In this document: piece after piece, positions 1 to 54,181 of the stretch | How positions within the stretch are numbered: the stretch's first letter is position 1 | Layout of the letters: every line of letters begins with the position of its first letter | Origin: a virus | Virus record (IMG/VR): IMGVR_UViG_3300036852_000023 | Location: 1-54,181 of that record | Length of the DNA stretch: 54,181 bases | Strand: one strand, 5' to 3' | The notes under the pieces: generated by a model | Seen by the model: only the letters and a program-made list of their open reading frames with translations | What the model was told of the DNA's origin: nothing | Databases searched by the model: none | Program-made: the position numbers and the translations under genes

Positions 1-127
1 TGATTGGCTCGCCAAGCCTCGAAACAATGCCGGAGGCCGTGCGCGACTTAATGCGCGACTTACTCGAAGGCCGTGTTCGCCAATATGCGATTGTGGCCGA
101 GCTAGATGATGGGAATATCGGCGTAGG
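1..127. repeat. Direct terminal repeat, copy 1
   Basis: These bases are identical to 54055-54181. An exact overlap of 127 bases is what a de Bruijn assembler run with k=127 leaves when a circular or terminally redundant molecule closes on itself. I read it as an assembly overlap, so the unique genome is 54,054 bp and a gene spans the join. It is not evidence for a physical 127-bp terminal repeat. Confidence 0.93.
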
Positions 128-281
128 TTTCCACGTAGTCAACGAACAAGACCTGAATGTTTACACAATGCTTGGCGCTATTGAGACATTGAAGCGCGAT
201 TACATGGACATGGAAGTGCCTGGCATTCTAGACGTATACCAAGACATGCAAGACCAAGGGGAAGAAGATGGAACAGAATAA
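1..281 (+). CDS. 3' part of a hypothetical protein that spans the contig ends
   Basis: This is the continuation of the reading frame that starts with ATG at 54030. Joined across the 127-base overlap it encodes 101 residues beginning MADFDIQKLIGSP and ending GEEDGTE. It is acidic at the C-terminus. It lies directly after the large terminase (stop at 54028) and before a 59-residue gene and the portal, which suggests a small packaging or virion accessory protein, but I recognise no domain. Calling an internal Met at 27 as the start would lose the first 17 residues. Confidence 0.8.
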   Translation, partial: IGSPSLETMPEAVRDLMRDLLEGRVRQYAIVAELDDGNIGVGFHVVNEQDLNVYTMLGAIETLKRDYMDMEVPGILDVYQDMQDQGEEDGTE

Positions 282-447
282 TAATCAAACATTGGGCGAG
301 TGGCTGAAAGAGCTAATGGATAATCCGCCAGCCCCAAATGAGTTTCTGATTGAGCGATTCCGCGAATATCAGTCCAGGAAGATGGAAGACAAAGGTTCCG
401 CGTCAATCTTTGAATTGGGGATTAATCATGTCGCTGAAGGTGAATGA
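268..447 (+). CDS. Small hypothetical protein (59 aa) upstream of portal
   Basis: The frame begins MEQNNNQTLGEWLKEL, overlaps the end of the upstream gene by 14 bases and runs 20 bases into the portal gene in another frame. A purine-rich AAGGGGAAG stretch lies just upstream. The overlaps at both ends are typical of a phage morphogenesis operon and support translation. No family is recognised. It is too short for most gene callers at default settings. Confidence 0.6.
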   Translation: MEQNNNQTLGEWLKELMDNPPAPNEFLIERFREYQSRKMEDKGSASIFELGINHVAEGE

Positions 448-1855
448 GCCAACAGACGCAGTCAAGGCCATGCAGCCAGCCATTGATAAGATGGCGGCGC
501 TTGTCGGCGGCACAGAGGCTATGCGTGCTGCTGGGCGTAAATACCTGCCACAATTCCCGCTTGAAGCTGACGAAGATTACGCTTTCCGTCTGCAAACCTC
601 CACGTTATACAACGCGACTGGCTGGACGATTGGCAATTTGGCGGGGAAGCCTTTTAGCGAGGCCGTGACCGTCACTGATGCCAATGAGGCTATAGATGGG
701 TGGCTAGAGAATATAGACCTATGCGGCCATGACATTACCAACTTTGCGCATCTGCTATTTTTTAGCGGACTGAGCGATGGATTAACGCATGTCATGATTG
801 ATTTCCAAGTCACGCTCGATACTGATGGCAATCCAATTTACCGAACCCGGGCACAAGAGAAAGAGGCGGGTTTGCGGCCTTATGCAGTGCATATCAAGCA
901 ATCGCAAATTCTTGGATGGATCACCGAAAATCAGAATGGCTATGAAAAGCTGGTTCAACTTCGGTTCATGGAATGCGAATACGATCAAGATGGCGACTGG
1001 GGCGTGAAAGAAGTGCCACAAGTCCGCGTGCTGTTACCTGGTGCATGGCAGAAGTGGCGCAAGAAGCAAGACGGCGATGAAACTTGGTATTTGTATGAGG
1101 AGGGGCCGACATCGCTGGATTTCATCCCATTCGTGACTTATTACACGCGTCGAACCGGCTTCATGACCGCTATGCCGCCGTTAGAAGACCTGGCTGACCT
1201 GAATATCAAGCACTGGCAGTCACAGAGCGATCAAGACAGCCTGCTGCATACTGCCCGCGTGCCTATCCTGGCGCGCATTGGATTGCAGGATGACCCGGAG
1301 ACTCAAGCCAAGATCGGCAAGAGCATCCATGACCTGCCGGCAGGCGCAGATATGAAGTATGTAGAGCATTCCGGCGCTGCAATCGGCTCTGGCCGCGATT
1401 CGCTGCAAGACCTCAAAGAAGATATGCGCTCAATGGGCGCTGAACTGCTCGTACTCCAGCCTGGCGACCGATCAGCCACTGGCGAGGCGCTTGATTCGGC
1501 CAAATCACAAAGTCAGCTTCAGCAAATGGCAACTAACCTAGGCGATTTTCTGGATGAAGTGCTAGACATCATGGCCCGTTGGGCGAATGTCCAGCCAGGT
1601 GCGCATGCGAAGGTATTCAACAATTTCACGGCGGTATTGGCGAATGAATCGAACGTGCTGCAAATCACTCAGGCCATTATTGCCATGAAATCGGCAGGGT
1701 TGCTGGATGACAAATCCGCGTTTGAGGAAATGCAGCGATATGGAATCATAAATGCTGATGTGAAATGGGAAGATGTCCAGGCGCTGATTGATATTCAGCC
1801 TCCGCTATTGATGCAGCAATCCAAGTCACCAGTACAGACGGATCCGCAGCAATGA
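428..1855 (+). CDS. Portal protein (DUF4055-like)
   Basis: This 475-residue protein would form the dodecameric ring at the packaging vertex through which DNA enters and leaves the head. It is placed between the terminase and the minor head protein, the standard portal position, and its length and N-terminal pattern (a YLPQFPLE segment near residue 40, then an aromatic and Asp-rich stretch) resemble the DUF4055 portal-like family. The start at 428 follows a GGGG stretch and gives MSLKVNEP. An upstream ATG in the same frame at 350 would only add residues that overlap the 59-residue gene. The stop overlaps the next start as ATGA. The family assignment is from memory of the pattern, while the role also rests on gene order. 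Confidence 0.82.
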   Translation: MSLKVNEPTDAVKAMQPAIDKMAALVGGTEAMRAAGRKYLPQFPLEADEDYAFRLQTSTLYNATGWTIGNLAGKPFSEAVTVTDANEAIDGWLENIDLCGHDITNFAHLLFFSGLSDGLTHVMIDFQVTLDTDGNPIYRTRAQEKEAGLRPYAVHIKQSQILGWITENQNGYEKLVQLRFMECEYDQDGDWGVKEVPQVRVLLPGAWQKWRKKQDGDETWYLYEEGPTSLDFIPFVTYYTRRTGFMTAMPPLEDLADLNIKHWQSQSDQDSLLHTARVPILARIGLQDDPETQAKIGKSIHDLPAGADMKYVEHSGAAIGSGRDSLQDLKEDMRSMGAELLVLQPGDRSATGEALDSAKSQSQLQQMATNLGDFLDEVLDIMARWANVQPGAHAKVFNNFTAVLANESNVLQITQAIIAMKSAGLLDDKSAFEEMQRYGIINADVKWEDVQALIDIQPPLLMQQSKSPVQTDPQQ

Positions 1856-2034
1856 AAAAATGGCCGCCTAAACCGTTTACTGGTGCATTCCTAAAGAAAG
1901 TTGAAGAATCGCGCAAGATGCTGGATAAACAGCCAGTGCCAATTGGTTTACCAATGGTAATTGATGGCGAATATATCTATGCCAAAGAATGGAATGCCAA
2001 AGAATGGCTAAAGAAGACTTATGGCCTCCGCTGA
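1852..2034 (+). CDS. Small hypothetical protein (60 aa)
   Basis: This short basic protein (MKKWPPKPFTGAF) starts inside the portal stop codon (ATGA overlap) and ends 14 bases inside the minor head gene. The tight coupling suggests production with the portal. A repeated NAKEW motif lies near the C-terminus. I recognise no family. A role in head assembly is inferred only from position. Confidence 0.65.
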   Translation: MKKWPPKPFTGAFLKKVEESRKMLDKQPVPIGLPMVIDGEYIYAKEWNAKEWLKKTYGLR

Positions 2035-3073
2035 AGATGACGTAATCGCCCACGAGCTAATCATCCGTGCAATCCGGCTGAATAGATTCACGGCCAGCCA
2101 GCGGGCGCAGATATTCGAGCTAATGAAGGAAATGGAGGATGAGCTAATCCTTCAGCTTCAGCGCGCTGACCTGTCAGACATTGGGCGGCGCGACCGCGCC
2201 AACTTGCTCAGGCAGGCTAGGGAAGTCATCGACCAATACTACGGCGAGATAAGCGACACCGTAGGCAGCACGCTAACCGACCTAGGCCGCGCCGAAGCAA
2301 AGTTCATGGCCGATACCATCTCAAGCGCATTCCAGGCTCAGATAGCCGTTTCGCTGCCCACTGAGGGCTATTTCCAGTCATTGCTCAAAGACACGCTAAT
2401 CCAAGGTGCGCCGAGTAAAGATTGGTGGGTTAGACAGGCTGGCGATACGGCGTTTAGATTTGCCAATGCCGTGCGCCAAGGTCTAGTCATGGCTGAGACT
2501 AATGACCAGATCATCAAGCGTGTGATGACGACTAATGGGCTGCTGGATGGTATACCACGGCGCAATGCAGCGGCCTTAGTGCAGACATCAGTTCAGCAAG
2601 TGGCATCTGACGCGCGGCGGGCAACTTTTGAACAGAATGACGATATAACTAAAGGCATTAGGCAATTGAGCACGTTAGATTCCAAAACTTCGCAAATTTG
2701 TGTTGCCTATTCTGGTGCGGAATGGGATAACGAGCGCAAGCCAATACGGCCAACGAAGCTACCATATAACAATGGTGTTCCTCGCCACTGGAACTGCCGC
2801 TCAACCGAAGTACCAATCACCAAGACATATAAAGAACTCGGTATTGACGCACCAGAAAAACCAGTGGGGCAAAGAGCCAGCCAAATAGGCCCAATCAGCG
2901 CAGATACAACAATGGCCGATTTCATCCGCATGCGTGGGCGAGGTTTTGCGGATGAATTGCTAGGAATTGGCAAGGCTGACTTATTCTTGAGCGGGAAAAT
3001 CACACTGCAACAGCTATTAGATCAATCCGGTAGGCCATTAACGCTTGAAGAATTGCAAAAGCTTTATGATTGA
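2021..3073 (+). CDS. Minor head protein, phage Mu F / SPP1 gp7-like
   Basis: The protein has 350 residues. The diagnostic C-terminal region is visible around residues 215-275: a TLDSKTSQIC segment, then LPYNNGVPRHWNCRS, matching the conserved D-x-R/K-T-S and P-H-C-R-S signature of the phage Mu F-like minor head family (SPP1 gp7). Family members are minor capsid components bound near the portal that help head assembly or DNA ejection. The N-terminal 200 residues are helical. It follows the portal and precedes the scaffold, the usual order. Confidence 0.85.
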   Translation: MASAEDDVIAHELIIRAIRLNRFTASQRAQIFELMKEMEDELILQLQRADLSDIGRRDRANLLRQAREVIDQYYGEISDTVGSTLTDLGRAEAKFMADTISSAFQAQIAVSLPTEGYFQSLLKDTLIQGAPSKDWWVRQAGDTAFRFANAVRQGLVMAETNDQIIKRVMTTNGLLDGIPRRNAAALVQTSVQQVASDARRATFEQNDDITKGIRQLSTLDSKTSQICVAYSGAEWDNERKPIRPTKLPYNNGVPRHWNCRSTEVPITKTYKELGIDAPEKPVGQRASQIGPISADTTMADFIRMRGRGFADELLGIGKADLFLSGKITLQQLLDQSGRPLTLEELQKLYD

Positions 3074-3152
3074 CTTATTATCCGTAATTATGCCTTACAA
3101 GCGGATGCTTTATGGCGTTCGGTTCGGATGAACCATTTAGGGGAAGTGTAAA

Positions 3153-3920
3153 ATGCCTTGGAAACTTGGTGAAGATGGAAACGTTGTAACAGAAAACGGT
3201 ATGCCTGTTTTTGTTAATAACGGCAAAGAATCGCCGTTCGATGGTGACGGCACAATTGCCACGATTAGTCGCCTTAATGGAGAGGCTAAATCACACCGCG
3301 AACGAGCTGAAGAATTTGAGCGTAAGTACAAGCCGTTCGAGGGAATTGATGACCCTGTAGCGGCACGTAAGGCGCTCGATACCGTTAAGAATCTGGACGA
3401 CAAAAAGCTAGTAGATGCTGGCGAAGTCGAACGGGTTAAACAGGAAGTACTCAAGGCCGCTGAAGCTCAATGGTCGCCATTCAAGGCGAAATCTGAGCAA
3501 CTACAGCAGCAATTGGATTCGCACCTAATTGGTGGCGCATTCAGCAAATCGGCGTTTATCGCCAAGAATTTCGCAGCCGAAGGCCCAGCAGGCGTGGAAA
3601 TCGCCCAGGCTTTATTCGGCAGCCGCCTGAAGGTGGAAGATGGTCGCGTTGTTGGCTATGACTCTCAAGGCAATAAGCTTTATTCGCCTACTCGCCACGG
3701 CGAATTGGCGGATGCTGATGAGGCCATTGAAATCATGGTCAATCAGTATGCGCATAAAGACCACATCCTAAAGGGTAGTGGCGCGAGCGGGGGCGGGGCA
3801 GGCGGAGGCAAGCCTAGCGGTGGCGGTGGAGCTAAGAGCATGAGCCGCACGCAATATGAACAGCTTAGTCCGACCGAACAACGCTCGTTCGCTATTGGTG
3901 GCGGCAAGCTTACAGATTAA
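3153..3920 (+). CDS. Capsid scaffolding protein, probable
   Basis: This 255-residue protein has a charged, strongly helical middle (residues about 45-135, rich in E, K, R and Q) and a Gly-rich linker around residues 208-228, followed by a short tail with SMSRTQYEQLSPTEQR. It sits immediately before the major coat gene. Gene position, helical content and a small C-terminal basic segment fit a scaffold that co-assembles with coat protein and leaves before packaging. I know of no enzymatic motif here, and no protease gene is visible next to it, so the scaffold may be released intact as in P22. Confidence 0.72.
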   Translation: MPWKLGEDGNVVTENGMPVFVNNGKESPFDGDGTIATISRLNGEAKSHRERAEEFERKYKPFEGIDDPVAARKALDTVKNLDDKKLVDAGEVERVKQEVLKAAEAQWSPFKAKSEQLQQQLDSHLIGGAFSKSAFIAKNFAAEGPAGVEIAQALFGSRLKVEDGRVVGYDSQGNKLYSPTRHGELADADEAIEIMVNQYAHKDHILKGSGASGGGAGGGKPSGGGGAKSMSRTQYEQLSPTEQRSFAIGGGKLTD

Positions 3921-4043
3921 GCACTGGCAGCAAAGAAATACCCGTAGTAGATATGCCCGTGGCGGATGCCTTTCGGGTGGGTAGTTTAGGCTGGATGGCC
4001 GTTTAAGCATCGACTAAACAACTCATTTTGAAAGGTATCCATC

Positions 4044-5207
4044 ATGGCAAACACCCTGACTTCGCTTATCCCGACCATGTACGAGGCGCTGGATATTGTA
4101 TCCCGCGAACAAATCGGCATGATCCCTGCGGTATCGCGCAATTCCAGCGCCGAGCGCGCCGCGCTTAACCAAACCATTATGATCCCGATTGCTCCGGCTG
4201 TGACGCTGGGCAATAACACTGCCGCGCAGATTGCCCCGAACACCGGCGATCACACCATCGGCAATACCACGATGACCATCAGCAAGTCGAAGCATGCTCC
4301 GATTCGCTGGAATGGTGAGGAAACTCGCGGCCTGCTGAATGCCGGCACCTACGGCACCATTTTGCGCGATCAATTCGTTCAGGCGTTCCGTGCGCTTGGC
4401 AATGAAATTGAAACTGATCTATTCGATACCGGTCGCCAAAACGCATCGCGTGCCTATGGTACTGCTGCTACTGCCCCTTTTGGTACCGCTGCAGATTTGT
4501 CTGATATCGCTCAAGTCCGCAAGATTCTTGACGATAACGGCGCGGCGCAAACTGATCTGCAACTGGTGCTTGGTTCGGCTGCTGTGGCTAACCTGCGCGG
4601 TAAGCAATCTGTATTGTTCAAGGTCAACGAGTCAGGCACTGACGACTTGCTGCGCCGTGGCATGATCGGCCAGCTTGAGGGCATGGATGTTCACAACTCG
4701 AACAGTGTGACCGCAGTCACTAAAGGCACTGGTGCATCGTATACCACTGATACCGCTGGATACGCTGTTGGCGCTACCGCAATTACGCTGATTACCGGCA
4801 CTGGCACCATCCTGGCGGGCGATACTATCACCTTCGCGGGCGATACCAATAAATACGTTGTCACTACCGCGCTGACTGGCGGTGTGGTAACGATTGGTGC
4901 GCCGGGCCTGCGTGTGGCGATTGCTGCGTCTGCTACCGCTGTAACCGTGGGCGCTACTGCAACGGCTAACCTTGCGTTCGCCCGCTCAGCCATCCAGCTG
5001 ATTACCCGTACCCCGGCATTGCCGATTGGCCCAGATGGCCGCGCAATGGATATGGCTGACGACATGACCCAGTTGTTTGACCCGGTAACCGGCATTACTT
5101 ACGAAGTTGCCGTGTACCGTGAGTTCTTGCAACTCGTCTACCATGTGCGCCTTGCATGGGGCTTCAAGGGCATCAAGCACGAGCATACTGCGGTCCTGTT
5201 GGGCTAA
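4044..5207 (+). CDS. Major capsid protein, P22 coat (gene 5)-like
   Basis: This 387-residue protein would form the icosahedral shell with the HK97 fold. It starts MANTLTSLIPTMYEALDIVSREQ, a start typical of the P22 gp5 coat family, and it is preceded by a good AAAGG site. Residues about 225-305 are rich in Thr, Gly, Ala and Val and look like an inserted beta domain, comparable in position to the P22 I-domain. The neighbours are the scaffold upstream and a terminator downstream, as expected for a gene needing very high expression. Confidence 0.88.
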   Translation: MANTLTSLIPTMYEALDIVSREQIGMIPAVSRNSSAERAALNQTIMIPIAPAVTLGNNTAAQIAPNTGDHTIGNTTMTISKSKHAPIRWNGEETRGLLNAGTYGTILRDQFVQAFRALGNEIETDLFDTGRQNASRAYGTAATAPFGTAADLSDIAQVRKILDDNGAAQTDLQLVLGSAAVANLRGKQSVLFKVNESGTDDLLRRGMIGQLEGMDVHNSNSVTAVTKGTGASYTTDTAGYAVGATAITLITGTGTILAGDTITFAGDTNKYVVTTALTGGVVTIGAPGLRVAIAASATAVTVGATATANLAFARSAIQLITRTPALPIGPDGRAMDMADDMTQLFDPVTGITYEVAVYREFLQLVYHVRLAWGFKGIKHEHTAVLLG

Positions 5208-5210
5208 CAT

Positions 5211-5238
5211 AACGGCGGTCTTCGGGCCGCCGTTTCTC
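5211..5238 (+). terminator. Intrinsic terminator after the coat gene
   Basis: A 10-bp stem (AACGGCGGTC with GGCCGCCGTT, one T-G wobble) closes a TTCG tetraloop and is followed by a T-rich stretch. It lies three bases after the coat stop codon. It probably works as a partial terminator that keeps the coat protein abundant over the downstream genes, and it may also protect the 3' end of the coat message. Confidence 0.85.
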
Positions 5239-5257
5239 TATATATTCAGGAATACAA

Positions 5258-5416
5258 ATGGATACTTGCCCGACTGTACATGTCGTTTCTGCTGATTCGC
5301 CAGATGGTTTCATCGTCATTAATGAATCTGATTTTGATGCTGGTGTGCATCAATTGTTTGGCGATGAAGAAAAGCCTAAACGTACCCGCAAGCCTAAAGA
5401 AGTGAGCGAGGAATAA
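5258..5416 (+). CDS. Small hypothetical protein (52 aa)
   Basis: The frame starts MDTCPTVHVVSADSPDGFIV after a TTCAGGAAT site and ends in a charged KRTRKPKEVSEE tail. Its position straight after the coat terminator, and the mix of a beta-like start with a basic tail, resemble small head accessory proteins seen between coat and neck genes in related phages. The function is unknown. Confidence 0.65.
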   Translation: MDTCPTVHVVSADSPDGFIVINESDFDAGVHQLFGDEEKPKRTRKPKEVSEE

Positions 5417-5418
5417 CC

Positions 5419-5505
5419 ATGCCGAAGCCGCATAAGCAGATGAAAAAGCCTAAACAGGTTGAGCCTGTTTATAAGACGCCGGTCAAGAAAAAGAAGGGCA
5501 AATAA
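5419..5505 (+). CDS. Very small Lys-rich peptide (28 aa)
   Basis: The gene starts two bases after the previous stop, encodes MPKPHKQMKKPKQVEP followed by a lysine run, and its stop overlaps the next start (TAATG). About 40 per cent of residues are Lys or Arg. The overlap on one side and two-base spacing on the other suggest a translated link in the operon. It could bind nucleic acid or simply serve translational coupling. No family is known to me. Confidence 0.5.
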   Translation: MPKPHKQMKKPKQVEPVYKTPVKKKKGK

Positions 5506-6299
5506 TGCCTATCGGCGTTAGTGGGCGGCTGCGTGAGTATTTATTCGAGGTAGGCCTAGGCAATGTAGAAGGCCATAGACGATTCGCTGGCCTTGGGAAT
5601 AATACTGACGTAGACCAAGCCACCGTTCCCGAGCATGCATGGCCTGGCGGTGGATTATATCCGTGGATTGGCGCGGCTGGTGTATCGCTTGAAGTAGTAT
5701 CGGCCAGCGCTCAAGATTCTGCGACTGGCACGGGCATTTCAACTATATTGCTCACTACACTGGATATTGATTATGTTGAAACAACGCACACCATCCAACT
5801 AACTGGCACTACGGCGGTAGCAGTACCTGGCGGGCCATGGCTCCGTATTAATGATGGACGCGGGCTTACAAAAGGCTCTGGCGCAGCTGCAACGCGTGTA
5901 ACGAATGCGGGTGATATTACGATACGCGATTCTGGAGGCGGAACGGCTAGAGCGATTTTGCCAGCAGGTCGTAATTTTCTTCGGCAAGCGATTTACACAA
6001 TACCGGCTGGATATACCGGCGAAGTGCTGAGCATGTACATCGGCTTTAACCGGGGAACCGGCGTTGGGGCAACTCGATATTTAACTGTATCAACGTATTC
6101 TCAAAACCCATCAGGCGTATATTTGCTGCCCCTAGATCTGAGTTGTGATGGTGAATCATATCGGCATGATGGATTGCCAGGTATTTTCCTTCCGCAGAAA
6201 ACAGATTTTGCAATGGAAATCGTTGCGGTAAGTGCAGACAATTCAGACGTTACCTGTGCATTTTTGGGCGTGATGAAACAAAACTCAATAGCAATCTAA
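5505..6299 (+). CDS. Putative virion structural protein (264 aa)
   Basis: This beta-rich protein has high Gly, Thr, Val and Ile content and little charge. Residues about 60-110 hold a repeated hydrophobic and Thr pattern, and the C-terminal half resembles a jelly-roll-like layout. It is coupled to the upstream peptide by TAATG. It lies between coat and neck genes, so it may decorate the head or form a head fibre base. I do not recognise the family. The structural class is inferred from composition and context. Confidence 0.65.
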   Translation: MPIGVSGRLREYLFEVGLGNVEGHRRFAGLGNNTDVDQATVPEHAWPGGGLYPWIGAAGVSLEVVSASAQDSATGTGISTILLTTLDIDYVETTHTIQLTGTTAVAVPGGPWLRINDGRGLTKGSGAAATRVTNAGDITIRDSGGGTARAILPAGRNFLRQAIYTIPAGYTGEVLSMYIGFNRGTGVGATRYLTVSTYSQNPSGVYLLPLDLSCDGESYRHDGLPGIFLPQKTDFAMEIVAVSADNSDVTCAFLGVMKQNSIAI

Positions 6300-6310
6300 G
6301 GGAATGAGCC

Positions 6311-6586
6311 ATGGCTTTGATTAATCGTAGCGGCACCATAACTACCGGCGGCACGGCTCAGACGCTCATGGCTGCTGATACGACTCGCAACGGTTTTAGT
6401 GTGCAGAATCTTTCAACTGGTGATTTGTGGATTAATGAGCTTGGCGGTACTGCCGCAGCTTCACAGCCAGCGATCAAGATCACATCTGGATCATTGTACG
6501 AAACGCCACGTGGGATGCCTTGCGAATACGCAGTGAGTATCTTTGGCGCGACGACCGGACAAGCGTTCATGAGCCGTTCTTGGTAA
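6311..6586 (+). CDS. Small beta-rich virion protein (91 aa)
   Basis: The protein starts MALINRSGTITTGGTAQTL after a GGAATG site and contains a FSVQNLSTGDLWINE segment, a pattern I associate with small phage proteins of a two-sheet fold that accompany fibre or decoration genes. It is 11 bases downstream of the 264-residue gene and belongs to the same beta-rich group. It may be a decoration or trimerisation unit. The exact role is not shown by sequence. Confidence 0.65.
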   Translation: MALINRSGTITTGGTAQTLMAADTTRNGFSVQNLSTGDLWINELGGTAAASQPAIKITSGSLYETPRGMPCEYAVSIFGATTGQAFMSRSW

Positions 6587-6609
6587 AACAATAATAAGAG
6601 GAAATTGTC

Positions 6610-6996
6610 ATGCCTATGTATACGAGCGGCACGGTCACTTACGAGAACCTACCGTCAGGCGTTGGGCCAGGGAAACCACGAATTTCTACTGTTGCCTATG
6701 CCGCTAGCGTGACTTTGGATTGGGCTACCGCTGATATTTTTGAGATTACATTAACCGGCAATATCACAATTACCCATAGCGGCGGTGCTAATAATGGCGA
6801 GAAAAAAGAGATTCGATTGATTCAAGACGGCACCGGCTCGCGGGTGGTTACTTGGGCGAATAATACATACGGCTCTGATGTGATGAGCACTAGCTCAGTC
6901 GCAACTGTAACAGCAAGCAAGCGCGATAAATGGATATTTGAATACGACAGCGGCAACACTACTTACACCATGGTTAGCGCGGCAAGGGGGTATTAA
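6610..6996 (+). CDS. Beta-rich virion protein, fibre-domain-like (128 aa)
   Basis: The core contains a TLDWATADIFEITLTGNITI segment and later a WANNTYGSD and KWIFEYDS pattern. Such Trp and Thr-rich beta domains occur at the C-termini of phage fibre and decoration proteins. An AGAGGAAA ribosome site lies 7 bases before the ATG. As a stand-alone gene beside other beta proteins it may assemble with them into a surface projection. This is inference from the domain type. Confidence 0.65.
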   Translation: MPMYTSGTVTYENLPSGVGPGKPRISTVAYAASVTLDWATADIFEITLTGNITITHSGGANNGEKKEIRLIQDGTGSRVVTWANNTYGSDVMSTSSVATVTASKRDKWIFEYDSGNTTYTMVSAARGY

Positions 6997-6998
6997 CC

Positions 6999-7187
6999 AT
7001 GTGGTCATTTATCAGGGTAGCGGCCATTGAAAAGAACGACCTATCCCCGGCCTGGTATGCAGTACTGACGCTTAAAAAAGACGGCATAGAAGAATCGTTC
7101 AGGCTGAAATATTGGCAAGAGCCTACCATGAGCCAGGCCGAACAGGCTGGTGTTGATTTAGCCAACAAGAAGAATAACGAGGCATAA
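6999..7187 (+). CDS. Small hypothetical protein (62 aa)
   Basis: The gene starts two bases after the previous stop and ends two bases before the next start, so it is firmly inside the operon. The protein (MWSFIRVAAIEKNDLSPAWY) has a beta-like first half and a helical Glu, Gln and Ala-rich end. No family is recognised. Confidence 0.65.
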   Translation: MWSFIRVAAIEKNDLSPAWYAVLTLKKDGIEESFRLKYWQEPTMSQAEQAGVDLANKKNNEA

Positions 7188-7189
7188 CC

Positions 7190-9331
7190 ATGGCAACTTT
7201 CTATCTTGACCTGGTGGGCGGCAATGACGCAAACGACGGGACAACTTTTGCTAACCGCTGGCTGACATTCACGAGCGGTGCCACGGCGGCACGCATTGCG
7301 CCAGGCGACACCATCCGCATTAAGCAGACGCCTAGCCCTACGCTGGTAGGAAATGCCACGTGGAACCAGAATAGTAAGACGGTCACGCTGGCAAGTGCAG
7401 TAACAGCAAACATTGACGATGGCGAATTGGCTTGGACTGCCAGCGCAAACGTAACGTCAACTGCCGATACCGCAATATTCAAAGAAGGTACGAAATCAGC
7501 GAAGCATGTCATCGCAGCCGGTTTTACAACTGGTCTGGCATCATATAAGTCATTTACCGCGACTGATTTCTCGGCGTACCAGCAGGTTAGTTTCTGGATC
7601 CGCACCAGCGTGACGATTGCCGCATCCGTGCTATCTATTCGCCTTTGCTCCGACAGCGCCGGGGCGACAACGGTAAACACGATTCTGATTCCGGCTATTA
7701 CCGTCAATAGACTAACCCCGGTCACGATTGATAATGCTGCGGCGCTGGGCTCATCTATTCAATCGGTGGCGCTATATGCGGAAAGCGACCCAGGTGCGCT
7801 AGATGTGTATTTGGACAATATCATCGCGTGCAAGGCTTCCAGCGCCGCCGATTCGCTGACGCTGACTAGCCTAATTGGCAAAGTCCATAACTTATCATGG
7901 GTGGCGTCCACTACCTACGCCGCTAATGACATCCGCCGCCCGACGCAGCCGAATCGCAACGGGTATAAATACAAAGTCACGGCAGGCGGAGGTGGTGCGG
8001 CTGGGGCTTCTGAGCCAACCTGGCCCACAGAGATTGGCAAAACCGTCGTAGACGGTGCCCTAACATGGACGTGCGAAGGTCTAGAAGATACATGGTATAG
8101 CCCGCAGTCAATTAATGGCACGGCCATAAAAATCGATAATGGCATGGGCACGCTTGGCAACGCTGGGCGCGGCTATCATGGCGATACTGAAACCATCTCC
8201 ACCTATAAACGCGAGACGGCGTTTATTTCTGCGCCAGGAACGACGAACGTTATTCAAGATTCTGGCACAATTGCTGGCGGTCAGATTACATTTACCGGCG
8301 GCTGGAATTCGACCGATATGAGTACGCAGATTGATGAGACGTGGATGGACGCGCGTAACGGCGTTGGAACAATGCTCACTGTGTCTAGTGCCAGATCCAA
8401 TCTGACGATCACAAACATTAATTCATGCCGTGGCGACATCGGGATTAATATTATTGGCAGGCATACCAACTTGCGGCATGTGCATTGTAATCACCATGCG
8501 ACCGCCAACATTATTCTGGATATGCCTGGAGAAACTGATTGCTTAAACGTAATCGGTAATAATTGTGTTGGTGGCAATTTCAGCCTTACGTGTGATGGCT
8601 CGCCAATGCTGCGGGCGGTGTCTGCGTGTAATTCCATCGCCCAGGGGATGAACGTAAACACTAACAGTATGAAGCTGATGGTTTATGACATGGTGGGCAA
8701 GAACAACGGCACTTACGCCGTATTAGGTACTGCATTCAGCAAATGCAATATTTCCGGTTTGGTTACTGGTGGCAATGGTAGCGGGTCAATCTCATCCATC
8801 GTATTTGATGGCATGACCTTGAACAACAGCCTGCTAGGCGATACGGTAGAATTTGCGACGATAACCGATTATTTCGACATTTATAACTATTCGCAAAAGC
8901 ACGACCAGACAGCGAATAACCATTTCATTGCGACTGATGGCGGGTCAATTATTTCCGCCACCGATCAAAGAAACACGCCATCCGGCATTAGTTGGAAATT
9001 CCGCCCGACCAGTACCACGCGGTCGAGCATGCACCCGCTTAAATTGCCGGTGGCGAAAATCGCTATCGCGGCCAATACCGCGACCACGATCAAAATCTAT
9101 GCGCGCCGGGATAGTACCGACATTAAGGGCCAACTATTCATCGCTGGCGGACAGGCGGCGGGGATTCCAGACGATGTGACGGCGGCCATGGAGCCGTCAA
9201 TCAACACCTGGCAGCAATTCCAAGTCACAGTAACGCCGACCGAAAATGCCGTGATTGAAGTATTGGTCAAGGCATGGGATGGCGTCGGGACAACAAACGC
9301 TTTCTGGGTTGATGACCTATCGGTGATTTGA
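7190..9331 (+). CDS. Large beta-helix/jelly-roll virion protein, possible head fibre or spike (713 aa)
   Basis: The domain layout can be read from the sequence. Residues 1-90 are a small beta domain. Residues about 95-215 form a carbohydrate-binding-type jelly roll (SAYQQVSFWIRTS, then DVYLDNIIACK). About 235-295 is a short module with TYAANDIRRP and EPTWPTEIGKTV, which I know as a recurrent phage sugar-binding-like unit. About 330-590 looks like a right-handed parallel beta-helix with Asn and Gly-rich turns. The last 120 residues form a second jelly roll ending FWVDDLSVI. Its place between coat and neck rather than after the tip argues for a head-attached fibre or decoration spike that binds glycans, though a tailspike is not excluded. 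No catalytic residues are evident. Confidence 0.7.
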   Translation: MATFYLDLVGGNDANDGTTFANRWLTFTSGATAARIAPGDTIRIKQTPSPTLVGNATWNQNSKTVTLASAVTANIDDGELAWTASANVTSTADTAIFKEGTKSAKHVIAAGFTTGLASYKSFTATDFSAYQQVSFWIRTSVTIAASVLSIRLCSDSAGATTVNTILIPAITVNRLTPVTIDNAAALGSSIQSVALYAESDPGALDVYLDNIIACKASSAADSLTLTSLIGKVHNLSWVASTTYAANDIRRPTQPNRNGYKYKVTAGGGGAAGASEPTWPTEIGKTVVDGALTWTCEGLEDTWYSPQSINGTAIKIDNGMGTLGNAGRGYHGDTETISTYKRETAFISAPGTTNVIQDSGTIAGGQITFTGGWNSTDMSTQIDETWMDARNGVGTMLTVSSARSNLTITNINSCRGDIGINIIGRHTNLRHVHCNHHATANIILDMPGETDCLNVIGNNCVGGNFSLTCDGSPMLRAVSACNSIAQGMNVNTNSMKLMVYDMVGKNNGTYAVLGTAFSKCNISGLVTGGNGSGSISSIVFDGMTLNNSLLGDTVEFATITDYFDIYNYSQKHDQTANNHFIATDGGSIISATDQRNTPSGISWKFRPTSTTRSSMHPLKLPVAKIAIAANTATTIKIYARRDSTDIKGQLFIAGGQAAGIPDDVTAAMEPSINTWQQFQVTVTPTENAVIEVLVKAWDGVGTTNAFWVDDLSVI

Positions 9332-9332
9332 T

Positions 9333-9506
9333 ATGACCACACGTGCAGACCTAGTAACTCTGGATTACGCATTTGGCGCGCAACCAGCCGCTTATGTGGC
9401 TGCTGTTGGCCCGACAGATACCACGCTGGATTATGTATCTGGCGCACAGCCATTCGTGGCGTTTGGTTCATCCGGCAATGTCGGGAACTTCTTTTTTGCG
9501 GTGTGA
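9333..9506 (+). CDS. Small hypothetical protein (57 aa)
   Basis: The frame starts one base after the previous stop. It contains two copies of a short motif, TLDYAFGAQP and TLDYVSGAQP, spaced 23 residues apart, and ends GNVGNFFFAV. The internal duplication suggests a repeated peptide that could pack against a beta-helix neighbour. The family is unknown. Neighbouring genes on both sides are structural. Confidence 0.6.
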   Translation: MTTRADLVTLDYAFGAQPAAYVAAVGPTDTTLDYVSGAQPFVAFGSSGNVGNFFFAV

Positions 9507-9509
9507 TAT

Positions 9510-10013
9510 ATGGCCTTAATTGTCGAAGACGGAACTGGCAAATCGGACGCTGAGAGCTTCATCAGTGTGGCCGATGCAGACACATATCACAGCAATCGCG
9601 CCAATACGGCATGGGCTGCATTAACCACGGCTAATAAAGAGGCATATCTTCGCCGCGCTACCGATTACATGGAACAGGTATATCGGATGCGGTGGTTTGG
9701 GTTTCGCAAGACTACGACCCAAGCACTTGATTGGCCGCGCATCAATGTGATGGTAGAAGATATTGCAGTTAGCTTTATGGTTAGCACAACCATCGTGCCG
9801 ACTGAGGTTAAGAATGCATGCGCCGAGATGGCATTAAAGGCCAGCACGGCCACGCTAGCGGCTGATATTCAACGCGAAAAGGTTAGGACTAAGGTTGGCC
9901 CAATTGAAGTTGAATATCGCGCTGGTGGCGTGCAATTCACCAAGTATCGGGCAATTGACAACATGCTGAAGATTTATCTCCAGCCTAGCAGTTCAAAGAT
10001 GGTGCGATCATGA
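9510..10013 (+). CDS. Head-tail adaptor protein (often labelled DnaT-like)
   Basis: This 167-residue protein begins MALIVEDGTGKSDAESFISV, the hallmark start of a phage family that databases label putative DnaT-like ssDNA-binding protein but whose position fits the gp6 or gp15-type head-tail connector. It carries a YHSNRANTAWAAL helix, then a GFRKTTTQALDWPR loop. It begins the neck cluster and overlaps the next gene by ATGA. The connector docks under the portal and receives the head-closure protein. I follow gene order rather than the DnaT label. Confidence 0.8.
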   Translation: MALIVEDGTGKSDAESFISVADADTYHSNRANTAWAALTTANKEAYLRRATDYMEQVYRMRWFGFRKTTTQALDWPRINVMVEDIAVSFMVSTTIVPTEVKNACAEMALKASTATLAADIQREKVRTKVGPIEVEYRAGGVQFTKYRAIDNMLKIYLQPSSSKMVRS

Positions 10014-10378
10014 GTTTTTATTCAGACTTGGCCGATGAGGCCGCCGCGCTTCTGCTTGAATTTGGCCAGTCTGTGACGCTGCGACAATTGGCTAATAGCT
10101 CGTATAGTGGTGGTTCTGTGACGCAAACGCCTACTGATTATATTGGGCTTGGTGCGGTATTTAATTTTGCACAGCGCGATATTGATGGAACGCTGATTAA
10201 GACTGGTGACCAGCAGTTATTGATGTCTGTATTTCAGACTAACGGCAGCGCCATGCCATTGCCGACAACGGCAGATCAAATCATCATCGGCAGTACGACT
10301 TATACAATTCAGCCTAGCAGAAAGGTTGACCCAGCGGGGACGGTGGTTCTGTACGACCTACATATAAGGGGGTTGTGA
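10010..10378 (+). CDS. Head closure / head-tail joining protein
   Basis: This 122-residue beta-rich protein contains GQSVTLRQLANSSYSGGSVT and ends in a KVDPAGTVVLYDLHI strand pair, the usual pattern of the SPP1 gp16 or lambda FII-like head-closure family. It overlaps the adaptor gene by four bases. It would cap the connector after packaging and present the surface for tail attachment. The family call is from pattern plus position. Confidence 0.75.
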   Translation: MSFYSDLADEAAALLLEFGQSVTLRQLANSSYSGGSVTQTPTDYIGLGAVFNFAQRDIDGTLIKTGDQQLLMSVFQTNGSAMPLPTTADQIIIGSTTYTIQPSRKVDPAGTVVLYDLHIRGL

Positions 10379-10557
10379 TGGATGAGCCAGAAGTACGCAT
10401 TGCATGGTGGATATATCCGTATATGTACGGATGTGCTTTTGTTGCATGGTTAATGCGGGTTGAGCCTGATGTTGATAAATTCCGCAAGACGATTCGCAAG
10501 GGCTTGTCAATCAAGCACAAACAGGATGGCAAATGGGCAATCTTTCGACGCAGCTAA
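10378..10557 (+). CDS. Small single-pass membrane-like protein (59 aa)
   Basis: An aromatic, hydrophobic segment (IAWWIYPYMYGCAFVAWLM) at residues about 8-26 is followed by a basic tail rich in Lys and Arg. I take the ATG at 10378; a GTG codon at 10375 precedes it in frame. The gene overlaps genes on both sides. A membrane-like protein inside a neck cluster is odd. It may be an accessory or immunity factor carried in the late operon. Confidence 0.55.
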   Translation: MDEPEVRIAWWIYPYMYGCAFVAWLMRVEPDVDKFRKTIRKGLSIKHKQDGKWAIFRRS

Positions 10558-11126
10558 GGGCATTCGCTGATAAGGCGATGGGCAATGCAGATAAGGTCAT
10601 TCGCACGGTCGTATTAGACTTAGGGACGTCTATCGTCGAACGTAATCCTGTGGGCGATCCTACGCTGTGGAAAATAAATACAGAAGCTGCCGCTCAGAAT
10701 AAAGCCGCATCTGAGACAAACGCACAATTGCGCGCAGACCCGGCCAATCTAACCAAGGCTGGAAGACTGAAAAAGGGTCTAAAAGTACAGCCAGTAACTA
10801 TTAAAGCGCCTGAAGGGTATGTAGGTGGTCGCAGCCGAAATAGTTGGATGTATAGCTTTGGCGCACCAGATAACACGCAGCCGCATCCAATGAGTGAGGA
10901 ATACAAAGGCGATCAGACTGGCAGCGAATCAAAGGCACGATTGAATGTGCTGAAATCCCCGCAACATGGGGCATTCGGCGTGCATTACATATCCAATAAC
11001 CTGCCGTATATGCATCGATTGGAATTTGAAGGATGGTCAAAACAAGCTCCGGCAGGGATGGTGCGCGTTAGTGTGGCGGAGTTCCAGCAATTCCTAACCG
11101 CTGCCGTTGAGAGCCTGCCGAAATGA
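10533..11126 (+). CDS. Neck / tail completion protein, HK97 gp10-like
   Basis: This 197-residue protein has the features of the HK97 gp10-type tail-completion family: a helical N-terminus with an NPVGDPTLWK segment and a C-terminal HYISNNLPYMHRLEFEGWS stretch followed by QAPAGMVRVSV. Family members join the head-closure ring to the tail terminator. It lies between head closure and the DUF4128-like terminator, the expected slot, and its stop overlaps the next start. Confidence 0.78.
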   Translation: MGNLSTQLRAFADKAMGNADKVIRTVVLDLGTSIVERNPVGDPTLWKINTEAAAQNKAASETNAQLRADPANLTKAGRLKKGLKVQPVTIKAPEGYVGGRSRNSWMYSFGAPDNTQPHPMSEEYKGDQTGSESKARLNVLKSPQHGAFGVHYISNNLPYMHRLEFEGWSKQAPAGMVRVSVAEFQQFLTAAVESLPK

Positions 11127-11539
11127 GCCAGCGAATAATCAGGGATTTGCTCGAACAGCGGCTAATGACCTGGGCTGAAGCACTTGTTCCGCCTATTCCC
11201 GTGCAGCATGAGAACGCGGATTTCACGCCGCCACAAACTAAGAAATATTTGCGATTCTTCCTATTGCCAGCGAATACAGGCAGCAATTTCCTGGCAGGCA
11301 CAGACCATGAATATTTGGGCGTGATGCAAATATCAATTGTGACCCCAAAGGGAACAGGTCCGAAAGTCGCAGAGGATTTAGTTGTATCGCTCGATGCGCT
11401 TTATCCGAATAATCTTCGGCTGACTTCTGGGGCTGTAACTGTGCAAATCACAACGCCGATCAGCGCGTTTACTGGCATTCAGGAAGAAGACGCGTTTGTT
11501 ATTCCTGTATCAGCAACATATCGTGCATTTGTCGTTTGA
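11123..11539 (+). CDS. Tail terminator protein (DUF4128-like)
   Basis: This 138-residue protein would end tail-tube growth and give the ring that docks to the head. It resembles DUF4128 or gpU-like terminators, with RLMTWAEALVPPIPVQHENADF near the start and a C-terminal FTGIQEEDAFVIPVSATYRA strand. It overlaps the upstream gene by ATGA. Its stop codon overlaps an ATG (TGATG, 11537-11541) that opens no frame as it stands but would become the tail tube start if the following 657 bases were absent. Confidence 0.8.
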   Translation: MSQRIIRDLLEQRLMTWAEALVPPIPVQHENADFTPPQTKKYLRFFLLPANTGSNFLAGTDHEYLGVMQISIVTPKGTGPKVAEDLVVSLDALYPNNLRLTSGAVTVQITTPISAFTGIQEEDAFVIPVSATYRAFVV

Positions 11540-11643
11540 TGTAAAATCAACGCGTAGTTTGATATACTTGATTAGAAATGCGAAACCGCAAAGTGCTGTC
11601 AACACAATGCGGCTTCTACCAGACAACTAGAGGAGTTAGTCGA

Positions 11644-12144
11644 ATGGCTAAGACGGATAATATCACGGCTGAACAAGTACGGGAATTGCTTGATTACGAT
11701 CCTGAGACTGGAATTTTTACATGGAAAGTCAAGTTAACTCGGTGGCATAAGATAGGCAGCATTGCTGCACATTTAAGTGGGGAATATCTACGAGTTAAGA
11801 TATTTGATAACTATATTAGGGCTCACCGGCTTGCTTGGTTATATGTATATGGTGAATTTCCAAAGCATGATATTGACCATCGAAACGGGAATCCACGAGA
11901 TAACAGTATCGCCAATCTGCGTGACGTGCCAACTTTTATTAATTTAGAAAACCAACGAAAACCAAGATCTAACAATAAAAGTGGCAGTGGATATCTAGGG
12001 GTCGGGTTTGAAAAAGGCAAGTGGCGCGCTCGAATTCGTGTTCACGGCAAGGAAATAAATCTAGGAAGGTTTAATACTCCACAAGAAGCGCATGAAGCTT
12101 ACATAGCTGCAAAAAGAATACTTCACGAAGGAAATACGCTTTAG
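11644..12144 (+). CDS. HNH homing endonuclease with AP2-type DNA-binding domain
   Basis: This 166-residue protein starts at ATG 11644 behind an AGAGGAG site. Residues about 60-100 hold the HNH core: RAHRLAWLYVYGEFP, then IDHRNGNPRDNSIANLR. The C-terminal 55 residues (SGSGYLGVGFEKGKWRARI, then NLGRFNTPQEAHEAY) are an AP2-like DNA-binding domain. Such proteins are mobile nucleases that cut an unoccupied copy of their insertion site. The gene is an island between tail terminator and tail tube, and its TAG stop is in frame with the tail tube reading frame. Confidence 0.88.
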   Translation: MAKTDNITAEQVRELLDYDPETGIFTWKVKLTRWHKIGSIAAHLSGEYLRVKIFDNYIRAHRLAWLYVYGEFPKHDIDHRNGNPRDNSIANLRDVPTFINLENQRKPRSNNKSGSGYLGVGFEKGKWRARIRVHGKEINLGRFNTPQEAHEAYIAAKRILHEGNTL

Positions 12145-12146
12145 TT

Positions 12147-12196
12147 CCATTCGCTTGAATGCCCGGCGAATGGGTTTATAGCCCTCGTCGGGCATT
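12147..12196 (+). promoter_or_regulatory. Candidate H-type RNA pseudoknot over the tail tube start
   Basis: Stem 1 pairs CCATTCGC (12147-12154) with GCGAATGG (12166-12173). Stem 2 pairs AATGCCCG (12158-12165), inside the stem 1 loop, with CGGGCATT (12189-12196). Both stems are perfect over 8 bp. There is no base between the two in the middle, which is ideal for coaxial stacking, and the loops are 3 and 15 bases. The last paired base is the first base of the TTG codon that opens the tail tube frame. It could control translation or be the 3' part of a folded mobile RNA. The two stems could also form as alternative hairpins. Confidence 0.65.
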
Positions 12197-12879
12197 TGAG
12201 TACGGCAGTTATCTGCCAGAAGGGAACCGTCATTTCAGTAAATCTGCCTAATGGCTCGCTAATCTCTATTGCGGCATCGTATGGCTCTGCCATCACTGTT
12301 ACCGCGTTGACTAACGCTAACCCAGCTGTTGCTACCGCAACGGCGCATGGTTTATCAAACGGTGATGTGATAGAAGTCACATCCGGCTGGGCGCGGCTAA
12401 ATGATAAAGTGGTGCGTGTCGCAAACGTAACCACAAACACATTTGAACTGGAAGGTATTAACACTACTTCCACCACGAGTTATCCAGCTGGCTCTGGTAC
12501 TGGTTCAGTACGTGAGTTACTGACGTTTACGCAGTTGGCGCAGGTACTATCAGTAACAAGCTCTGGCGGCGAACAGCAATTTGCCACATACCAATTCCTT
12601 GAGACTGATTTCCAAAACCGCATTCCGACTATCAAAAACGCTCAAGGTCTTACTTTGAGCGTAGCGGACGATCCGACTTTGGCCGGGTATACTTTGCTAT
12701 CCACCGCTAACGATGATCGCGCAAAACGCGGCGTGAAAGTCACTCTATCAAGTGGCGCATTGATTTTCTACAACGCTTACATCTCGCTTAACCGGACTCC
12801 GTCACTGACCGTTAACGAAGTGATGGCATCGGAGGCTACTTTGAGCTTCCTAAATGAACCCGTTCGTTATTCATCGTAA
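12196..12879 (+). CDS. Major tail tube protein
   Basis: This 227-residue beta protein stacks to form the tail tube. It lies between terminator and tail chaperone and has the usual two-part layout: a beta core, an inserted Ig-like segment at about residues 30-95 (TALTNANPAVATATAHGLSN, then WARLNDKVVRV), and a C-terminal strand set with VKVTLSSGALIFYNAY. The unspliced frame has only a TTG start at 12196 with no obvious ribosome site, and no ATG or GTG between the HNH stop and that codon. Removal of 11541-12197 would supply an ATG. A highly expressed structural gene with such a poor start is suspicious. Confidence 0.8.
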   Translation: MSTAVICQKGTVISVNLPNGSLISIAASYGSAITVTALTNANPAVATATAHGLSNGDVIEVTSGWARLNDKVVRVANVTTNTFELEGINTTSTTSYPAGSGTGSVRELLTFTQLAQVLSVTSSGGEQQFATYQFLETDFQNRIPTIKNAQGLTLSVADDPTLAGYTLLSTANDDRAKRGVKVTLSSGALIFYNAYISLNRTPSLTVNEVMASEATLSFLNEPVRYSS

Positions 12880-12895
12880 TATATAACGCATGACT

Positions 12896-12926
12896 CAGGG
12901 CATATCTAACGGTATGCCCTGCTTTT
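12896..12926 (+). terminator. Intrinsic terminator after the tail tube gene
   Basis: CAGGGCATA (12896-12904) pairs perfectly with TATGCCCTG (12913-12921) around an 8-base loop and is followed by CTTTT. It separates the abundant tail tube from the chaperone and tape measure, matching the coat terminator in logic. Partial read-through is expected because no strong promoter is visible before the next gene. Confidence 0.85.
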
Positions 12927-12945
12927 GGACTAACAGAGAGAACCC

Positions 12946-13260
12946 ATGGCCAAGATTACCCTAGCAGTAGAACCGACCTTCGAAGCCGATGCAAAAATCC
13001 CCGTCCCTGGCGTCGGGTTTGTGGCATTCAGAATGACTTTTAAATGGCGTTCCAAGACTGAGCTTAAGGCCTTCTTTGATTCCATTGAAGACCAGAAGAA
13101 TGATGCCGAAGCCATTTTGGCTATTGCTACCGGCTGGGAATTGGACGAGAAATTTGATGCAGACAATATCAATCGTCTGATCGAGAAATATGCACTCGCG
13201 CCGCGTGGCATTTACGACTCGTACATTAATGAGCTTGCGCTAGGCCGCATGGGAAACTAA
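12946..13260 (+). CDS. Tail assembly chaperone, short (G-like) form
   Basis: This 104-residue protein, beginning MAKITLAVEPTFEADAKIPV, lies between tube and tape measure, the position of lambda G. It would coat the tape measure protein during tail assembly and is absent from the finished tail. It ends LALGRMGN, and the final codons carry a -1 frameshift signal that yields a longer form. An AGAGAGAACCC site precedes the ATG. Confidence 0.82.
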   Translation: MAKITLAVEPTFEADAKIPVPGVGFVAFRMTFKWRSKTELKAFFDSIEDQKNDAEAILAIATGWELDEKFDADNINRLIEKYALAPRGIYDSYINELALGRMGN

Positions 13261-13610
13261 AAGCGGCGGCCCGTGCTTTATACACGAAGCCGCCGACAGC
13301 TCAAGAGGCTGCAGCATTTGGTTTAACCGTTGAAGAAGCTAGCGGTGAACCGGTGGAAGTTTGGCCGGATAATATTCAAACGGTAAATGTATTCATTGCC
13401 ATGTTGACGCAATGGAACTGCGTTGTAATACCGCCTGTTATTGGCTTGAACAAAGCTATCCCAGGGAAATTGATAAAAACTGGATTGAATTATGCCTGTC
13501 TTCCAGAAATTTGGCGTAGGACAAAAACACCAGTGAAAGATCGTGATGGAATATTCGAAGACATCCGCATAATGGAAGATGCGGCAATGGAAGAAATGCA
13601 AAAGGAGTAA
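12946..13610 (+). CDS. Tail assembly chaperone, frameshifted G-T form
   Basis: A -1 shift at GGGAAAC (13251-13257) moves ribosomes into a frame that is open to 13610, giving a 221-residue fusion. The added 117 residues begin LKAAARALYTKPP and contain VWPDNIQTVNVFIAMLTQW, then a C-terminal IFEDIRIMEDAAMEEMQ, which matches the DUF1799-like T domain that ends G-T fusions in many siphophages. In lambda the T part recruits the tube protein to the chaperone-coated tape measure. The extension has no good independent start, which supports frameshifting. Confidence 0.85.
13251..13295 (+). promoter_or_regulatory. Programmed -1 ribosomal frameshift signal
   Basis: The heptamer G GGA AAC is in the X XXY YYZ phase of the G frame and directly precedes its TAA stop. 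Six bases later a stem begins: CGGCGG (13264-13269) with CCGCCG (13290-13295), and inside it CGTG with CACG around a 7-base loop. Slippery site, spacer and stem match the known lambda G-T arrangement, where the heptamer is GGGAAAG. Confidence 0.9.
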
Positions 13611-13614
13611 AAAC

Positions 13615-16600
13615 GTGCCGGATATTGGCAGCCTAACGATCACACTTGATGCCTCTCAGGCTAACACAGCGGCTGCCGATCTTGAAAAATTAACTCAAGC
13701 TGGCGAAAAGGCAGAGAATTCTGCGCAAGGCTTAGGCCAGACCTATAGCAAGATTGGCGAGAGCATGACTGTTGCCTCTACAGGCGCATCTGCTCTTGCC
13801 AATGCCTACAAACGGTCGTCGGATCAGTCCGTTCAGCTTAATGAGTCTGGAAAGGCCTTCGTTGCCAGCCTAGATGCGCAAGTCGCCGCATTCCAAAAGC
13901 AAATCGCAATCTTCGGCCAAGCCGCTGAGGCATCACTTCGTTATGATGCTGCCCTTGGTGGCATTTCTTCGTCTGTTGAGCCGACCATCCAAAAGATTGG
14001 GCAGTTACGCGCAGCGCATGAGCAATTAGCCGCTGAGCAGGCTAAGAATCAAGCCGCCAGAGCATTTCTTGATGGGTTGCGCGAAGAAATCGTCCTCGCC
14101 AATAAGGATGAAGAAGCAATCATCCGCTATAAGGCGGAAAAGCTCGGCATTGGCGATACGATTGAACCGTATATCACGCGACTCAACCAGCAGAAAGAGG
14201 CGCAGAATGCAGCCGCTGAAGCTGCATTAAAAGAGACTTTGGCCCAGCGGCAACTCGCACAAGCCAAGCAGGCTAACGAATCAACCATCGCTGGGCTGCG
14301 CGAACGCATCGACATATTTGGTAAGTCTGACGAAGACATTATCCGCTACAAGGCCGCATTGGCTGGCATCGGTAATGAAGTTGAACCGCTTGTTCAGCAA
14401 TTGGAGCGGCTCAAGGCTGAGCAATTGGCAGCTAGTCAGGCGGCGCAGCAAGAGGCTAATTCACAGCGCAAGGCGGCAGAAGCTAAGCAGTCTGCGGCTG
14501 CCAGTGGCGAGGCATTCCTAAATAGCCTGCGCCAACAAGTTGAATTGTCGAAACTGGCCGATAAAAGCCCAACTGGCATTCTTCGATACCAAGCGGCCAT
14601 TGCTGGAGTTTCAAAAGAATCTGAATCTTATATACGCGAGCTAGAAAAAACAGCTAATGCTCAAGGGCGTGTAGGAATTTCTGCCGGTCAGACTCGCGTC
14701 GCATTTCAGCAACTTGGGTTTCAGGTTACTGATATTTTCACTAGCCTGGCAGGTGGACAAAATCCGCTTCTGGTATTCATTCAGCAAGGCGGCCAGATCA
14801 AAGACTCTTTCGGTGGCGCTGGTGCTGCGCTAAAGGCTATCGGCTCGCTTATCACGCCTGTACGGGTGGCAATGCTGGCGCTGGGTGCTGCAGCTGGTGT
14901 AGTGGCGCTAGGATTTGCGGAAAGTATTGGCCAAGCTAAAGAATTCGCCAAGGCTATTGCGCTTAGTGGCAATGCTGCTGGTGTTACAGCAGATCAACTT
15001 ACAGTAATGGCTTCTGCGCTGGCCGCAGCGCGTGGGGAAAATAAATCCGCTACTGAAGCCTTGTCTGCATTCGTGAAGACTGGCGATGTTGCATCCAACA
15101 GTTTGCAAGAATTCTCGCAAATCGCCATTGATTCCCAGCGGGTTCTTGGCATCAGCATTGAAGATACAGTCAAAAAGTTCAGTGAACTAGCCAAAGAACC
15201 TTTCCAAGCATCGCTCAAAATCGCAGAAGCAACAGGGAAGATAACTGCCCAGGAATTGCTGCTTATCAAGGCGCTTGAAGATCAAGGGCGTAAGCAAGAA
15301 GCCGCTACTGCTGCGCAGCAAGCATGGGCGCGTGCTTCTCAAGAATCTATAGCTAGTGTACTTGAAAATCAAAATGACCTAGTTAAAGGCTGGGATGCGG
15401 TAACGGGTGCCATCGGGCGCATGATTGACCGCATGAAAGGCATTGGACAAGTAACTACTGCCCAACAGCAGATTGAAGGTCTTAATCAAGCGATTGAAGC
15501 GGCTAGGGCAGGTGCCGGTAATGTTGCATTGGGCGGGGCTTTGGCTGGTGGCGAACTTAAAGAACTTGAGCGCAAGCGTGATGATTTGCTTGAGTTGCAA
15601 CGCATCCAAGGACGCCAATCTCAAGTAGATGCTGAAAATACCAGATCGAATGAAAGATTCGCTCAGGCTCTACGAGAGAGCAATTCCATCATTGAAGCCG
15701 CTAAATCCAAGACACAGCGTTTCAATGAAGAACTAGCAAAGTATCGAGAGAATTTAGCTGTTCGTCGTTCTAAAACGGATGTTTCTGTCGCACAGCAGGC
15801 TAAAGAAGAGGCCGCATTACGCGAGCAAATCTTCGGCAATGAGAAGAAAACATCAGACAATTCTCGAAAACTACGCAGCGTTGATCTAGCAGACATCAAG
15901 AGAACCTATCAAGAGCGGATAGATACTGTTCGCAATGGTGAACAGGTTGTTGATGCTTTGCGCAATGCTGGCCTAATTGGCGAAAAGGAATATTTCGAGC
16001 TAAGAAAAACATCAATCCGTGAGATTGCAAATCTTCAAGTTCAAGAATTGAACGCTGAAAACGCGCGGCTACGACTTGGCGCGAATAACACTGCGCAACG
16101 TCTGGAAAACCAGAAGCAGATCACGGATAACGAGCGCCGGATTGCCAGCATAACTGCGGCTGCTGATTCTAATCTTAAGGTGTTGGAAATACAGAAAGGC
16201 CAACGTCTGCGCGAAATTAAACGCGCTTATGATGAATTGAGCATTTCTGCCAGTGAATATATTGATACGCTGCGACGCCAAGCGCAACAAGAGGCAGAAG
16301 GTGTTGGACGCGGTAATAAATTCCGTGAAGAAGCCTCGCAGCGTGCAGCCATTAGAGAAAAAGAAATACGTGATCTTAGGGAGCTTGAAAGCTTCCGACG
16401 TCAGAACGCTATAGAAGTCCGCAATGATGATACTGGCGAGACAGTAACTATTCTGACGCCTGAATTACAGGCTCAATATGATGAGAGGCTTCGTATCATC
16501 AAAGAAGGGTCTGCCGCTGAATTAGCTATTTTTGAACAAACTTTAGCGCAAAAAGAAATCGATCAGGCTGATTGGGTTAATGGTGCGAAAGAAGCATTCG

Positions 16601-17250
16601 CCAATTACTATGATGCCGCGCAAGATACGGCAGGGCAATTTGAGGATGTATTCACTGATGCGCTAAAAAATCTTGAAGATGGACTAGTTCAATTCATCAA
16701 GACTGGCAAATTTGACTTCAAGAGCTTCGTTGATTTCATCCAGACTGAACTATTGCGTATATCAGTACGGCAATCGCTTGGCTCTCTATTCGGCATTGGT
16801 GGCGGTGGTGGTGGTGATAGTACAGGATTGATAGGTAGCTTGTTAAGCTTTGGTGCTGGCTTATTTGGCGGTGGCGGCGCACCAGTAGAAGCCACCTATG
16901 GCGCTGGATCATTTGGAGGATACGACTTCGGCGGCGGCGCGGCTGGGGCTGGCGCATTTGATCAATTTAAATTCGGTGGATACCGTGCGCACGGTGGCCC
17001 TGTTGAGGCTGGAACGCTATATCGTGTGAATGAAAATGGCCCTGAATTGTTGAATGTCGCTGGGCAGCAATATTTGATGATGGGCGATCAATCCGGCAAA
17101 GTTTCTGCCAATGACAATTGGAGCGGCGGCGGTGGAGTTACCCAAGTTGTCAACTTCTACTCATCCGGCCCGATTGATAAGCGTACACAGCAACAGGTTG
17201 GCGCAGCGGCATTTAAAGGCGTTTCATCTGCCAGCGCGAGGAATAACTAA
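13615..17250 (+). CDS. Tape measure protein (lambda H-like)
   Basis: At 1,211 residues this is the largest gene and would set tail length and enter the tube lumen. The GTG start at 13615 follows an AAAGGAG site with good spacing and gives MPDIGSLTITLDAS. Residues about 80-345 hold four imperfect repeats of roughly 70 residues, each with an IIRYKAE-type and GIG-type core. Residues about 350-430 include FQVTDIFTSLAGGQNP and VFIQQGGQIKDSFG, the signature of lambda-type tape measures. A hydrophobic stretch follows near 425-450. Long coiled-coil segments and a Gly-rich C-terminus end the protein. Confidence 0.92.
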   Translation: MPDIGSLTITLDASQANTAAADLEKLTQAGEKAENSAQGLGQTYSKIGESMTVASTGASALANAYKRSSDQSVQLNESGKAFVASLDAQVAAFQKQIAIFGQAAEASLRYDAALGGISSSVEPTIQKIGQLRAAHEQLAAEQAKNQAARAFLDGLREEIVLANKDEEAIIRYKAEKLGIGDTIEPYITRLNQQKEAQNAAAEAALKETLAQRQLAQAKQANESTIAGLRERIDIFGKSDEDIIRYKAALAGIGNEVEPLVQQLERLKAEQLAASQAAQQEANSQRKAAEAKQSAAASGEAFLNSLRQQVELSKLADKSPTGILRYQAAIAGVSKESESYIRELEKTANAQGRVGISAGQTRVAFQQLGFQVTDIFTSLAGGQNPLLVFIQQGGQIKDSFGGAGAALKAIGSLITPVRVAMLALGAAAGVVALGFAESIGQAKEFAKAIALSGNAAGVTADQLTVMASALAAARGENKSATEALSAFVKTGDVASNSLQEFSQIAIDSQRVLGISIEDTVKKFSELAKEPFQASLKIAEATGKITAQELLLIKALEDQGRKQEAATAAQQAWARASQESIASVLENQNDLVKGWDAVTGAIGRMIDRMKGIGQVTTAQQQIEGLNQAIEAARAGAGNVALGGALAGGELKELERKRDDLLELQRIQGRQSQVDAENTRSNERFAQALRESNSIIEAAKSKTQRFNEELAKYRENLAVRRSKTDVSVAQQAKEEAALREQIFGNEKKTSDNSRKLRSVDLADIKRTYQERIDTVRNGEQVVDALRNAGLIGEKEYFELRKTSIREIANLQVQELNAENARLRLGANNTAQRLENQKQITDNERRIASITAAADSNLKVLEIQKGQRLREIKRAYDELSISASEYIDTLRRQAQQEAEGVGRGNKFREEASQRAAIREKEIRDLRELESFRRQNAIEVRNDDTGETVTILTPELQAQYDERLRIIKEGSAAELAIFEQTLAQKEIDQADWVNGAKEAFANYYDAAQDTAGQFEDVFTDALKNLEDGLVQFIKTGKFDFKSFVDFIQTELLRISVRQSLGSLFGIGGGGGGDSTGLIGSLLSFGAGLFGGGGAPVEATYGAGSFGGYDFGGGAAGAGAFDQFKFGGYRAHGGPVEAGTLYRVNENGPELLNVAGQQYLMMGDQSGKVSANDNWSGGGGVTQVVNFYSSGPIDKRTQQQVGAAAFKGVSSASARNN

Positions 17251-18158
17251 TGGCCTTGACCGTTTACAATGACGTGATTCTGACGACTGCTCAATTGTCT
17301 GGTATCGGTGTGCGTGGCAAAAATATGCGCAAGAACGAACGGGTTATGAATCAGGGCGGTTTCCAGCAAGCTACGGTCATTTATAGCCAATCATTGCGCC
17401 AATATGAGCTAGGTACTGTGCCGATGCTGCCAGAGGTGTGGGCCACGATTGAAGGGCTTCACGAAGTCACTGACGGCGGCGCAATTGGGTTTTTGATGCA
17501 AGATCCAAAAGACAATCTCGCCACGATTACAAACGGCGTGCTAGTGCCTATTCAGACTGGCGTGACGGCAGGGACTTCTGGGTTTGGTTACGGGGTTCCT
17601 ACTTATCAGATGCATAAGCGCCTGACGTCTATTGGCAGCACTCGCGCATTTGACCGAAAAGTGACGCGGCCTAAGTCACCATCAACGATCGAACGCGGTG
17701 GGGTACCTGTATCGCCAAGCATAAATTACGACACGGGGCTTATAACGTTCACGGCTGATACGTCTGAGGCGATGACGAGCATTACGGTGGGGGCTACGAC
17801 CATTCTTAACTTTGCTTCTGGTGCTGGCATCGTAGCTGCATTGGCCCCTGGCGATCGCGTTTACATCACTGGCGTCACCGGTACCGCCGCAACCACGCTT
17901 AACAATTTGTCGCATGCAATCACGGCAGAGGGTGCTACAAGCCTAACCATATCAACTAATACATCTGGGCTAACTGCGTCAGCTGGAACTGCATTTAAAT
18001 ACCCTCAACCTAATGAGTCATTGATGTGGAGCGGATCATTCTATGTACCTGTCCATTTTATGAATGACGAACTGGATTGGGATTTGATTCGCCCTGGGCC
18101 TTACGATACTAGGCTGCTGGCTGGGCCGTCTGTGATTCTTGAGGAAGTGCGCGAATGA
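17250..18158 (+). CDS. Distal tail protein, DUF2460 family
   Basis: This 302-residue protein occupies the first slot of the tip module seen in gene transfer agents and many siphophages (DUF2460, TIGR02217). The flanks match: an N-terminal SQSLRQYELGTVPM-like region and a C-terminal SGSFYVPVHFMNDELDWD strand with an LEEVRE end. A Thr and Ala-rich insert at about residues 170-250 replaces the normal short loop and looks like an extra beta domain. It overlaps the tape measure stop (TAATG). It would join the tube to the tip hub. Confidence 0.8.
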   Translation: MALTVYNDVILTTAQLSGIGVRGKNMRKNERVMNQGGFQQATVIYSQSLRQYELGTVPMLPEVWATIEGLHEVTDGGAIGFLMQDPKDNLATITNGVLVPIQTGVTAGTSGFGYGVPTYQMHKRLTSIGSTRAFDRKVTRPKSPSTIERGGVPVSPSINYDTGLITFTADTSEAMTSITVGATTILNFASGAGIVAALAPGDRVYITGVTGTAATTLNNLSHAITAEGATSLTISTNTSGLTASAGTAFKYPQPNESLMWSGSFYVPVHFMNDELDWDLIRPGPYDTRLLAGPSVILEEVRE

Positions 18159-19000
18159 AAAGCATATCTGCCGCACTTGAAGCGCATTATGCTAGCGGCT
18201 CGCTAACGATCGCGAAGCTTTGGAAAGTCACGCGCATCGATGGGCAGGTTTTTGGCTTTACAAATATTGACAGAGATATTGTTTATCTCGGCATAACTTA
18301 TGAATCATCAACAGGGATTGAACCTAGCGCATTGCAGAGTAATGCTAGCTTTGCTGTAGATAATCTAGAGATGAAAGGGTTTCTCGCTGGTGCATCTTTG
18401 ACGGCGGCTGAAATCAATGCTGGCCGGTGGGATTATGCCGCGCTAGAGGAATTCGAGGTTAACTGGAAAGATTTGACCATGGGCCATTTAATTGGCCCTA
18501 AAGGCAAGCTAGGCCAAATCGTAAATGGACGCACCACGTTTACAGTTGAGTTCCGGGGAATGGCGCAGGCATTTACCCATGTCATTGGCGAATTGTATGG
18601 CCCTGGATGCCGTGCTGATCTATATGACGCTAGATGCATGGTAAATCCTGCCGCATTCACTTTTACCGATTCTGTTGATACCGTTACATCAAATCGCACT
18701 ATCGCCGCATCTGCATTGACTCAAGCCAATGGATATTTTAATGCCGGCAAAATCACTTTCACCAGTGGCTTAAACAACGGCTTATCCATGGAGGTGAAAT
18801 CATACACCGTCGGCGTGCTCGTTCTCCAATTGCCAATGCCTTACGCGATTGCTGTTGGCGATACATTCAGCGTGCGGCGTGGGTGCAATAAGATTGGGCG
18901 CCTAGGTGATTGCAAGCTTGTGTTCAACAATTATGTAAATTTCCGTGGTGAGGAAGATTTACCAGGCCTAGACAAAATCCTTGAGGTGGGCGGGCGATGA
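18155..19000 (+). CDS. Tail tip hub-associated protein, TIGR02218/DUF2163-like
   Basis: This 281-residue protein has the paired cysteine signatures of the family: GPGCRADLYDARC near residue 150 and RRGCNKIGRLGDCKL near residue 245, followed by a YVNFRGEEDLPG end. In gene transfer agents the equivalent gene (g13) encodes a hub protein with an iron-sulphur-like or disulphide site. Overlaps with both neighbours are four bases, so the four tip genes form one translation unit. Confidence 0.82.
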   Translation: MKSISAALEAHYASGSLTIAKLWKVTRIDGQVFGFTNIDRDIVYLGITYESSTGIEPSALQSNASFAVDNLEMKGFLAGASLTAAEINAGRWDYAALEEFEVNWKDLTMGHLIGPKGKLGQIVNGRTTFTVEFRGMAQAFTHVIGELYGPGCRADLYDARCMVNPAAFTFTDSVDTVTSNRTIAASALTQANGYFNAGKITFTSGLNNGLSMEVKSYTVGVLVLQLPMPYAIAVGDTFSVRRGCNKIGRLGDCKLVFNNYVNFRGEEDLPGLDKILEVGGR

Positions 19001-19398
19001 CGACTAGACAAGACGTTGTAGATGCGGCCCGAAAATATAATGGCGTACGCTGGCACCATCAAGGCCGGTCTATGGCAGGTATTGATTGCGTTGGGCTTGT
19101 GATTAAGGTCGCTCATGATTTGGGATTGAGCGACTTTGATGAAACAGGCTATGGTCGTCTGCCTGAAGGTAAGCGGCTTTTATCCGGTCTTAATGCCCAT
19201 ATGGATCGCGTGAAAGATTATCAAATGGGGGATGTGCTGCTAATGCGGTTCCAGACTGATCCCCAGCATCTGGCAATCGTGACTGATGTCGGGATTATTC
19301 ATGCTCTCACCCAAGGCCGTAAGGTGTTGGAGCACAGCCTTGATGATATTTGGCGCGCGCGCATCATAGCTGCCTATTCTTTCAGAGGGCTTGAATAA
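18997..19398 (+). CDS. NlpC/P60-family tail tip peptidase
   Basis: This 133-residue protein has the catalytic Cys in AGIDCVGLV (Cys31) and the His in QHLAIVTD (near residue 91). These are the expected Cys and His of the papain-like fold. It corresponds to gene transfer agent g14 and lambda K, and would cut peptidoglycan peptides during entry or take part in tip assembly. The size is typical of stand-alone tail peptidases. Confidence 0.85.
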   Translation: MTTRQDVVDAARKYNGVRWHHQGRSMAGIDCVGLVIKVAHDLGLSDFDETGYGRLPEGKRLLSGLNAHMDRVKDYQMGDVLLMRFQTDPQHLAIVTDVGIIHALTQGRKVLEHSLDDIWRARIIAAYSFRGLE

Positions 19399-22300
19399 TG
19401 TCAGGTCGTCTTATTGGTGGTGTAATTGGTGCTGTAATTGGATTCTATTTTGGCGGACCAGCGGGAGCGGCCCAAGGCTTTGCCATTGGATCAACCCTTG
19501 GCGGCCTGTTATTCCCCGGCAAACTGCCTGATGTCTATGGCCCACGCCTTACTGACTTAAAATTACAAGTCTCAACCTATGGGACTATGATCCCAATCTA
19601 TTTCGGTACCAATCGCGGTGCAGGTAACGTGATTTGGAAAACCGATATGGTTGAAACGGAACATACCGAAGAACAAGGCGGCAAGGGTGGCCCGACGCAG
19701 GATTTTCACACATACACCTATTCAGCTAGCTGGGCTATTAGCCTATGTGAAGGGCCAATAGTTGGCGTGCGTAAGATTTGGGCTGATAGTTTTCTAATTT
19801 ATGACGCATCAACGACAAATACGGGCATTTCGTATGCGCCGAGTATTATTAATGGCACGCAAGTAGTATCGACAGGCACACAGTCAATACCTGGCATGAC
19901 CGTCTATCTGGGCACAGAAACACAATTGCCTGACCCGACCATGGAGGCTCATTTCGGCGTCGGCAACGTGACGGCTTATCGTGGGCAGGCCTATATTGTG
20001 ATGACTGACTTTCAATTGGAAAAGTTCGGCAATCGCATGCCAGGCTTCAGTTTTGAAGTGGTTACAGAAGGTTCATTTGGCGATGTAATTTCTTACTACA
20101 CATCAAATAATGAGCTTGATTCAATAGTATATAACCCGCTTCTGAATGAGGTTTGGGTTTCCACGTCTCAAGATGCAGACGTAACTGAGCCAGCATTGAC
20201 TCGCATCAATGCTAATACCGGAGCTGTCGTAGGTTCAACAAGTGTCGGTGAATTTGTATCGTTCTACACTCCGATGATATACGACGAATTTGATCGTGCA
20301 GTGTGGGCATATGCTGCTGGTGGTATCAATAAGATTTATAAGTTTGATGCTGGAACTGGCGCATTCTTATTCAGTGCATCTCAAACAGATAATCAAGGCA
20401 TATATCTAAACCCATTTGATGGGTCTTTGTGGATCAAAAACACAAACAAGGTTACGCAAGTCAATAAAGACACTGGCGCAGCTATTTCTGTATCGGCTGC
20501 ACTAGGCTTCAATATTTACGATCTAACCTTTGCGACTGAAAACCAAGGGCGTAGATTTACGCCTGGCGGCGATACATTCATTGGGAACATTTATCTAACA
20601 TCTAACACTGTTGCGACTAATAAAAATCTGTATCGATACGACAGAACCAGTGCTGGTGTTGAATTGGTTTATACCGATGGGTCTACGCTCACAAACATGG
20701 CGTATGACACGACTAGAAACACGATATGGATTTTGCGTAATAGTGCCACGGCCATGGAATTTGACCCTGAATTTAGGGTAGCAACTGGCGATACGATAAC
20801 TATGGCTGTTGTTCCAACCGGAGGTGTTGGGTCATTTGTCTACGATGCCAATAGAGATATGCTTTGGGCTAGCCGTAGTTCGACCAATACGATTACTGGT
20901 AGCGCAGTATCAACGGGTACTGTTTATAAAACAGTATCTGGCTTAACTTTCAGCCCAACGATATTGCAACCGACATCATTTGCTATGTTTGCAAATGGTA
21001 CGAATATCGATGGTGAAGTCATCAAGATTATTTTTGATCGGCTGACGCCTGGTACGGTTCCATTAAGCGATGTATTAACCTCTATTTCTGAGAGAACCAC
21101 GCAACTTACGGCTTCTGACATTGATGTTACAGGGCAGACTTCTGTCATCGTTGATGGGTATACGATCACGCGTCAATCGCCTGCCCGTGCATGTATTGAG
21201 CAGCTTCAATCAGCATACTTTTTCGATGGTGTGGAATCTGATGGCAAGGCGAAATTCGTCAATCGTGGCGGCACATCTGCGGTAACTATCCCTACCGAAG
21301 ACATTGCAGCCTATCAGGCATACGGAGAAATTCCAGACGATATTGTTATTACCCGTGCGCAGGAAGTTGAACTCCCGAAAGAGGTCAATGTAACTTACAT
21401 TGCAAAAAGTGCTGATTATCAAACCGGAGCACAGCAGAGCCGCCGCTTAGTTGGTGCCGCCGGTCAGGTAACGACTGTTGAATTGCCTATCGTTCTGACT
21501 GACGATAAAGCGCGGCAAATATCTGAAATATCCATGTACAACGCGTGGACGTCGCGCACTGCCTACGAGTTCAGCACGAACCTAAAATACATCAAATACG
21601 AGCCGACCGATATTGTCACTATCGGGAATAAGACCATTCGATTGCTCGAAAAAGAAGAACAACAGGGAATTATCAAATGGAAAGGCCAGGCCGAAGAAAT
21701 TGAAGTCTATTCTCAAGCTGTAACAGGCGTGACGACTAGTTACATACCGCAAACTATTACTGAAACTGTAGCGACAGATTTGATGCTGCTGGATATCCCG
21801 ATGCTGCGTGATTCTGATGATGACGCAGGGTTTTACGCTACGGCAACAGGCTATCGTAGTGGGTGGAATGGTGCGGTATTGTTCAAATCAAATGATGATG
21901 GTGCCAGCTATACCGAAGTGCTCTCACTGACGAACGGTGCTGGAATTGGCTCGGCAACAACGGTGCTTGGCGATTTCTTCGGCGGGAATACATTTGATGA
22001 GGCAAACACTGTAACCGTATCATTGTTGGCTGGGGCGACGTTATCTAGTGCTACCGAATTGGCCGTGTTGAATGGCGGCAATGCTGCGTTGATTGGTGAT
22101 GAAATCATTCAATACAAAACCGCAACGCTAAACGGCGATGGCAGTTACACGATTAGCGGCCTGCTACGTGGCCGCCGTGGCACTGAATGGGCCATGAGCA
22201 CGCATATTGCTGGTGATCGATTCGTGGCGCTATCTAGCAGTACGCTGCGGCGTGTGCCGGCAACTACAGCGGAAATAGGCCTACAGCGTGTTTATAAGGG

Positions 22301-22700
22301 CGTGTCCATTGGTTCATCGCTATCAGATACAACAGCGCAGACATTCACCAATGCAGCCGAAGGGCTTGAATGCTATTCGCCTGTACAATTGGGCGGTGGC
22401 CGCGATGCTTCTGGAAACATAACCATCAATTGGGTGCGCCGTACTCGCATTGGCGGCGAATGGCGTGATTTGGTAGATGTGCCGTTGGGCGAATCGACTG
22501 AATCATACGAAGTAGAGATTTGGAACAGCACATTTACTACTTTGAAACGAACCATAACTGGCATAACCAGCGCGACTACATCTTATAGCTCCGCTAATCA
22601 GGTTACGGATTTTGGAAGTAATCAAGCAACAATTTATGTTCGAGTTTACCAATTGTCGGCCAATGTCGGCAGAGGTGTTAAGCTTCAGGGGACGGTTTAA
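19398..22700 (+). CDS. Tail tip attachment protein (J/GTA g15-like) with inserted beta-propeller-like domain
   Basis: This 1,100-residue host-specificity hub begins with a Gly-rich hydrophobic N-terminus (GGVIGAVIGFYFGGPAGAA) typical of this family. The N-terminal 220 residues and the region from about 520 onward fit the Phage-tail_3 and GTA g15 layout. Between about 225 and 515 is an insert of repeated four-stranded units with recurring motifs such as YNPLLNEVWVS, YDEFDRAVWAY, NPFDGSLWI, YDTTRNTIWIL and YDANRDMLWAS. The roughly 40-60 residue spacing suggests about six blades of an NHL or Kelch-like propeller. The C-terminal third contains RGRRGTEWAMSTHIAGDRFV, seen in other tip proteins. The propeller probably projects sideways and may bind a receptor. 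Confidence 0.85.
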   Translation: MSGRLIGGVIGAVIGFYFGGPAGAAQGFAIGSTLGGLLFPGKLPDVYGPRLTDLKLQVSTYGTMIPIYFGTNRGAGNVIWKTDMVETEHTEEQGGKGGPTQDFHTYTYSASWAISLCEGPIVGVRKIWADSFLIYDASTTNTGISYAPSIINGTQVVSTGTQSIPGMTVYLGTETQLPDPTMEAHFGVGNVTAYRGQAYIVMTDFQLEKFGNRMPGFSFEVVTEGSFGDVISYYTSNNELDSIVYNPLLNEVWVSTSQDADVTEPALTRINANTGAVVGSTSVGEFVSFYTPMIYDEFDRAVWAYAAGGINKIYKFDAGTGAFLFSASQTDNQGIYLNPFDGSLWIKNTNKVTQVNKDTGAAISVSAALGFNIYDLTFATENQGRRFTPGGDTFIGNIYLTSNTVATNKNLYRYDRTSAGVELVYTDGSTLTNMAYDTTRNTIWILRNSATAMEFDPEFRVATGDTITMAVVPTGGVGSFVYDANRDMLWASRSSTNTITGSAVSTGTVYKTVSGLTFSPTILQPTSFAMFANGTNIDGEVIKIIFDRLTPGTVPLSDVLTSISERTTQLTASDIDVTGQTSVIVDGYTITRQSPARACIEQLQSAYFFDGVESDGKAKFVNRGGTSAVTIPTEDIAAYQAYGEIPDDIVITRAQEVELPKEVNVTYIAKSADYQTGAQQSRRLVGAAGQVTTVELPIVLTDDKARQISEISMYNAWTSRTAYEFSTNLKYIKYEPTDIVTIGNKTIRLLEKEEQQGIIKWKGQAEEIEVYSQAVTGVTTSYIPQTITETVATDLMLLDIPMLRDSDDDAGFYATATGYRSGWNGAVLFKSNDDGASYTEVLSLTNGAGIGSATTVLGDFFGGNTFDEANTVTVSLLAGATLSSATELAVLNGGNAALIGDEIIQYKTATLNGDGSYTISGLLRGRRGTEWAMSTHIAGDRFVALSSSTLRRVPATTAEIGLQRVYKGVSIGSSLSDTTAQTFTNAAEGLECYSPVQLGGGRDASGNITINWVRRTRIGGEWRDLVDVPLGESTESYEVEIWNSTFTTLKRTITGITSATTSYSSANQVTDFGSNQATIYVRVYQLSANVGRGVKLQGTV

Positions 22701-23347
22701 TGGCAAATAGCACTACGAATTTGGATTTGATTAGCTCAAGCCAATCGGGAAAAGAAACCACGGCCAATGCCGGATCCGATGCGAGCTCGCCAGCGACTGC
22801 ATTTGGCAGACGCGCATCTACTACTGCTGGGCTGACGTGGGGATATCTGGGCGGGACATTATGGGTTGATGGCGTACTAACTCAAATCGCCAATGGAACA
22901 GTTGCATTAACAGCCAGCACAACGAATTACGTTGAACGAACACGTGCTGGCGTAGTGAGCAAGAATACGACCGGCTTTACTGCTGGGCAAATCCCGCTAT
23001 ATCAAATCGTAACAGGCGCATCTACGATCACCAGCTATACCGATTACCGCCTGAGCAATACGCCGTTTACTGGTCGTCTAGTCCTTGCGATGGCCGATGC
23101 AAATAAGACGCTAACCGAAGCACAGGCAGCGAATCAGATTATTGAATTGACGGGCGCATTGACCGCGCTACGTGACGTTATAGTGCCTCTAGCGGTGCAA
23201 CAATGGACGATATTTGCTAATGTGACTGGCGGCTTTGGCGTGCGGATTATCGGTGCAACCGGGACGGGCATTACGATTGCTGATGGGAAACGGGCTATTT
23301 GCTACAGCGATAATACAAACGTAGTTCGCGCAACTGCTGATGTATAA
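22700..23347 (+). CDS. Tail fibre / tip-associated protein
   Basis: This 215-residue beta-rich protein overlaps the tip gene (TAATG). It has a Ser and Ala-rich start, a TWGYLGGTLWVDGVLTQIANG segment that recurs in phage fibre proteins as a DUF2793-like unit, and a C-terminal QQWTIFANVTGGFGVRI domain. It is short for a receptor-binding fibre and probably forms a stubby central fibre. Its C-terminal domain resembles the 128-residue protein at 6610 in general type. Confidence 0.7.
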   Translation: MANSTTNLDLISSSQSGKETTANAGSDASSPATAFGRRASTTAGLTWGYLGGTLWVDGVLTQIANGTVALTASTTNYVERTRAGVVSKNTTGFTAGQIPLYQIVTGASTITSYTDYRLSNTPFTGRLVLAMADANKTLTEAQAANQIIELTGALTALRDVIVPLAVQQWTIFANVTGGFGVRIIGATGTGITIADGKRAICYSDNTNVVRATADV

Positions 23348-23422
23348 TGCATAAAATGCGCGAATAATCAATACATTCAGGAAATAATCCGCCTATTACG
23401 CTACAATAGAGTGTTAATAATT

Positions 23423-23623
23423 ATGTCTAATGTCGAGGCCAGACCAATGCAGCAAGAAATCGCTAGCGCCGCCGTAAGAGTGGCCCCGTCATTTGGTACC
23501 GCTGCATGGTCAATCTTTGGGCTGCCGTGGGGTTCAATAGCCGCCATGCTTGGCTCAATCTATACCATCCTGATGATTAGTTTTTTGATCTATGATCGGT
23601 TCTTTAAGGTAGATAAAAAGTGA
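23423..23623 (+). CDS. Putative holin
   Basis: The start at ATG 23423 gives 66 residues. A Gly and aromatic-rich segment (GTAAWSIFGLPWGSIAAML) and a clear membrane span (SIYTILMISFLIYDRFF) are followed by a short basic tail. Gene position directly before the endolysin, with an overlap of four bases, and this layout fit a small class II type holin. A TACAAT hexamer lies just upstream but without a good -35. Confidence 0.75.
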   Translation: MSNVEARPMQQEIASAAVRVAPSFGTAAWSIFGLPWGSIAAMLGSIYTILMISFLIYDRFFKVDKK

Positions 23624-24084
23624 GGCGCGTCGGTAAGGCAGCGGCAGGTTCAGCCATCATCGTAGCTATTTGCTACTTTGTGACGCCGCAAGAGGGCTTA
23701 ATTACCCGTGCCTACCGTGACCCGGCTAATATCCTGACTATCTGCATTGGCGAAACTGAAGGCGTAAAGCCTGGGGACGTAAAGACCAAGGCAGAATGTC
23801 AGGAGATGCTAGCCAAGCGCCTACCGACTTATCTACAGGCTGTTGATGAATCTGTGGATAAGCCAATGCCTGACAATCGGCGCATTGCTTTGACCGACTT
23901 CGCGTATAACTGCGGCATCCGCTGCTACCAGAAGTCCAGCATCCCGAAATTGCTGAATGCTGGCAAAGTCACTGAGGCTTGTAACAAACTTTCGCTGTAC
24001 GTCTGGGCCGGGAACCCTAAGCGCAAACTGCCAGGCCTTGTAAAGCGCCGCGAAAAGGAGCGCCAGCTATGTTTAAGCTCGTAG
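23620..24084 (+). CDS. Endolysin, signal-anchor GH24 lysozyme
   Basis: This 154-residue muramidase starts with GTG overlapping the holin stop. Residues 8-22 form a weakly hydrophobic signal-anchor-release segment containing Cys18. The catalytic triad is spaced as in lambdoid R21 and P1 Lyz: Glu25 in EGLITRAYRD, Asp34 and Thr40 in ILTICIGET. A Cys in the anchor with further cysteines in the body suggests activation by disulphide exchange once released from the membrane. The N-terminal anchor means export does not need the holin. Confidence 0.9.
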   Translation: MRRVGKAAAGSAIIVAICYFVTPQEGLITRAYRDPANILTICIGETEGVKPGDVKTKAECQEMLAKRLPTYLQAVDESVDKPMPDNRRIALTDFAYNCGIRCYQKSSIPKLLNAGKVTEACNKLSLYVWAGNPKRKLPGLVKRREKERQLCLSS

Positions 24085-24293
24085 ACGGTGCGCACCTATG
24101 GCACAAGTTGTGGTCGGTGAGGCTTGGCATCCTATCCGCCGTGCTAGGCGTCCTGGCGGAGGTTCTACCGATGTGGTTTCCTGATGTACCATATCGCACC
24201 ATGGCGCTGATTAGCACGCTGTTGGCGGCGGCTGCGGCCATAGCCAGCCTCATTAAGCAACCGAAACTTCTCGAAGCTCTGAAGGATAAATAA
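24069..24293 (+). CDS. Second holin-like membrane protein (DUF7940-like)
   Basis: The protein has 74 residues and two hydrophobic helices (LGILSAVLGVLAEVLPMW and TMALISTLLAAAAAIASLI) with a basic C-terminus. The N-terminal LVDGAHLWHKLWSVRLG motif is common in small phage lysis-cassette proteins. It overlaps the endolysin by 16 bases and may be a pinholin partner or antiholin to the upstream holin. Confidence 0.72.
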   Translation: MFKLVDGAHLWHKLWSVRLGILSAVLGVLAEVLPMWFPDVPYRTMALISTLLAAAAAIASLIKQPKLLEALKDK

Positions 24294-24294
24294 T

Positions 24295-24618
24295 ATGTGG
24301 TCAGTCAAAGCCAATGTGAAAGCTCCGCACAGATTCATGCGCATGGGCGCAAAATGCTGGATCACTAACGCGAATTACGGCGGTGCAGCGGATAAGATAG
24401 AAATCGTTGGATTATCACGAAGCGGCAGACAAGTACGCACATGGATTGATAGCCGAGACTTGATAAACTTCCGCCCAGGCTGGGTAACTGATGACAGCGA
24501 TTACAAGTTATTTGTAGATAAAGCCGATGCGCAGAAATTATGCGATTGGCTAAATAAGGCATACGGCAATCAGCCAATCCGCGAACATGCGGCCAAATTC
24601 GGAGCCAGCCATGCTTAG
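24295..24618 (+). CDS. Hypothetical protein in the lysis cassette (107 aa)
   Basis: The gene starts one base after the holin-like gene and overlaps the Rz gene by eight bases. The protein is soluble-looking, with a DYKLFVDKADAQKLCDWLNKA helix near the C-terminus and a basic N-terminal half. It has no signal sequence. The family is unknown, and its presence between holin and spanin genes may be incidental. Confidence 0.65.
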   Translation: MWSVKANVKAPHRFMRMGAKCWITNANYGGAADKIEIVGLSRSGRQVRTWIDSRDLINFRPGWVTDDSDYKLFVDKADAQKLCDWLNKAYGNQPIREHAAKFGASHA

Positions 24619-25009
24619 AGACTTTGCGGTTCCTGAATTAATTTGGCTAAAGGTGATTGGTGTCCTAGTGCTAGTGGCCACTATCTTTGGTGCTGGCTTC
24701 TACTTGCGCGGCATGAAAGCAGACCGCGATATTGCCAAAATCACCGCAAAGCACGAAGGCGAGCGCGCAACAGCAAACGCTTTAGCACTTTCAAGCACAT
24801 CCGACCGTATCGACAAAATAAACGTCGCCGCCAAACAAAGTCTTGAAGATGTGCAGGCTTTGAATGGCAAACTCGCGGCACTCGCCGCTGAAAGAAAAAC
24901 TTATGTCGCATCGCATCCTATGCCTGCTAATTGCTATCCCGACTCTGTTCGCCTGCAGCAGCTTGAAGCCCAGCGAACGGCTAGTAATAGCGCCCTATCC
25001 GCCCCTTGA
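24611..25009 (+). CDS. Rz: Inner-membrane spanin (Rz-like)
   Basis: The ATG at 24611 behind GGAGCCAGCC gives 132 residues: one N-terminal membrane span (IGVLVLVATIFGAGFYL) and then a long periplasmic coiled coil rich in Ala, Lys, Glu and Gln. This is the i-spanin layout. It pairs with the nested lipoprotein gene in another frame to fuse inner and outer membranes at the end of lysis. Confidence 0.85.
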   Translation: MLRDFAVPELIWLKVIGVLVLVATIFGAGFYLRGMKADRDIAKITAKHEGERATANALALSSTSDRIDKINVAAKQSLEDVQALNGKLAALAAERKTYVASHPMPANCYPDSVRLQQLEAQRTASNSALSAP

Positions 25010-25157
25010 TGCCTCGCTGGCCGCGCCGTGCCCAGCAATCCCAGCGCCTGACGCAGCCTCATACGACGCATGGCAAGACGCCTATATGGCGCTGATGGGC
25101 CAGTACGTTATTTGCGCAAGGCAGAAAGCAGCGATTGTGAAGGTTTGGCCGAAATAG
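24903..25157 (+). CDS. Rz1: Outer-membrane spanin lipoprotein (Rz1-like), nested in Rz
   Basis: This 84-residue frame starts inside Rz in another frame and extends beyond it. A signal peptide (HRILCLLIAIPTLFAC) ends in a lipobox with Cys18, and the mature part is rich in Pro and Ala, as for o-spanins. The nested arrangement is the classical lambda-like one. An upstream in-frame ATG at 24864 exists, but the 24903 start gives the proper signal peptide. The last 50 bases overlap a convergent gene. Confidence 0.88.
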   Translation: MSHRILCLLIAIPTLFACSSLKPSERLVIAPYPPLDASLAAPCPAIPAPDAASYDAWQDAYMALMGQYVICARQKAAIVKVWPK

Positions 25158-25299
25158 GCTCAAATTTCTCACCCATCAACGTAAGCCACCAATACTCAAA
25201 CTGTTCCCACGCAGCCTGCAAGTTATGCCCGTAGCCTTCAATCAGCGTATGGCCTAGCGGCTCCGTTTTGTTGCCGAAATAGTGCCACGGGGCCATCAT
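25108..25299 (-). CDS. Hypothetical protein (63 aa), end of left early operon
   Basis: The ATG at 25299 follows an AAGGTCAGC site. The protein contains PWHYFGNKTEPLGHTLIEGY and an aromatic LQAAWEQFEYWW stretch. The frame is open upstream to a TTG at 25371 and the extra residues (RHEVKRGRYKV) look coding, so the start is uncertain. It overlaps the Rz1 end on the opposite strand by 50 bases, so transcription converges here. The family is unknown. Confidence 0.55.
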   Translation of the reverse strand: MMAPWHYFGNKTEPLGHTLIEGYGHNLQAAWEQFEYWWLTLMGEKFEPISAKPSQSLLSALRK

Positions 25300-25333
25300 G
25301 CTGACCTTATACCGGCCTCGCTTTACTTCATGC

Positions 25334-25507
25334 CTAATCTTCGGCTTCTTCGCATGGGTAGATTGGTCCAATGAAATATCCCCCCATCAATTTTATTTCA
25401 GCCGGACGATTTACCGGATCAAAATATTCAGGCTGCCATGCATCCTCATGACGGAATCGCCACCAGTACCAGCCAGCGGTGATGACTTCCTTAGCGGTCT
25501 TAATCAT
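25334..25507 (-). CDS. Hypothetical protein (57 aa)
   Basis: I choose the ATG at 25507, which overlaps the upstream stop by eight bases; an ATG at 25519 would add four residues. The protein MIKTAKEVITAGWYWWRF followed by MGGYFIGPIYP has an aromatic pattern I associate with a small phage early protein family of unknown role. Confidence 0.6.
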   Translation of the reverse strand: MIKTAKEVITAGWYWWRFRHEDAWQPEYFDPVNRPAEIKLMGGYFIGPIYPCEEAED

Positions 25508-25685
25508 TTTTCTTGGCATAGAATTTTTTCATAGCATCAAGCACTCTTGATAATGTAGCCGGATTTTCTAGCCTTAAGCGGATGGTGCCTTTATCAGAAT
25601 TGATTTCAATATGTTCGCTATTTGCCTCAAGCAATTTATATAAGCGTTGTGCTTCATCTGTCATTTTATGTCTAAACAGATTCAT
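25500..25685 (-). CDS. Hypothetical protein (61 aa)
   Basis: The start at 25685 has a GGAG site at the right distance, better than the ATG at 25697. The protein is charged and helical (TDEAQRLYKLLEANSEHIEI) with a short beta middle. It overlaps the next gene downstream in the operon. No family is recognised. Confidence 0.6.
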   Translation of the reverse strand: MNLFRHKMTDEAQRLYKLLEANSEHIEINSDKGTIRLRLENPATLSRVLDAMKKFYAKKND

Positions 25686-25708
25686 TACTATCTCCATTCT
25701 GCTGGCGG

Positions 25709-25975
25709 TTAATCGACATAATCAGGTCCGCCAATCCCGCCTTGTAGCTTCGCGGATTTGATCTGAGCAATTGATTCCATTAAGCGATCAGCATTCTTTG
25801 GGTTGCCCAATAAATACAACGTTTCCTGTGCAGACTGAACCACCGCGCGCAAACGCTCAATCTCGTCGCAAATATTGACCATATCCGCAACATCAATCTC
25901 CGCCACAGAATAGCCAAACGATACGAACTGCACGATCTGTTCACGTATTTTGCCAATATCAACACTTTTGTTCAT
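25709..25975 (-). CDS. Hypothetical protein (88 aa)
   Basis: The ATG at 25975 overlaps the upstream stop as ATGA, which fixes the start. The protein (MNKSVDIGKIREQIVQFV) has an IVDMVNICDEIERLRAVVQ-like helical stretch, probably a coiled coil. It resembles the small Leu and Ile-rich proteins common in early operons. The function is unknown. Confidence 0.65.
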   Translation of the reverse strand: MNKSVDIGKIREQIVQFVSFGYSVAEIDVADMVNICDEIERLRAVVQSAQETLYLLGNPKNADRLMESIAQIKSAKLQGGIGGPDYVD

Positions 25976-26229
25976 GCGTTTGCCTCCAGCATTTCCACCA
26001 CTTTCATAACTGCCCATTCCAATGCAGCTTCCGCCCCGCCATGGTCTGCATAGCGCGTAGTAACGCGGTCTAGGATGGTCGGATGCCATACGCTGACCTT
26101 TCCTTGGCTGATGTGATGATGAACATCCAACTGATGCTTGCAGATGAGCCGTGAGGGCGTGTCATGGCCATCGGTTGAGATGTTCAGGTCTGCTATATCG
26201 TCCTGTTTAATTGCTTCCCAATAGCTCAT
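25972..26229 (-). CDS. Hypothetical protein (85 aa)
   Basis: This gene is linked by four-base overlaps to both neighbours. It starts MSYWEAIKQDDIADLN and contains HQLDVHHHISQGKVSVWH in the middle and a helical C-terminus (EAALEWAVMKVVEMLE). The His cluster could bind metal. No family is recognised. Confidence 0.65.
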   Translation of the reverse strand: MSYWEAIKQDDIADLNISTDGHDTPSRLICKHQLDVHHHISQGKVSVWHPTILDRVTTRYADHGGAEAALEWAVMKVVEMLEANA

Positions 26230-26576
26230 GGCGTGGCCTCATGAATGGCAAAATCAACAGCATCATTTACAGACCTTGCTAGGGATTCGCAATCATCCGG
26301 GAAATCAACGCTATTCCCTTCTGGCTCACAAAGCATTACATATCCAAAGCCGTTCACAATAAGGATGTTGATTTCCCATTCTTCTGGCAGTTCATCGCCA
26401 GCACGCTGAGTAGCAATATGTAGTTCAGCATCCGCCTTCAGCGCCGCATTCTCAGCCATCAGCTCGCGGATATGCTTGCATAGATCAAGAGACGTAAGTG
26501 CACCAACGACACCATTCACATTATGGATGTCATCCAGTGATAAGTTGCCTGTTCCATATTTTCTGTCCTCTCGCAT
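26226..26576 (-). CDS. Hypothetical protein (116 aa), first gene of a left early operon
   Basis: A strong AAGGAGG site lies 6 bases before the ATG. The protein has a helical middle (LDLCKHIRELMAENAALKAD) and a C-terminal half with ESLARSVNDAVDFAIHE. The HIRELMAENAALKA pattern is like the HIRDLQAQLAQSEA part of the protein at 45467, so the two may share a domain. It heads a tightly overlapped operon that reads down to 25108. Confidence 0.7.
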   Translation of the reverse strand: MREDRKYGTGNLSLDDIHNVNGVVGALTSLDLCKHIRELMAENAALKADAELHIATQRAGDELPEEWEINILIVNGFGYVMLCEPEGNSVDFPDDCESLARSVNDAVDFAIHEATP

Positions 26577-26584
26577 CTCAATCC

Positions 26585-26655
26585 TCCTTATGCCAACAAA
26601 AATTGCAATCTGTCCTTATGCTATGCTAGTCTTTGACTGTTGGCAAGCATAAGGA
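26585..26655. promoter_or_regulatory. Divergent control region with repeated GCATAAGGA elements
   Basis: Between divergent genes lie three copies of one nonamer: TCCTTATGC at 26585-26593 (in TCCTTATGCCAACA), TCCTTATGC at 26613-26621, and the complement GCATAAGGA at 26647-26655. The outer two also serve as the ribosome sites of the two divergent genes. TGTTGGC (26638-26644) mirrors GCCAACA. A - strand promoter TTGCCA N17 TAGCAT fits (26646 to 26619). On + a TTGCAA box (26603) has only a weak -10. A regulator that binds this repeat would control both directions. Confidence 0.5.
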
Positions 26656-26662
26656 ACAAATC

Positions 26663-26851
26663 ATGCGAAATGACCGCATCAAGACCCTGACTCTCTGCTA
26701 CGGCCAGAAGTGCCGCATCCGCGACGACTGCCTGCGCTACCGGGCAGAAAAGCATCCTCAGCAGCCTGGCGCGGCTGACTTCAGCCAGGTGGCCGAGTTC
26801 AAGCCAGCATCGCCTGAGTCATGTTCTATGTATCTCATCAATAAGGACTGA
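26663..26851 (+). CDS. Small Cys-rich protein, probable zinc binder (62 aa)
   Basis: The ATG at 26663 follows AAGGAAC. Cysteines in LCYGQKCRIRDDCLRY and a further ESCSMYL near the end give four candidate ligands. Short proteins of this kind with CPxxxxC-like spacing are frequent in phage accessory regions and may be transcription or host-takeover factors. It is the first gene of a + strand cassette embedded in the - strand block. Confidence 0.65.
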   Translation: MRNDRIKTLTLCYGQKCRIRDDCLRYRAEKHPQQPGAADFSQVAEFKPASPESCSMYLINKD

Positions 26852-26853
26852 CA

Positions 26854-27069
26854 ATGGATAATGGAACAGAAGGCGGATATGCCTGCATTGCAGATTTGCG
26901 ACGGGCCGAAGAATGCGCTAATCGAAATGCCAAAGATGCTGCACGATTCACCAAGCTTGCCCAACTTTTCGTTGATCATGCTATTTGCCTTGGCAAACAA
27001 CATCTTTATACGATTGATGATGTTCGCGGCGCACTGGACTACCTAATTGAACTGGATGCTGAAAAATGA
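26854..27069 (+). CDS. Hypothetical helical protein (71 aa)
   Basis: The gene starts two bases after the previous stop and overlaps the next by four. The protein is acidic and helical, with ADLRRAEECANRNAKDAARF and a C-terminal VRGALDYLIELDAEK. Small acidic helical proteins in accessory cassettes are sometimes inhibitors of host defences, but nothing here identifies a target. Confidence 0.65.
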   Translation: MDNGTEGGYACIADLRRAEECANRNAKDAARFTKLAQLFVDHAICLGKQHLYTIDDVRGALDYLIELDAEK

Positions 27070-27269
27070 GCTATGGATGCAAAGACAGGCCGCCACTCCA
27101 GCTAGTCCGTAAAATCCAAGACGGTTGGTATTCTGACGGGCGGCGTAAGATGAAGGTCATCCCTGATCCAATGAGTAAGGATTGTAGATACGCCGCCAAT
27201 GGGTATGCTGCAACCGACAAACAATGCATGGGGTGCATTCATGATAATGCTGCTAATCAAAAAGTGTGA
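27066..27269 (+). CDS. Small Cys-containing protein (67 aa)
   Basis: This gene is coupled to the upstream gene by ATGA. It has a basic first half (PPLQLVRKIQDGWYSDGRRK) and a C-terminal Cys cluster (DCRYAANGYAATDKQCMGC) that could hold one zinc. No family name is known to me. Confidence 0.62.
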   Translation: MSYGCKDRPPLQLVRKIQDGWYSDGRRKMKVIPDPMSKDCRYAANGYAATDKQCMGCIHDNAANQKV

Positions 27270-27279
27270 CGATCCGCTG

Positions 27280-27438
27280 ATGTGGTACTCAGACTTGATA
27301 GGCCAGCACGTTGAATATTGCGGCATGTGGACTGAAGGATATAAAAGCCGTGAGCCTGCTGGCTATCTCAATATCGTCAAGTTTGAAGATGCTGAATTTA
27401 TTGCTATAGAGGATGAGTCAAGCCATGAAACGCCATAA
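27280..27438 (+). CDS. Hypothetical protein (52 aa)
   Basis: I take the ATG at 27280, giving MWYSDLIGQHVEYCGMW and later AGYLNIVKFEDAEFIAI, a pattern common in short phage proteins that start near a Tyr-x-x-x-Ile-Gly motif. In-frame ATGs at 27241 and 27247 would add up to 13 residues and have a slightly better GGGG site. The end overlaps the next gene by 14 bases. Confidence 0.55.
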   Translation: MWYSDLIGQHVEYCGMWTEGYKSREPAGYLNIVKFEDAEFIAIEDESSHETP

Positions 27439-27604
27439 ACGCATTGAAGACTGGTGCGATCGAACAGCCGATATAGCATGGGCTGAGCTGGTTGAAATCA
27501 AAGATGATGATGAGCTAGTGGCCGCGCTGGAACAATTGCGGCAGGCTGCCGTTAAAGTGCGACAGGTGGCCTATGCTCGAATACCTAAAGCGAAAATCAC
27601 ATGA
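27425..27604 (+). CDS. Hypothetical helical protein (59 aa)
   Basis: This is the last gene of the cassette. The start at 27425 gives MKRHKRIEDWCDRTADIAW and a helical body with EELVAALEQL-like heptads (residues about 30-45). It is followed by a bidirectional terminator. The function is unknown. Confidence 0.6.
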   Translation: MKRHKRIEDWCDRTADIAWAELVEIKDDDELVAALEQLRQAAVKVRQVAYARIPKAKIT

Positions 27605-27610
27605 TGAAAA

Positions 27611-27628
27611 GGCGGCCATTGAGCCGCC
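27611..27628. terminator. Bidirectional intrinsic terminator between convergent units
   Basis: GGCGGC (27611-27616) pairs with GCCGCC (27623-27628) around a 6-base loop. Read on the - strand it is followed by TTTT, so it ends the transcript carrying the immunity and zinc-finger genes. Read on + it closes the small cassette, with a weaker T stretch. Confidence 0.75.
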
Positions 27629-27631
27629 GAT

Positions 27632-27793
27632 TCATTTCCGCTTAGTCTTGATTGACTTATCAGTTTTCCTGAATTGCTTACACGTTAAGCAGAAATCGTC
27701 ATCCTCATTTGCGCTGTAACAAAACGCCCTAGTCTTAACGCAGTGCTTACAAAAATACTGCTGATACTGCGGGCGTTTGTTGTAGTTCGTCAT
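27632..27793 (-). CDS. Small zinc-ribbon protein (53 aa)
   Basis: This frame is easily missed. It starts directly after the stop of the upstream gene (TGA then ATG) and encodes MTNYNKRPQYQQYFCKHC, then FCLTCKQFRKT and a Lys-rich tail. The two CxxC pairs 19 residues apart are a classic zinc ribbon. It is tightly linked to the Imm-like gene and ends at the terminator. It may bind nucleic acid or modulate transcription. Confidence 0.72.
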   Translation of the reverse strand: MTNYNKRPQYQQYFCKHCVKTRAFCYSANEDDDFCLTCKQFRKTDKSIKTKRK

Positions 27794-28009
27794 TCAGCAT
27801 TCGTCAGGGATTCCTGTTGTTTGATCTTGGCACGCCCACACAAGCGCAATCAGCCAGCCAACAACAGTCCAGCCAGTCAGAATATTCAGAATAGTGATAT
27901 ACCGCGAATGTCGATGATTGCGGCAATCCGCAACGATGCCCGGCAGCAAATAGACAAGCGCGATCAAAATCGGCACGGCCAAATTAAACCATTCAAGCCA
28001 TTCGTACAT
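27794..28009 (-). CDS. Superinfection immunity protein, T4 Imm-like
   Basis: The ATG at 28009 follows AAGGAG and gives 71 residues. The sequence shows two membrane spans: VPILIALVYLLPGIVA and ILNILTGWTVVGWLIALVWA, separated by a short DCRNHRHSRY loop. The Leu-Pro in the first span, the charged RNHR loop and the LTGWTVVGWLIALVWA second span are the signature of the Imm superinfection immunity family. T4 Imm sits in the inner membrane and blocks DNA entry from related phages. An in-frame upstream extension to a TTG at 28141 is possible but lacks a good site. Confidence 0.85.
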   Translation of the reverse strand: MYEWLEWFNLAVPILIALVYLLPGIVADCRNHRHSRYITILNILTGWTVVGWLIALVWACQDQTTGIPDEC

Positions 28010-28147
28010 ATCGTTCTCCTTTTTCATGTTGAATACCATTGTAGGGTCGCCATTATCGCGCTTGGCCTCAAAATAGTTACCGGCCTCCAGGCTTTGCACC
28101 ACAGCCCCCAAGAGATGTCTGCGGGAAGGGCTGCTTAGCAAGCGCGA

Positions 28148-28363
28148 TCATTGCATACACTGGCAAATGTATCGAAGGATGGAAGCCCCCGCTACGTAGA
28201 AATAGAAGTACCAACACGGATGAGCACTGTCAGCAGATACAAGCCATTCGCTGCTGTTTCGCATGGCTAGTGCGACGGCAATGCTCATGCGTAGTGGTGC
28301 TGGTTTTGTCATCTCTCCAGCAAGAGGGCTTGAGCGGTCTAGTCTCTCAAATAAGTCGGTCAC
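28148..28363 (-). CDS. Hypothetical protein (71 aa)
   Basis: The GTG start overlaps the stop of the upstream zinc-finger gene (GTGA), so it is probably translated by coupling. The protein begins with a polar VTDLFERLDRSSPLAGEMTK stretch and ends with an aromatic, weakly hydrophobic WYFYFYVAGASILRY. It may associate with the membrane. The family is unknown. Confidence 0.55.
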   Translation of the reverse strand: MTDLFERLDRSSPLAGEMTKPAPLRMSIAVALAMRNSSEWLVSADSAHPCWYFYFYVAGASILRYICQCMQ

Positions 28364-28530
28364 TTACAGGTGACGATATGGTTGTAGATGGAGCCAAGAG
28401 AAACGATGCGATTGCAGACAGGGCATTTGCCGGTATGGCGCTCAATTCCTGCTGCTTTCAGTGCTGCGGCCATTGCGCTATTTTTAGCACGCATACGGCC
28501 AGCAGTGCCACCAGTTTTCTTTGCGGACAT
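28360..28530 (-). CDS. Small zinc-finger protein (56 aa)
   Basis: This hidden short gene begins MSAKKTGGTAGRMRAKNSAM and ends with CPVCNRIVSLGSIYNHIVTC. The CxxC, His and final Cys make a CCHC finger, and the Lys/Arg-rich N-terminus fits DNA binding. An AAGG site precedes the ATG. Its stop overlaps the GTG of the next gene, which supports translation. Confidence 0.68.
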   Translation of the reverse strand: MSAKKTGGTAGRMRAKNSAMAAALKAAGIERHTGKCPVCNRIVSLGSIYNHIVTCK

Positions 28531-28598
28531 GATGTTTTACCTTAGTTATGGATCACATCATGGGGATCTCCTTTATTGGTTAAATAATGCTGTGGCTC

Positions 28599-28982
28599 TT
28601 AATTAGAAACGCCAGTGATATTCGGCAGCAATGCTGACGGGTTGAATGTGACTCGATAATGGAAAGGCGTTGTCGTTGCGCTTTCTATTTGCTCAGCGAT
28701 GTAGGTTACATTATCGCTCAAGCCAAGAAAATTCTTCTTGTATTTGTTTGCGCCAGTCTTACAAGTGACAGTTAGTTCTCTCGATTTATCGTAGTTACCT
28801 AGGCTGCAATATCCTTCGATAACCAGCAAAGAAGTACCGGTAATGCCATTGTAAAAAGTAATCTTTCTTTCGACTTCAAAGTTGTCGGCAGCTTCACTCA
28901 GATTTTGTGACGCAACATCGGCAGGTTTGGCGCAAGCAGTCAGCAAACCGCCAAAGCATAAAGCAATCAAAAGTGTTTTCAT
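28599..28982 (-). CDS. Phage lipoprotein (127 aa)
   Basis: A clear signal peptide (MKTLLIALCFGGLLTAC) ends in a lipobox with Cys17. The mature part is beta-rich and resembles the beta-sandwich lipoproteins of phage accessory regions. Candidate roles are superinfection exclusion by blocking a receptor from the periplasmic side, like Cor or Llp, or outer-membrane modification. This is inference; the nearby Imm-like gene makes an exclusion role attractive. Confidence 0.72.
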   Translation of the reverse strand: MKTLLIALCFGGLLTACAKPADVASQNLSEAADNFEVERKITFYNGITGTSLLVIEGYCSLGNYDKSRELTVTCKTGANKYKKNFLGLSDNVTYIAEQIESATTTPFHYRVTFNPSALLPNITGVSN

Positions 28983-29224
28983 TTATCTTATCCTTCGTGG
29001 GCATTCGATTGAGTTGGTTATGCTGGCTTTCCACCAGCTCGCTTACTGCGCCAACAGTAAGTTGCCAATCCCTTGTCCCATGGCGGAGGATGGAAATTTT
29101 ACACGTCCAAGGCCGTGGTTCGCGCCACAATCAGAAGGCTATCGCTATTGCCCGCAGTGTACCCCATCATTTACCCGTGATGGGCCAGCTGATTGCTTGC
29201 TGGATATGCCGGGTTGAAATTGCT

Positions 29225-29398
29225 TTACAGCTCAATTCTAGCAAGAAACTCGCCGTAGATGCACTCAGTGAACATCCGACTGATTGACCGCATGTGCAGG
29301 CCGTAGTCGTCCTGAACAACTTTCACGATCTCAGCATCAAGATGCTGGTTCAAACGCCACTTGTAGTATCCTGGCTCAACCTGGTCATGCTCGATCAT
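29225..29398 (-). CDS. Small protein (57 aa) with helix-forming C-terminus
   Basis: A strong AGGAGG site precedes the ATG, whose bases overlap the upstream stop (ATGA). The protein MIEHDQVEPGYYKWRLNQ then has YGLHMRSISRMFTECIYGEF, which could be a ribbon-helix or helix-turn-helix-like segment. Between its end and the lipoprotein start lie about 240 bases in which I see no convincing gene. Confidence 0.68.
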   Translation of the reverse strand: MIEHDQVEPGYYKWRLNQHLDAEIVKVVQDDYGLHMRSISRMFTECIYGEFLARIEL

Positions 29399-29853
29399 TC
29401 TGTAATCCTCCTGAATAGGTGCATTTTAACTGAACGATTGCCACTCTTAACGATGGCTGTTTTCTTTTCGGCCTCGCGCCGATTCCAACGATCAATCAGG
29501 AATTGTCGTGCAACTTCGCGGTGAGTCAGTGCATCAATCGCAAAGTCTGGTGCAGAAATCCATTGAGGCGGCAGCATCCAGATGAAATCCATTCTTTTAG
29601 ATGTTGCGCCAGATGCGCCGATAGTATGGTCATTCATGCCAATCCGCTGCCATATATTGCCCGCATGGACGATTAAATTTTCCAATTGCATCTCGTCCAG
29701 CGCATATTCAGCATCAAGTCTGCACATCCTGGCGAATCTGGAAAAATCGCCAGTGGTGAAAATCATGGGCATCCACGAGAGCGCTGTTGTGCCACGCAAT
29801 CGGCTCTCATTGTGAAAAGTGACAATGCGGCGAGGCATCTCAGCGGTCATCAT
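29395..29853 (-). CDS. Hypothetical protein (152 aa)
   Basis: This gene overlaps both neighbours by four bases. It has a mixed composition with several Trp and Met, including SGATSKRMDFIWMLPPQWIS, and a basic C-terminus (RRITE). No motif is recognised. The first residues MMTAEMPRRIVTFHNES contain a second possible Met start. Confidence 0.65.
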   Translation of the reverse strand: MMTAEMPRRIVTFHNESRLRGTTALSWMPMIFTTGDFSRFARMCRLDAEYALDEMQLENLIVHAGNIWQRIGMNDHTIGASGATSKRMDFIWMLPPQWISAPDFAIDALTHREVARQFLIDRWNRREAEKKTAIVKSGNRSVKMHLFRRITE

Positions 29854-30410
29854 GCTGTAACTGCCTGCTGGTTCTTACTGTTGAATTTCCGCGCATTAGC
29901 AATCCTATCTTTGCTGGATTGCTTGCGTAGGCATCCGCATGATTTCGTTATGCCACGTGTCACATTGGATTTAATGATTTCCTTTGATAGCCCGCATTCA
30001 CAATCGAATAGCCAGATTTCAATGCGGCGTCGACGGCCTTCTTTATCAGCAACTGAGAATTTATCTTCAACCCGTTGCCTAGCCGTTAAGATCGTATCGG
30101 GTATTTTCTGGCCTGAAATATCAGATGATGGCCGCGTTATTTTACGCGGTTCATTGATTGTTACAGGATTAGGCTTCTTTTTCTTTGTATCCAATGTGGC
30201 TTGAAACTCAAGCCAATCAGTCTCCGTTGCTGGGATGAGATTATAATCATCCTTGCGGCGCAGATACATGGCGCGATAAAGCCGCTTAAGATTGTGAATC
30301 GCCATTTCTTGCGATTCATCATTGATTTTTACCACGACAGTACGGCGATAATTTTCACCGATCCCATATATCAAAAGATCAGCAAAGAAATAGAATGGTT
30401 CGAGTTTCAC
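29850..30410 (-). CDS. Hypothetical protein with C-terminal CxC...SCGC zinc-binding motif (186 aa)
   Basis: The C-terminus has CECGLSKEIIKSNVTRGITK followed by SCGCL. This pattern recurs in phage proteins, often linked to HNH or AP2-type proteins, and probably holds a zinc. The same motif, in an ECTCG...SCGCK form, is in the gene at 32969. The N-terminal 60 residues are hydrophobic-aromatic and beta-like. A DNA-binding role is inferred. Confidence 0.65.
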   Translation of the reverse strand: MKLEPFYFFADLLIYGIGENYRRTVVVKINDESQEMAIHNLKRLYRAMYLRRKDDYNLIPATETDWLEFQATLDTKKKKPNPVTINEPRKITRPSSDISGQKIPDTILTARQRVEDKFSVADKEGRRRRIEIWLFDCECGLSKEIIKSNVTRGITKSCGCLRKQSSKDRIANARKFNSKNQQAVTA

Positions 30411-30604
30411 AATTCAACTCCCTGGCCGCTAAGACGGTGAAAACACGCCGACAGAACATCATCTTGAAGCGCCTCTGGATAATCCGCAGCAAATGCCATG
30501 CAATATTGGTGCATCTCATCGGCCTTTGATGCAGCCTTGCTGGGCGCGGTGATAAAGTACAAAAACAACAGGCCGAAGCATATTATCCAGATGGCTAGGC
30601 GCAT
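30407..30604 (-). CDS. Small secreted or membrane protein (65 aa)
   Basis: An N-terminal hydrophobic stretch (LAIWIICFGLLFLYFITAP) is followed by a short soluble domain with two cysteines (QYCMAFAADYPEAL and SACFHRLSG). It could be a signal peptide or anchor with a disulphide-bonded periplasmic domain. The ATG follows the upstream stop directly (TAAATG), and the end overlaps the next gene by four. Confidence 0.65.
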   Translation of the reverse strand: MRLAIWIICFGLLFLYFITAPSKAASKADEMHQYCMAFAADYPEALQDDVLSACFHRLSGQGVEL

Positions 30605-31537
30605 TTAATCCTCCTTAGCGTCAATTATGCTCGAAAACAGTTCATGCGCGCTGGCTTGCAATATTTTTACAGTAGGTTTCAGTGCGTCCCCTACTGCGTC
30701 CCATGCAGTGGCCCGTGCAGCGGCCCATGCTGCGGCCCGTGCAGCGGCCCATGCAACGTCCCATGTTGCGTCCCATGCTGCGTCCCCTACTGCGTCCCAT
30801 GCTGCGGCCCGTGCAGCGGCCCGTGCAGCGGCCCATGCTGCGTCCCATGCTGCGTCCCGTGCTGCGTCACATGCTGCGGCCCGTGCAGCGGCCCATGCAG
30901 CGTCCCATGCTGCGTCCCGTGCATCGTCCCGTGCATCGTCCCCTACTGCGTCCCCTACTGCGTCCCATGCAGTGGCCCGTGCAGCGGCCCATGCTGCGGC
31001 CCGTGCAGCGGCCCATGCAGCGTCCCATGTTGCGTCCCATGCTGCGTCCCCTACTGCGTCCCATGCTGCGTCCCGTGCATCGTCCCGTGCTGCGTCCCAT
31101 GCTGCGTCCCGTGCTGCGTTAATCTTTGGTAGCGCAATGTTCAATTCATCTTGGCAGGTAATGGCTGGCATCTGAATCAAGATATCTGCATGGATTTTCA
31201 AAGAAGGGGTCAATGCCAGCCATGCTGCGCAATGAACGCGCACCAGCCAGTCAAACGCCATCCAAGAACGTTTTTCGGAGAGTGCTTTTGATCCTGCAGT
31301 GCCTGGGAGCCGGGTGATGTATTGCTTGAGTTGTGCCCGTTCTTCGTTGGAACGCATGCCATCGTTCCAAGCGCGGCCAAATGCTGCCAGGACCGGGTCA
31401 ACGCATTCCGGCGAATCTCCAAACGGTTCATTGGCGAATAGGCTTACTACTTCCAGCAGGCAGTGGCCTTGTTTTGGTGAAGTATGCGAACCGCTAGCTA
31501 GTTCAATATCGTCCAGATTAGCTAAATTAATTTCCAT
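30605..31537 (-). CDS. Ala/Trp/Asp repeat protein encoded by a 12-bp minisatellite (310 aa)
   Basis: The first 140 residues are unique and helical, with LANLDDIELASGSHTSPKQG and a WNDGMRSNEERAQLKQYITR segment. Residues about 145-285 consist of tetrapeptides of the type DAAW, DAAR, AAAR and DAVG, with few interruptions. The periodicity of four gives a surface stripe on an alpha-helix. A unique tail (LKPTVKILQASAHELFSSII) follows. Similar Ala-rich repeat proteins occur sporadically in phages, and their role is not known to me. It has its own promoter and a strong AAGGAG site. Repeat number is likely to vary between isolates. Confidence 0.8.
   Translation of the reverse strand: MEINLANLDDIELASGSHTSPKQGHCLLEVVSLFANEPFGDSPECVDPVLAAFGRAWNDGMRSNEERAQLKQYITRLPGTAGSKALSEKRSWMAFDWLVRVHCAAWLALTPSLKIHADILIQMPAITCQDELNIALPKINAARDAAWDAARDDARDAAWDAVGDAAWDATWDAAWAAARAAAWAAARATAWDAVGDAVGDDARDDARDAAWDAAWAAARAAACDAARDAAWDAAWAAARAAARAAAWDAVGDAAWDATWDVAWAAARAAAWAAARATAWDAVGDALKPTVKILQASAHELFSSIIDAKED
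30676..31117. repeat. 12-bp tandem repeat array (coding minisatellite)
   Basis: About 37 imperfect copies of a 12-base unit, on + of the type GCGTCCCATGCT, keep one reading frame on the - strand. A higher-order duplication is visible: a block of more than 100 bases starting CCCCTACTGCG at 30688 recurs almost unchanged at 30952, an offset of 264 bases (22 units). Because the period is a multiple of three, several other frames are also open and are artefacts. Slippage or recombination would change protein length without breaking the frame. Confidence 0.9.
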
Positions 31538-31573
31538 GATTTGCTCCTTAATGTAGTTACGTAATTAGATTTT

Positions 31574-31602
31574 AGCGTAATGCTTGTGCCAATAAATTGC
31601 AA
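31574..31602 (-). promoter_or_regulatory. Probable early promoter for the repeat-protein operon
   Basis: Read on the - strand, TTGCAA (31602-31597) is followed by 17 bases and TACGCT (31579-31574), then a 36-base leader to the ATG at 31537. The TTGCAA box is shared by other promoters in this genome. The -10 is weak, so an activator or upstream AT-rich element may help. Confidence 0.5.
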
Positions 31603-31612
31603 ACAATAATTG

Positions 31613-31909
31613 CTAATCCTGTTGCAATAATCCACTCTGAACCAGAGGATAGCCCATCTTTTGGATGTGGTCGCGCATAACGCTAATCATGAAATCCACG
31701 CCACAGCCACGGATGGGATGCTTGCCTGTGACTTTGAGGTGCAATCGACGCCAAGCTTCCTCGGTATGGCCTTCTGTATCCAGCACATCCTCTTGCCAGC
31801 GAACCGAAGCCTGAGCCAAGCGTACATGCTGTTCATCCTCATCATACGTATCAGATACGGCCATGCGGATGGTGAAAGCACGCTCACCGCTGATGTAGAC
31901 GGTTAGCAT
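31613..31909 (-). CDS. Hypothetical protein (98 aa)
   Basis: The gene overlaps the upstream cupin-like gene by seven bases. The protein begins MLTVYISGERAFTIRMAVSD and has a helical RLAQASVRWQEDVLDTEGH region and a C-terminal VDFMISVMRDHIQKMGY. It is the last gene before an intergenic gap that holds the next promoter. No family is recognised. Confidence 0.62.
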   Translation of the reverse strand: MLTVYISGERAFTIRMAVSDTYDEDEQHVRLAQASVRWQEDVLDTEGHTEEAWRRLHLKVTGKHPIRGCGVDFMISVMRDHIQKMGYPLVQSGLLQQD

Positions 31910-32541
31910 AGCCGCTCCAATAGTCCTTCAACCAAATGGCGAAGCTCTTGCTTTTCATAACGAAGATATGCGTTCGGCGTAGGTATCGTGTCTACCATCT
32001 CCTGTTTAGTGAAAATCCGCGAATTTTTCTTTAAGGTCGGGAACTCAAAGACCATGAATGCCGTGTACTTGCTTGGGTCATTCGCTACGTTATGAATCTC
32101 GGTATGCTTCTGAAAGTGCGTATCGCCTGGGCCAAGTATCATGCGCTCATGCACTTTCAGACCGCGTTTCGTGATGAAATCAAGCTTAATGCGTTTTTCT
32201 TCGTTCGTAGGGCATAGCGCAGAAGTCAGAGCATAAATATTGTAGTCTTCACGCTCATTATCCAGCCGATAGATCGTGTTTACGATTTCGCCATGCAGCA
32301 CTAACAACTGGCTATCGTACAGATGGTTATGGATGTTTACATTCGTGGTATCCAATTCATCATGAGGTTCAATGATGTATAGCCTAATCGTCTGATGCGG
32401 CGCGAAATCAAAACAAATGTAATTCAATCCAGGGAAATGGAAGTTTTTGATGGATAGCTCAACCATTCGGTCAAGATTATGCTCTAACTGTAACGCTATC
32501 CATTGCTTCCAGAATATCAGACATGGATTTATGGCCGCCAT
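31903..32541 (-). CDS. Cupin-like protein, cysteine-dioxygenase type (212 aa)
   Basis: Two motifs suggest a double-stranded beta-helix: IHNHLYDSQLLVLHGEIV around residue 70-87, and GPGDTHFQKHTEIHNV near 140, which resemble cupin motifs 1 (HxH...G) and 2 (PGxxH). A metal site formed by these His residues is likely. The enzyme and substrate are unknown. It lies next to dUTPase in the metabolic part of the early operon and might modify a host metabolite or nucleotide. The assignment is tentative. Confidence 0.6.
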   Translation of the reverse strand: MAAINPCLIFWKQWIALQLEHNLDRMVELSIKNFHFPGLNYICFDFAPHQTIRLYIIEPHDELDTTNVNIHNHLYDSQLLVLHGEIVNTIYRLDNEREDYNIYALTSALCPTNEEKRIKLDFITKRGLKVHERMILGPGDTHFQKHTEIHNVANDPSKYTAFMVFEFPTLKKNSRIFTKQEMVDTIPTPNAYLRYEKQELRHLVEGLLERLC

Positions 32542-32543
32542 GG

Positions 32544-32972
32544 CTATTTACCAGTTGAACCAAGACCATTTACGCCGCGACTGGTGTTAGATAAATCATG
32601 CTCTTCAATAATTGAAAATTTTGGGCATGGCAAAATCATGAATTGCGCAATACGATCGCCAGCATTGACGGTTAGCAACTCATGCCCATCATTGCGAAGC
32701 TTGATCATTAATTGGCCGCGATAATCACTATCTAATACTCCAACCGCATTCGACAGCCGCGTATCATGATTGAACCCCATCCCGCTACGACTATAGACAA
32801 GCATTACATGACCAGCAGGTACCTCAAATGCTAAACCAGTCTCAAATAAAAATGCCTCTCCCGGCTCAATCCAACCGCCATGCAATGCACTAACGTCCAT
32901 GCAGGCAGAACCATCGGTAGCATATGTTGGTGCTTTTGCGCTGCCATCCAATCGTTTGAATTTAATATTCAT
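32544..32972 (-). CDS. dut: dUTPase
   Basis: This 142-residue enzyme hydrolyses dUTP to dUMP and pyrophosphate, keeping uracil out of phage DNA and feeding dTMP synthesis. All five trimeric dUTPase motifs are visible in order: ATDGSACMD, YSRSGMG, GVLDSDYRGQL, GDRIAQFMI and a C-terminal SRGVNGLGSTGK loop. The length is normal. It overlaps the upstream gene by four bases. Confidence 0.95.
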   Translation of the reverse strand: MNIKFKRLDGSAKAPTYATDGSACMDVSALHGGWIEPGEAFLFETGLAFEVPAGHVMLVYSRSGMGFNHDTRLSNAVGVLDSDYRGQLMIKLRNDGHELLTVNAGDRIAQFMILPCPKFSIIEEHDLSNTSRGVNGLGSTGK

Positions 32973-33307
32973 ATTGAACCTCCATCAAATTTAATGATCC
33001 TTCGGCCTAGAATGCCCTTTATGGCGAATCTGCCATTAAGTCGGTACTGATGCTGCCAATTGTCTGTTATATGGCGTCTAGCGGCGTGCAAGGCGCGAAT
33101 ATTCTCAATTTTCTTGCATCCGCAAGATACAATCTTCTTATACTTGCCAAACACGCTTGGCGCATCTGCGATGTAATCCTTCCTGCCGCAAGTGCATTCA
33201 AACCGCCACATGGCCTTATTGTTTTTGTGATAACCAGCATACTCAACCGCCTTGAGCCTTCCGCTCTCGCTGGTCATGCCTGAGTAGTCTTTGAATGGGC
33301 GGCCCAT
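32969..33307 (-). CDS. Zinc-binding protein of the CxCG...SCGC type (112 aa)
   Basis: The protein has WRFECTCGRKDYIADAP followed by a SCGCKK motif, a probable zinc site, and a basic C-terminus that ends LGRRIIKFDGGSI. The motif is shared with the protein at 29850 and recurs in small HNH or AP2-related phage proteins. It could be a DNA-binding relic of a mobile nuclease or a regulator. Confidence 0.65.
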   Translation of the reverse strand: MGRPFKDYSGMTSESGRLKAVEYAGYHKNNKAMWRFECTCGRKDYIADAPSVFGKYKKIVSCGCKKIENIRALHAARRHITDNWQHQYRLNGRFAIKGILGRRIIKFDGGSI

Positions 33308-33318
33308 GTGAAGGCTGC

Positions 33319-33537
33319 CTATTTTTTGCCAATTGGACAGTAAAACTCATCAACGGCCACAATGATAGGCGGCGCAATTAGCTCAACAAATACTGCGCCA
33401 ACTATCAAATTTCGCACGCTTGGCTTATAGACAAGCTTCGGGTCTTTCTCATCACCAAGCCCGACGCATTGGCCGTATGGGGTGCTAGATGAGCATCCAG
33501 CAAGCAGGAGAACAGCCAAGATAAGTGCGTATTTCAT
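33319..33537 (-). CDS. Small lipoprotein (72 aa)
   Basis: The signal peptide MKYALILAVLLLAGC has a clear lipobox with Cys15. The mature part has a hydrophobic middle (NLIVGAVFVELIAPPIIVAV) and two more cysteines (QCVGLGDEKDP and FYCPIGK). It may sit in the outer membrane. Together with the lipoprotein at 28599 and Imm it may be part of a superinfection-exclusion set, though this is inference. Its start overlaps the stop of the upstream gene. Confidence 0.72.
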   Translation of the reverse strand: MKYALILAVLLLAGCSSSTPYGQCVGLGDEKDPKLVYKPSVRNLIVGAVFVELIAPPIIVAVDEFYCPIGKK

Positions 33538-33818
33538 CCCAATAGCCCTCTAGTAACATCCATCACATCAATATCATCGCGCATAACGTCTGGCTGCCAT
33601 TCTTTGCGCGGCTTGGCGGTTGCTCCCGAAACGATGAACGATTCCTGTTCTTCTTTTATCTCAGATAAGATATCCGCCCCGCAATATACGTGACCGCCAT
33701 TGCTTTTCAATACAAGGTAGTAAACTCGCCCAGAAATGTATTCAATTAAAGCCTCATGAAGATGCCATTCAGTGCCTGGCATATTAATCCGCACAAACTG
33801 GCCTATTTCAAAAGTCAT
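33534..33818 (-). CDS. Hypothetical protein (94 aa)
   Basis: This compact beta-rich N-terminus (EIGQFVRINMPGTEWHLHEA and VYYLVLKSNGG) looks like a small barrel, followed by a charged tail. The gene overlaps neighbours by four bases at both ends. No family is recognised. Confidence 0.65.
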   Translation of the reverse strand: MTFEIGQFVRINMPGTEWHLHEALIEYISGRVYYLVLKSNGGHVYCGADILSEIKEEQESFIVSGATAKPRKEWQPDVMRDDIDVMDVTRGLLG

Positions 33819-33940
33819 TGCCCAATCCCCTTCAAAGCCATCATAATCGGCTTAAGTGCGGTATATGCCATATAGGCCACCATTGAGAGCGGAAGAATGA
33901 AGCCAAGGCTTATGCCGATGGCTGTGGATAGGAATTTCAT
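33815..33940 (-). CDS. Small membrane protein (41 aa)
   Basis: I start at ATG 33940, directly after the stop of the coiled-coil gene. One membrane segment (IGISLGFILPLSMVAYMAY) is followed by a basic amphipathic end. Any longer start would overlap the upstream gene heavily. The function is unknown. Confidence 0.6.
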   Translation of the reverse strand: MKFLSTAIGISLGFILPLSMVAYMAYTALKPIMMALKGIGQ

Positions 33941-33941
33941 C

Positions 33942-34622
33942 TCAAAGACCTCGCGCAGAAACAACGGTTTCAGGGTAAAAGCGCACGCCAGGATATTCCA
34001 CTTCGCCTTTCGTGGCCTTGGCGATGGCATTCAAGCTGGTCATATTTACGTCAAGCATGCTGATGGGCAATTTGCCAGCGGCCACAGCCTGGACGAGTGC
34101 CATTTTGTCGGTCACTTCCGCTTTCCAATTCTGCCGAGTCGAAATGCCTTGCGCCTTGTCAACATTCGCAGCGACGACTGGCGCAACGACGCTAGCGGCC
34201 TGCATGGCTAGTTCATGAGCCTTTTCCTCTTTGCCACTCTCTGCAGCCTTCTCAGCCCGCACCATGAGCTTTTCTTGCTGCTTGCGGGCTTCTGCGTCAA
34301 GCTTGGCTTGTGCCTCGCGTGCGGCCCGTTCTTGCGCTTGCTGATAGCCTGCAATGGAGTGCTTGATAATCCCTTCTGCATCAGCCAAAAAATCCAACGG
34401 CGCGCGGAAGAAATCCATGATCTCTTTCTTGGAATCGTCCAGCGGCTTAGTCATGCGCTTGCGCTGTTCGTCCAGTTGCTTGGCCTTGGTCTTGATGCTG
34501 GCCAGCTCAGACGCTGCGGTTTGCAGTTGGTCATTGTTCTGAATTACGTAGGTCTTGGCTTGGCTCAGAATGGCCGTGGCCTCGTTTACCAAAATCTCAG
34601 TCTCTTGCGGCAAGTTAATCAT
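33942..34622 (-). CDS. Coiled-coil protein of the recombination cluster (226 aa)
   Basis: The start at 34622 gives MINLPQETEILVNEATAIL. Residues about 15-150 are strongly helical and charged, ending with an AREAQAKLDAEARKQQEK coiled coil. The C-terminal third has WKAEVTDKMALVQAVAAGK and VEYPGVRFYPETVV, a pattern found in proteins beside Erf or RecT annealing genes. It is likely to work with the exonuclease and annealing protein, but its activity is unknown. Confidence 0.7.
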   Translation of the reverse strand: MINLPQETEILVNEATAILSQAKTYVIQNNDQLQTAASELASIKTKAKQLDEQRKRMTKPLDDSKKEIMDFFRAPLDFLADAEGIIKHSIAGYQQAQERAAREAQAKLDAEARKQQEKLMVRAEKAAESGKEEKAHELAMQAASVVAPVVAANVDKAQGISTRQNWKAEVTDKMALVQAVAAGKLPISMLDVNMTSLNAIAKATKGEVEYPGVRFYPETVVSARGL

Positions 34623-35199
34623 GATTTTTCCTCCAGTTGGTGATAGACAAGCATGATAAAAATGTCGGCCAGTCAGTTGTATCAATTAATGGGTGGAGCC
34701 GGTAAGTGCCATCATTGCGGAGATGGCACGCCCAACGGTATTTCATAAGCTCTGTTTTCTCGCGGCCAACATTACCGCCATTCAAATATGCTGCTGTTTG
34801 TGGGCCGACGCTGGGCATTAATTGGGCGCTGGTTTTTATATCCAGCACGCCGCGTTTCTTTTTAATTATTACCTCACGGTCAGGCATTCCGGCATATCCA
34901 TACACAGGATGGTATATTTGCCATTCTGCCTTCAAAATCTCTACTTTTGATTCTGATTTGAATTTATCCCAAGCTGCTACATATGGAATGAGTTCATCGG
35001 ACAGCGATCCCCAATCCAAATCATCCTGATCCAACAGTTCAGTTGCCTTGTGGACTGCGCGCCCGCGCTCTGACGCATACTCCAACATGGACATTGGCAC
35101 GCCTTCATATTCGCCTAGCAACTTGAGTACGCTAGTCACGCCATGCACCTCGCGGCCATCGTAGTAATAGCGGTGGGCGGCTTCGTCAAAGGTCAGCAT
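34615..35199 (-). CDS. PD-(D/E)XK recombination exonuclease
   Basis: This 194-residue nuclease has a MPDREVIIKKKRGVLDIKT core, in which the first Asp, a later Asp and the Lys of LDIKTS are the metal and catalytic residues, and a following QTAAYLNG segment typical of RecB-like phage exonucleases. The start ATG at 35199 overlaps the Erf stop (ATGCTGA). It would resect double-stranded ends to make single strands for the annealing protein, as lambda Exo does for Beta. Confidence 0.82.
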   Translation of the reverse strand: MLTFDEAAHRYYYDGREVHGVTSVLKLLGEYEGVPMSMLEYASERGRAVHKATELLDQDDLDWGSLSDELIPYVAAWDKFKSESKVEILKAEWQIYHPVYGYAGMPDREVIIKKKRGVLDIKTSAQLMPSVGPQTAAYLNGGNVGREKTELMKYRWACHLRNDGTYRLHPLIDTTDWPTFLSCLSITNWRKNHD

Positions 35200-36014
35200 T
35201 TGCCAGCGATCCAATCAAGAGCGGCATTCATCTGGCCTTTTGGCGTGGCGTCGATGGCATAGCCGAACTGTGAAATGTAATCCTTCTCCGTAGTGCCAGC
35301 GGCTTTCATCTTGGCAAAGATAAGCTTGCCTTGTGCCTCGGTAATCACATTGGCAGCCGCAGCGGGGGCATCGTACAAAGACAGCGCATATTCACGCCAG
35401 CTATCAGGGATGTCTGCCAATGCCTTGATTTGCTCATATGGCTGACCTTCGTTTAGCTGCTGATTCCACCAGCTAACAAATTCCATGATCGTGACTTTTG
35501 CTGCATCCAGCCGCAACTGCATGTCAGCGATAAACGGGTCATTCTTTGGATTGACCGTGTTCGCCTTGGCTGGCTTGGCGCGGGCAGCGACTTCGTGCGT
35601 GGTTGCGTCTGCATCGTTATCGCCTTCGGTAGGAATAGCGAAAGCCTGGAATGCCGCATATTTATAGGCCGCGCTCATGGCCTTATTCGTGGCCTTGTCG
35701 CCGCTATCCATAGCCTCACCGAACGTTTTGACAGTGTGCTTGCTGCCATCCGTGGCGCTCACAAAGTCAAACTCAACTTCAACTGTCACATAGAACAGCA
35801 CGCCGCCCTTTTGCGTGGTTCGCTCCACACATTCACGCGACAAAACACGCGGCAGGATGCATAGACCGTGCTCAGCGAGAAGCGGGGAAAGTGCGCAATA
35901 CACGTCATCAATTCCCCTGAAATTGTAGCCTTGCTGCTGATTGCGGTGATCCTTAGAAATTCCAGTCCTTGACAAGGATGACTGCACAGCATTAATTGCT
36001 TTATAGATTTCCAT
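35193..36014 (-). CDS. erf: Erf-family single-strand annealing protein
   Basis: This 273-residue recombinase has the ERF core: NFRGIDDVYCALSPLLAEHG near residues 30-50 and DKATNKAMSAAYKYAAFQAF followed by IPTEGDNDAD near residues 105-130. Family members anneal complementary strands in recombination and circularise infecting genomes. The C-terminal half is a helical region with an ITEAQGKLIFAKMKAAGT segment. It is the lead gene of an exonuclease and coiled-coil trio. Confidence 0.92.
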   Translation of the reverse strand: MEIYKAINAVQSSLSRTGISKDHRNQQQGYNFRGIDDVYCALSPLLAEHGLCILPRVLSRECVERTTQKGGVLFYVTVEVEFDFVSATDGSKHTVKTFGEAMDSGDKATNKAMSAAYKYAAFQAFAIPTEGDNDADATTHEVAARAKPAKANTVNPKNDPFIADMQLRLDAAKVTIMEFVSWWNQQLNEGQPYEQIKALADIPDSWREYALSLYDAPAAAANVITEAQGKLIFAKMKAAGTTEKDYISQFGYAIDATPKGQMNAALDWIAGKC

Positions 36015-36015
36015 T

Positions 36016-36642
36016 TTAATCCTTTATAATTCTGGCTATTACAAATCTAGAAACATTAAATTGTTTTGCAAGACGTGTAATATCCCCACGTTTGCCAGTA
36101 AATGCATCTTTTATGGATTGCTCCATTGCATCTGTCGTTTTTCGTTTCGCTTTCCCAAGCAATGCACACCTATCTTTATGTTCTTTATTAATAATTCGTG
36201 CTCCAGATAAATAGGCATGCTTAACATTGTAGGATTGTGACACCCACTCCATGTTTTCAGCCCTATTATCATGTTTCACACCGTTCTTATGATTAACTAC
36301 TTCTCCAATCCTCGGCATCCCATGGAAAGCCTCGGCAATCAATCTGTGGACTGTCTTTCTATATTTAATACCTTTTTCAACAAGACAAACATGCGTATAT
36401 CCATTGGATACCATTAATGGCTTTAAAAACCTTTTTGATCTAATGGAATATATATTCCCACACTCACTAAATAGATAACTTGGGAACCTATCAATTTTCC
36501 TAAAATTGTTCTCGTCTGCACTTGATTGATTGCCTGGTAGACTTGCATGATTTTGTCCCGTGAATAATGTTTGATCGTGGCCCGAGTATTCTTGTTCTTC
36601 AGCCTCAAGCTTGTCCCATATAACTGACTTTGTGCGGCTCAT
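36016..36642 (-). CDS. HNH homing endonuclease with NUMOD4 and C-terminal helix-turn-helix
   Basis: This 208-residue protein has a NUMOD4-like segment (FPSYLFSECGNIYSIRSKRF), an HNH core (TVHRLIAEAFHG, then VVNHKNGVKHDNRAENMEW) and a C-terminal helix-turn-helix (DITRLAKQFNVSRFVIARII). It lies just before erf with a 1-base gap. Its ribosome site AAGGAG (36653-36648) is inside a small AAGCTC/GAGCTT hairpin, a way of limiting early translation known for phage homing nucleases. Confidence 0.88.
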   Translation of the reverse strand: MSRTKSVIWDKLEAEEQEYSGHDQTLFTGQNHASLPGNQSSADENNFRKIDRFPSYLFSECGNIYSIRSKRFLKPLMVSNGYTHVCLVEKGIKYRKTVHRLIAEAFHGMPRIGEVVNHKNGVKHDNRAENMEWVSQSYNVKHAYLSGARIINKEHKDRCALLGKAKRKTTDAMEQSIKDAFTGKRGDITRLAKQFNVSRFVIARIIKD

Positions 36643-36644
36643 AC

Positions 36645-36693
36645 AAGCTCCTTAATGAGCTTTTACTCTATGCTTTAGCGCTAACTATTGCAA
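36645..36693 (-). promoter_or_regulatory. Promoter and ribosome-site hairpin upstream of the HNH-erf operon
   Basis: Read on -, TTGCAA (36693-36688), 17 bases, TAGAGT (36670-36665) gives a plausible promoter. Just downstream, AAGCTC (36662-36657 on -) pairs with GAGCTT (36650-36645) and encloses the AAGGAG ribosome site of the HNH gene. The hairpin may also act as a weak terminator on the + strand. Confidence 0.55.
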
Positions 36694-36725
36694 CAAATAT
36701 TTGCTCATACTGCGCAAAAACAACA

Positions 36726-37100
36726 TCAAAAGAAGCCAATCATCAGCGCGGCTCTCACCCATGCAAAGCTATCCCAGGCGCTCACCCAGCCAAGTTGCGC
36801 ATGCGTTGCACCGCCCATCAGCCATACAATGCGCACCATATCCGCAAAGATGCTGATTAGCGCTGAGTAGACCTGCATTTTAAACAGGCCAGACAGCATG
36901 AAATAAACATTGATGGTTACATGCGCGACGAACAAGGCAAAGTCAACCGAACTAACGTTGCCTTGCATCGCCATAAGCATGGATGATAGGCCCATAGCCA
37001 GTGCCGTGAGCCATAGCGCATGATCCTGGTCGGCTGGTAGGTCGTCGCCGTCGTGGCGCAGCGCCATGAGCCTGGCGGCATGTATGAATAGGTTAGTCAT
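36726..37100 (-). CDS. Membrane protein with three or four spans (124 aa)
   Basis: Hydrophobic segments at LWLTALAMGLSSMLMAM, VDFALFVAHVTINVYFMLSG and ALISIFADMVRIVWLMGG are separated by short loops, with a polar N-terminus containing HDGDDLPADQDH. It overlaps the upstream gene by eight bases. It may be an early membrane factor against superinfection or host physiology. I do not recognise a family. Confidence 0.7.
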   Translation of the reverse strand: MTNLFIHAARLMALRHDGDDLPADQDHALWLTALAMGLSSMLMAMQGNVSSVDFALFVAHVTINVYFMLSGLFKMQVYSALISIFADMVRIVWLMGGATHAQLGWVSAWDSFAWVRAALMIGFF

Positions 37101-37284
37101 GACATTTCAGCCTAATAATTACTTCGTAAGTTTTAGCGCAGGCATCACACAAAACGGCCATATCACCAACTCGGTCAAGCTTTGGCTCTCCTGTTACTGG
37201 ATCGCAATTATCAAAGTCATAGTTCAAGTTGGAGTCATAGAACGCCTTATTGCCACATCTGTCGCACAAACGGTAATCAGCCAT
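37093..37284 (-). CDS. Small zinc-ribbon protein (63 aa)
   Basis: The start at 37284 overlaps the stop of the preceding gene and gives MADYRLCDRCGNKAFYDSNL. A second pair, LCDACAKTYEV, completes two CxxC motifs that would bind zinc. An upstream start to 37341 is possible but overlaps too much. The protein fits the general type of small phage regulators. Confidence 0.68.
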   Translation of the reverse strand: MADYRLCDRCGNKAFYDSNLNYDFDNCDPVTGEPKLDRVGDMAVLCDACAKTYEVIIRLKCHD

Positions 37285-37789
37285 TGCCATTTTCAGTATC
37301 CTTAAAGTTAACCGCGCCAATCTCCTGATACAGCTTGCCAAGCCGCTTGCTAATGCCTTTGATTCGCCTGCGGAACTGCTCAGCGGCTGGATGCTCAGCG
37401 ATATGCCGCTCGAACTGGTCTTGCAGCACGCTCACGCGGTCTAGTAGTTCGTGCATGTGCAATTCATCCAATGGGTAGCGGTTATGCGTAACCCTGTAAT
37501 TTGTATTGCCGCCATTAATGCCAGCGATTGTGATTTTATCGCCTGGCTTAAATGAAAGAGATTCTGAAACTGACTTGCATGGCTTTTGATGGATGATCCG
37601 ATAGGCAACAATATCATTGCTGTAGCCATCATTCCGCCAAAATGCATATCCAGCGTCACGCTCATTCTCATCGTCGTGTATATTCGCTCGCAATATCACT
37701 GATTCTTCGCCATCTCTGTAACGAACATGTACCAGCGTACCATCTGGCACAGGACATTCCCCGCCATGCCATTCAATCCATTCGCTCAT
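37277..37789 (-). CDS. Hypothetical protein with W-x-GG-x-x-PVP domain (170 aa)
   Basis: The start at 37789 gives MSEWIEWHGGECPVPDGTLV followed by VRYRDGEESVI, an N-terminal domain shared with the protein at 51247 (EWIKWEGGDMPVPEGALV). The C-terminal half is helical, with DRVSVLQDQFERHIAEHPAA and a KRLGKLYQEI tail. The repeated domain in the left and right arms suggests either gene duplication or mosaic exchange. The function is unknown. Confidence 0.68.
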   Translation of the reverse strand: MSEWIEWHGGECPVPDGTLVHVRYRDGEESVILRANIHDDENERDAGYAFWRNDGYSNDIVAYRIIHQKPCKSVSESLSFKPGDKITIAGINGGNTNYRVTHNRYPLDELHMHELLDRVSVLQDQFERHIAEHPAAEQFRRRIKGISKRLGKLYQEIGAVNFKDTENGNG

Positions 37790-38768
37790 GGGTAGCTCCT
37801 TCGTCAAAGTCAAAAGAATGGTTTTCTTCAATGTCTTTCTGCCCTGCCGCTGCCATTTTTACGTTCTTCACAGCCTGGCGGTAATAGCTTGGTTTCAGTT
37901 CCGCACCTATGCCACGGCGACCAAGCATTACTGGCGAATAGACTTCGCTGCCAACACCCATAAAAGGAGTAAAGACAGTTTCGCCAGGATTGGTGCGAAG
38001 AACAACGCAACGGTCAATGACATCTAGCTGCAATGGGTGGACATGCTTCTCGTCCTCGCTATCGCGTGCTTCACGATATGGGAGAACACGCCCCATCCGA
38101 ATATCATCCCACATGCAGTCAGCGTATTGTCGCCAAATCCAATGAGAAAAACGGTTCTCGGTTTGCTTACCTTTCCATCCACGATAAGAAAGAATGTCCG
38201 ATGGCATTAACCGTTCGCCTGCATAATCAAGCAGCCCGACTGGATGTTGCACCGGTACCTGATTTTTACCGTCACGCCGAAACAGTAGGAGATAATCAGC
38301 GGAAGCAATCCCGCAATCAATCGAATCGGCCACTAATGAGGCATGCGCTAGATTCTTCTGCATGGTGCGCAAACGCACCTCCAAAGGTTCCTTCCAGATT
38401 GCGTGCCGCCCGGCATACTTCCAACCTTCGCGCTCGTGCAGTCGAATGATGTCGCCCGGGAAGTCGCGGTAGGAATCGGTGCCACTGTTGGATCGCGGCA
38501 CGTCCATACAATGAACACAACTCATCCGGCCAGGCATAGTAATTCTGGCCAACTCTCGAACTACGAAAGTGTAATGGTCAAAAAATCCATCGTAATCGTC
38601 GCAGTTGGATAGATCGCGCTCATTGCTGCTGTAATGATACAATCCCCCAAATGGCGGGCTATAAACTGAGAGATGTATTGAAGCTTCCGGCATTGACTGC
38701 ATAATTTCTACGCAATCAGAATTGTATACAGCAAACTTGTCGGTCACGCACTGATCAATTACAGCCAT
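37773..38768 (-). CDS. DNA methyltransferase (N4/N6 amino type)
   Basis: This 331-residue enzyme has motif IV SPPFGGLYHYSS near residue 37 and motif I FMGVGSE near residue 275, so the motifs run in beta-class order with the target region between them. SPPF is an atypical form of SPPY/SPPW, which is common in phage enzymes of this type. The C-terminus contains GRRGIGAELKPSYY, where the Glu is expected in the AdoMet-binding motif. It is coupled to the SNF2 helicase gene and would protect phage DNA or change its packaging or expression. Confidence 0.85.
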   Translation of the reverse strand: MAVIDQCVTDKFAVYNSDCVEIMQSMPEASIHLSVYSPPFGGLYHYSSNERDLSNCDDYDGFFDHYTFVVRELARITMPGRMSCVHCMDVPRSNSGTDSYRDFPGDIIRLHEREGWKYAGRHAIWKEPLEVRLRTMQKNLAHASLVADSIDCGIASADYLLLFRRDGKNQVPVQHPVGLLDYAGERLMPSDILSYRGWKGKQTENRFSHWIWRQYADCMWDDIRMGRVLPYREARDSEDEKHVHPLQLDVIDRCVVLRTNPGETVFTPFMGVGSEVYSPVMLGRRGIGAELKPSYYRQAVKNVKMAAAGQKDIEENHSFDFDEGATHERMD

Positions 38769-40132
38769 GTCGGCAACTCCATTTTTTTGGTCATATTGTT
38801 GATGCGGTCAATTGCGGTAGCCTGGTTCATTTCGGCAACCAGCCGCGAGAACATCTCATCAGCCTGCGCCGCCTTGCGCTGCAGGTTCTTCATTACGCCT
38901 AGCTCACCTTCGGTCGTAACAATATCCACCGTTACCGGTCGCTTTTGGCCAAAGCGCCAGTTGCGTCGCACGAGTTGGTAATACTGCTCGAACGAGTGTG
39001 AAGGAAAAACAACAGCATGATTGCAATGCTGAAAATTCAGGCCAAGTGCGCCGATCTTCGGTTTGGTGATTAGAACCCTAGCTTTACCTTCTGCAAAGGC
39101 AGTTAGCTTATCTTCCTTGGCATCGTCGCTGTCGGTACCGGATACTTGCACAGCATCAGGAATCAGTTTTTCCAGTAGATCGCCTTCGTCATTCAGATGA
39201 CACCATACATTAGCAGGTTGTCCAGTATGGTTGACCAGCGCAGCCACTTTCTCGCACCGTTCCTCAACGCTTCGCCGTCTTTCTTCGCGCTGTTCTTTGA
39301 GCCCGACCGCTGGCAGCGCAAACAGCATCCCATCGCGTAATTCCTGAACATCCACTAGATGTTCGACCTCATGAAGTGCCGGCAGCACGAAACGACTATC
39401 GTCGTAACCTAGGTCAGAGGGCTTACGCACTGCCATCGCCCATGAACAAACCCAGCGCCAGAACGGCAATTCGGCGTGCCCCTTCAAGCGCCATTTGATC
39501 ACCTCGCCGTGCATGCGGCCGGTGGCGCTGTTGTTCAGGTCGTTTTTGAAAAATCGGTTGAGCATGTCCATGTGGCCCATGTATCCCAATGCCTCGGAAC
39601 TAGTGCCTAGTTCGATGTAATCATTCGGCGCGGCGGTGGCGGTCTGTAGCAAGCGGAACTCCATCTTGCGCAGGAATGCGGTAGTTTGCCCACGCCGTGC
39701 ACCGGCGAAATTCTTCAAGATCGAACTTTCATCGGCCACCGCGCCTGCGAAGTCGTTCGGGTTGAAATAATGCAGCCGCTCATAGTTTGCCACCAAGATA
39801 TGATCGCCAGGTCTAAGTACGCCATCCCGGCACAAGCGCGCCTGAATACCGAATTTCTCAGCCTCGTGAATGGTCTGCTGACCGACTGCTGGTGGCGTCA
39901 AGTAGATCACCGGTTTCATGCGCTTGCGCACCACGTTGGACGCCCATACCAAACCAGTCGGTGTCTTGCCCAGCCCGCAATCGGCAAAGTTAGCCCCGCG
40001 TCCCTTGCGAAGTTGGAAATCAACCATGTGCTTCTGGAAATCAAATAGGAAATCTGGCAAGAAAGTTGGCTCAAATCCGCTATTTGCCCCGCCTTGCGTC
40101 TTTGAGTGAATGAAAGCTGAGTAATCGCTCAC
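38759..40132 (-). CDS. SNF2/DEAD-like helicase
   Basis: This 457-residue protein has helicase motifs in order: Walker A FADCGLGKTPTGL near residue 53, motif II DESS in VADESSILKNF near 135, motif III ATAAPND near 163, and motif VI QLVRRNWRFGQKRPV near 400. The GLGKT and QxxRRxxRxGQ motifs are typical of SNF2-type translocases. It overlaps the methyltransferase gene by ten bases, so the pair is translated together. Similar pairs are seen in other phages and may form a modification or anti-restriction unit. Confidence 0.88.
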   Translation of the reverse strand: MSDYSAFIHSKTQGGANSGFEPTFLPDFLFDFQKHMVDFQLRKGRGANFADCGLGKTPTGLVWASNVVRKRMKPVIYLTPPAVGQQTIHEAEKFGIQARLCRDGVLRPGDHILVANYERLHYFNPNDFAGAVADESSILKNFAGARRGQTTAFLRKMEFRLLQTATAAPNDYIELGTSSEALGYMGHMDMLNRFFKNDLNNSATGRMHGEVIKWRLKGHAELPFWRWVCSWAMAVRKPSDLGYDDSRFVLPALHEVEHLVDVQELRDGMLFALPAVGLKEQREERRRSVEERCEKVAALVNHTGQPANVWCHLNDEGDLLEKLIPDAVQVSGTDSDDAKEDKLTAFAEGKARVLITKPKIGALGLNFQHCNHAVVFPSHSFEQYYQLVRRNWRFGQKRPVTVDIVTTEGELGVMKNLQRKAAQADEMFSRLVAEMNQATAIDRINNMTKKMELPTWL

Positions 40133-40150
40133 AAATTATCCTTAGAAAAA

Positions 40151-40175
40151 TTCGCCCCATCAGAGACAGGGCGAA
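40151..40175 (-). terminator. Intrinsic terminator on the - strand before the helicase gene
   Basis: Read on -, TTCGCCC pairs with GGGCGAA around an 11-base loop and is followed by TTTTT. It lies between the 40183 gene and the helicase start, so early transcripts from the regulatory region would partly stop here. Read-through or an antitermination factor would then control the helicase-methyltransferase pair. Confidence 0.85.
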
Positions 40176-40182
40176 AGGTCGC

Positions 40183-40692
40183 TCAATGCAGGTTTATTTT
40201 CAGCTTTTCCCCTTCGCCGCCTTCCTGCTGTTCCTGTTCCAACTTCATGCGCGCCAGGATTACCGCATAGCGCGGCTCTCCTCTCAGCTTTCGCTTGTAG
40301 CCCTTTTGCTCTAGCTCCTGGGCGTCTAGGTGCTCTTGTACCCGTTCTACTGGTAGACCGTCTGCCTCGGCAATCGCCAAGGCCAGATCAGTAACCCCAC
40401 CCTTCCGCGTCGTGCTGCCCATTCTGGACGGGAACCCGCCGCGATCCATAATCTCTCTTGCGTGCTGCACTGCCTTTTTGGCAGCGTCTACGCCTACCGC
40501 AGTCTTGAGAATCTTGCTAAATACTGCCTCCATGCCTGCGGCCACCCATCGCGGGAATTGCTCCTGGTTGGCGTGAAGCATCACTCTCGTCTTGTCAGCG
40601 AATGTGATCTCCATCGTCACCGAGCCGTCAGGCAAGATATTGGTTTGTTTGTGTTGGACTTTTGCTCCTTTGATTGGGGAAGCGTTGTTCAT
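40183..40692 (-). CDS. Hypothetical early protein (169 aa)
   Basis: The N-terminus is beta-like (GSVTMEITFADKTRVMLHAN) and the middle is helical with a FSKILKTAVGVDAAKKAVQH segment; the C-terminus is charged with repeated Gln and Glu. It lies between an upstream 65-residue gene and a terminator. I recognise no family. An early regulatory role is suggested only by position. Confidence 0.65.
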   Translation of the reverse strand: MNNASPIKGAKVQHKQTNILPDGSVTMEITFADKTRVMLHANQEQFPRWVAAGMEAVFSKILKTAVGVDAAKKAVQHAREIMDRGGFPSRMGSTTRKGGVTDLALAIAEADGLPVERVQEHLDAQELEQKGYKRKLRGEPRYAVILARMKLEQEQQEGGEGEKLKINLH

Positions 40693-40705
40693 GGTGTGTT
40701 ACCTC

Positions 40706-40903
40706 TTACATCAGTGCCGCGCCTGCTTTCAGCTCATCAATGCGCGCAGACGCCAAACGCGCAAGGTACTTCAGGATGAGCCGCCTGGCCGTGCTCTTGG
40801 TGAGATCGGCCATCAAAATGTATCCTTCCCTCATCCATGCCAAAGTCTGCATGCTTTCAATGGTACAAATCAGACCCTCAAGAAATTCGTCGTGGTGCGT
40901 CAT
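40706..40903 (-). CDS. Small early protein (65 aa)
   Basis: The ATG at 40903 follows TTGGAG. The protein MTHHDEFLEGLICTIESMQT is helical, with a Lys and Arg-rich ARRLILKYLARLASARI segment and an ALM end. It is the first gene transcribed leftward from the central control region. No family is known to me. Confidence 0.62.
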   Translation of the reverse strand: MTHHDEFLEGLICTIESMQTLAWMREGYILMADLTKSTARRLILKYLARLASARIDELKAGAALM

Positions 40904-40968
40904 GATCGTCTCCAAGTGTTTTCTTTCTGAGTGCAACGTAAAGATAGTGCGGCCTTTCAAGATAAGCA

Positions 40969-41025
40969 AGTACATTTTGCATGTACTATGGGGTATTTGC
41001 GTAAGTACAACAACAGGACTATGAT
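40969..41025. promoter_or_regulatory. Central control region: rightward early promoter and operator-like repeats
   Basis: A rightward promoter TTGCGT (40997-41002), 17 bases, TATGAT (41020-41025) lies upstream of the YdaS/Cro gene. The sequence AGTACA at 40969-40974 forms an inverted repeat with TGTACT at 40982-40987 across seven bases, and a third AGTACA is at 41004-41009 inside the promoter spacer. These fit operator half-sites for the neighbouring Cro-like protein. I find no convincing leftward -10 in the same interval. Confidence 0.62.
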
Positions 41026-41055
41026 AGCAAATACTGTCTGCTAAGGGGAAGATAT

Positions 41056-41289
41056 ATGGCTAAGAAACCAGGAATTCACAAGGCAATCAATCGGTTAGGC
41101 GGGGCTACGGCGCTGGCCCGCGCCATCAACGAGCACAAGCCAAAGAAGCCGTGCAGCCGTCAGTTGGTCGAGCACTGGCAAAACAAGGGCTCGCCATCGC
41201 CGCATTGGGTTATTTTGATCGAGAAGGCCAGCGGCATCCCTCGCCATGAGTTGCGGCCCGACATCTACCCGGACCCAGCCTCAGAGTAA
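41056..41289 (+). CDS. YdaS/Cro-family transcriptional regulator
   Basis: This 77-residue helix-turn-helix protein begins MAKKPGIHKAINRLGGATAL and ends with RHELRPDIYPDPASE. The ATALARAIN... pattern and the RHELRPDIYP C-terminus are characteristic of YdaS-like Cro regulators. AAGGGGAAG precedes the ATG. It would repress promoters in the adjacent control region. No partner repressor gene is visible. Confidence 0.85.
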   Translation: MAKKPGIHKAINRLGGATALARAINEHKPKKPCSRQLVEHWQNKGSPSPHWVILIEKASGIPRHELRPDIYPDPASE

Positions 41290-41323
41290 CAATAGCGTCC
41301 TGATTTCAAAATGAGGGTGTCAC

Positions 41324-41506
41324 ATGCCAGACGTTATTGATGAAATCATTACGCATTGTAAGAGGCTACAGCTAAAAGGTTATCTTGGGCTCTATGCAAT
41401 AGCTAAGCAATTGTTGCTTGATGCGCAGGACGATGGCGAATATCCGGCTGATCCAGCCGCATATGATGTAGCCATTAAGCGAATTACAAAAGCTCTTGGT
41501 ATCTAG
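41324..41506 (+). CDS. Hypothetical protein (60 aa)
   Basis: This short helical protein (VIDEIITHCKRLQLKGYLGL) lies between the regulator and the initiator gene and ends two bases before it. It occupies the position of lambda cII, but lacks an obvious helix-turn-helix. No family is recognised. Confidence 0.6.
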   Translation: MPDVIDEIITHCKRLQLKGYLGLYAIAKQLLLDAQDDGEYPADPAAYDVAIKRITKALGI

Positions 41507-41508
41507 CT

Positions 41509-42282
41509 ATGAGCTTTCAAGCATTGGCTTGGGCTGTAGAACAGAAATGCTCATCATCGGGACAAAAATTGGTCCTGCTGATGTTGGCTAACTATTGTAA
41601 CTCGCATAGCGGGCAATGTAATCCTTCCCATCAGCGATTGGCAGAAGAATGTTGTATGGGCATTTCTACTCTAAAAAATCATCTGTCAGCATTGTCAGAT
41701 ATGGGTTTGATTCGCATTGACCGCGTTAAACAGAATGGCGTAAATCTGCCAAATCAGTATTGGTTAAATATTGACCTAGTAGGTCAGAATCTGGCTGAGG
41801 TAGGTCAGAATCTGGCTGAGGGTGGGTCAGAATCTGACGGAGGGGTAGGTCAGAATCTGGCTACAAACCTAGAACTTAAACCAGGAATAGAACCTATATC
41901 TTGTGGAAATCCCTTGTCACCGTCTGACGACGATGACTTGCCGCAGGATGGGAAGCCATCGCAATCAGCCCCATATCGTGATCTGATGACCGTCTACAAC
42001 GAAGTTCTTGGAGAACAATTGCCAAAGGCACTTACCATGAACGCCAGTCGTAAACAGGCACTTAAAGCTCGTTGGCGAGAAATGATCGGAAGCGTGGGGC
42101 CAGGAGGGGAGATTCGCTATGAAGATCGGGAGAGTGGGATAAATTGGTGGAGACGGTTTTTCAAGAAGGTCATGTACAACCCACATTGGATGGGGGCTAA
42201 TGATCGCGGTTGGCGCGCAGATTTTGACTGGATCATAAAGCCAAACAATTTCACGAAAATTCTGGAATATCGGAAAGGCTGA
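41509..42282 (+). CDS. Replication initiator, O-like (winged helix N-terminus)
   Basis: This 257-residue protein has an N-terminal winged-helix domain (QKLVLLMLANYCNSHSGQCN, then HQRLAEECCMGISTLKNHLS and a MGLIRIDR wing) like HTH_36 initiators. The middle is a repeated VGQNLAEV/VGQNLAEG linker encoded by iterons, and the C-terminus has RDLMTVYNEVLGEQLPKAL and INWWRRFFKKV, seen in helicase-loader-linked proteins. It is followed directly by DnaB, giving an O-then-helicase order. It probably binds its own coding iterons and recruits DnaB. Confidence 0.82.
   Translation: MSFQALAWAVEQKCSSSGQKLVLLMLANYCNSHSGQCNPSHQRLAEECCMGISTLKNHLSALSDMGLIRIDRVKQNGVNLPNQYWLNIDLVGQNLAEVGQNLAEGGSESDGGVGQNLATNLELKPGIEPISCGNPLSPSDDDDLPQDGKPSQSAPYRDLMTVYNEVLGEQLPKALTMNASRKQALKARWREMIGSVGPGGEIRYEDRESGINWWRRFFKKVMYNPHWMGANDRGWRADFDWIIKPNNFTKILEYRKG
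41779..41862 (+). other. Putative replication origin: four iterons inside the initiator gene
   Basis: Four direct copies of an 18-base element GTAGGTCAGAATCTGGCT lie at 41779-41796, 41800-41817, 41822-41839 (diverged: GTGGGTCAGAATCTGACG) and 41845-41862. Centres are 21-23 bases apart, about two helical turns, which places all copies on one face. The arrangement matches lambda, where ori iterons sit inside gene O. The sequence after the last copy is A-rich (ACAAACCTAGAACTTAAACC). Simple repeated-linker coding is the alternative. Confidence 0.65.
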
Positions 42283-42284
42283 CT

Positions 42285-43649
42285 ATGCTTGACGATCTAC
42301 CGTTGCTAGCCAACATTGAGGCGGAACAGAACGTGCTCGGCGCTTTGCTCATGGAAGATGCAGCATGGGATGCTATTGCTGAGCTTATCTGCGAAAGTGA
42401 CTTCTACCGTATGGAGCATGCTGTAATTTTCCGGCATGTTGCCAAACTCGTAAAAGCGGGGCAGAGAATTGATGTGGTTTCCGTTTCCAACAGCCTTGAC
42501 GAGTCGGGCGTGAATGACCAAGTCGGCGGCATTGCCTACCTAGCAACAATGCAGCAGAACACGCCATCCGCCCGCAATATCCGGCGCTATGCAGAAATTG
42601 TGCTAGAGCGAAGCCGTGAGCGTAGGTTATTGCTGTCTAGTGACAAGATTTCTAAATTAGCTATGGAGCGCGAGGGGAGAACCTTGCTAGACCGCCTAGG
42701 AGAGGCACAGAAGCTACTAGAATCAATTGGGGCGACGGAAACGAGCCAGCGTGAAATGAGCGCAGCAGAAGCCATGCATGCATGCGTAAGAGCTATTCAG
42801 GAGCGCATTGACCGGCCAGACGGCGTGCTTGGTGGGTTGCCTACCGGGTTAAGTGCTCTTGATGAACAATTGGATGGGTTGCGGGACGGTGAACTAATTG
42901 TAGTCGGTGGACGACCATCCATGGGTAAGAGCTGCATTGGCGAAATGATTTCCCGTGTCAATGCCATGCAAGGGCGGTCAGTTAGATTGCAGTCCTATGA
43001 AATGCCAGCTCCCGACATCATGGCTAGATCATCAGCCGCAAGCATGGGTATTAAACTTGAAAATATCCGCAAAGCTAGAATGACAATGGAGGAATACGAG
43101 TTATTCGCCGCATTTGTCAGTCAAGCGCATGAATGGAAATTATTTATTGATGATGAGCCAGCTAGGATTGACAAAATCATGAGTCGCGCCAGGGTTCATA
43201 AGCGGATGAGGGGACTAGATTTGCTGGTTATTGACCATCTTCATTTGATCCCGCGACCTGGTCGGAATGAAGTTCAGGAGCTAGGCGATATTACCGCGCA
43301 GCTAAAGAGACTGGCTACCGAACTCCAAATCCCCGTTGTGCTCCTTGCGCAATTGAATCGAGGTCCAACACAGGGGGCGATGCGTGCCCCGACTTTAACG
43401 GACCTGCGCGGGTCTGGTGCGATTGAGCAAGATGCAGATGTAGTGCTTTTCCCTCATCGGGCCGGATATTACGATGAAAATGTTCCACCTGGCGAGGCAG
43501 AGATTATTATTGCAAAGCATCGCAATGGGCCGGTTGGAGTTGTTGGAGTTGGCTGGCGAGGGGATTTCGTGAGGTTTCAAAACAAGATTCCGACAGATTG
43601 GAACCCACCAAAACGCCATGTTGCAAATCAATGGGATGAGGACTTATGA
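42285..43649 (+). CDS. dnaB: Replicative DNA helicase, DnaB-like
   Basis: This 454-residue protein has an N-terminal DnaB domain (EQNVLGALLMEDAAWDAI, DVVSVSNSLDESG) and a RecA-like C-terminal domain with Walker A GGRPSMGKS near residue 207, Walker B LLVIDHLHL near 318 and the sensor region LAQLNRGP near 350. It would form the hexameric fork helicase and is loaded with the upstream initiator. The size and motif order are complete, so the phage seems independent of the host helicase for fork opening. Confidence 0.95.
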   Translation: MLDDLPLLANIEAEQNVLGALLMEDAAWDAIAELICESDFYRMEHAVIFRHVAKLVKAGQRIDVVSVSNSLDESGVNDQVGGIAYLATMQQNTPSARNIRRYAEIVLERSRERRLLLSSDKISKLAMEREGRTLLDRLGEAQKLLESIGATETSQREMSAAEAMHACVRAIQERIDRPDGVLGGLPTGLSALDEQLDGLRDGELIVVGGRPSMGKSCIGEMISRVNAMQGRSVRLQSYEMPAPDIMARSSAASMGIKLENIRKARMTMEEYELFAAFVSQAHEWKLFIDDEPARIDKIMSRARVHKRMRGLDLLVIDHLHLIPRPGRNEVQELGDITAQLKRLATELQIPVVLLAQLNRGPTQGAMRAPTLTDLRGSGAIEQDADVVLFPHRAGYYDENVPPGEAEIIIAKHRNGPVGVVGVGWRGDFVRFQNKIPTDWNPPKRHVANQWDEDL

Positions 43650-43840
43650 ACAAACCATCATGGGGAAATTCGCCTGAGTGGGCCAAATATTTGGCTATGG
43701 ATGACTGTGGCACATGGTGTTGGTATGAAGAAAAGCCAGAATATTGCCATGGATTTTGGTTTTCTTCTGCTGGACTTTGGGTTGCAGCAGCTAATACCCT
43801 GCCAGAAGCCGATGTCACGCTTGAGGCGCGGCCAGAATGA
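43646..43840 (+). CDS. Hypothetical Trp-rich protein (64 aa)
   Basis: ATGA overlap with the helicase gene at the start and another overlap with the nuclease at the end lock it in the operon. The protein has an aromatic, Cys-containing middle (AMDDCGTWCWYEEKPEYC) that might coordinate metal. The function is unknown. Confidence 0.62.
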   Translation: MNKPSWGNSPEWAKYLAMDDCGTWCWYEEKPEYCHGFWFSSAGLWVAAANTLPEADVTLEARPE

Positions 43841-44214
43841 GCGAGTTCGACCATCAGAAGGCTTTGATTGATTGGGCCAGACTCCCCACCATCCAAGCCA
43901 AATATCCAGGCATAGACCTGCTCCACGCGTCCTTAAATGGCGTAAAACTGACGCCAGCACAGGCAGGCAAGGCCAAGGCCAGCGGCATGCTGGCGGGCGT
44001 GTACGACCTGTGCCTGCCTGTGGCGCGTGGAATCTTTCACGGCTGCTACCTGGAACTTAAGTATGGCAAGAATCGGCTTACTAAAGATCAGGTATGGTTC
44101 GGCAATAGGCTGGCGAGCGAAGGATGGTACACGGCCTGCTGCTGGTCGTGGACTGAGGCACAGGAGCTGCTAATTGACTACCTTAGCCAGGGAGCGTTCC
44201 ATGCGCCTGCTTGA
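43837..44214 (+). CDS. VRR-NUC domain nuclease (125 aa)
   Basis: The compact VRR-NUC fold is visible: GVKLTPAQAGKAKASGM, then GVYDLCLPVARG with the conserved Asp, CYLELKYGKNRLTKDQ with the Glu and Lys of the active site, and a final EGWYTACCWSW strand. Phage members are structure-specific or Holliday-junction-type nucleases. It sits directly after the helicase genes, which suits a role in processing replication or recombination intermediates. Confidence 0.85.
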   Translation: MSEFDHQKALIDWARLPTIQAKYPGIDLLHASLNGVKLTPAQAGKAKASGMLAGVYDLCLPVARGIFHGCYLELKYGKNRLTKDQVWFGNRLASEGWYTACCWSWTEAQELLIDYLSQGAFHAPA

Positions 44215-44518
44215 CGTATCTACACGTAACAATCCAAACACGTTTGCCCAAGTTGACGACGAGCTATACGAGGAACTAGCGCAATGGAAATGGTCGGCGC
44301 AAGTCTGCAACGGCCACATGCGCATCATCCGGTCAGTAGTCAAAGACGGCAAAAAGACTACGACTATTCTGCATCAATACATCATGGGCGGCTCGCGGCG
44401 CGGCATGATGATAGCGCACAAGGACGGCGATCCGCTCAATTGCCAGCGGTCTAACCTATACCGCATTTCGGCGGCTGAAGTGCTGGCTGGTCGGAAGTCG
44501 CCGCATTGGGGCAAGTAG
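44201..44518 (+). CDS. HNH-like endonuclease (105 aa)
   Basis: The ATG at 44201 (AGGGAGCG site) overlaps the VRR-NUC end by 14 bases. The protein contains the pattern LHQYIMGGSRRGMMIAHKDG, then NCQRSNLYRIS, which is an HNH core of the small free-standing type with the second histidine in AHKDG. The C-terminus is short. It is probably a homing nuclease, and some family members have lost activity. Confidence 0.7.
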   Translation: MRLLDVSTRNNPNTFAQVDDELYEELAQWKWSAQVCNGHMRIIRSVVKDGKKTTTILHQYIMGGSRRGMMIAHKDGDPLNCQRSNLYRISAAEVLAGRKSPHWGK

Positions 44519-44550
44519 TGTGTGATTGCAACAATATACGCAAAAATAAC

Positions 44551-44578
44551 TTGCACATATCCACCGCATGACTATACT
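44551..44578 (+). promoter_or_regulatory. Probable promoter downstream of the HNH gene
   Basis: TTGCAC (44551-44556), 16 bases and TATACT (44573-44578) form a good sigma-70 promoter. It reads into the 44618 gene after a leader of about 30 bases with an ATAGGAGC site. Further TTGCA-type words occur nearby (ATTGCAACAATATACG). Confidence 0.7.
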
Positions 44579-44617
44579 CACCATATCAACAACGCAGCGC
44601 ATATAGGAGCAAATATC

Positions 44618-44797
44618 ATGACATTCCACGTTTTCGCTAATGATTGCGATTTTGGCTTCATCAATGCCACTGATGAGCAGGAAGCAAAAGATAAGGCCGC
44701 TCAAATGGCTGGTTATAAATCCGAAGCTGACTTAGTAGAAAAATTGAATGCGCCTTCTGAATTGGTCGCAGTTTTCTACCATGCAATCAATATTTGA
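44618..44797 (+). CDS. Hypothetical protein (59 aa)
   Basis: The ATG at 44618 follows AGGAGC. The protein starts MTFHVFANDCDFGFINATDEQEA and contains a helical KDKAAQMAGYKSEADLVEKL segment. It is the first gene after a promoter and so may be expressed early and strongly. The family is unknown. Confidence 0.65.
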   Translation: MTFHVFANDCDFGFINATDEQEAKDKAAQMAGYKSEADLVEKLNAPSELVAVFYHAINI

Positions 44798-44808
44798 GAG
44801 CAATTTCC

Positions 44809-45000
44809 ATGGCCGTCAAACTCAGCAAAGAAGTAATGGAGATGGTGCAGACACTGCTGGATGTGCGCAACACTCTTGATGATGTGCTGGTTGATGCACG
44901 GCATACCAACGGTGTTGATGCATTGTTCATCCGCCAGGCCGCAGATAGTTCAATCAGTGCGATTGATATGGCGCTGGATTTGATTAAATACAACGATTAG
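44809..45000 (+). CDS. Hypothetical helical protein (63 aa)
   Basis: I start at ATG 44809; a TTG at 44794 overlapping the upstream stop is an alternative. The protein MAVKLSKEVMEMVQTLLDV is largely alpha-helical throughout. No motif is recognised. Confidence 0.6.
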   Translation: MAVKLSKEVMEMVQTLLDVRNTLDDVLVDARHTNGVDALFIRQAADSSISAIDMALDLIKYND

Positions 45001-45009
45001 GAGCGAAAC

Positions 45010-45126
45010 ATGACACGCGTTTTCATCTGCCTAGCCATACTGCTAGCAATTATCGTCGGACTTGTGGCCTACATCGCAGCCGCGCCTTTGCGGCATATCG
45101 CATCTGTTTTGGAGCGGCAGCCATGA
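45010..45126 (+). CDS. Small membrane peptide (38 aa)
   Basis: This hidden short gene has GGAGCG before the ATG, and its stop overlaps the next start. The product MTRVFICLAILLAIIVGLVA is one transmembrane segment with a short basic end. It may be a regulator of a membrane complex or a toxin-like peptide. The assignment depends on the good ribosome site and the overlap. Confidence 0.6.
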   Translation: MTRVFICLAILLAIIVGLVAYIAAAPLRHIASVLERQP

Positions 45127-45470
45127 GCAAACAGGAGCCGGTGGCGTTTTTGGTCGAGCGGCACTCTTTTCGTGTTTCGCCGCATGGTCAAGATGCAGAG
45201 GGTCATGACTGGCTAGAGGTGACAAACGATGGTGAGGCTGGATCATTTGCCGTCTACACCGCCGACTACGCCGAATCCCTGCGCCAGCAGCGGGATGAGC
45301 TGCTGACCTCACTGGAAAGTATCAGAGACGTGTTGGAATTTCACGAAGGCAGCGCTAAGCCTTTGCATGAAGGCGCGCATCCAAGCGTAATCATCAATGG
45401 CGACGACCATGCTCTGATGCTGGCCGATGCCCGCGCCGCCATCGCCAAAGCCAAGGAGCAAGACGCATGA
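45123..45470 (+). CDS. Hypothetical protein (115 aa)
   Basis: This gene overlaps both neighbours by four bases. The protein starts MSKQEPVAFLVERHSFRVS, then has AESLRQQRDELLTSLESIRD, a coiled-coil, and an ending DARAAIAKAKEQDA, the general pattern of short Ea22-like or DUF550-like phage early proteins. The function is unknown. Confidence 0.65.
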   Translation: MSKQEPVAFLVERHSFRVSPHGQDAEGHDWLEVTNDGEAGSFAVYTADYAESLRQQRDELLTSLESIRDVLEFHEGSAKPLHEGAHPSVIINGDDHALMLADARAAIAKAKEQDA

Positions 45471-45826
45471 TTGAAGAACGGACGTATGGCCGCGCCAAAA
45501 TGACGATGAATGATCTTATGGGTGGCGAAGGAATCGCGTCTTCTGCATCAATCACCCTAGACCTTGCAGAACACATCCGCGACCTGCAAGCGCAACTGGC
45601 GCAGAGCGAGGCGCGGGCGGCGGGGTTGGTGCCAAACGCTAATCGATATGAATTTCTGAAAGCGCGTTTCACCGGCTACGACTTTAACTGGATGCCAAGC
45701 GAGCAAGGGCTGATGGATGGCAAAGTCTGCGTAGTTTTTGAAGTAAGCCAAGACCACCGTGGTGGCCGCGATATTGACGAAGCCATTGATACCTACATCA
45801 GTGATACGGCAATGCGCCATGAGTAA
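45467..45826 (+). CDS. Hypothetical coiled-coil protein (119 aa)
   Basis: A helical LAEHIRDLQAQLAQSEARAA segment follows an N-terminal TYGRAKMTMNDLMGGEG stretch. The N-terminal 45 residues align by eye with the protein at 26226 (YGTGNLSLDDIHNVNG, then DLCKHIRELMAENAAL), so left and right arms share a domain. It overlaps ninB by eight bases. Confidence 0.62.
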   Translation: MIEERTYGRAKMTMNDLMGGEGIASSASITLDLAEHIRDLQAQLAQSEARAAGLVPNANRYEFLKARFTGYDFNWMPSEQGLMDGKVCVVFEVSQDHRGGRDIDEAIDTYISDTAMRHE

Positions 45827-46250
45827 GCAATCTTTCGTGATCGCCAGCCAAGCCAGCCTGCGCGAAGTGATGCTGCAGGTTTGGCAGTGCGTGTGCGCGA
45901 TGATGGGGGATGATCCGAAAGGAGTCGAGGTTTCGGTCAAGCCGATTAGCTTACGCTCGGCGCAAGCGTCGGCATTGATGTGGATCAGATTGGGCGAACT
46001 GGAAAAGCAGACCGATTGGCACGGCATCAAGCTGAGCGCTGAGGAGTTCAAGGACTTGCTGAGCGCCGGGCTGACTAAATCCAAAGTAGTGCCGAACATC
46101 GACGGCACCGGCTTTGTCATCCTTGGCCAGCGCACCAGCAAGATGAGCGTCAAGCAGATGGCGGAACTGATTACGCTGATTGAGGCATTCGGCGCTGAAA
46201 GAAATGTCAGATTTAGTGCTGATCCAAGGATGGTAGAAGCGTATGAGTAA
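45819..46250 (+). CDS. ninB: NinB recombination protein
   Basis: This 143-residue protein shows the NinB (Orf) signature: SLRSAQASALMWIRLGELEK and EEFKDLLSAGLTKSKVVPN, ending VRFSADPRMVEAYE. Lambda NinB replaces host RecFOR functions at phage ends. The start ATG at 45819 overlaps the upstream gene by eight bases, and the next gene (Ref-like) overlaps its end, as in other phage nin regions. Confidence 0.9.
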   Translation: MSKQSFVIASQASLREVMLQVWQCVCAMMGDDPKGVEVSVKPISLRSAQASALMWIRLGELEKQTDWHGIKLSAEEFKDLLSAGLTKSKVVPNIDGTGFVILGQRTSKMSVKQMAELITLIEAFGAERNVRFSADPRMVEAYE

Positions 46251-46536
46251 ATCCAAAGCCATGCACGATTGGCAGAGCCGCGTCGCTGAGTTGGGTTGCA
46301 TCGCCTGCGAGAAGATCGGCTATCACGGCACACCGGCAGAACTGCATCATATCCGCGAAACCGCTGGCGGTGGACAGAAGTCCGGCGATGATGAAGTGGT
46401 GCCGCTCTGCCCAGCTCACCATCGCGGCACGATGCACCCATTAACGCCGTCCATCCACCTAGACCGGCGCGTATTCATTGAGCAATTCGGCAGTGAGGTA
46501 GAGTTGCTGGCAGAAGTGAAGCGGCGGTTGGCATGA
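46243..46536 (+). CDS. Ref-like RecA-dependent nuclease (HNH fold)
   Basis: This 97-residue protein has the Ref domain: CIACEKIGYHGTPAELHHI, then VVPLCPAHHRGTMHPL and SIHLDRRVFIEQFG. HH and HxxH motifs with Cys ligands fit the zinc-containing HNH variant of P1 Ref. It would cut at RecA filaments and stimulate recombination. Its coupling to ninB supports a shared role. Confidence 0.85.
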   Translation: MSKSKAMHDWQSRVAELGCIACEKIGYHGTPAELHHIRETAGGGQKSGDDEVVPLCPAHHRGTMHPLTPSIHLDRRVFIEQFGSEVELLAEVKRRLA

Positions 46537-46808
46537 TTCAGATATTTAGAACAATTGCAGAAGTGATTGGATGGCTAGTCCTTGCCGTATTCATAATATG
46601 GCCGTTAGATATTTCATTTAAGAATGGAATATTCCGTTTCTGCTATTTTGATTCAGGATTAATTATCATTGATCGGCGCAAGAATGAAGTGCTTGTTTCC
46701 CGTATGAAAGAGATTGGATACAGGCTGATTGACGTTCGATCCTTTTCTGTTGGAATCTCATTGCCAAGTTGGCTTGGCCGATTGATCTATAGGCATAGAA
46801 ATCACTAA
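46533..46808 (+). CDS. Membrane-anchored hypothetical protein (91 aa)
   Basis: ATGA overlap with the Ref gene starts this protein, MIQIFRTIAEVIGWLVLAVF, with one N-terminal membrane span followed by a beta-rich and basic cytoplasmic part. No family is known to me. Confidence 0.62.
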   Translation: MIQIFRTIAEVIGWLVLAVFIIWPLDISFKNGIFRFCYFDSGLIIIDRRKNEVLVSRMKEIGYRLIDVRSFSVGISLPSWLGRLIYRHRNH

Positions 46809-46856
46809 CCACGGTCGCTTTGACACAGCCAAAGCCGCCATAGAGGAGCAAGCGAG

Positions 46857-47336
46857 ATGGCACAAGTAACAATCGATATGTGCAACTACATTATTGAATA
46901 CGCTGAACGTGGCGAGAGTTTCCCATTGACGGTTAATGAATTGAGTCAATTGGCACATTCATTCATCGCCGCGCACGCCGGGCCGGGTGGTGGGCTGACG
47001 GACGATGATATTATCAAAATCTTTGCCGAGAAAGGTCGCCAGAAAATTGATTGCTTAGAAGTGAGTTACGATGAGGCCTTGGCTATCGCCCGCGCCATCG
47101 AGCAGCGCGTCACGGGGCAGGAGCCGTTGGTAAATGCATTCCCAGCGATTAACCAAGCCATGTGCATCATGGGTGGCTTAAAGGCCAAGGAGCTTGGCTT
47201 TGATAATTTCTGCGGAAGCCATGCAAAGCAGGTATTCGAAGCAATGATCTTGGCCTATGAGAAATACGGCAATGTGCCAGATCCAGTTATCTATTGCGAT
47301 GGCCCGCAGCCGGTGGCTGTGCCGGATAAAGAATAG
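46857..47336 (+). CDS. Hypothetical protein (159 aa)
   Basis: A GAGGAG ribosome site precedes the ATG. The protein contains a VSYDEALAIARAIEQRVTG helix and a C-terminal FCGSHAKQVFEAMILAYEKY. The layout resembles early phage proteins with repeated short helices. It lies before the HNH insertion at 47342. No family is recognised. Confidence 0.65.
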   Translation: MAQVTIDMCNYIIEYAERGESFPLTVNELSQLAHSFIAAHAGPGGGLTDDDIIKIFAEKGRQKIDCLEVSYDEALAIARAIEQRVTGQEPLVNAFPAINQAMCIMGGLKAKELGFDNFCGSHAKQVFEAMILAYEKYGNVPDPVIYCDGPQPVAVPDKE

Positions 47337-47341
47337 GATTA

Positions 47342-47806
47342 GTGGTGGATTTAGATAAATTCATTGAGCCGAAAATTACGCGCATCCCTGAATCTGGATG
47401 TTGGATTTGGCTAAGTTCACTATCTAAAACCGGTTACGCCATTGGTAGGCCAGAAGAAAAGCATGTACGTATCCATCGCTGGCTTTATCAGAAATTACAT
47501 GGAAGTGTTGGCGACCTTACTCTGGATCACTTATGCAAGAATAGATGTTGTATAAATCCAAATCATCTTGAGCCTGTTACGGCTGGCGAAAATTCACTTA
47601 GAGGAAATGGGCCGACTGCGATCAATGCAAGAATGAAAGCATGTAAAAATGGTCACCCATTTGATCGATTGGTTTATTACAGCAATGGGAAGACTAAACG
47701 GATTTGCTCTATTTGTAGAAATGAAAGAGATAAGCGGGGCAAACGCAAACGGCGTGCGAAAGCGCACTATGTCGCCGGCGCCCCTCGGCAGGAGGATCAG
47801 CCATGA
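47342..47806 (+). CDS. HNH endonuclease (154 aa)
   Basis: This HNH protein has GCWIWLSSLSKTGYAIG, RIHRWLYQKLHG and LDHLCKNRCCINPNHLEPVT, a classic Cys-rich HNH_3 core, then a zinc pair in ACKNGHPFD and RICSICRN. The start is a GTG codon directly after the previous gene, with a second GTG three bases on. It lies in a run of small genes, is likely mobile, and ends by overlapping the next start. Confidence 0.85.
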   Translation: MVDLDKFIEPKITRIPESGCWIWLSSLSKTGYAIGRPEEKHVRIHRWLYQKLHGSVGDLTLDHLCKNRCCINPNHLEPVTAGENSLRGNGPTAINARMKACKNGHPFDRLVYYSNGKTKRICSICRNERDKRGKRKRRAKAHYVAGAPRQEDQP

Positions 47807-48036
47807 TTGTCCGCAATACGTCTTTGTGGAAGACGCGTCTTAATTCAAACCACCCACCGGATAGTGTTGCCCCCGTGGAGTTTAAATGGGGCTGCAAATT
47901 TATCCGCATTGATGGGAGTGCGCCAAAAGGCCATAAAGTCTGTTGGTATAACGGGACTTGGATCGGTTGGAGTGTGTTTGTATCACCAATCTTCAAGCGT
48001 CGAACACAAAGACATTTCGCTAGGAATAAGCCATGA
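47803..48036 (+). CDS. Hypothetical protein (77 aa)
   Basis: The ATG overlaps the HNH stop, and the end overlaps the next gene by four. The protein has a WGCKFIRIDGSAPKGHKVCW segment and a basic C-terminus (RRTQRHFARNKP). A stretch at its 3' end, TCACCAATCTTCAAG, is repeated at 48653-48667. The function is unknown. Confidence 0.6.
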   Translation: MIVRNTSLWKTRLNSNHPPDSVAPVEFKWGCKFIRIDGSAPKGHKVCWYNGTWIGWSVFVSPIFKRRTQRHFARNKP

Positions 48037-48527
48037 CCGAACAACGGCAGGCGTTTGAGGGCTATGTAAAGTCTCGTGGCGGTTCTGTTATGAAACGATT
48101 TGGCGCTTATGTCGAGTCGATGACGCGGGAGTGGTGGGATTGCTGGCAATCAGCTCAAGCCGCGCTCGCCCAGCGTGAGCCGGGGGCGGATGGTGAAGTA
48201 GCTGAAACTATTCATCTGTTGCACGAGTTCGCTGAGGAGGACTGTGAAGTGACGGCTCAAGCGGATTTCATCCTAGGCGCAGCGTGCGTATTGGAACGCA
48301 CCGAAACGGCGCGGCTGGCTGCTGAGGAAAATTATCAAGCGGCCACTTTACGCGCCAATGCCAATGCGGAAATGTTCAAGTCGATGCAATTAGAGAACGA
48401 CGCGCTGCGCACCGAACTAAATGAAACCAAGGAAACTGCAGTCAAACTAGGAAGTGGTCTAGTGGACGCGATGGAAGAGATTGGCGAATTGCGCGCCGAA
48501 CTGGCCGCGCTGAAACAAGCAAAATAG
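48033..48527 (+). CDS. Coiled-coil hypothetical protein (164 aa)
   Basis: The start overlaps the upstream stop (ATGA). The protein starts MTEQRQAFEGYVKSRGG, has a Trp-rich REWWDCWQSAQAAL helix and a long coiled coil through ENDALRTELNETKETAVKL to the end. It resembles early phage proteins of the DUF550 or Ea22 type in layout. A noncoding promoter-terminator unit follows. Confidence 0.65.
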   Translation: MTEQRQAFEGYVKSRGGSVMKRFGAYVESMTREWWDCWQSAQAALAQREPGADGEVAETIHLLHEFAEEDCEVTAQADFILGAACVLERTETARLAAEENYQAATLRANANAEMFKSMQLENDALRTELNETKETAVKLGSGLVDAMEEIGELRAELAALKQAK

Positions 48528-48529
48528 AC

Positions 48530-48653
48530 TTGCAATATGCGCACAAAAAGCGCATATTTAAAACGTTACACTGTTGCTCCTAGCGCGAAAGCGCATTTAG
48601 CCCACCATCTGAGTAGTACATAGTCCCCACGGGGCAGATGGTGGGAATTTTTT
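48530..48653 (+). ncRNA. Candidate small RNA with promoter, GNRA hairpin and terminator
   Basis: TTGCAA (48530-48535), 17 bases and CATATT (48553-48558) form a possible promoter, overlapped by a 9-bp inverted repeat AATATGCGC (48534-48542) with GCGCATATT (48550-48558), a likely operator. After a start near 48565 come GCGC-GAAA-GCGC (48583-48594), a stable GNRA hairpin, and CCCACCATCTG (48601-48611) paired with CAGATGGTGGG (48635-48645) followed by six T's, a strong terminator. The resulting transcript would be about 88 bases. The next gene starts 25 bases later. An attenuated leader for that gene is the alternative. Confidence 0.6.
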
Positions 48654-48678
48654 CACCAATCTTCAAGGATAAAATGCA

Positions 48679-48945
48679 ATGGCCAGTGGAAATGTACCAG
48701 CATTCCCTATTGCTTGTGAAATAGGTGAGGGGGATATTGATTTTTGGGGCGAAGTGCAGAAAGAAAATATTACCGTAACCTACGGTGGGTTATCAGTACG
48801 TCAATTCACCGCCATCAAAATGATGCAATCCCTCATCCCCGTAGCCTATGCCGAGACAGACAAGCCATGTCCTATCTCAATGGCCGATAAGGCGGTTGAG
48901 CTGGCAGATGCGATCATCGCACGACTGGAAAGGGATGCGGAATGA
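48679..48945 (+). CDS. Hypothetical protein of a phage accessory family (88 aa)
   Basis: The pattern NVPAFPIACEIGEGD, then GLSVRQFTAIKMMQSL and ADAIIARLE is a common small phage family, and another member occurs at 50671 (MTLRDYFAAKALGAL, YADAMLKE). These may share a role. The ATG follows an AAGGATAAAATGCA sequence. Confidence 0.65.
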   Translation: MASGNVPAFPIACEIGEGDIDFWGEVQKENITVTYGGLSVRQFTAIKMMQSLIPVAYAETDKPCPISMADKAVELADAIIARLERDAE

Positions 48946-49103
48946 GCGACGATTTCAAGAGCGGAATTTACTGCGGCGCAAATGGCGCATTGGCGATAAT
49001 GAACATTGTTTATGGGGCTATACATAATTCCACATTCAACATTGTTTTAGCTATCGCATGCGGCGGTGTGGCCTATATGAACTGGCGCAAGGCTAGAGCT
49101 TGA
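48942..49103 (+). CDS. Small membrane protein (53 aa)
   Basis: The ATG overlaps the previous stop, and a stretch NIVYGAIHNSTFNIVLAIAC is hydrophobic, with a basic end (NWRKARA). It would span the membrane once or twice. This short gene is not obvious in a standard scan. It is the last gene before the 400-bp gene-free region. Confidence 0.6.
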   Translation: MSDDFKSGIYCGANGALAIMNIVYGAIHNSTFNIVLAIACGGVAYMNWRKARA

Positions 49104-49128
49104 TACTGTGCTGAAGTGGTGGGATAAT
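49100..49128 (+). promoter_or_regulatory. Near-consensus promoter at the gene-free region
   Basis: TTGATA (49100-49105), exactly 17 bases and GATAAT (49123-49128) make a strong sigma-70 promoter, overlapping the stop of the upstream membrane-protein gene. The predicted start is near 49135. No ATG with a credible gene follows for 370 bases, so the promoter reads into a noncoding region. Confidence 0.75.
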
Positions 49129-49134
49129 GGCTTC

Positions 49135-49460
49135 ACATTCTGCGTGGAAACAGAATAGAGAGATGGGTTAAGTAGCGTATCTGCCCCAGAAATGGGGTTT
49201 CCACCAGATGCGCGACTTAACCCATTTTTCGTTTCCATCGCGCAACGTGGCGTCAAGGTGCCCACTGGGAATGCAAAAAGCTGAGCGATACCCCACCAAG
49301 GTGAGCGGGCAGTGGTAAGGCGCTAATTGCTAGCGACCCGGTGCAAATCCGTAATAATCCACCGACTGGCAGTACCGACAAGTCGAGGGCTTACGGTAAT
49401 CAATCCGTAGCATGTCGGTCCCCGTAATGGGTGTGAACCCTGTCCAATTCTCTATTTATT
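49135..49460 (+). ncRNA. Candidate structured non-coding RNA
   Basis: No convincing gene lies between 49104 and 49505 on either strand. From the promoter the RNA can fold a long hairpin: ATGGGTTAAGT (49163-49173) with ACTTAACCCAT (49215-49225), then GCGTATCTG with CAGATGCGC, then CCCC with GGGG, followed by TTTTT, so it may also end there. GTGGAAAC (49144-49151) fits GTTTCCAC (49197-49204) in its bulge, or GTTTCCAT (49231-49238). A second domain holds CGCTA/TAGCG, CGG-TGCAAAT-CCG (49339-49351) with a T-loop look, and a pseudoknot: CGACT (49363-49367) with AGTCG (49381-49385) interleaved with ACCGACA (49374-49380) and TGTCGGT (49413-49419), enclosing TACGG/CCGTA. Its class is unknown to me. 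Confidence 0.62.
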
Positions 49461-49505
49461 AATGGGGAAGGGGGCAGTCTTGTGAACTGTACTAGGGTTA
49501 ACCTT

Positions 49506-49862
49506 ATGCGAGCTGTCCTGTACTCAGATTACGACATGGACCCAATAACAGTATTTGATGTGCCAGATTGGGCTATGGAAAGAATGGCTCATGGCGAGAG
49601 AATTAAATTCTTACCTATTCTGGAAGTATCAACCATTCCCATTACTGATGATCCATGTAATTCTATTCTGATGCACTATGTAACGGTCTGGGCTGAGCCA
49701 TTGCGGCGTAAAGACCAGCGAACCTACATGCTATTCACTAATGACGATGAATGGGCATTAAAGCTGCGCAGTGAGCTATTGGCAGGGCAGGCAGGAGATT
49801 CCCGTCGCCGCGAGCATAAAGCCTTCTTGCAAGGTTTGATGACAGGGTTAAGAACTTACTAG
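49506..49862 (+). CDS. Hypothetical protein (118 aa)
   Basis: The ATG at 49506 gives MRAVLYSDYDMDPITVFDVP, a start that recurs in a small phage protein family whose other members begin with a similar Met-x-Ala-x-Leu-Tyr motif. The upstream GTG at 49482 is less likely. The middle has RIKFLPILEVSTIPITDDP, and the C-terminus is basic and helical. The gene follows the noncoding region, and its leader could be controlled by it. Confidence 0.65.
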   Translation: MRAVLYSDYDMDPITVFDVPDWAMERMAHGERIKFLPILEVSTIPITDDPCNSILMHYVTVWAEPLRRKDQRTYMLFTNDDEWALKLRSELLAGQAGDSRRREHKAFLQGLMTGLRTY

Positions 49863-49876
49863 CACAGGAGCCAGCC

Positions 49877-50044
49877 ATGAGCAAAGAAGACAACGAGCCG
49901 TTATCCGACAAACTCAGGACTGGCGTATGGTCAAAGCCACCAGTAAAGCCCATCCGCAGCGAGGAGACCCGCAAGCGGCTGGCGGATTTGGAATCACGGC
50001 GTGACTTGGAGCGGCGCATTGGTAAGGATATTTGGGAGGATTGA
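49877..50044 (+). CDS. Small charged protein (55 aa)
   Basis: A CAGGAGCC site precedes the ATG. The product MSKEDNEPLSDKLRTGVW has a basic, helical C-terminal half (ETRKRLADLESRRDLERR). It was found only by reading short frames and ends one base before the next ATG. Confidence 0.6.
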   Translation: MSKEDNEPLSDKLRTGVWSKPPVKPIRSEETRKRLADLESRRDLERRIGKDIWED

Positions 50045-50045
50045 T

Positions 50046-50363
50046 ATGAAACAGCCTTGTCAATCAGCCATGAAATTGGCTAGTTTAGGATGGATACATG
50101 GCATACATATTGAACAACATCAGACAGGGACTGACACGGCGGATACCTTTTGCAAAATCACTGGCAGCAATGGAACTGCTAGCGGATTATGGTCTGAATA
50201 TGCTCAATTTTTAAATGTCCGTCCTGGGCATTGCTATATCGCTGAATTAAAGGACGATGTACGTAAGCAAGTTGAAGAATGGAATGAATATGAAAGGAAA
50301 AATAAAGCTGAGCTTGCTACTTACAAAAGACTAAAGGCCAAGTTTGAAGGCATTGATTCATGA
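50046..50363 (+). CDS. Hypothetical protein (105 aa)
   Basis: The start at 50046 follows GGAGGATTGAT. The protein begins MKQPCQSAMKLASLGWIHG, contains TADTFCKITGSNGTASG and ends with a charged helical region (EEWNEYERKNKAELATYKRL). ATGA overlap couples the next gene. No family is recognised. Confidence 0.62.
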   Translation: MKQPCQSAMKLASLGWIHGIHIEQHQTGTDTADTFCKITGSNGTASGLWSEYAQFLNVRPGHCYIAELKDDVRKQVEEWNEYERKNKAELATYKRLKAKFEGIDS

Positions 50364-50671
50364 CGCCGCCTAAATTCAGCCTACATGCCATAGAGCGCTT
50401 TGCCGAGCGCTTCCCGGCCAAGGCAAGCCGCATGTACGCGATTTTCGAGGCATCCACGCTGTATAAGGGCTGGATAAACAACACGCGGCTCATGGCAACC
50501 TTGGTGCGCAAATACGGCGATGTGGTCGGGCAGCAGCAAGTGCGCATCGCTGAGGGCGTGGCATTTATCATCGGGCCGCGCCGAGATGGTGAGATGTATG
50601 TGATTACCTGTGTACCCGCGACGCAGTACATCGACTCGCGGTTGCCGTGGCTTAAGGAGAGGGTGAGATAA
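50360..50671 (+). CDS. Hypothetical protein (103 aa)
   Basis: The N-terminal FSLHAIERFAERFP motif is common in small phage proteins of possible RelE-like or DUF4258-type fold. A central QQQVRIAEGVAFIIGPRRDG and a final strand GEMYVITCVPATQYIDS follow. A nuclease or toxin fold is possible, but I cannot identify catalytic residues. It overlaps neighbours by four bases and one base. Confidence 0.62.
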   Translation: MTPPKFSLHAIERFAERFPAKASRMYAIFEASTLYKGWINNTRLMATLVRKYGDVVGQQQVRIAEGVAFIIGPRRDGEMYVITCVPATQYIDSRLPWLKERVR

Positions 50672-50928
50672 TGTCAATGATAGAAGATGCATACTTTGCT
50701 TTCCCATCTCATGAAGCATCCAGCAGTGACCCACGCAATCAGATAAGTGGTGGGGGCATGACCCTCCGCGATTACTTCGCAGCTAAGGCCTTGGGGGCAC
50801 TTATCAATACCCCGCATTCTTGGTTTGATCTGAATCTAAGACCGAAAGACGGGCTTTCTGATACGGAACAAATCTGTAGATTTGCATATCAGTATGCTGA
50901 TGCAATGCTCAAGGAGCGCTCGCGATGA
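50671..50928 (+). CDS. Hypothetical protein, paralogue type of 48679 (85 aa)
   Basis: The pattern YFAFPSHEASSSDPRNQI, then GMTLRDYFAAKALGALINT and FAYQYADAMLKER is the same small family as at 48679. The GGMTLRDYFAAKA motif is widespread in phages and prophages, where its role is unknown. Confidence 0.66.
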   Translation: MSMIEDAYFAFPSHEASSSDPRNQISGGGMTLRDYFAAKALGALINTPHSWFDLNLRPKDGLSDTEQICRFAYQYADAMLKERSR

Positions 50929-50940
50929 CCCAAAGAGCTT

Positions 50941-51207
50941 ATGATGCTGGTGGCCGAGGCTGCATTTGATGCTGGAATGGAACATGCCTATGACGTGGAT
51001 GATGACAAACAGCCGACGCAACCAGATAAGGCAGCCATCGTTGACCGCATCCTGGCTGAGCATTCAGACGATGAATCAGCCATGCTCACGATTGCCTACA
51101 TGAGCGGTATTGAGCACGGCAAGCAATTGGCGGCACAGCAAGCCGATTGCGAATTCTCATCTCAGAATAGAAAAGCCGTTGATAAATATGCAAAGTTTGA
51201 GGATTAA
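50941..51207 (+). CDS. Hypothetical protein (88 aa)
   Basis: The protein (MLVAEAAFDAGMEHAYDVDD) is acidic and helical. A short TIAYMSGIEHGKQLAAQQ segment in the middle looks helical, and the C-terminus is charged. The two Mets at the start leave the first residue uncertain. No family is known to me. Confidence 0.6.
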   Translation: MMLVAEAAFDAGMEHAYDVDDDKQPTQPDKAAIVDRILAEHSDDESAMLTIAYMSGIEHGKQLAAQQADCEFSSQNRKAVDKYAKFED

Positions 51208-51246
51208 AATTGCCGAAACCCACACCATCCTTGCAAAGGAACCAAA

Positions 51247-51633
51247 ATGATCTGTACTGAATGGATAAAATGGGAAGGCGGCGATATGCCTGTACCTGAA
51301 GGTGCGCTCGTGGATGTGCATTACCGCTTTGGCACAACTCGCATTGCAGTGAGAGCCGGTCAATACGCTGACCAAGATGGAACGTATCCAGCGCAAGTAT
51401 GGGCTCATTGCAATAACGCATATGACATTGTTGGCTACCGTGCCTATTACGCAGATAAGGCTGAGCCGAAACAAAAGAACGTAGGCCTTGCAATTGCAGA
51501 AAACCGCGTGCAGCTTACCATTGATCTGATTGAATCATTGGCAGGCTATAAAATTTACTATGGAGAACGAATGGCAAAGGTAATTCGCCAACTCAAGAAG
51601 CTCCAGAAGGAAATAGAGGAGGATTTGGGATGA
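51247..51633 (+). CDS. Hypothetical protein with W-x-GG-x-x-PVP domain (128 aa)
   Basis: An AAAGGAACC site precedes the ATG. The N-terminal half (WIKWEGGDMPVPEGALVDVH) matches the protein at 37277, with a YDIVGYR strand in both. The C-terminal half has a QLTIDLIESLAGYKIYYGE segment and a charged, coiled-coil end (VIRQLKKLQKEIEEDLG). The same layout in both arms suggests duplication. Confidence 0.67.
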   Translation: MICTEWIKWEGGDMPVPEGALVDVHYRFGTTRIAVRAGQYADQDGTYPAQVWAHCNNAYDIVGYRAYYADKAEPKQKNVGLAIAENRVQLTIDLIESLAGYKIYYGERMAKVIRQLKKLQKEIEEDLG

Positions 51634-51674
51634 GCGACCGTGAAGCTTGGATGAATGATCTAGAGAAAAGCTAA
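51630..51674 (+). CDS. Very short peptide (14 aa)
   Basis: An ATGA overlap with the upstream stop opens MSDREAWMNDLEKS and then a stop. It ends nine bases before a promoter. Coupled translation is plausible, but the frame is so short that it may be meaningless. Confidence 0.25.
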   Translation: MSDREAWMNDLEKS

Positions 51675-51682
51675 AATATTTC

Positions 51683-51710
51683 TTGCATCTTGTTTGTGTG
51701 CGTATATAAT
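51683..51710 (+). promoter_or_regulatory. Strong sigma-70 promoter
   Basis: TTGCAT (51683-51688), 16 bases and a perfect TATAAT (51705-51710) make the strongest promoter I see in the genome. It reads into two small genes and the downstream terminator. It shares the TTGCA type -35 with other early promoters. Confidence 0.82.
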
Positions 51711-51750
51711 CAAGTTAAGACCAACGCAGCACAACGAACAGGACAAGACC

Positions 51751-51933
51751 ATGAAAACCATCGAAACCAAAGGCGCATACGAACTGGCCGAATACGGCGT
51801 GTTCTTCAAGAATGGCGATGTAGTCCGCGACCGTTATGGCGTAAAGCATGTCGTACTTGAGCATAACGGCTGCGAAGTACTGACCTACAGCGGCAATACC
51901 ATTCACCCTCGCAACTTGATTAAAGCAGCATGA
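51751..51933 (+). CDS. Hypothetical protein (60 aa)
   Basis: The start ATG at 51751 gives MKTIETKGAYELAEYGVFF. It is a small beta-rich domain with FKNGDVVRDRYGVKHVVLE. The leader from the strong promoter is about 35 bases. The end overlaps the next start by four. The function is unknown. Confidence 0.65.
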   Translation: MKTIETKGAYELAEYGVFFKNGDVVRDRYGVKHVVLEHNGCEVLTYSGNTIHPRNLIKAA

Positions 51934-52112
51934 GTGCAAATCAACATGGCGGCCATCGCAAGGGGGCTGGCAGGCCACCACAAGGCATGATGCGCAAGAC
52001 CGTGACGATAGACGAGCAGACTATCGCCATACTCACACAGCTAGGTGACGGCGAATTATCCAAGGGAATCAGGATAGCCGCACAGATAGCCAGCCAAACC
52101 AAGCCAGCCTAA
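51930..52112 (+). CDS. Ribbon-helix-helix-like regulator (60 aa)
   Basis: The protein has a basic N-terminus (HGGHRKGAGRPPQG) and then RKTVTIDEQTIAILTQLGDG with a second helix ELSKGIRIAAQIA, the strand and two helices of an Arc or CopG-like DNA-binding dimer. It lies directly upstream of the terminase promoter, whose spacer and surroundings carry three CCGAA words, a likely binding site. Its terminator begins at its own stop codon. Confidence 0.72.
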   Translation: MSANQHGGHRKGAGRPPQGMMRKTVTIDEQTIAILTQLGDGELSKGIRIAAQIASQTKPA

Positions 52113-52128
52113 CCGCTGGCTTTTCTTT
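52101..52128 (+). terminator. Intrinsic terminator at the end of the right early block
   Basis: AAGCCAGC (52101-52108) pairs perfectly with GCTGGCTT (52115-52122) around a 6-base loop and runs into a T-rich tract. It overlaps the stop of the RHH-like gene and separates early from late transcription. Confidence 0.9.
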
Positions 52129-52129
52129 C

Positions 52130-52184
52130 TTCAATCCGAATAGTGTTCGGTTATAATGGCTTTATTTCCGAACATTTCCGAATT
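52130..52184 (+). promoter_or_regulatory. Late promoter with CCGAA operator-like repeats
   Basis: TTCAAT (52130-52135), 16 bases and a perfect TATAAT (52152-52157) lie upstream of the terminase small subunit. CCGAA (52136-52140) is inverted to TTCGG (52146-52150) inside the spacer, and CCGAACA and CCGAATT follow at 52168 and 52178. These form a cluster that could be the target of the adjacent RHH-like protein and place late genes under its control. Confidence 0.7.
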
Positions 52185-52721
52185 ATGGCTCGTCCCAGCA
52201 AAATAACCGACGCGCAATTAGCTGAAATTTGGTCAAGGTATTTGGCAGGGGAACTATTGTCCAAATTGGCTAAAGAGTTCGGCATGAGTGCGTCCTCATT
52301 GTCTGAGCGATTGAAGGGCCGGAAAGATGGACTGCACGAAATCGCAAATGAGCTGGCGGCTGCCGAAAAGAAGTTCGAGCAATTGCCAGTCGTGCAGCAA
52401 AAGGCCGTGCGCAATCTAACTGACGATCTGAAGGATATTTCGTTTCACTTAGCTGGCGCTGCCAAATATGGGGCCATGAGTGCCCATAGATTGGCCACAA
52501 TCGCTCAAGGCCAAGCTGAGCGCGTGAGTGATGTAGATCCATTAGGCGAATCGGCGCAAGAGCTTCAGGCGGTCGCAGTGCTCACGGAAACGGCCAACAA
52601 AGCCGCCAAGACTGGCATCGATCTAATCCGCGCCGTCAATCAAGACAAAGACAAGGACAAAGCCCCGCCAGAAGACAAGGCCGACTTTCTGCGACAGATT
52701 GCGGATAAGCTCAACAACTGA
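52185..52721 (+). CDS. Terminase small subunit
   Basis: The start ATG at 52185 gives 178 residues. Residues about 5-50 form a helix-turn-helix (ITDAQLAEIWSRYLAGELLS, then KEFGMSASSLSERLKG), as in DNA-recognising small terminases. A long helical middle for oligomerisation and an acidic, Lys and Asp-rich tail (QDKDKDKAPPEDK) follow. It binds the packaging site and hands DNA to the large subunit. Its stop overlaps the large subunit start. Confidence 0.85.
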   Translation: MARPSKITDAQLAEIWSRYLAGELLSKLAKEFGMSASSLSERLKGRKDGLHEIANELAAAEKKFEQLPVVQQKAVRNLTDDLKDISFHLAGAAKYGAMSAHRLATIAQGQAERVSDVDPLGESAQELQAVAVLTETANKAAKTGIDLIRAVNQDKDKDKAPPEDKADFLRQIADKLNN

Positions 52722-54028
52722 TGAGCCTTCCACTGCCATTACAGCGCGAGCTAGAGCGCTGGTATAAGCTCAAAGACCATCCAGTACAGCGCGCATTGAT
52801 CGATGACGATGTGCGCTTCAAAGTCGTTCCTGCTGGCCGCCGTAGTGGCAAGACTGAGCGGGCCAAGCGATATGTAGCCAAGCAAGCACTCGGCAATTCC
52901 AACGAACGATACTTCATCGCCGCGCCGACATATACCCAGGTAAAAAAGATTTACTGGGCTGATATGAAAAAGCTTTGCCTCTGCAGTATGCAGAGCAAAG
53001 CCCCATCCGAAACCGACCTGATTATCTATCTGGATAACGGCACTGAAATTCACCTGATTGGCCTTGATAAGCCAGAGCGCATTGAGGGCGTACTTTGGAC
53101 GGGTGGCGTGATTGATGAGATTGCCGACATCAAAGCGGATGCATGGGAAGCGAACATCCGGCCAGCGCTAGATACATTCAATCCGCAACGGCCTGATTAT
53201 CTCGCCTGGTGCTGGCTTATTGGCGTGCCGGATGGCCTGAATCACTATTACGACATGGCCGAATACGCCAAAGTCAGCGGTGATCCAGACTGGAAGCTAT
53301 ACCATTGGGAAAGCGCAGACATCCTGCCGCAAAAGGTTATTGAAGCTGCAATGCGCAGCATGTCAAAGCGCCAGTTTAATCAGGAATACCGGGCCAGCTT
53401 TGAGACTGCGACAGGGCGCATATACGAAGATTACAGCGCCAAGAATTACACCAATGAAACCATCCAGCCGCATGAACAATTGCTGTGGTATCACGATTTC
53501 AACTTTACGCCACTCTCCAGCGGAATTGGAGTGAGGCGCGGCACTGATATATTCCTGCTAGAAGAAATCATCCTTACTAGCGCAGTAGCACGGCAAAGCG
53601 CGCTTGAGTTCGTGGATAGATATAAAGACCATCAAAACAAAAACGTGCTCGTCTACGGCGATCCTGCTGGCCGCGCTGGCGAGAAACACGGCCATGCGTC
53701 TGACTATACCGAGATGGAGAAGGTATTGCGCGATCATGGTTGGACTTATACGCGCCGAGTGAAGCCGCAAGCGCCAGCAATCAAAGACCGGCAAAATGCC
53801 GTGCGCTCGAAGATTATGAATGCCGCTGGCGAAGTAAGCCTATTCGTCAATACCAAGAATGCACCATATACGCATAAAGGCTTGGCTACGGTACAATATA
53901 AAGGTGGTTCGACTTTTCTTGAGCAAGAGTCGGACTATCAGCACATTACGACCGCATTCGGTTATTTCATTGACTATGAGTTCCCGGCAATTAACGCCAA
54001 AGCACGTGTTAGCCCATTGAGGATGTGA
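52721..54028 (+). CDS. Terminase large subunit
   Basis: This 435-residue motor has Walker A AGRRSGKTE near residues 38-46 and Walker B GGVIDEIAD near 126-134. Its RNase H-like nuclease domain includes YHDFNFTP near 260 and VYGDPAG near 307. The enzyme cuts concatemers and pumps DNA through the portal. The length is near that of P22-type and other headful enzymes. Together with the absence of a physical terminal repeat signal, headful packaging is a plausible but unproven guess. Confidence 0.93.
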   Translation: MSLPLPLQRELERWYKLKDHPVQRALIDDDVRFKVVPAGRRSGKTERAKRYVAKQALGNSNERYFIAAPTYTQVKKIYWADMKKLCLCSMQSKAPSETDLIIYLDNGTEIHLIGLDKPERIEGVLWTGGVIDEIADIKADAWEANIRPALDTFNPQRPDYLAWCWLIGVPDGLNHYYDMAEYAKVSGDPDWKLYHWESADILPQKVIEAAMRSMSKRQFNQEYRASFETATGRIYEDYSAKNYTNETIQPHEQLLWYHDFNFTPLSSGIGVRRGTDIFLLEEIILTSAVARQSALEFVDRYKDHQNKNVLVYGDPAGRAGEKHGHASDYTEMEKVLRDHGWTYTRRVKPQAPAIKDRQNAVRSKIMNAAGEVSLFVNTKNAPYTHKGLATVQYKGGSTFLEQESDYQHITTAFGYFIDYEFPAINAKARVSPLRM

Positions 54029-54029
54029 T

Positions 54030-54181
54030 ATGGCCGATTTCGACATTCAAAAACTGATTGGCTCGCCAAGCCTCGAAACAATGCCGGAGGCCGTGCGCGA
54101 CTTAATGCGCGACTTACTCGAAGGCCGTGTTCGCCAATATGCGATTGTGGCCGAGCTAGATGATGGGAATATCGGCGTAGG
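54030..54181 (+). CDS. 5' part of the hypothetical protein that spans the contig ends
   Basis: The ATG at 54030 lies one base after the large terminase stop and begins MADFDIQKLIGSP. The frame continues at position 1 of the window (see 1-281) to complete a 101-residue protein. The overlap with 1-127 means the bases from 54055 onward are the same DNA. Confidence 0.8.
   Translation, partial: MADFDIQKLIGSPSLETMPEAVRDLMRDLLEGRVRQYAIVAELDDGNIGV
54055..54181. repeat. Direct terminal repeat, copy 2
   Basis: This segment is identical to 1-127. See the first copy. Removing one copy yields a circular map of 54,054 bp. Confidence 0.93.

What the first reader, a model, noticed from the sequence alone, without database searches (positions are those of the whole stretch)
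49100..49505. Orphan structured RNA with near-consensus promoter in a 400-bp gene-free stretch
In a genome with tightly overlapping genes, 49104-49505 has no convincing gene but has TTGATA-N17-GATAAT, a three-stage hairpin of about 63 bases followed by T5, and a second domain with a T-loop-like hairpin and an interleaved pseudoknot. GTGGAAAC can pair with two GTTTCCA copies, one inside the hairpin bulge and one past the T-run, a possible switch. The RNA does not match tRNA, tmRNA, group I/II introns or cobalamin riboswitches that I know, apart from a short GGTGCAAATCCG similarity.
Basis: partly seen in the sequence, partly recalled or inferred. Interest (0 to 1): 0.75.

Follow-up and report, generated by a model that had tools for sequence, protein, structure and literature searches.

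The report
New phage RNA copying its own end
The window carries one member of a previously uncatalogued family of elaborately folded phage RNAs, found once per phage genome, in which two inner pieces always match the RNA's own last ~15 letters, which suggests that the RNA grips the DNA it was copied from, perhaps to start DNA synthesis.

Summary
The finding is real and larger than described. At 49100-49487 a sigma70-type promoter is followed by domain 1 (a pseudoknotted hairpin ending in T5) and domain 2 (about 240 nt with a T-loop hairpin and interleaved pseudoknot). Pattern scans of IMG/VR found 75 loci, 61 of them distinct. Domain 2 has very strong covariation: 22 of 29 pairs change on both sides, and 89% of cells pair against 24-45% when the partners are slid. 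Neither the window nor 20 tested relatives match Rfam 15, and blastn found no homologue in 50,697 cultured-phage records. Each of 25 phage records holds one copy.

Unexpectedly, the last ~15 nt (Y2-NN-X2) are matched in order by two inner pieces (Y1, X1). X1 and X2 change together between close relatives, though no complement of X lies nearby. The same end carries a near-invariant GGGGTAGGGGG and, in 99% of loci, ranks in the top 1% for RNA:DNA hybrid stability. Best explanation: an RNA that captures its own template DNA (R-loop), as ColE1 RNA II does, possibly as primer or strand opener. Confidence is modest: W and two relatives also have lambda-type iteron arrays, and no RNA I-like antisense promoter was found. 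Cobalamin, sul1, retron and obligatory gene-leader readings were tested and not supported.

The parts
49100..49128 (+). sigma70-type promoter, TTGATA-17-GATAAT with extended -10 TG
   Evidence: promoters of at least 9/12 occur upstream in 50% of 54 distinct loci against 12% in shuffles
49144..49151 (+). leader strand GTGGAAAC of the domain-1 pseudoknot
   Evidence: pairs with 49197-49204; the same leader/bulge pairing with different letters in about 11 other loci
49163..49229 (+). domain 1: three-stage hairpin (49163-73/49215-25; 49175-83/49205-13; 49184-87/49194-97), 3' bulge GTTTCCACC, then T5; likely intrinsic terminator or attenuator
49247..49311 (+). domain 2, 5' sub-domain (stem plus hairpin whose loop pairs with a downstream GGG); diverged in this window, so its helices here are tentative
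   Evidence: mutual-information pairs in relatives; alignment
49312..49362 (+). junction: stem Pc 49312-15/49359-62 enclosing hairpin Pa (49320-25/49331-37) and the T-loop hairpin
49339..49351 (+). T-loop hairpin CGG-UGCAAAU-CCG, almost invariant
49363..49419 (+). pseudoknot: Pd 49363-67/49381-85 and Pe 49374-80/49413-19, with hairpin Pf 49392-96/49405-09
   Evidence: all seven Pe pairs change on both sides across 41 sequences
49368..49373 (+). Y1 (GGCAGT), inner copy of Y2
   Evidence: own match 4.15 nt against 2.62 nt swapped, in sequences whose Y is not CAG
49432..49438 (+). X1 (TGTGAAC), inner copy of X2, right after hairpin Pg (49421-23/49429-31)
49440..49477 (+). hairpin Ph with conserved G-rich 3' strand (TGGGGAAGGGGG here; TGGGGTAGGGGG in most)
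49473..49487 (+). 3' end of the RNA: Y2 GGCAGT (49473-49478), CT, X2 TGTGAAC (49481-49487)

Best explanation
This is a member of a new family of single-copy phage non-coding RNAs. A sigma70 promoter makes a transcript that first folds domain 1, a pseudoknotted terminator-like hairpin that probably stops most transcripts. Read-through transcripts fold domain 2 (T-loop junction and pseudoknots), which presents two short inner segments, Y1 and X1. These are copies of the RNA's own 3' end, so they are complementary to the template DNA strand there. As RNA polymerase passes the G-rich 3' end, the RNA captures its template strand and leaves a persistent RNA:DNA hybrid (R-loop) at X2. The most likely use is the one known from ColE1 RNA II: opening the duplex and/or priming DNA synthesis with host enzymes only. 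Shown: the RNA family, its structure, single copy, the co-changing self-copies and the G-rich hybrid-prone end. Inferred: transcription, the termination rate, the RNA:DNA pairing, and the priming.
For: X1 equals X2 over 7-9 nt within each RNA but differs between RNAs: at least 7 nt shared in 86% of own pairs against 11% of swapped pairs. In relatives above 80% identical, 374 of 435 double changes are the same change. Y1 equals Y2 likewise. No complement of X exists upstream (own 7.57 against swapped 7.65) or 150 nt downstream (5.53 against 5.59), so cis RNA:RNA switching does not explain the identity; the complement present at the locus is the template DNA. Free variation of X with X1=X2 kept suggests base pairing rather than a fixed protein site. 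GGGGTAGGGGG is near invariant while its pairing partner varies C/U. The 3' end is in the best 1% of windows for RNA:DNA over DNA:DNA stability in 99% of 67 loci against 3.5% at random. AT content rises to 63% just past X2. One copy per record in 25 phage records, no shared protein found, and both orientations relative to neighbours fit a host-factor-dependent cis DNA element. In ColE1, initiation uses a host-made non-coding RNA, a persistent hybrid and no plasmid initiator (PMC5043065).
Against: W has four 21-bp iterons (41779-41865) inside a replication gene next to DnaB, and its skew minimum lies near there, about 8 kb from the RNA; two other records (G002, G012) also have iteron-like arrays. 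So the RNA is not the only origin candidate in these phages. No RNA I-like antisense promoter is enriched (9% against 16% expected). A terminator-like hairpin before the RNA is odd for a primer. The shared-protein search used BLAST and would miss fast-evolving proteins. No expression data exist.
Confidence: 0.35

Rival explanations
1. Cis-acting leader that modifies RNA polymerase (an RNA-only processive antiterminator, working like HK022 put, or a Q/pR'/tR'-like late control region): promoter, early terminator, structured RNA, then a long operon.
For: In W the RNA sits between the replication region and the terminase/structural genes, as Q and pR' do in lambda. In 36 of 52 distinct loci the next gene is co-oriented; in several it starts with terminase, replication initiator, primase-helicase or recT. 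A promoter and terminator-like hairpin precede it.
Against: In 15 of 52 distinct loci the next gene is convergent, for example the RNA faces the terminase gene in the L002 clade. The terminator lies before, not after, domain 2. It does not explain X1=X2.
Confidence: 0.2
2. Trans-acting phage RNA that binds a host machine or another RNA (decoy or regulator); X1 and X2 are two copies of one binding site.
For: Ornate, single-copy, independent of gene context and of any conserved protein.
Against: X varies freely between very close relatives while X1=X2 is kept, unexpected for a fixed host target. In W, X has no other + strand match and its complement is not over-represented.
Confidence: 0.2
3. 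RNA-guided DNA rearrangement: Y1/X1 guide a recombinase to Y2-X2, where different genes follow almost identical RNAs.
For: Downstream genes differ directly after X2 among near-identical RNAs.
Against: No shared recombinase or other protein was found, no second site, and the guides copy the same strand in both pieces, unlike bridge RNAs as I know them. The mosaicism is equally explained by a functional RNA boundary at X2.
Confidence: 0.07
4. Reverse-transcription template with jump repeats (retron, DRT or DGR type).
For: Direct repeats X1/X2 flank a 44-53 nt hairpin segment.
Against: No reverse transcriptase gene in 19 records; the control genomes rang.
Confidence: 0.02
5. Ligand-sensing riboswitch with a cobalamin- or sul1-like T-loop junction.
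For: The T-loop string GGTGCAAATCCG is shared.
Against: No Rfam hit; sul1 RNAs score 13-18 bits with the model against 60-118 for members; downstream genes are diverse and often convergent.
Confidence: 0.05

Closest known systems
ColE1 RNA II (plasmid replication pre-primer)
   Same: Promoter-driven structured non-coding RNA; no encoded initiator protein found to go with it; G-rich inner segment matching the DNA near the RNA 3' end (in ColE1 the inner G-run pairs with a C-run of the template near the origin; this detail from memory); one copy per replicon.
   Different: Different size and fold; two matched pieces (Y, X) instead of one G-run; a terminator-like hairpin comes first; no RNA I; at least three of these phages also carry iteron arrays.
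HK022 put RNA / lambda Q late control region
   Same: Promoter, terminator-like hairpin and structured RNA at the replication/late boundary in W; host RNA polymerase as possible target.
   Different: Far larger; terminator before the RNA; convergent genes downstream in 15 of 52 loci.
GOLLD / ROOL ornate phage RNAs
   Same: Large ornate RNAs of uncultured, often freshwater, phages.
   Different: Much smaller; no Rfam match; different sequence and fold.
sul1 RNA (RF03058) and cobalamin riboswitches (RF00174)
   Same: T-loop hairpin with GGUGCAAAUCC.
   Different: Nothing else matches; the shared string was the search pattern.

Membership tests
ColE1-type RNA II primer | host-type promoter upstream of a structured non-coding RNA | tested here: met
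ColE1-type RNA II primer | inner RNA segment complementary to template DNA near the RNA 3' end | tested here: met
   X1=X2, Y1=Y2
ColE1-type RNA II primer | antisense RNA I over the 5' part | tested here: not met
   no antisense promoter enrichment
ColE1-type RNA II primer | sole origin, no initiator needed | tested here: not met
   iterons in a replication gene in W; iteron-like arrays also in G002 and G012
ColE1-type RNA II primer | RNase H cut and DNA polymerase start at the hybrid | not testable with these tools
   needs biochemistry
Any Rfam 15 family | covariance-model match | tested here: not met
Cobalamin riboswitch | match to the RF00174 core | tested here: not met
   no hit to any Rfam model at E up to 5
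sul1 RNA | 56-nt two-hairpin motif upstream of a SulP gene | tested here: not met
Retron/DRT template RNA | associated reverse transcriptase | tested here: not met
tRNA/tmRNA | ARAGORN or Rfam match | tested here: not met
Processive antiterminator RNA (put/EAR type) | makes RNA polymerase resistant to downstream terminators | not testable with these tools
   context favours it in part of the loci only

The most novel reading that the evidence does not exclude
Phages encode a self-targeting RNA with a split guide: two separated RNA segments, brought together by a pseudoknot, together recognise the ~15 bp of template DNA at the RNA's own 3' end and hold an R-loop there without any dedicated protein, to prime or open the phage DNA.
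Probability: 0.3. Interest if true: 0.92.

Novelty: categorically new. Interest (0 to 1): 0.75.

Why it matters
It adds an ornate RNA family, with about 30 effective sequences of covariation data, to phages of uncultured hosts that culture collections miss. Its defining oddity, identity covariation between an RNA's inner pieces and its own end, is rare and directly testable. If it reflects capture of template DNA, it would be a protein-free way for a phage to target its own DNA and a phage counterpart of ColE1 priming.

Tried and rejected
Rfam at gathering and loose thresholds: none. Cultured phages and plasmids by blastn: only chance stretches of about 30 nt. Genome scan: one true member (L024, Akkermansiaceae MAG); the other four hits were sul1 RNA, selected by the shared string. 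388 Verrucomicrobiota genomes: no further member. Complement of X in cis, upstream and downstream: none. Small conserved upstream protein (WQP-like peptide): rejected, the frame is not conserved. Reverse transcriptase: absent. Ribosome hopping between X1 and X2: considered, no reading frame leads into X1. Second GTTTCCA copy as a switch: window-specific. GC-skew as origin test: the minimum lies within 2 kb of the RNA in 5 of 16 records but is confounded by divergent transcription. Mob_Pre search: uninformative, no control rang.

Full report
Observation. The sequence at 49100-49487 was read directly. It contains a TTGATA-17-GATAAT promoter, a 63-nt three-stage hairpin with T5, and about 240 nt of further structure; the stretch folds 4.7 sd better than shuffles. 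ARAGORN and Rfam 15 give nothing. The window is an entire IMG/VR record of 54,181 bases. It carries a terminase large subunit at 52721-54028, a portal at 350-1855 and a DnaB helicase at 42285-43649, so it is a tailed phage.

Relatives. An exact 20-mer from the T-loop region gave 12 viral contigs. Three relaxed patterns brought the total to 75 loci with 61 distinct sequences, counting the window. All share domain 2. One copy lies in a bacterial MAG contig (L024, Akkermansiaceae). Blastn found no homologue in cultured phages or plasmids. Twenty members tested against Rfam gave only one distant tRNA, and a loose search of seven gave none.

Structure. Unbiased mutual information on 45 sequences (about 31 effective) ranked Watson-Crick pairs of the proposed helices at the top. 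On a separate 41-sequence alignment of the core, 22 of 29 pairs change on both sides, 88.9% of cells are paired (23.5-44.5% with slid partners), and every pair of the Pe pseudoknot covaries. U-G pairs (for example 7 U-G at Pe columns 87/131) fit the + strand as the RNA strand. In this window the 5' sub-domain is diverged and its helices are tentative. Domain 1 is also a conserved device: its 5' leader pairs with the 3' bulge of the hairpin, with different letters in about a dozen loci. It is missing in a few members (for example L019), so it is not essential to domain 2.

The self-copies. The 7-9 nt right after hairpin Pg (X1) and those ending the conserved RNA right after hairpin Ph (X2) are the same within an RNA and different between RNAs. 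X1 and X2 start 44-53 nt apart in nearly all members. In relatives over 80% identical, positions that differ in both copies show the same change in 374 of 435 cases. A second, shorter pair, Y1 in the pseudoknot loop and Y2 just before X2, behaves alike. So the RNA's end, Y2-NN-X2, is matched by two inner pieces in the same order. No complement of X lies nearby in the RNA, and in the window TGTGAAC occurs on the + strand only at these two places. The strand complementary to X at this locus is the template DNA.

Context. One copy occurs per record in 25 viral records. No protein is shared by all 21 records compared, and no reverse transcriptase was found in 19. Neighbours are diverse: terminases, replication genes, recT, nucleases, methylases, antirepressors and PAPS-reductase-like genes (names given from sequence resemblance as I know the families, not from a profile search). 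The next gene is co-oriented in 36 of 52 distinct loci and convergent in 15. A promoter is enriched upstream (50% against 12% expected); an antisense promoter is not.

Interpretation. The combination of a host-type promoter, single copy, no obligatory partner protein, a G-rich 3' end and inner copies of that end is most like ColE1 RNA II, where a host-made non-coding RNA forms a persistent hybrid at the origin and primes synthesis (PMC5043065). I therefore favour an RNA that captures its own template DNA, perhaps to open or prime it. Against a simple origin role, W has four 21-bp iterons inside a replication gene beside DnaB, and iteron-like arrays also occur in G002 and G012. The skew evidence is mixed, and there is no RNA I. 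The antiterminator and trans-acting readings remain open. It works partly like ColE1 RNA II in anatomy; membership is not claimed, since two defining features were tested and not met.

Limits. There is no expression or structure-probing data. Homologues came from pattern scans that require the T-loop or Pd motif, so the family is probably wider. The alignment of the 5' third is approximate. Large-scale published sets of candidate phage RNAs may already hold this motif without a name; I could not check them.

Noticed in passing
window 41779-41865: Four tandem 21-bp repeats (GTAGGTCAGAATCTGGCTGAG) inside the replication-initiator-like gene 41509-42282, just before a DnaB helicase gene: a likely lambda-type iteron origin.
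   Followed up: partly
window 30683-31119: About 36 copies of a 12-bp unit (TGCGTCCCATGC) within the minus-strand ORF 30605-31537.
   Followed up: no
G002 14832-14878, G012 5790-5836: 12-bp iteron-like repeats; in G002 they lie in or next to a homologue of the window's replication gene.
   Followed up: partly
L027, L028, L033, L038, L042, L046, L048, just upstream of the RNA: A conserved nuclease-like protein of about 100-117 aa (MSPTQRSLxxLRxxGY...QTTSRxNVAAR) is the usual upstream neighbour in one clade.
   Followed up: no
L047, L053, L061, L065, L073, directly after X2: Near-identical leaders (AACTAGGGGATAGATATG) are followed by different genes, a mosaic cargo site.
   Followed up: partly
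L024 (JAGYIT010000017.1, about 553.7 kb of a 582 kb contig): A complete member of the RNA family inside an Akkermansiaceae MAG contig, probably a prophage.
   Followed up: partly
window 49231-49237: A second GTTTCCA after the T-run, able to pair with the leader GTGGAAAC; not seen in relatives.
   Followed up: yes
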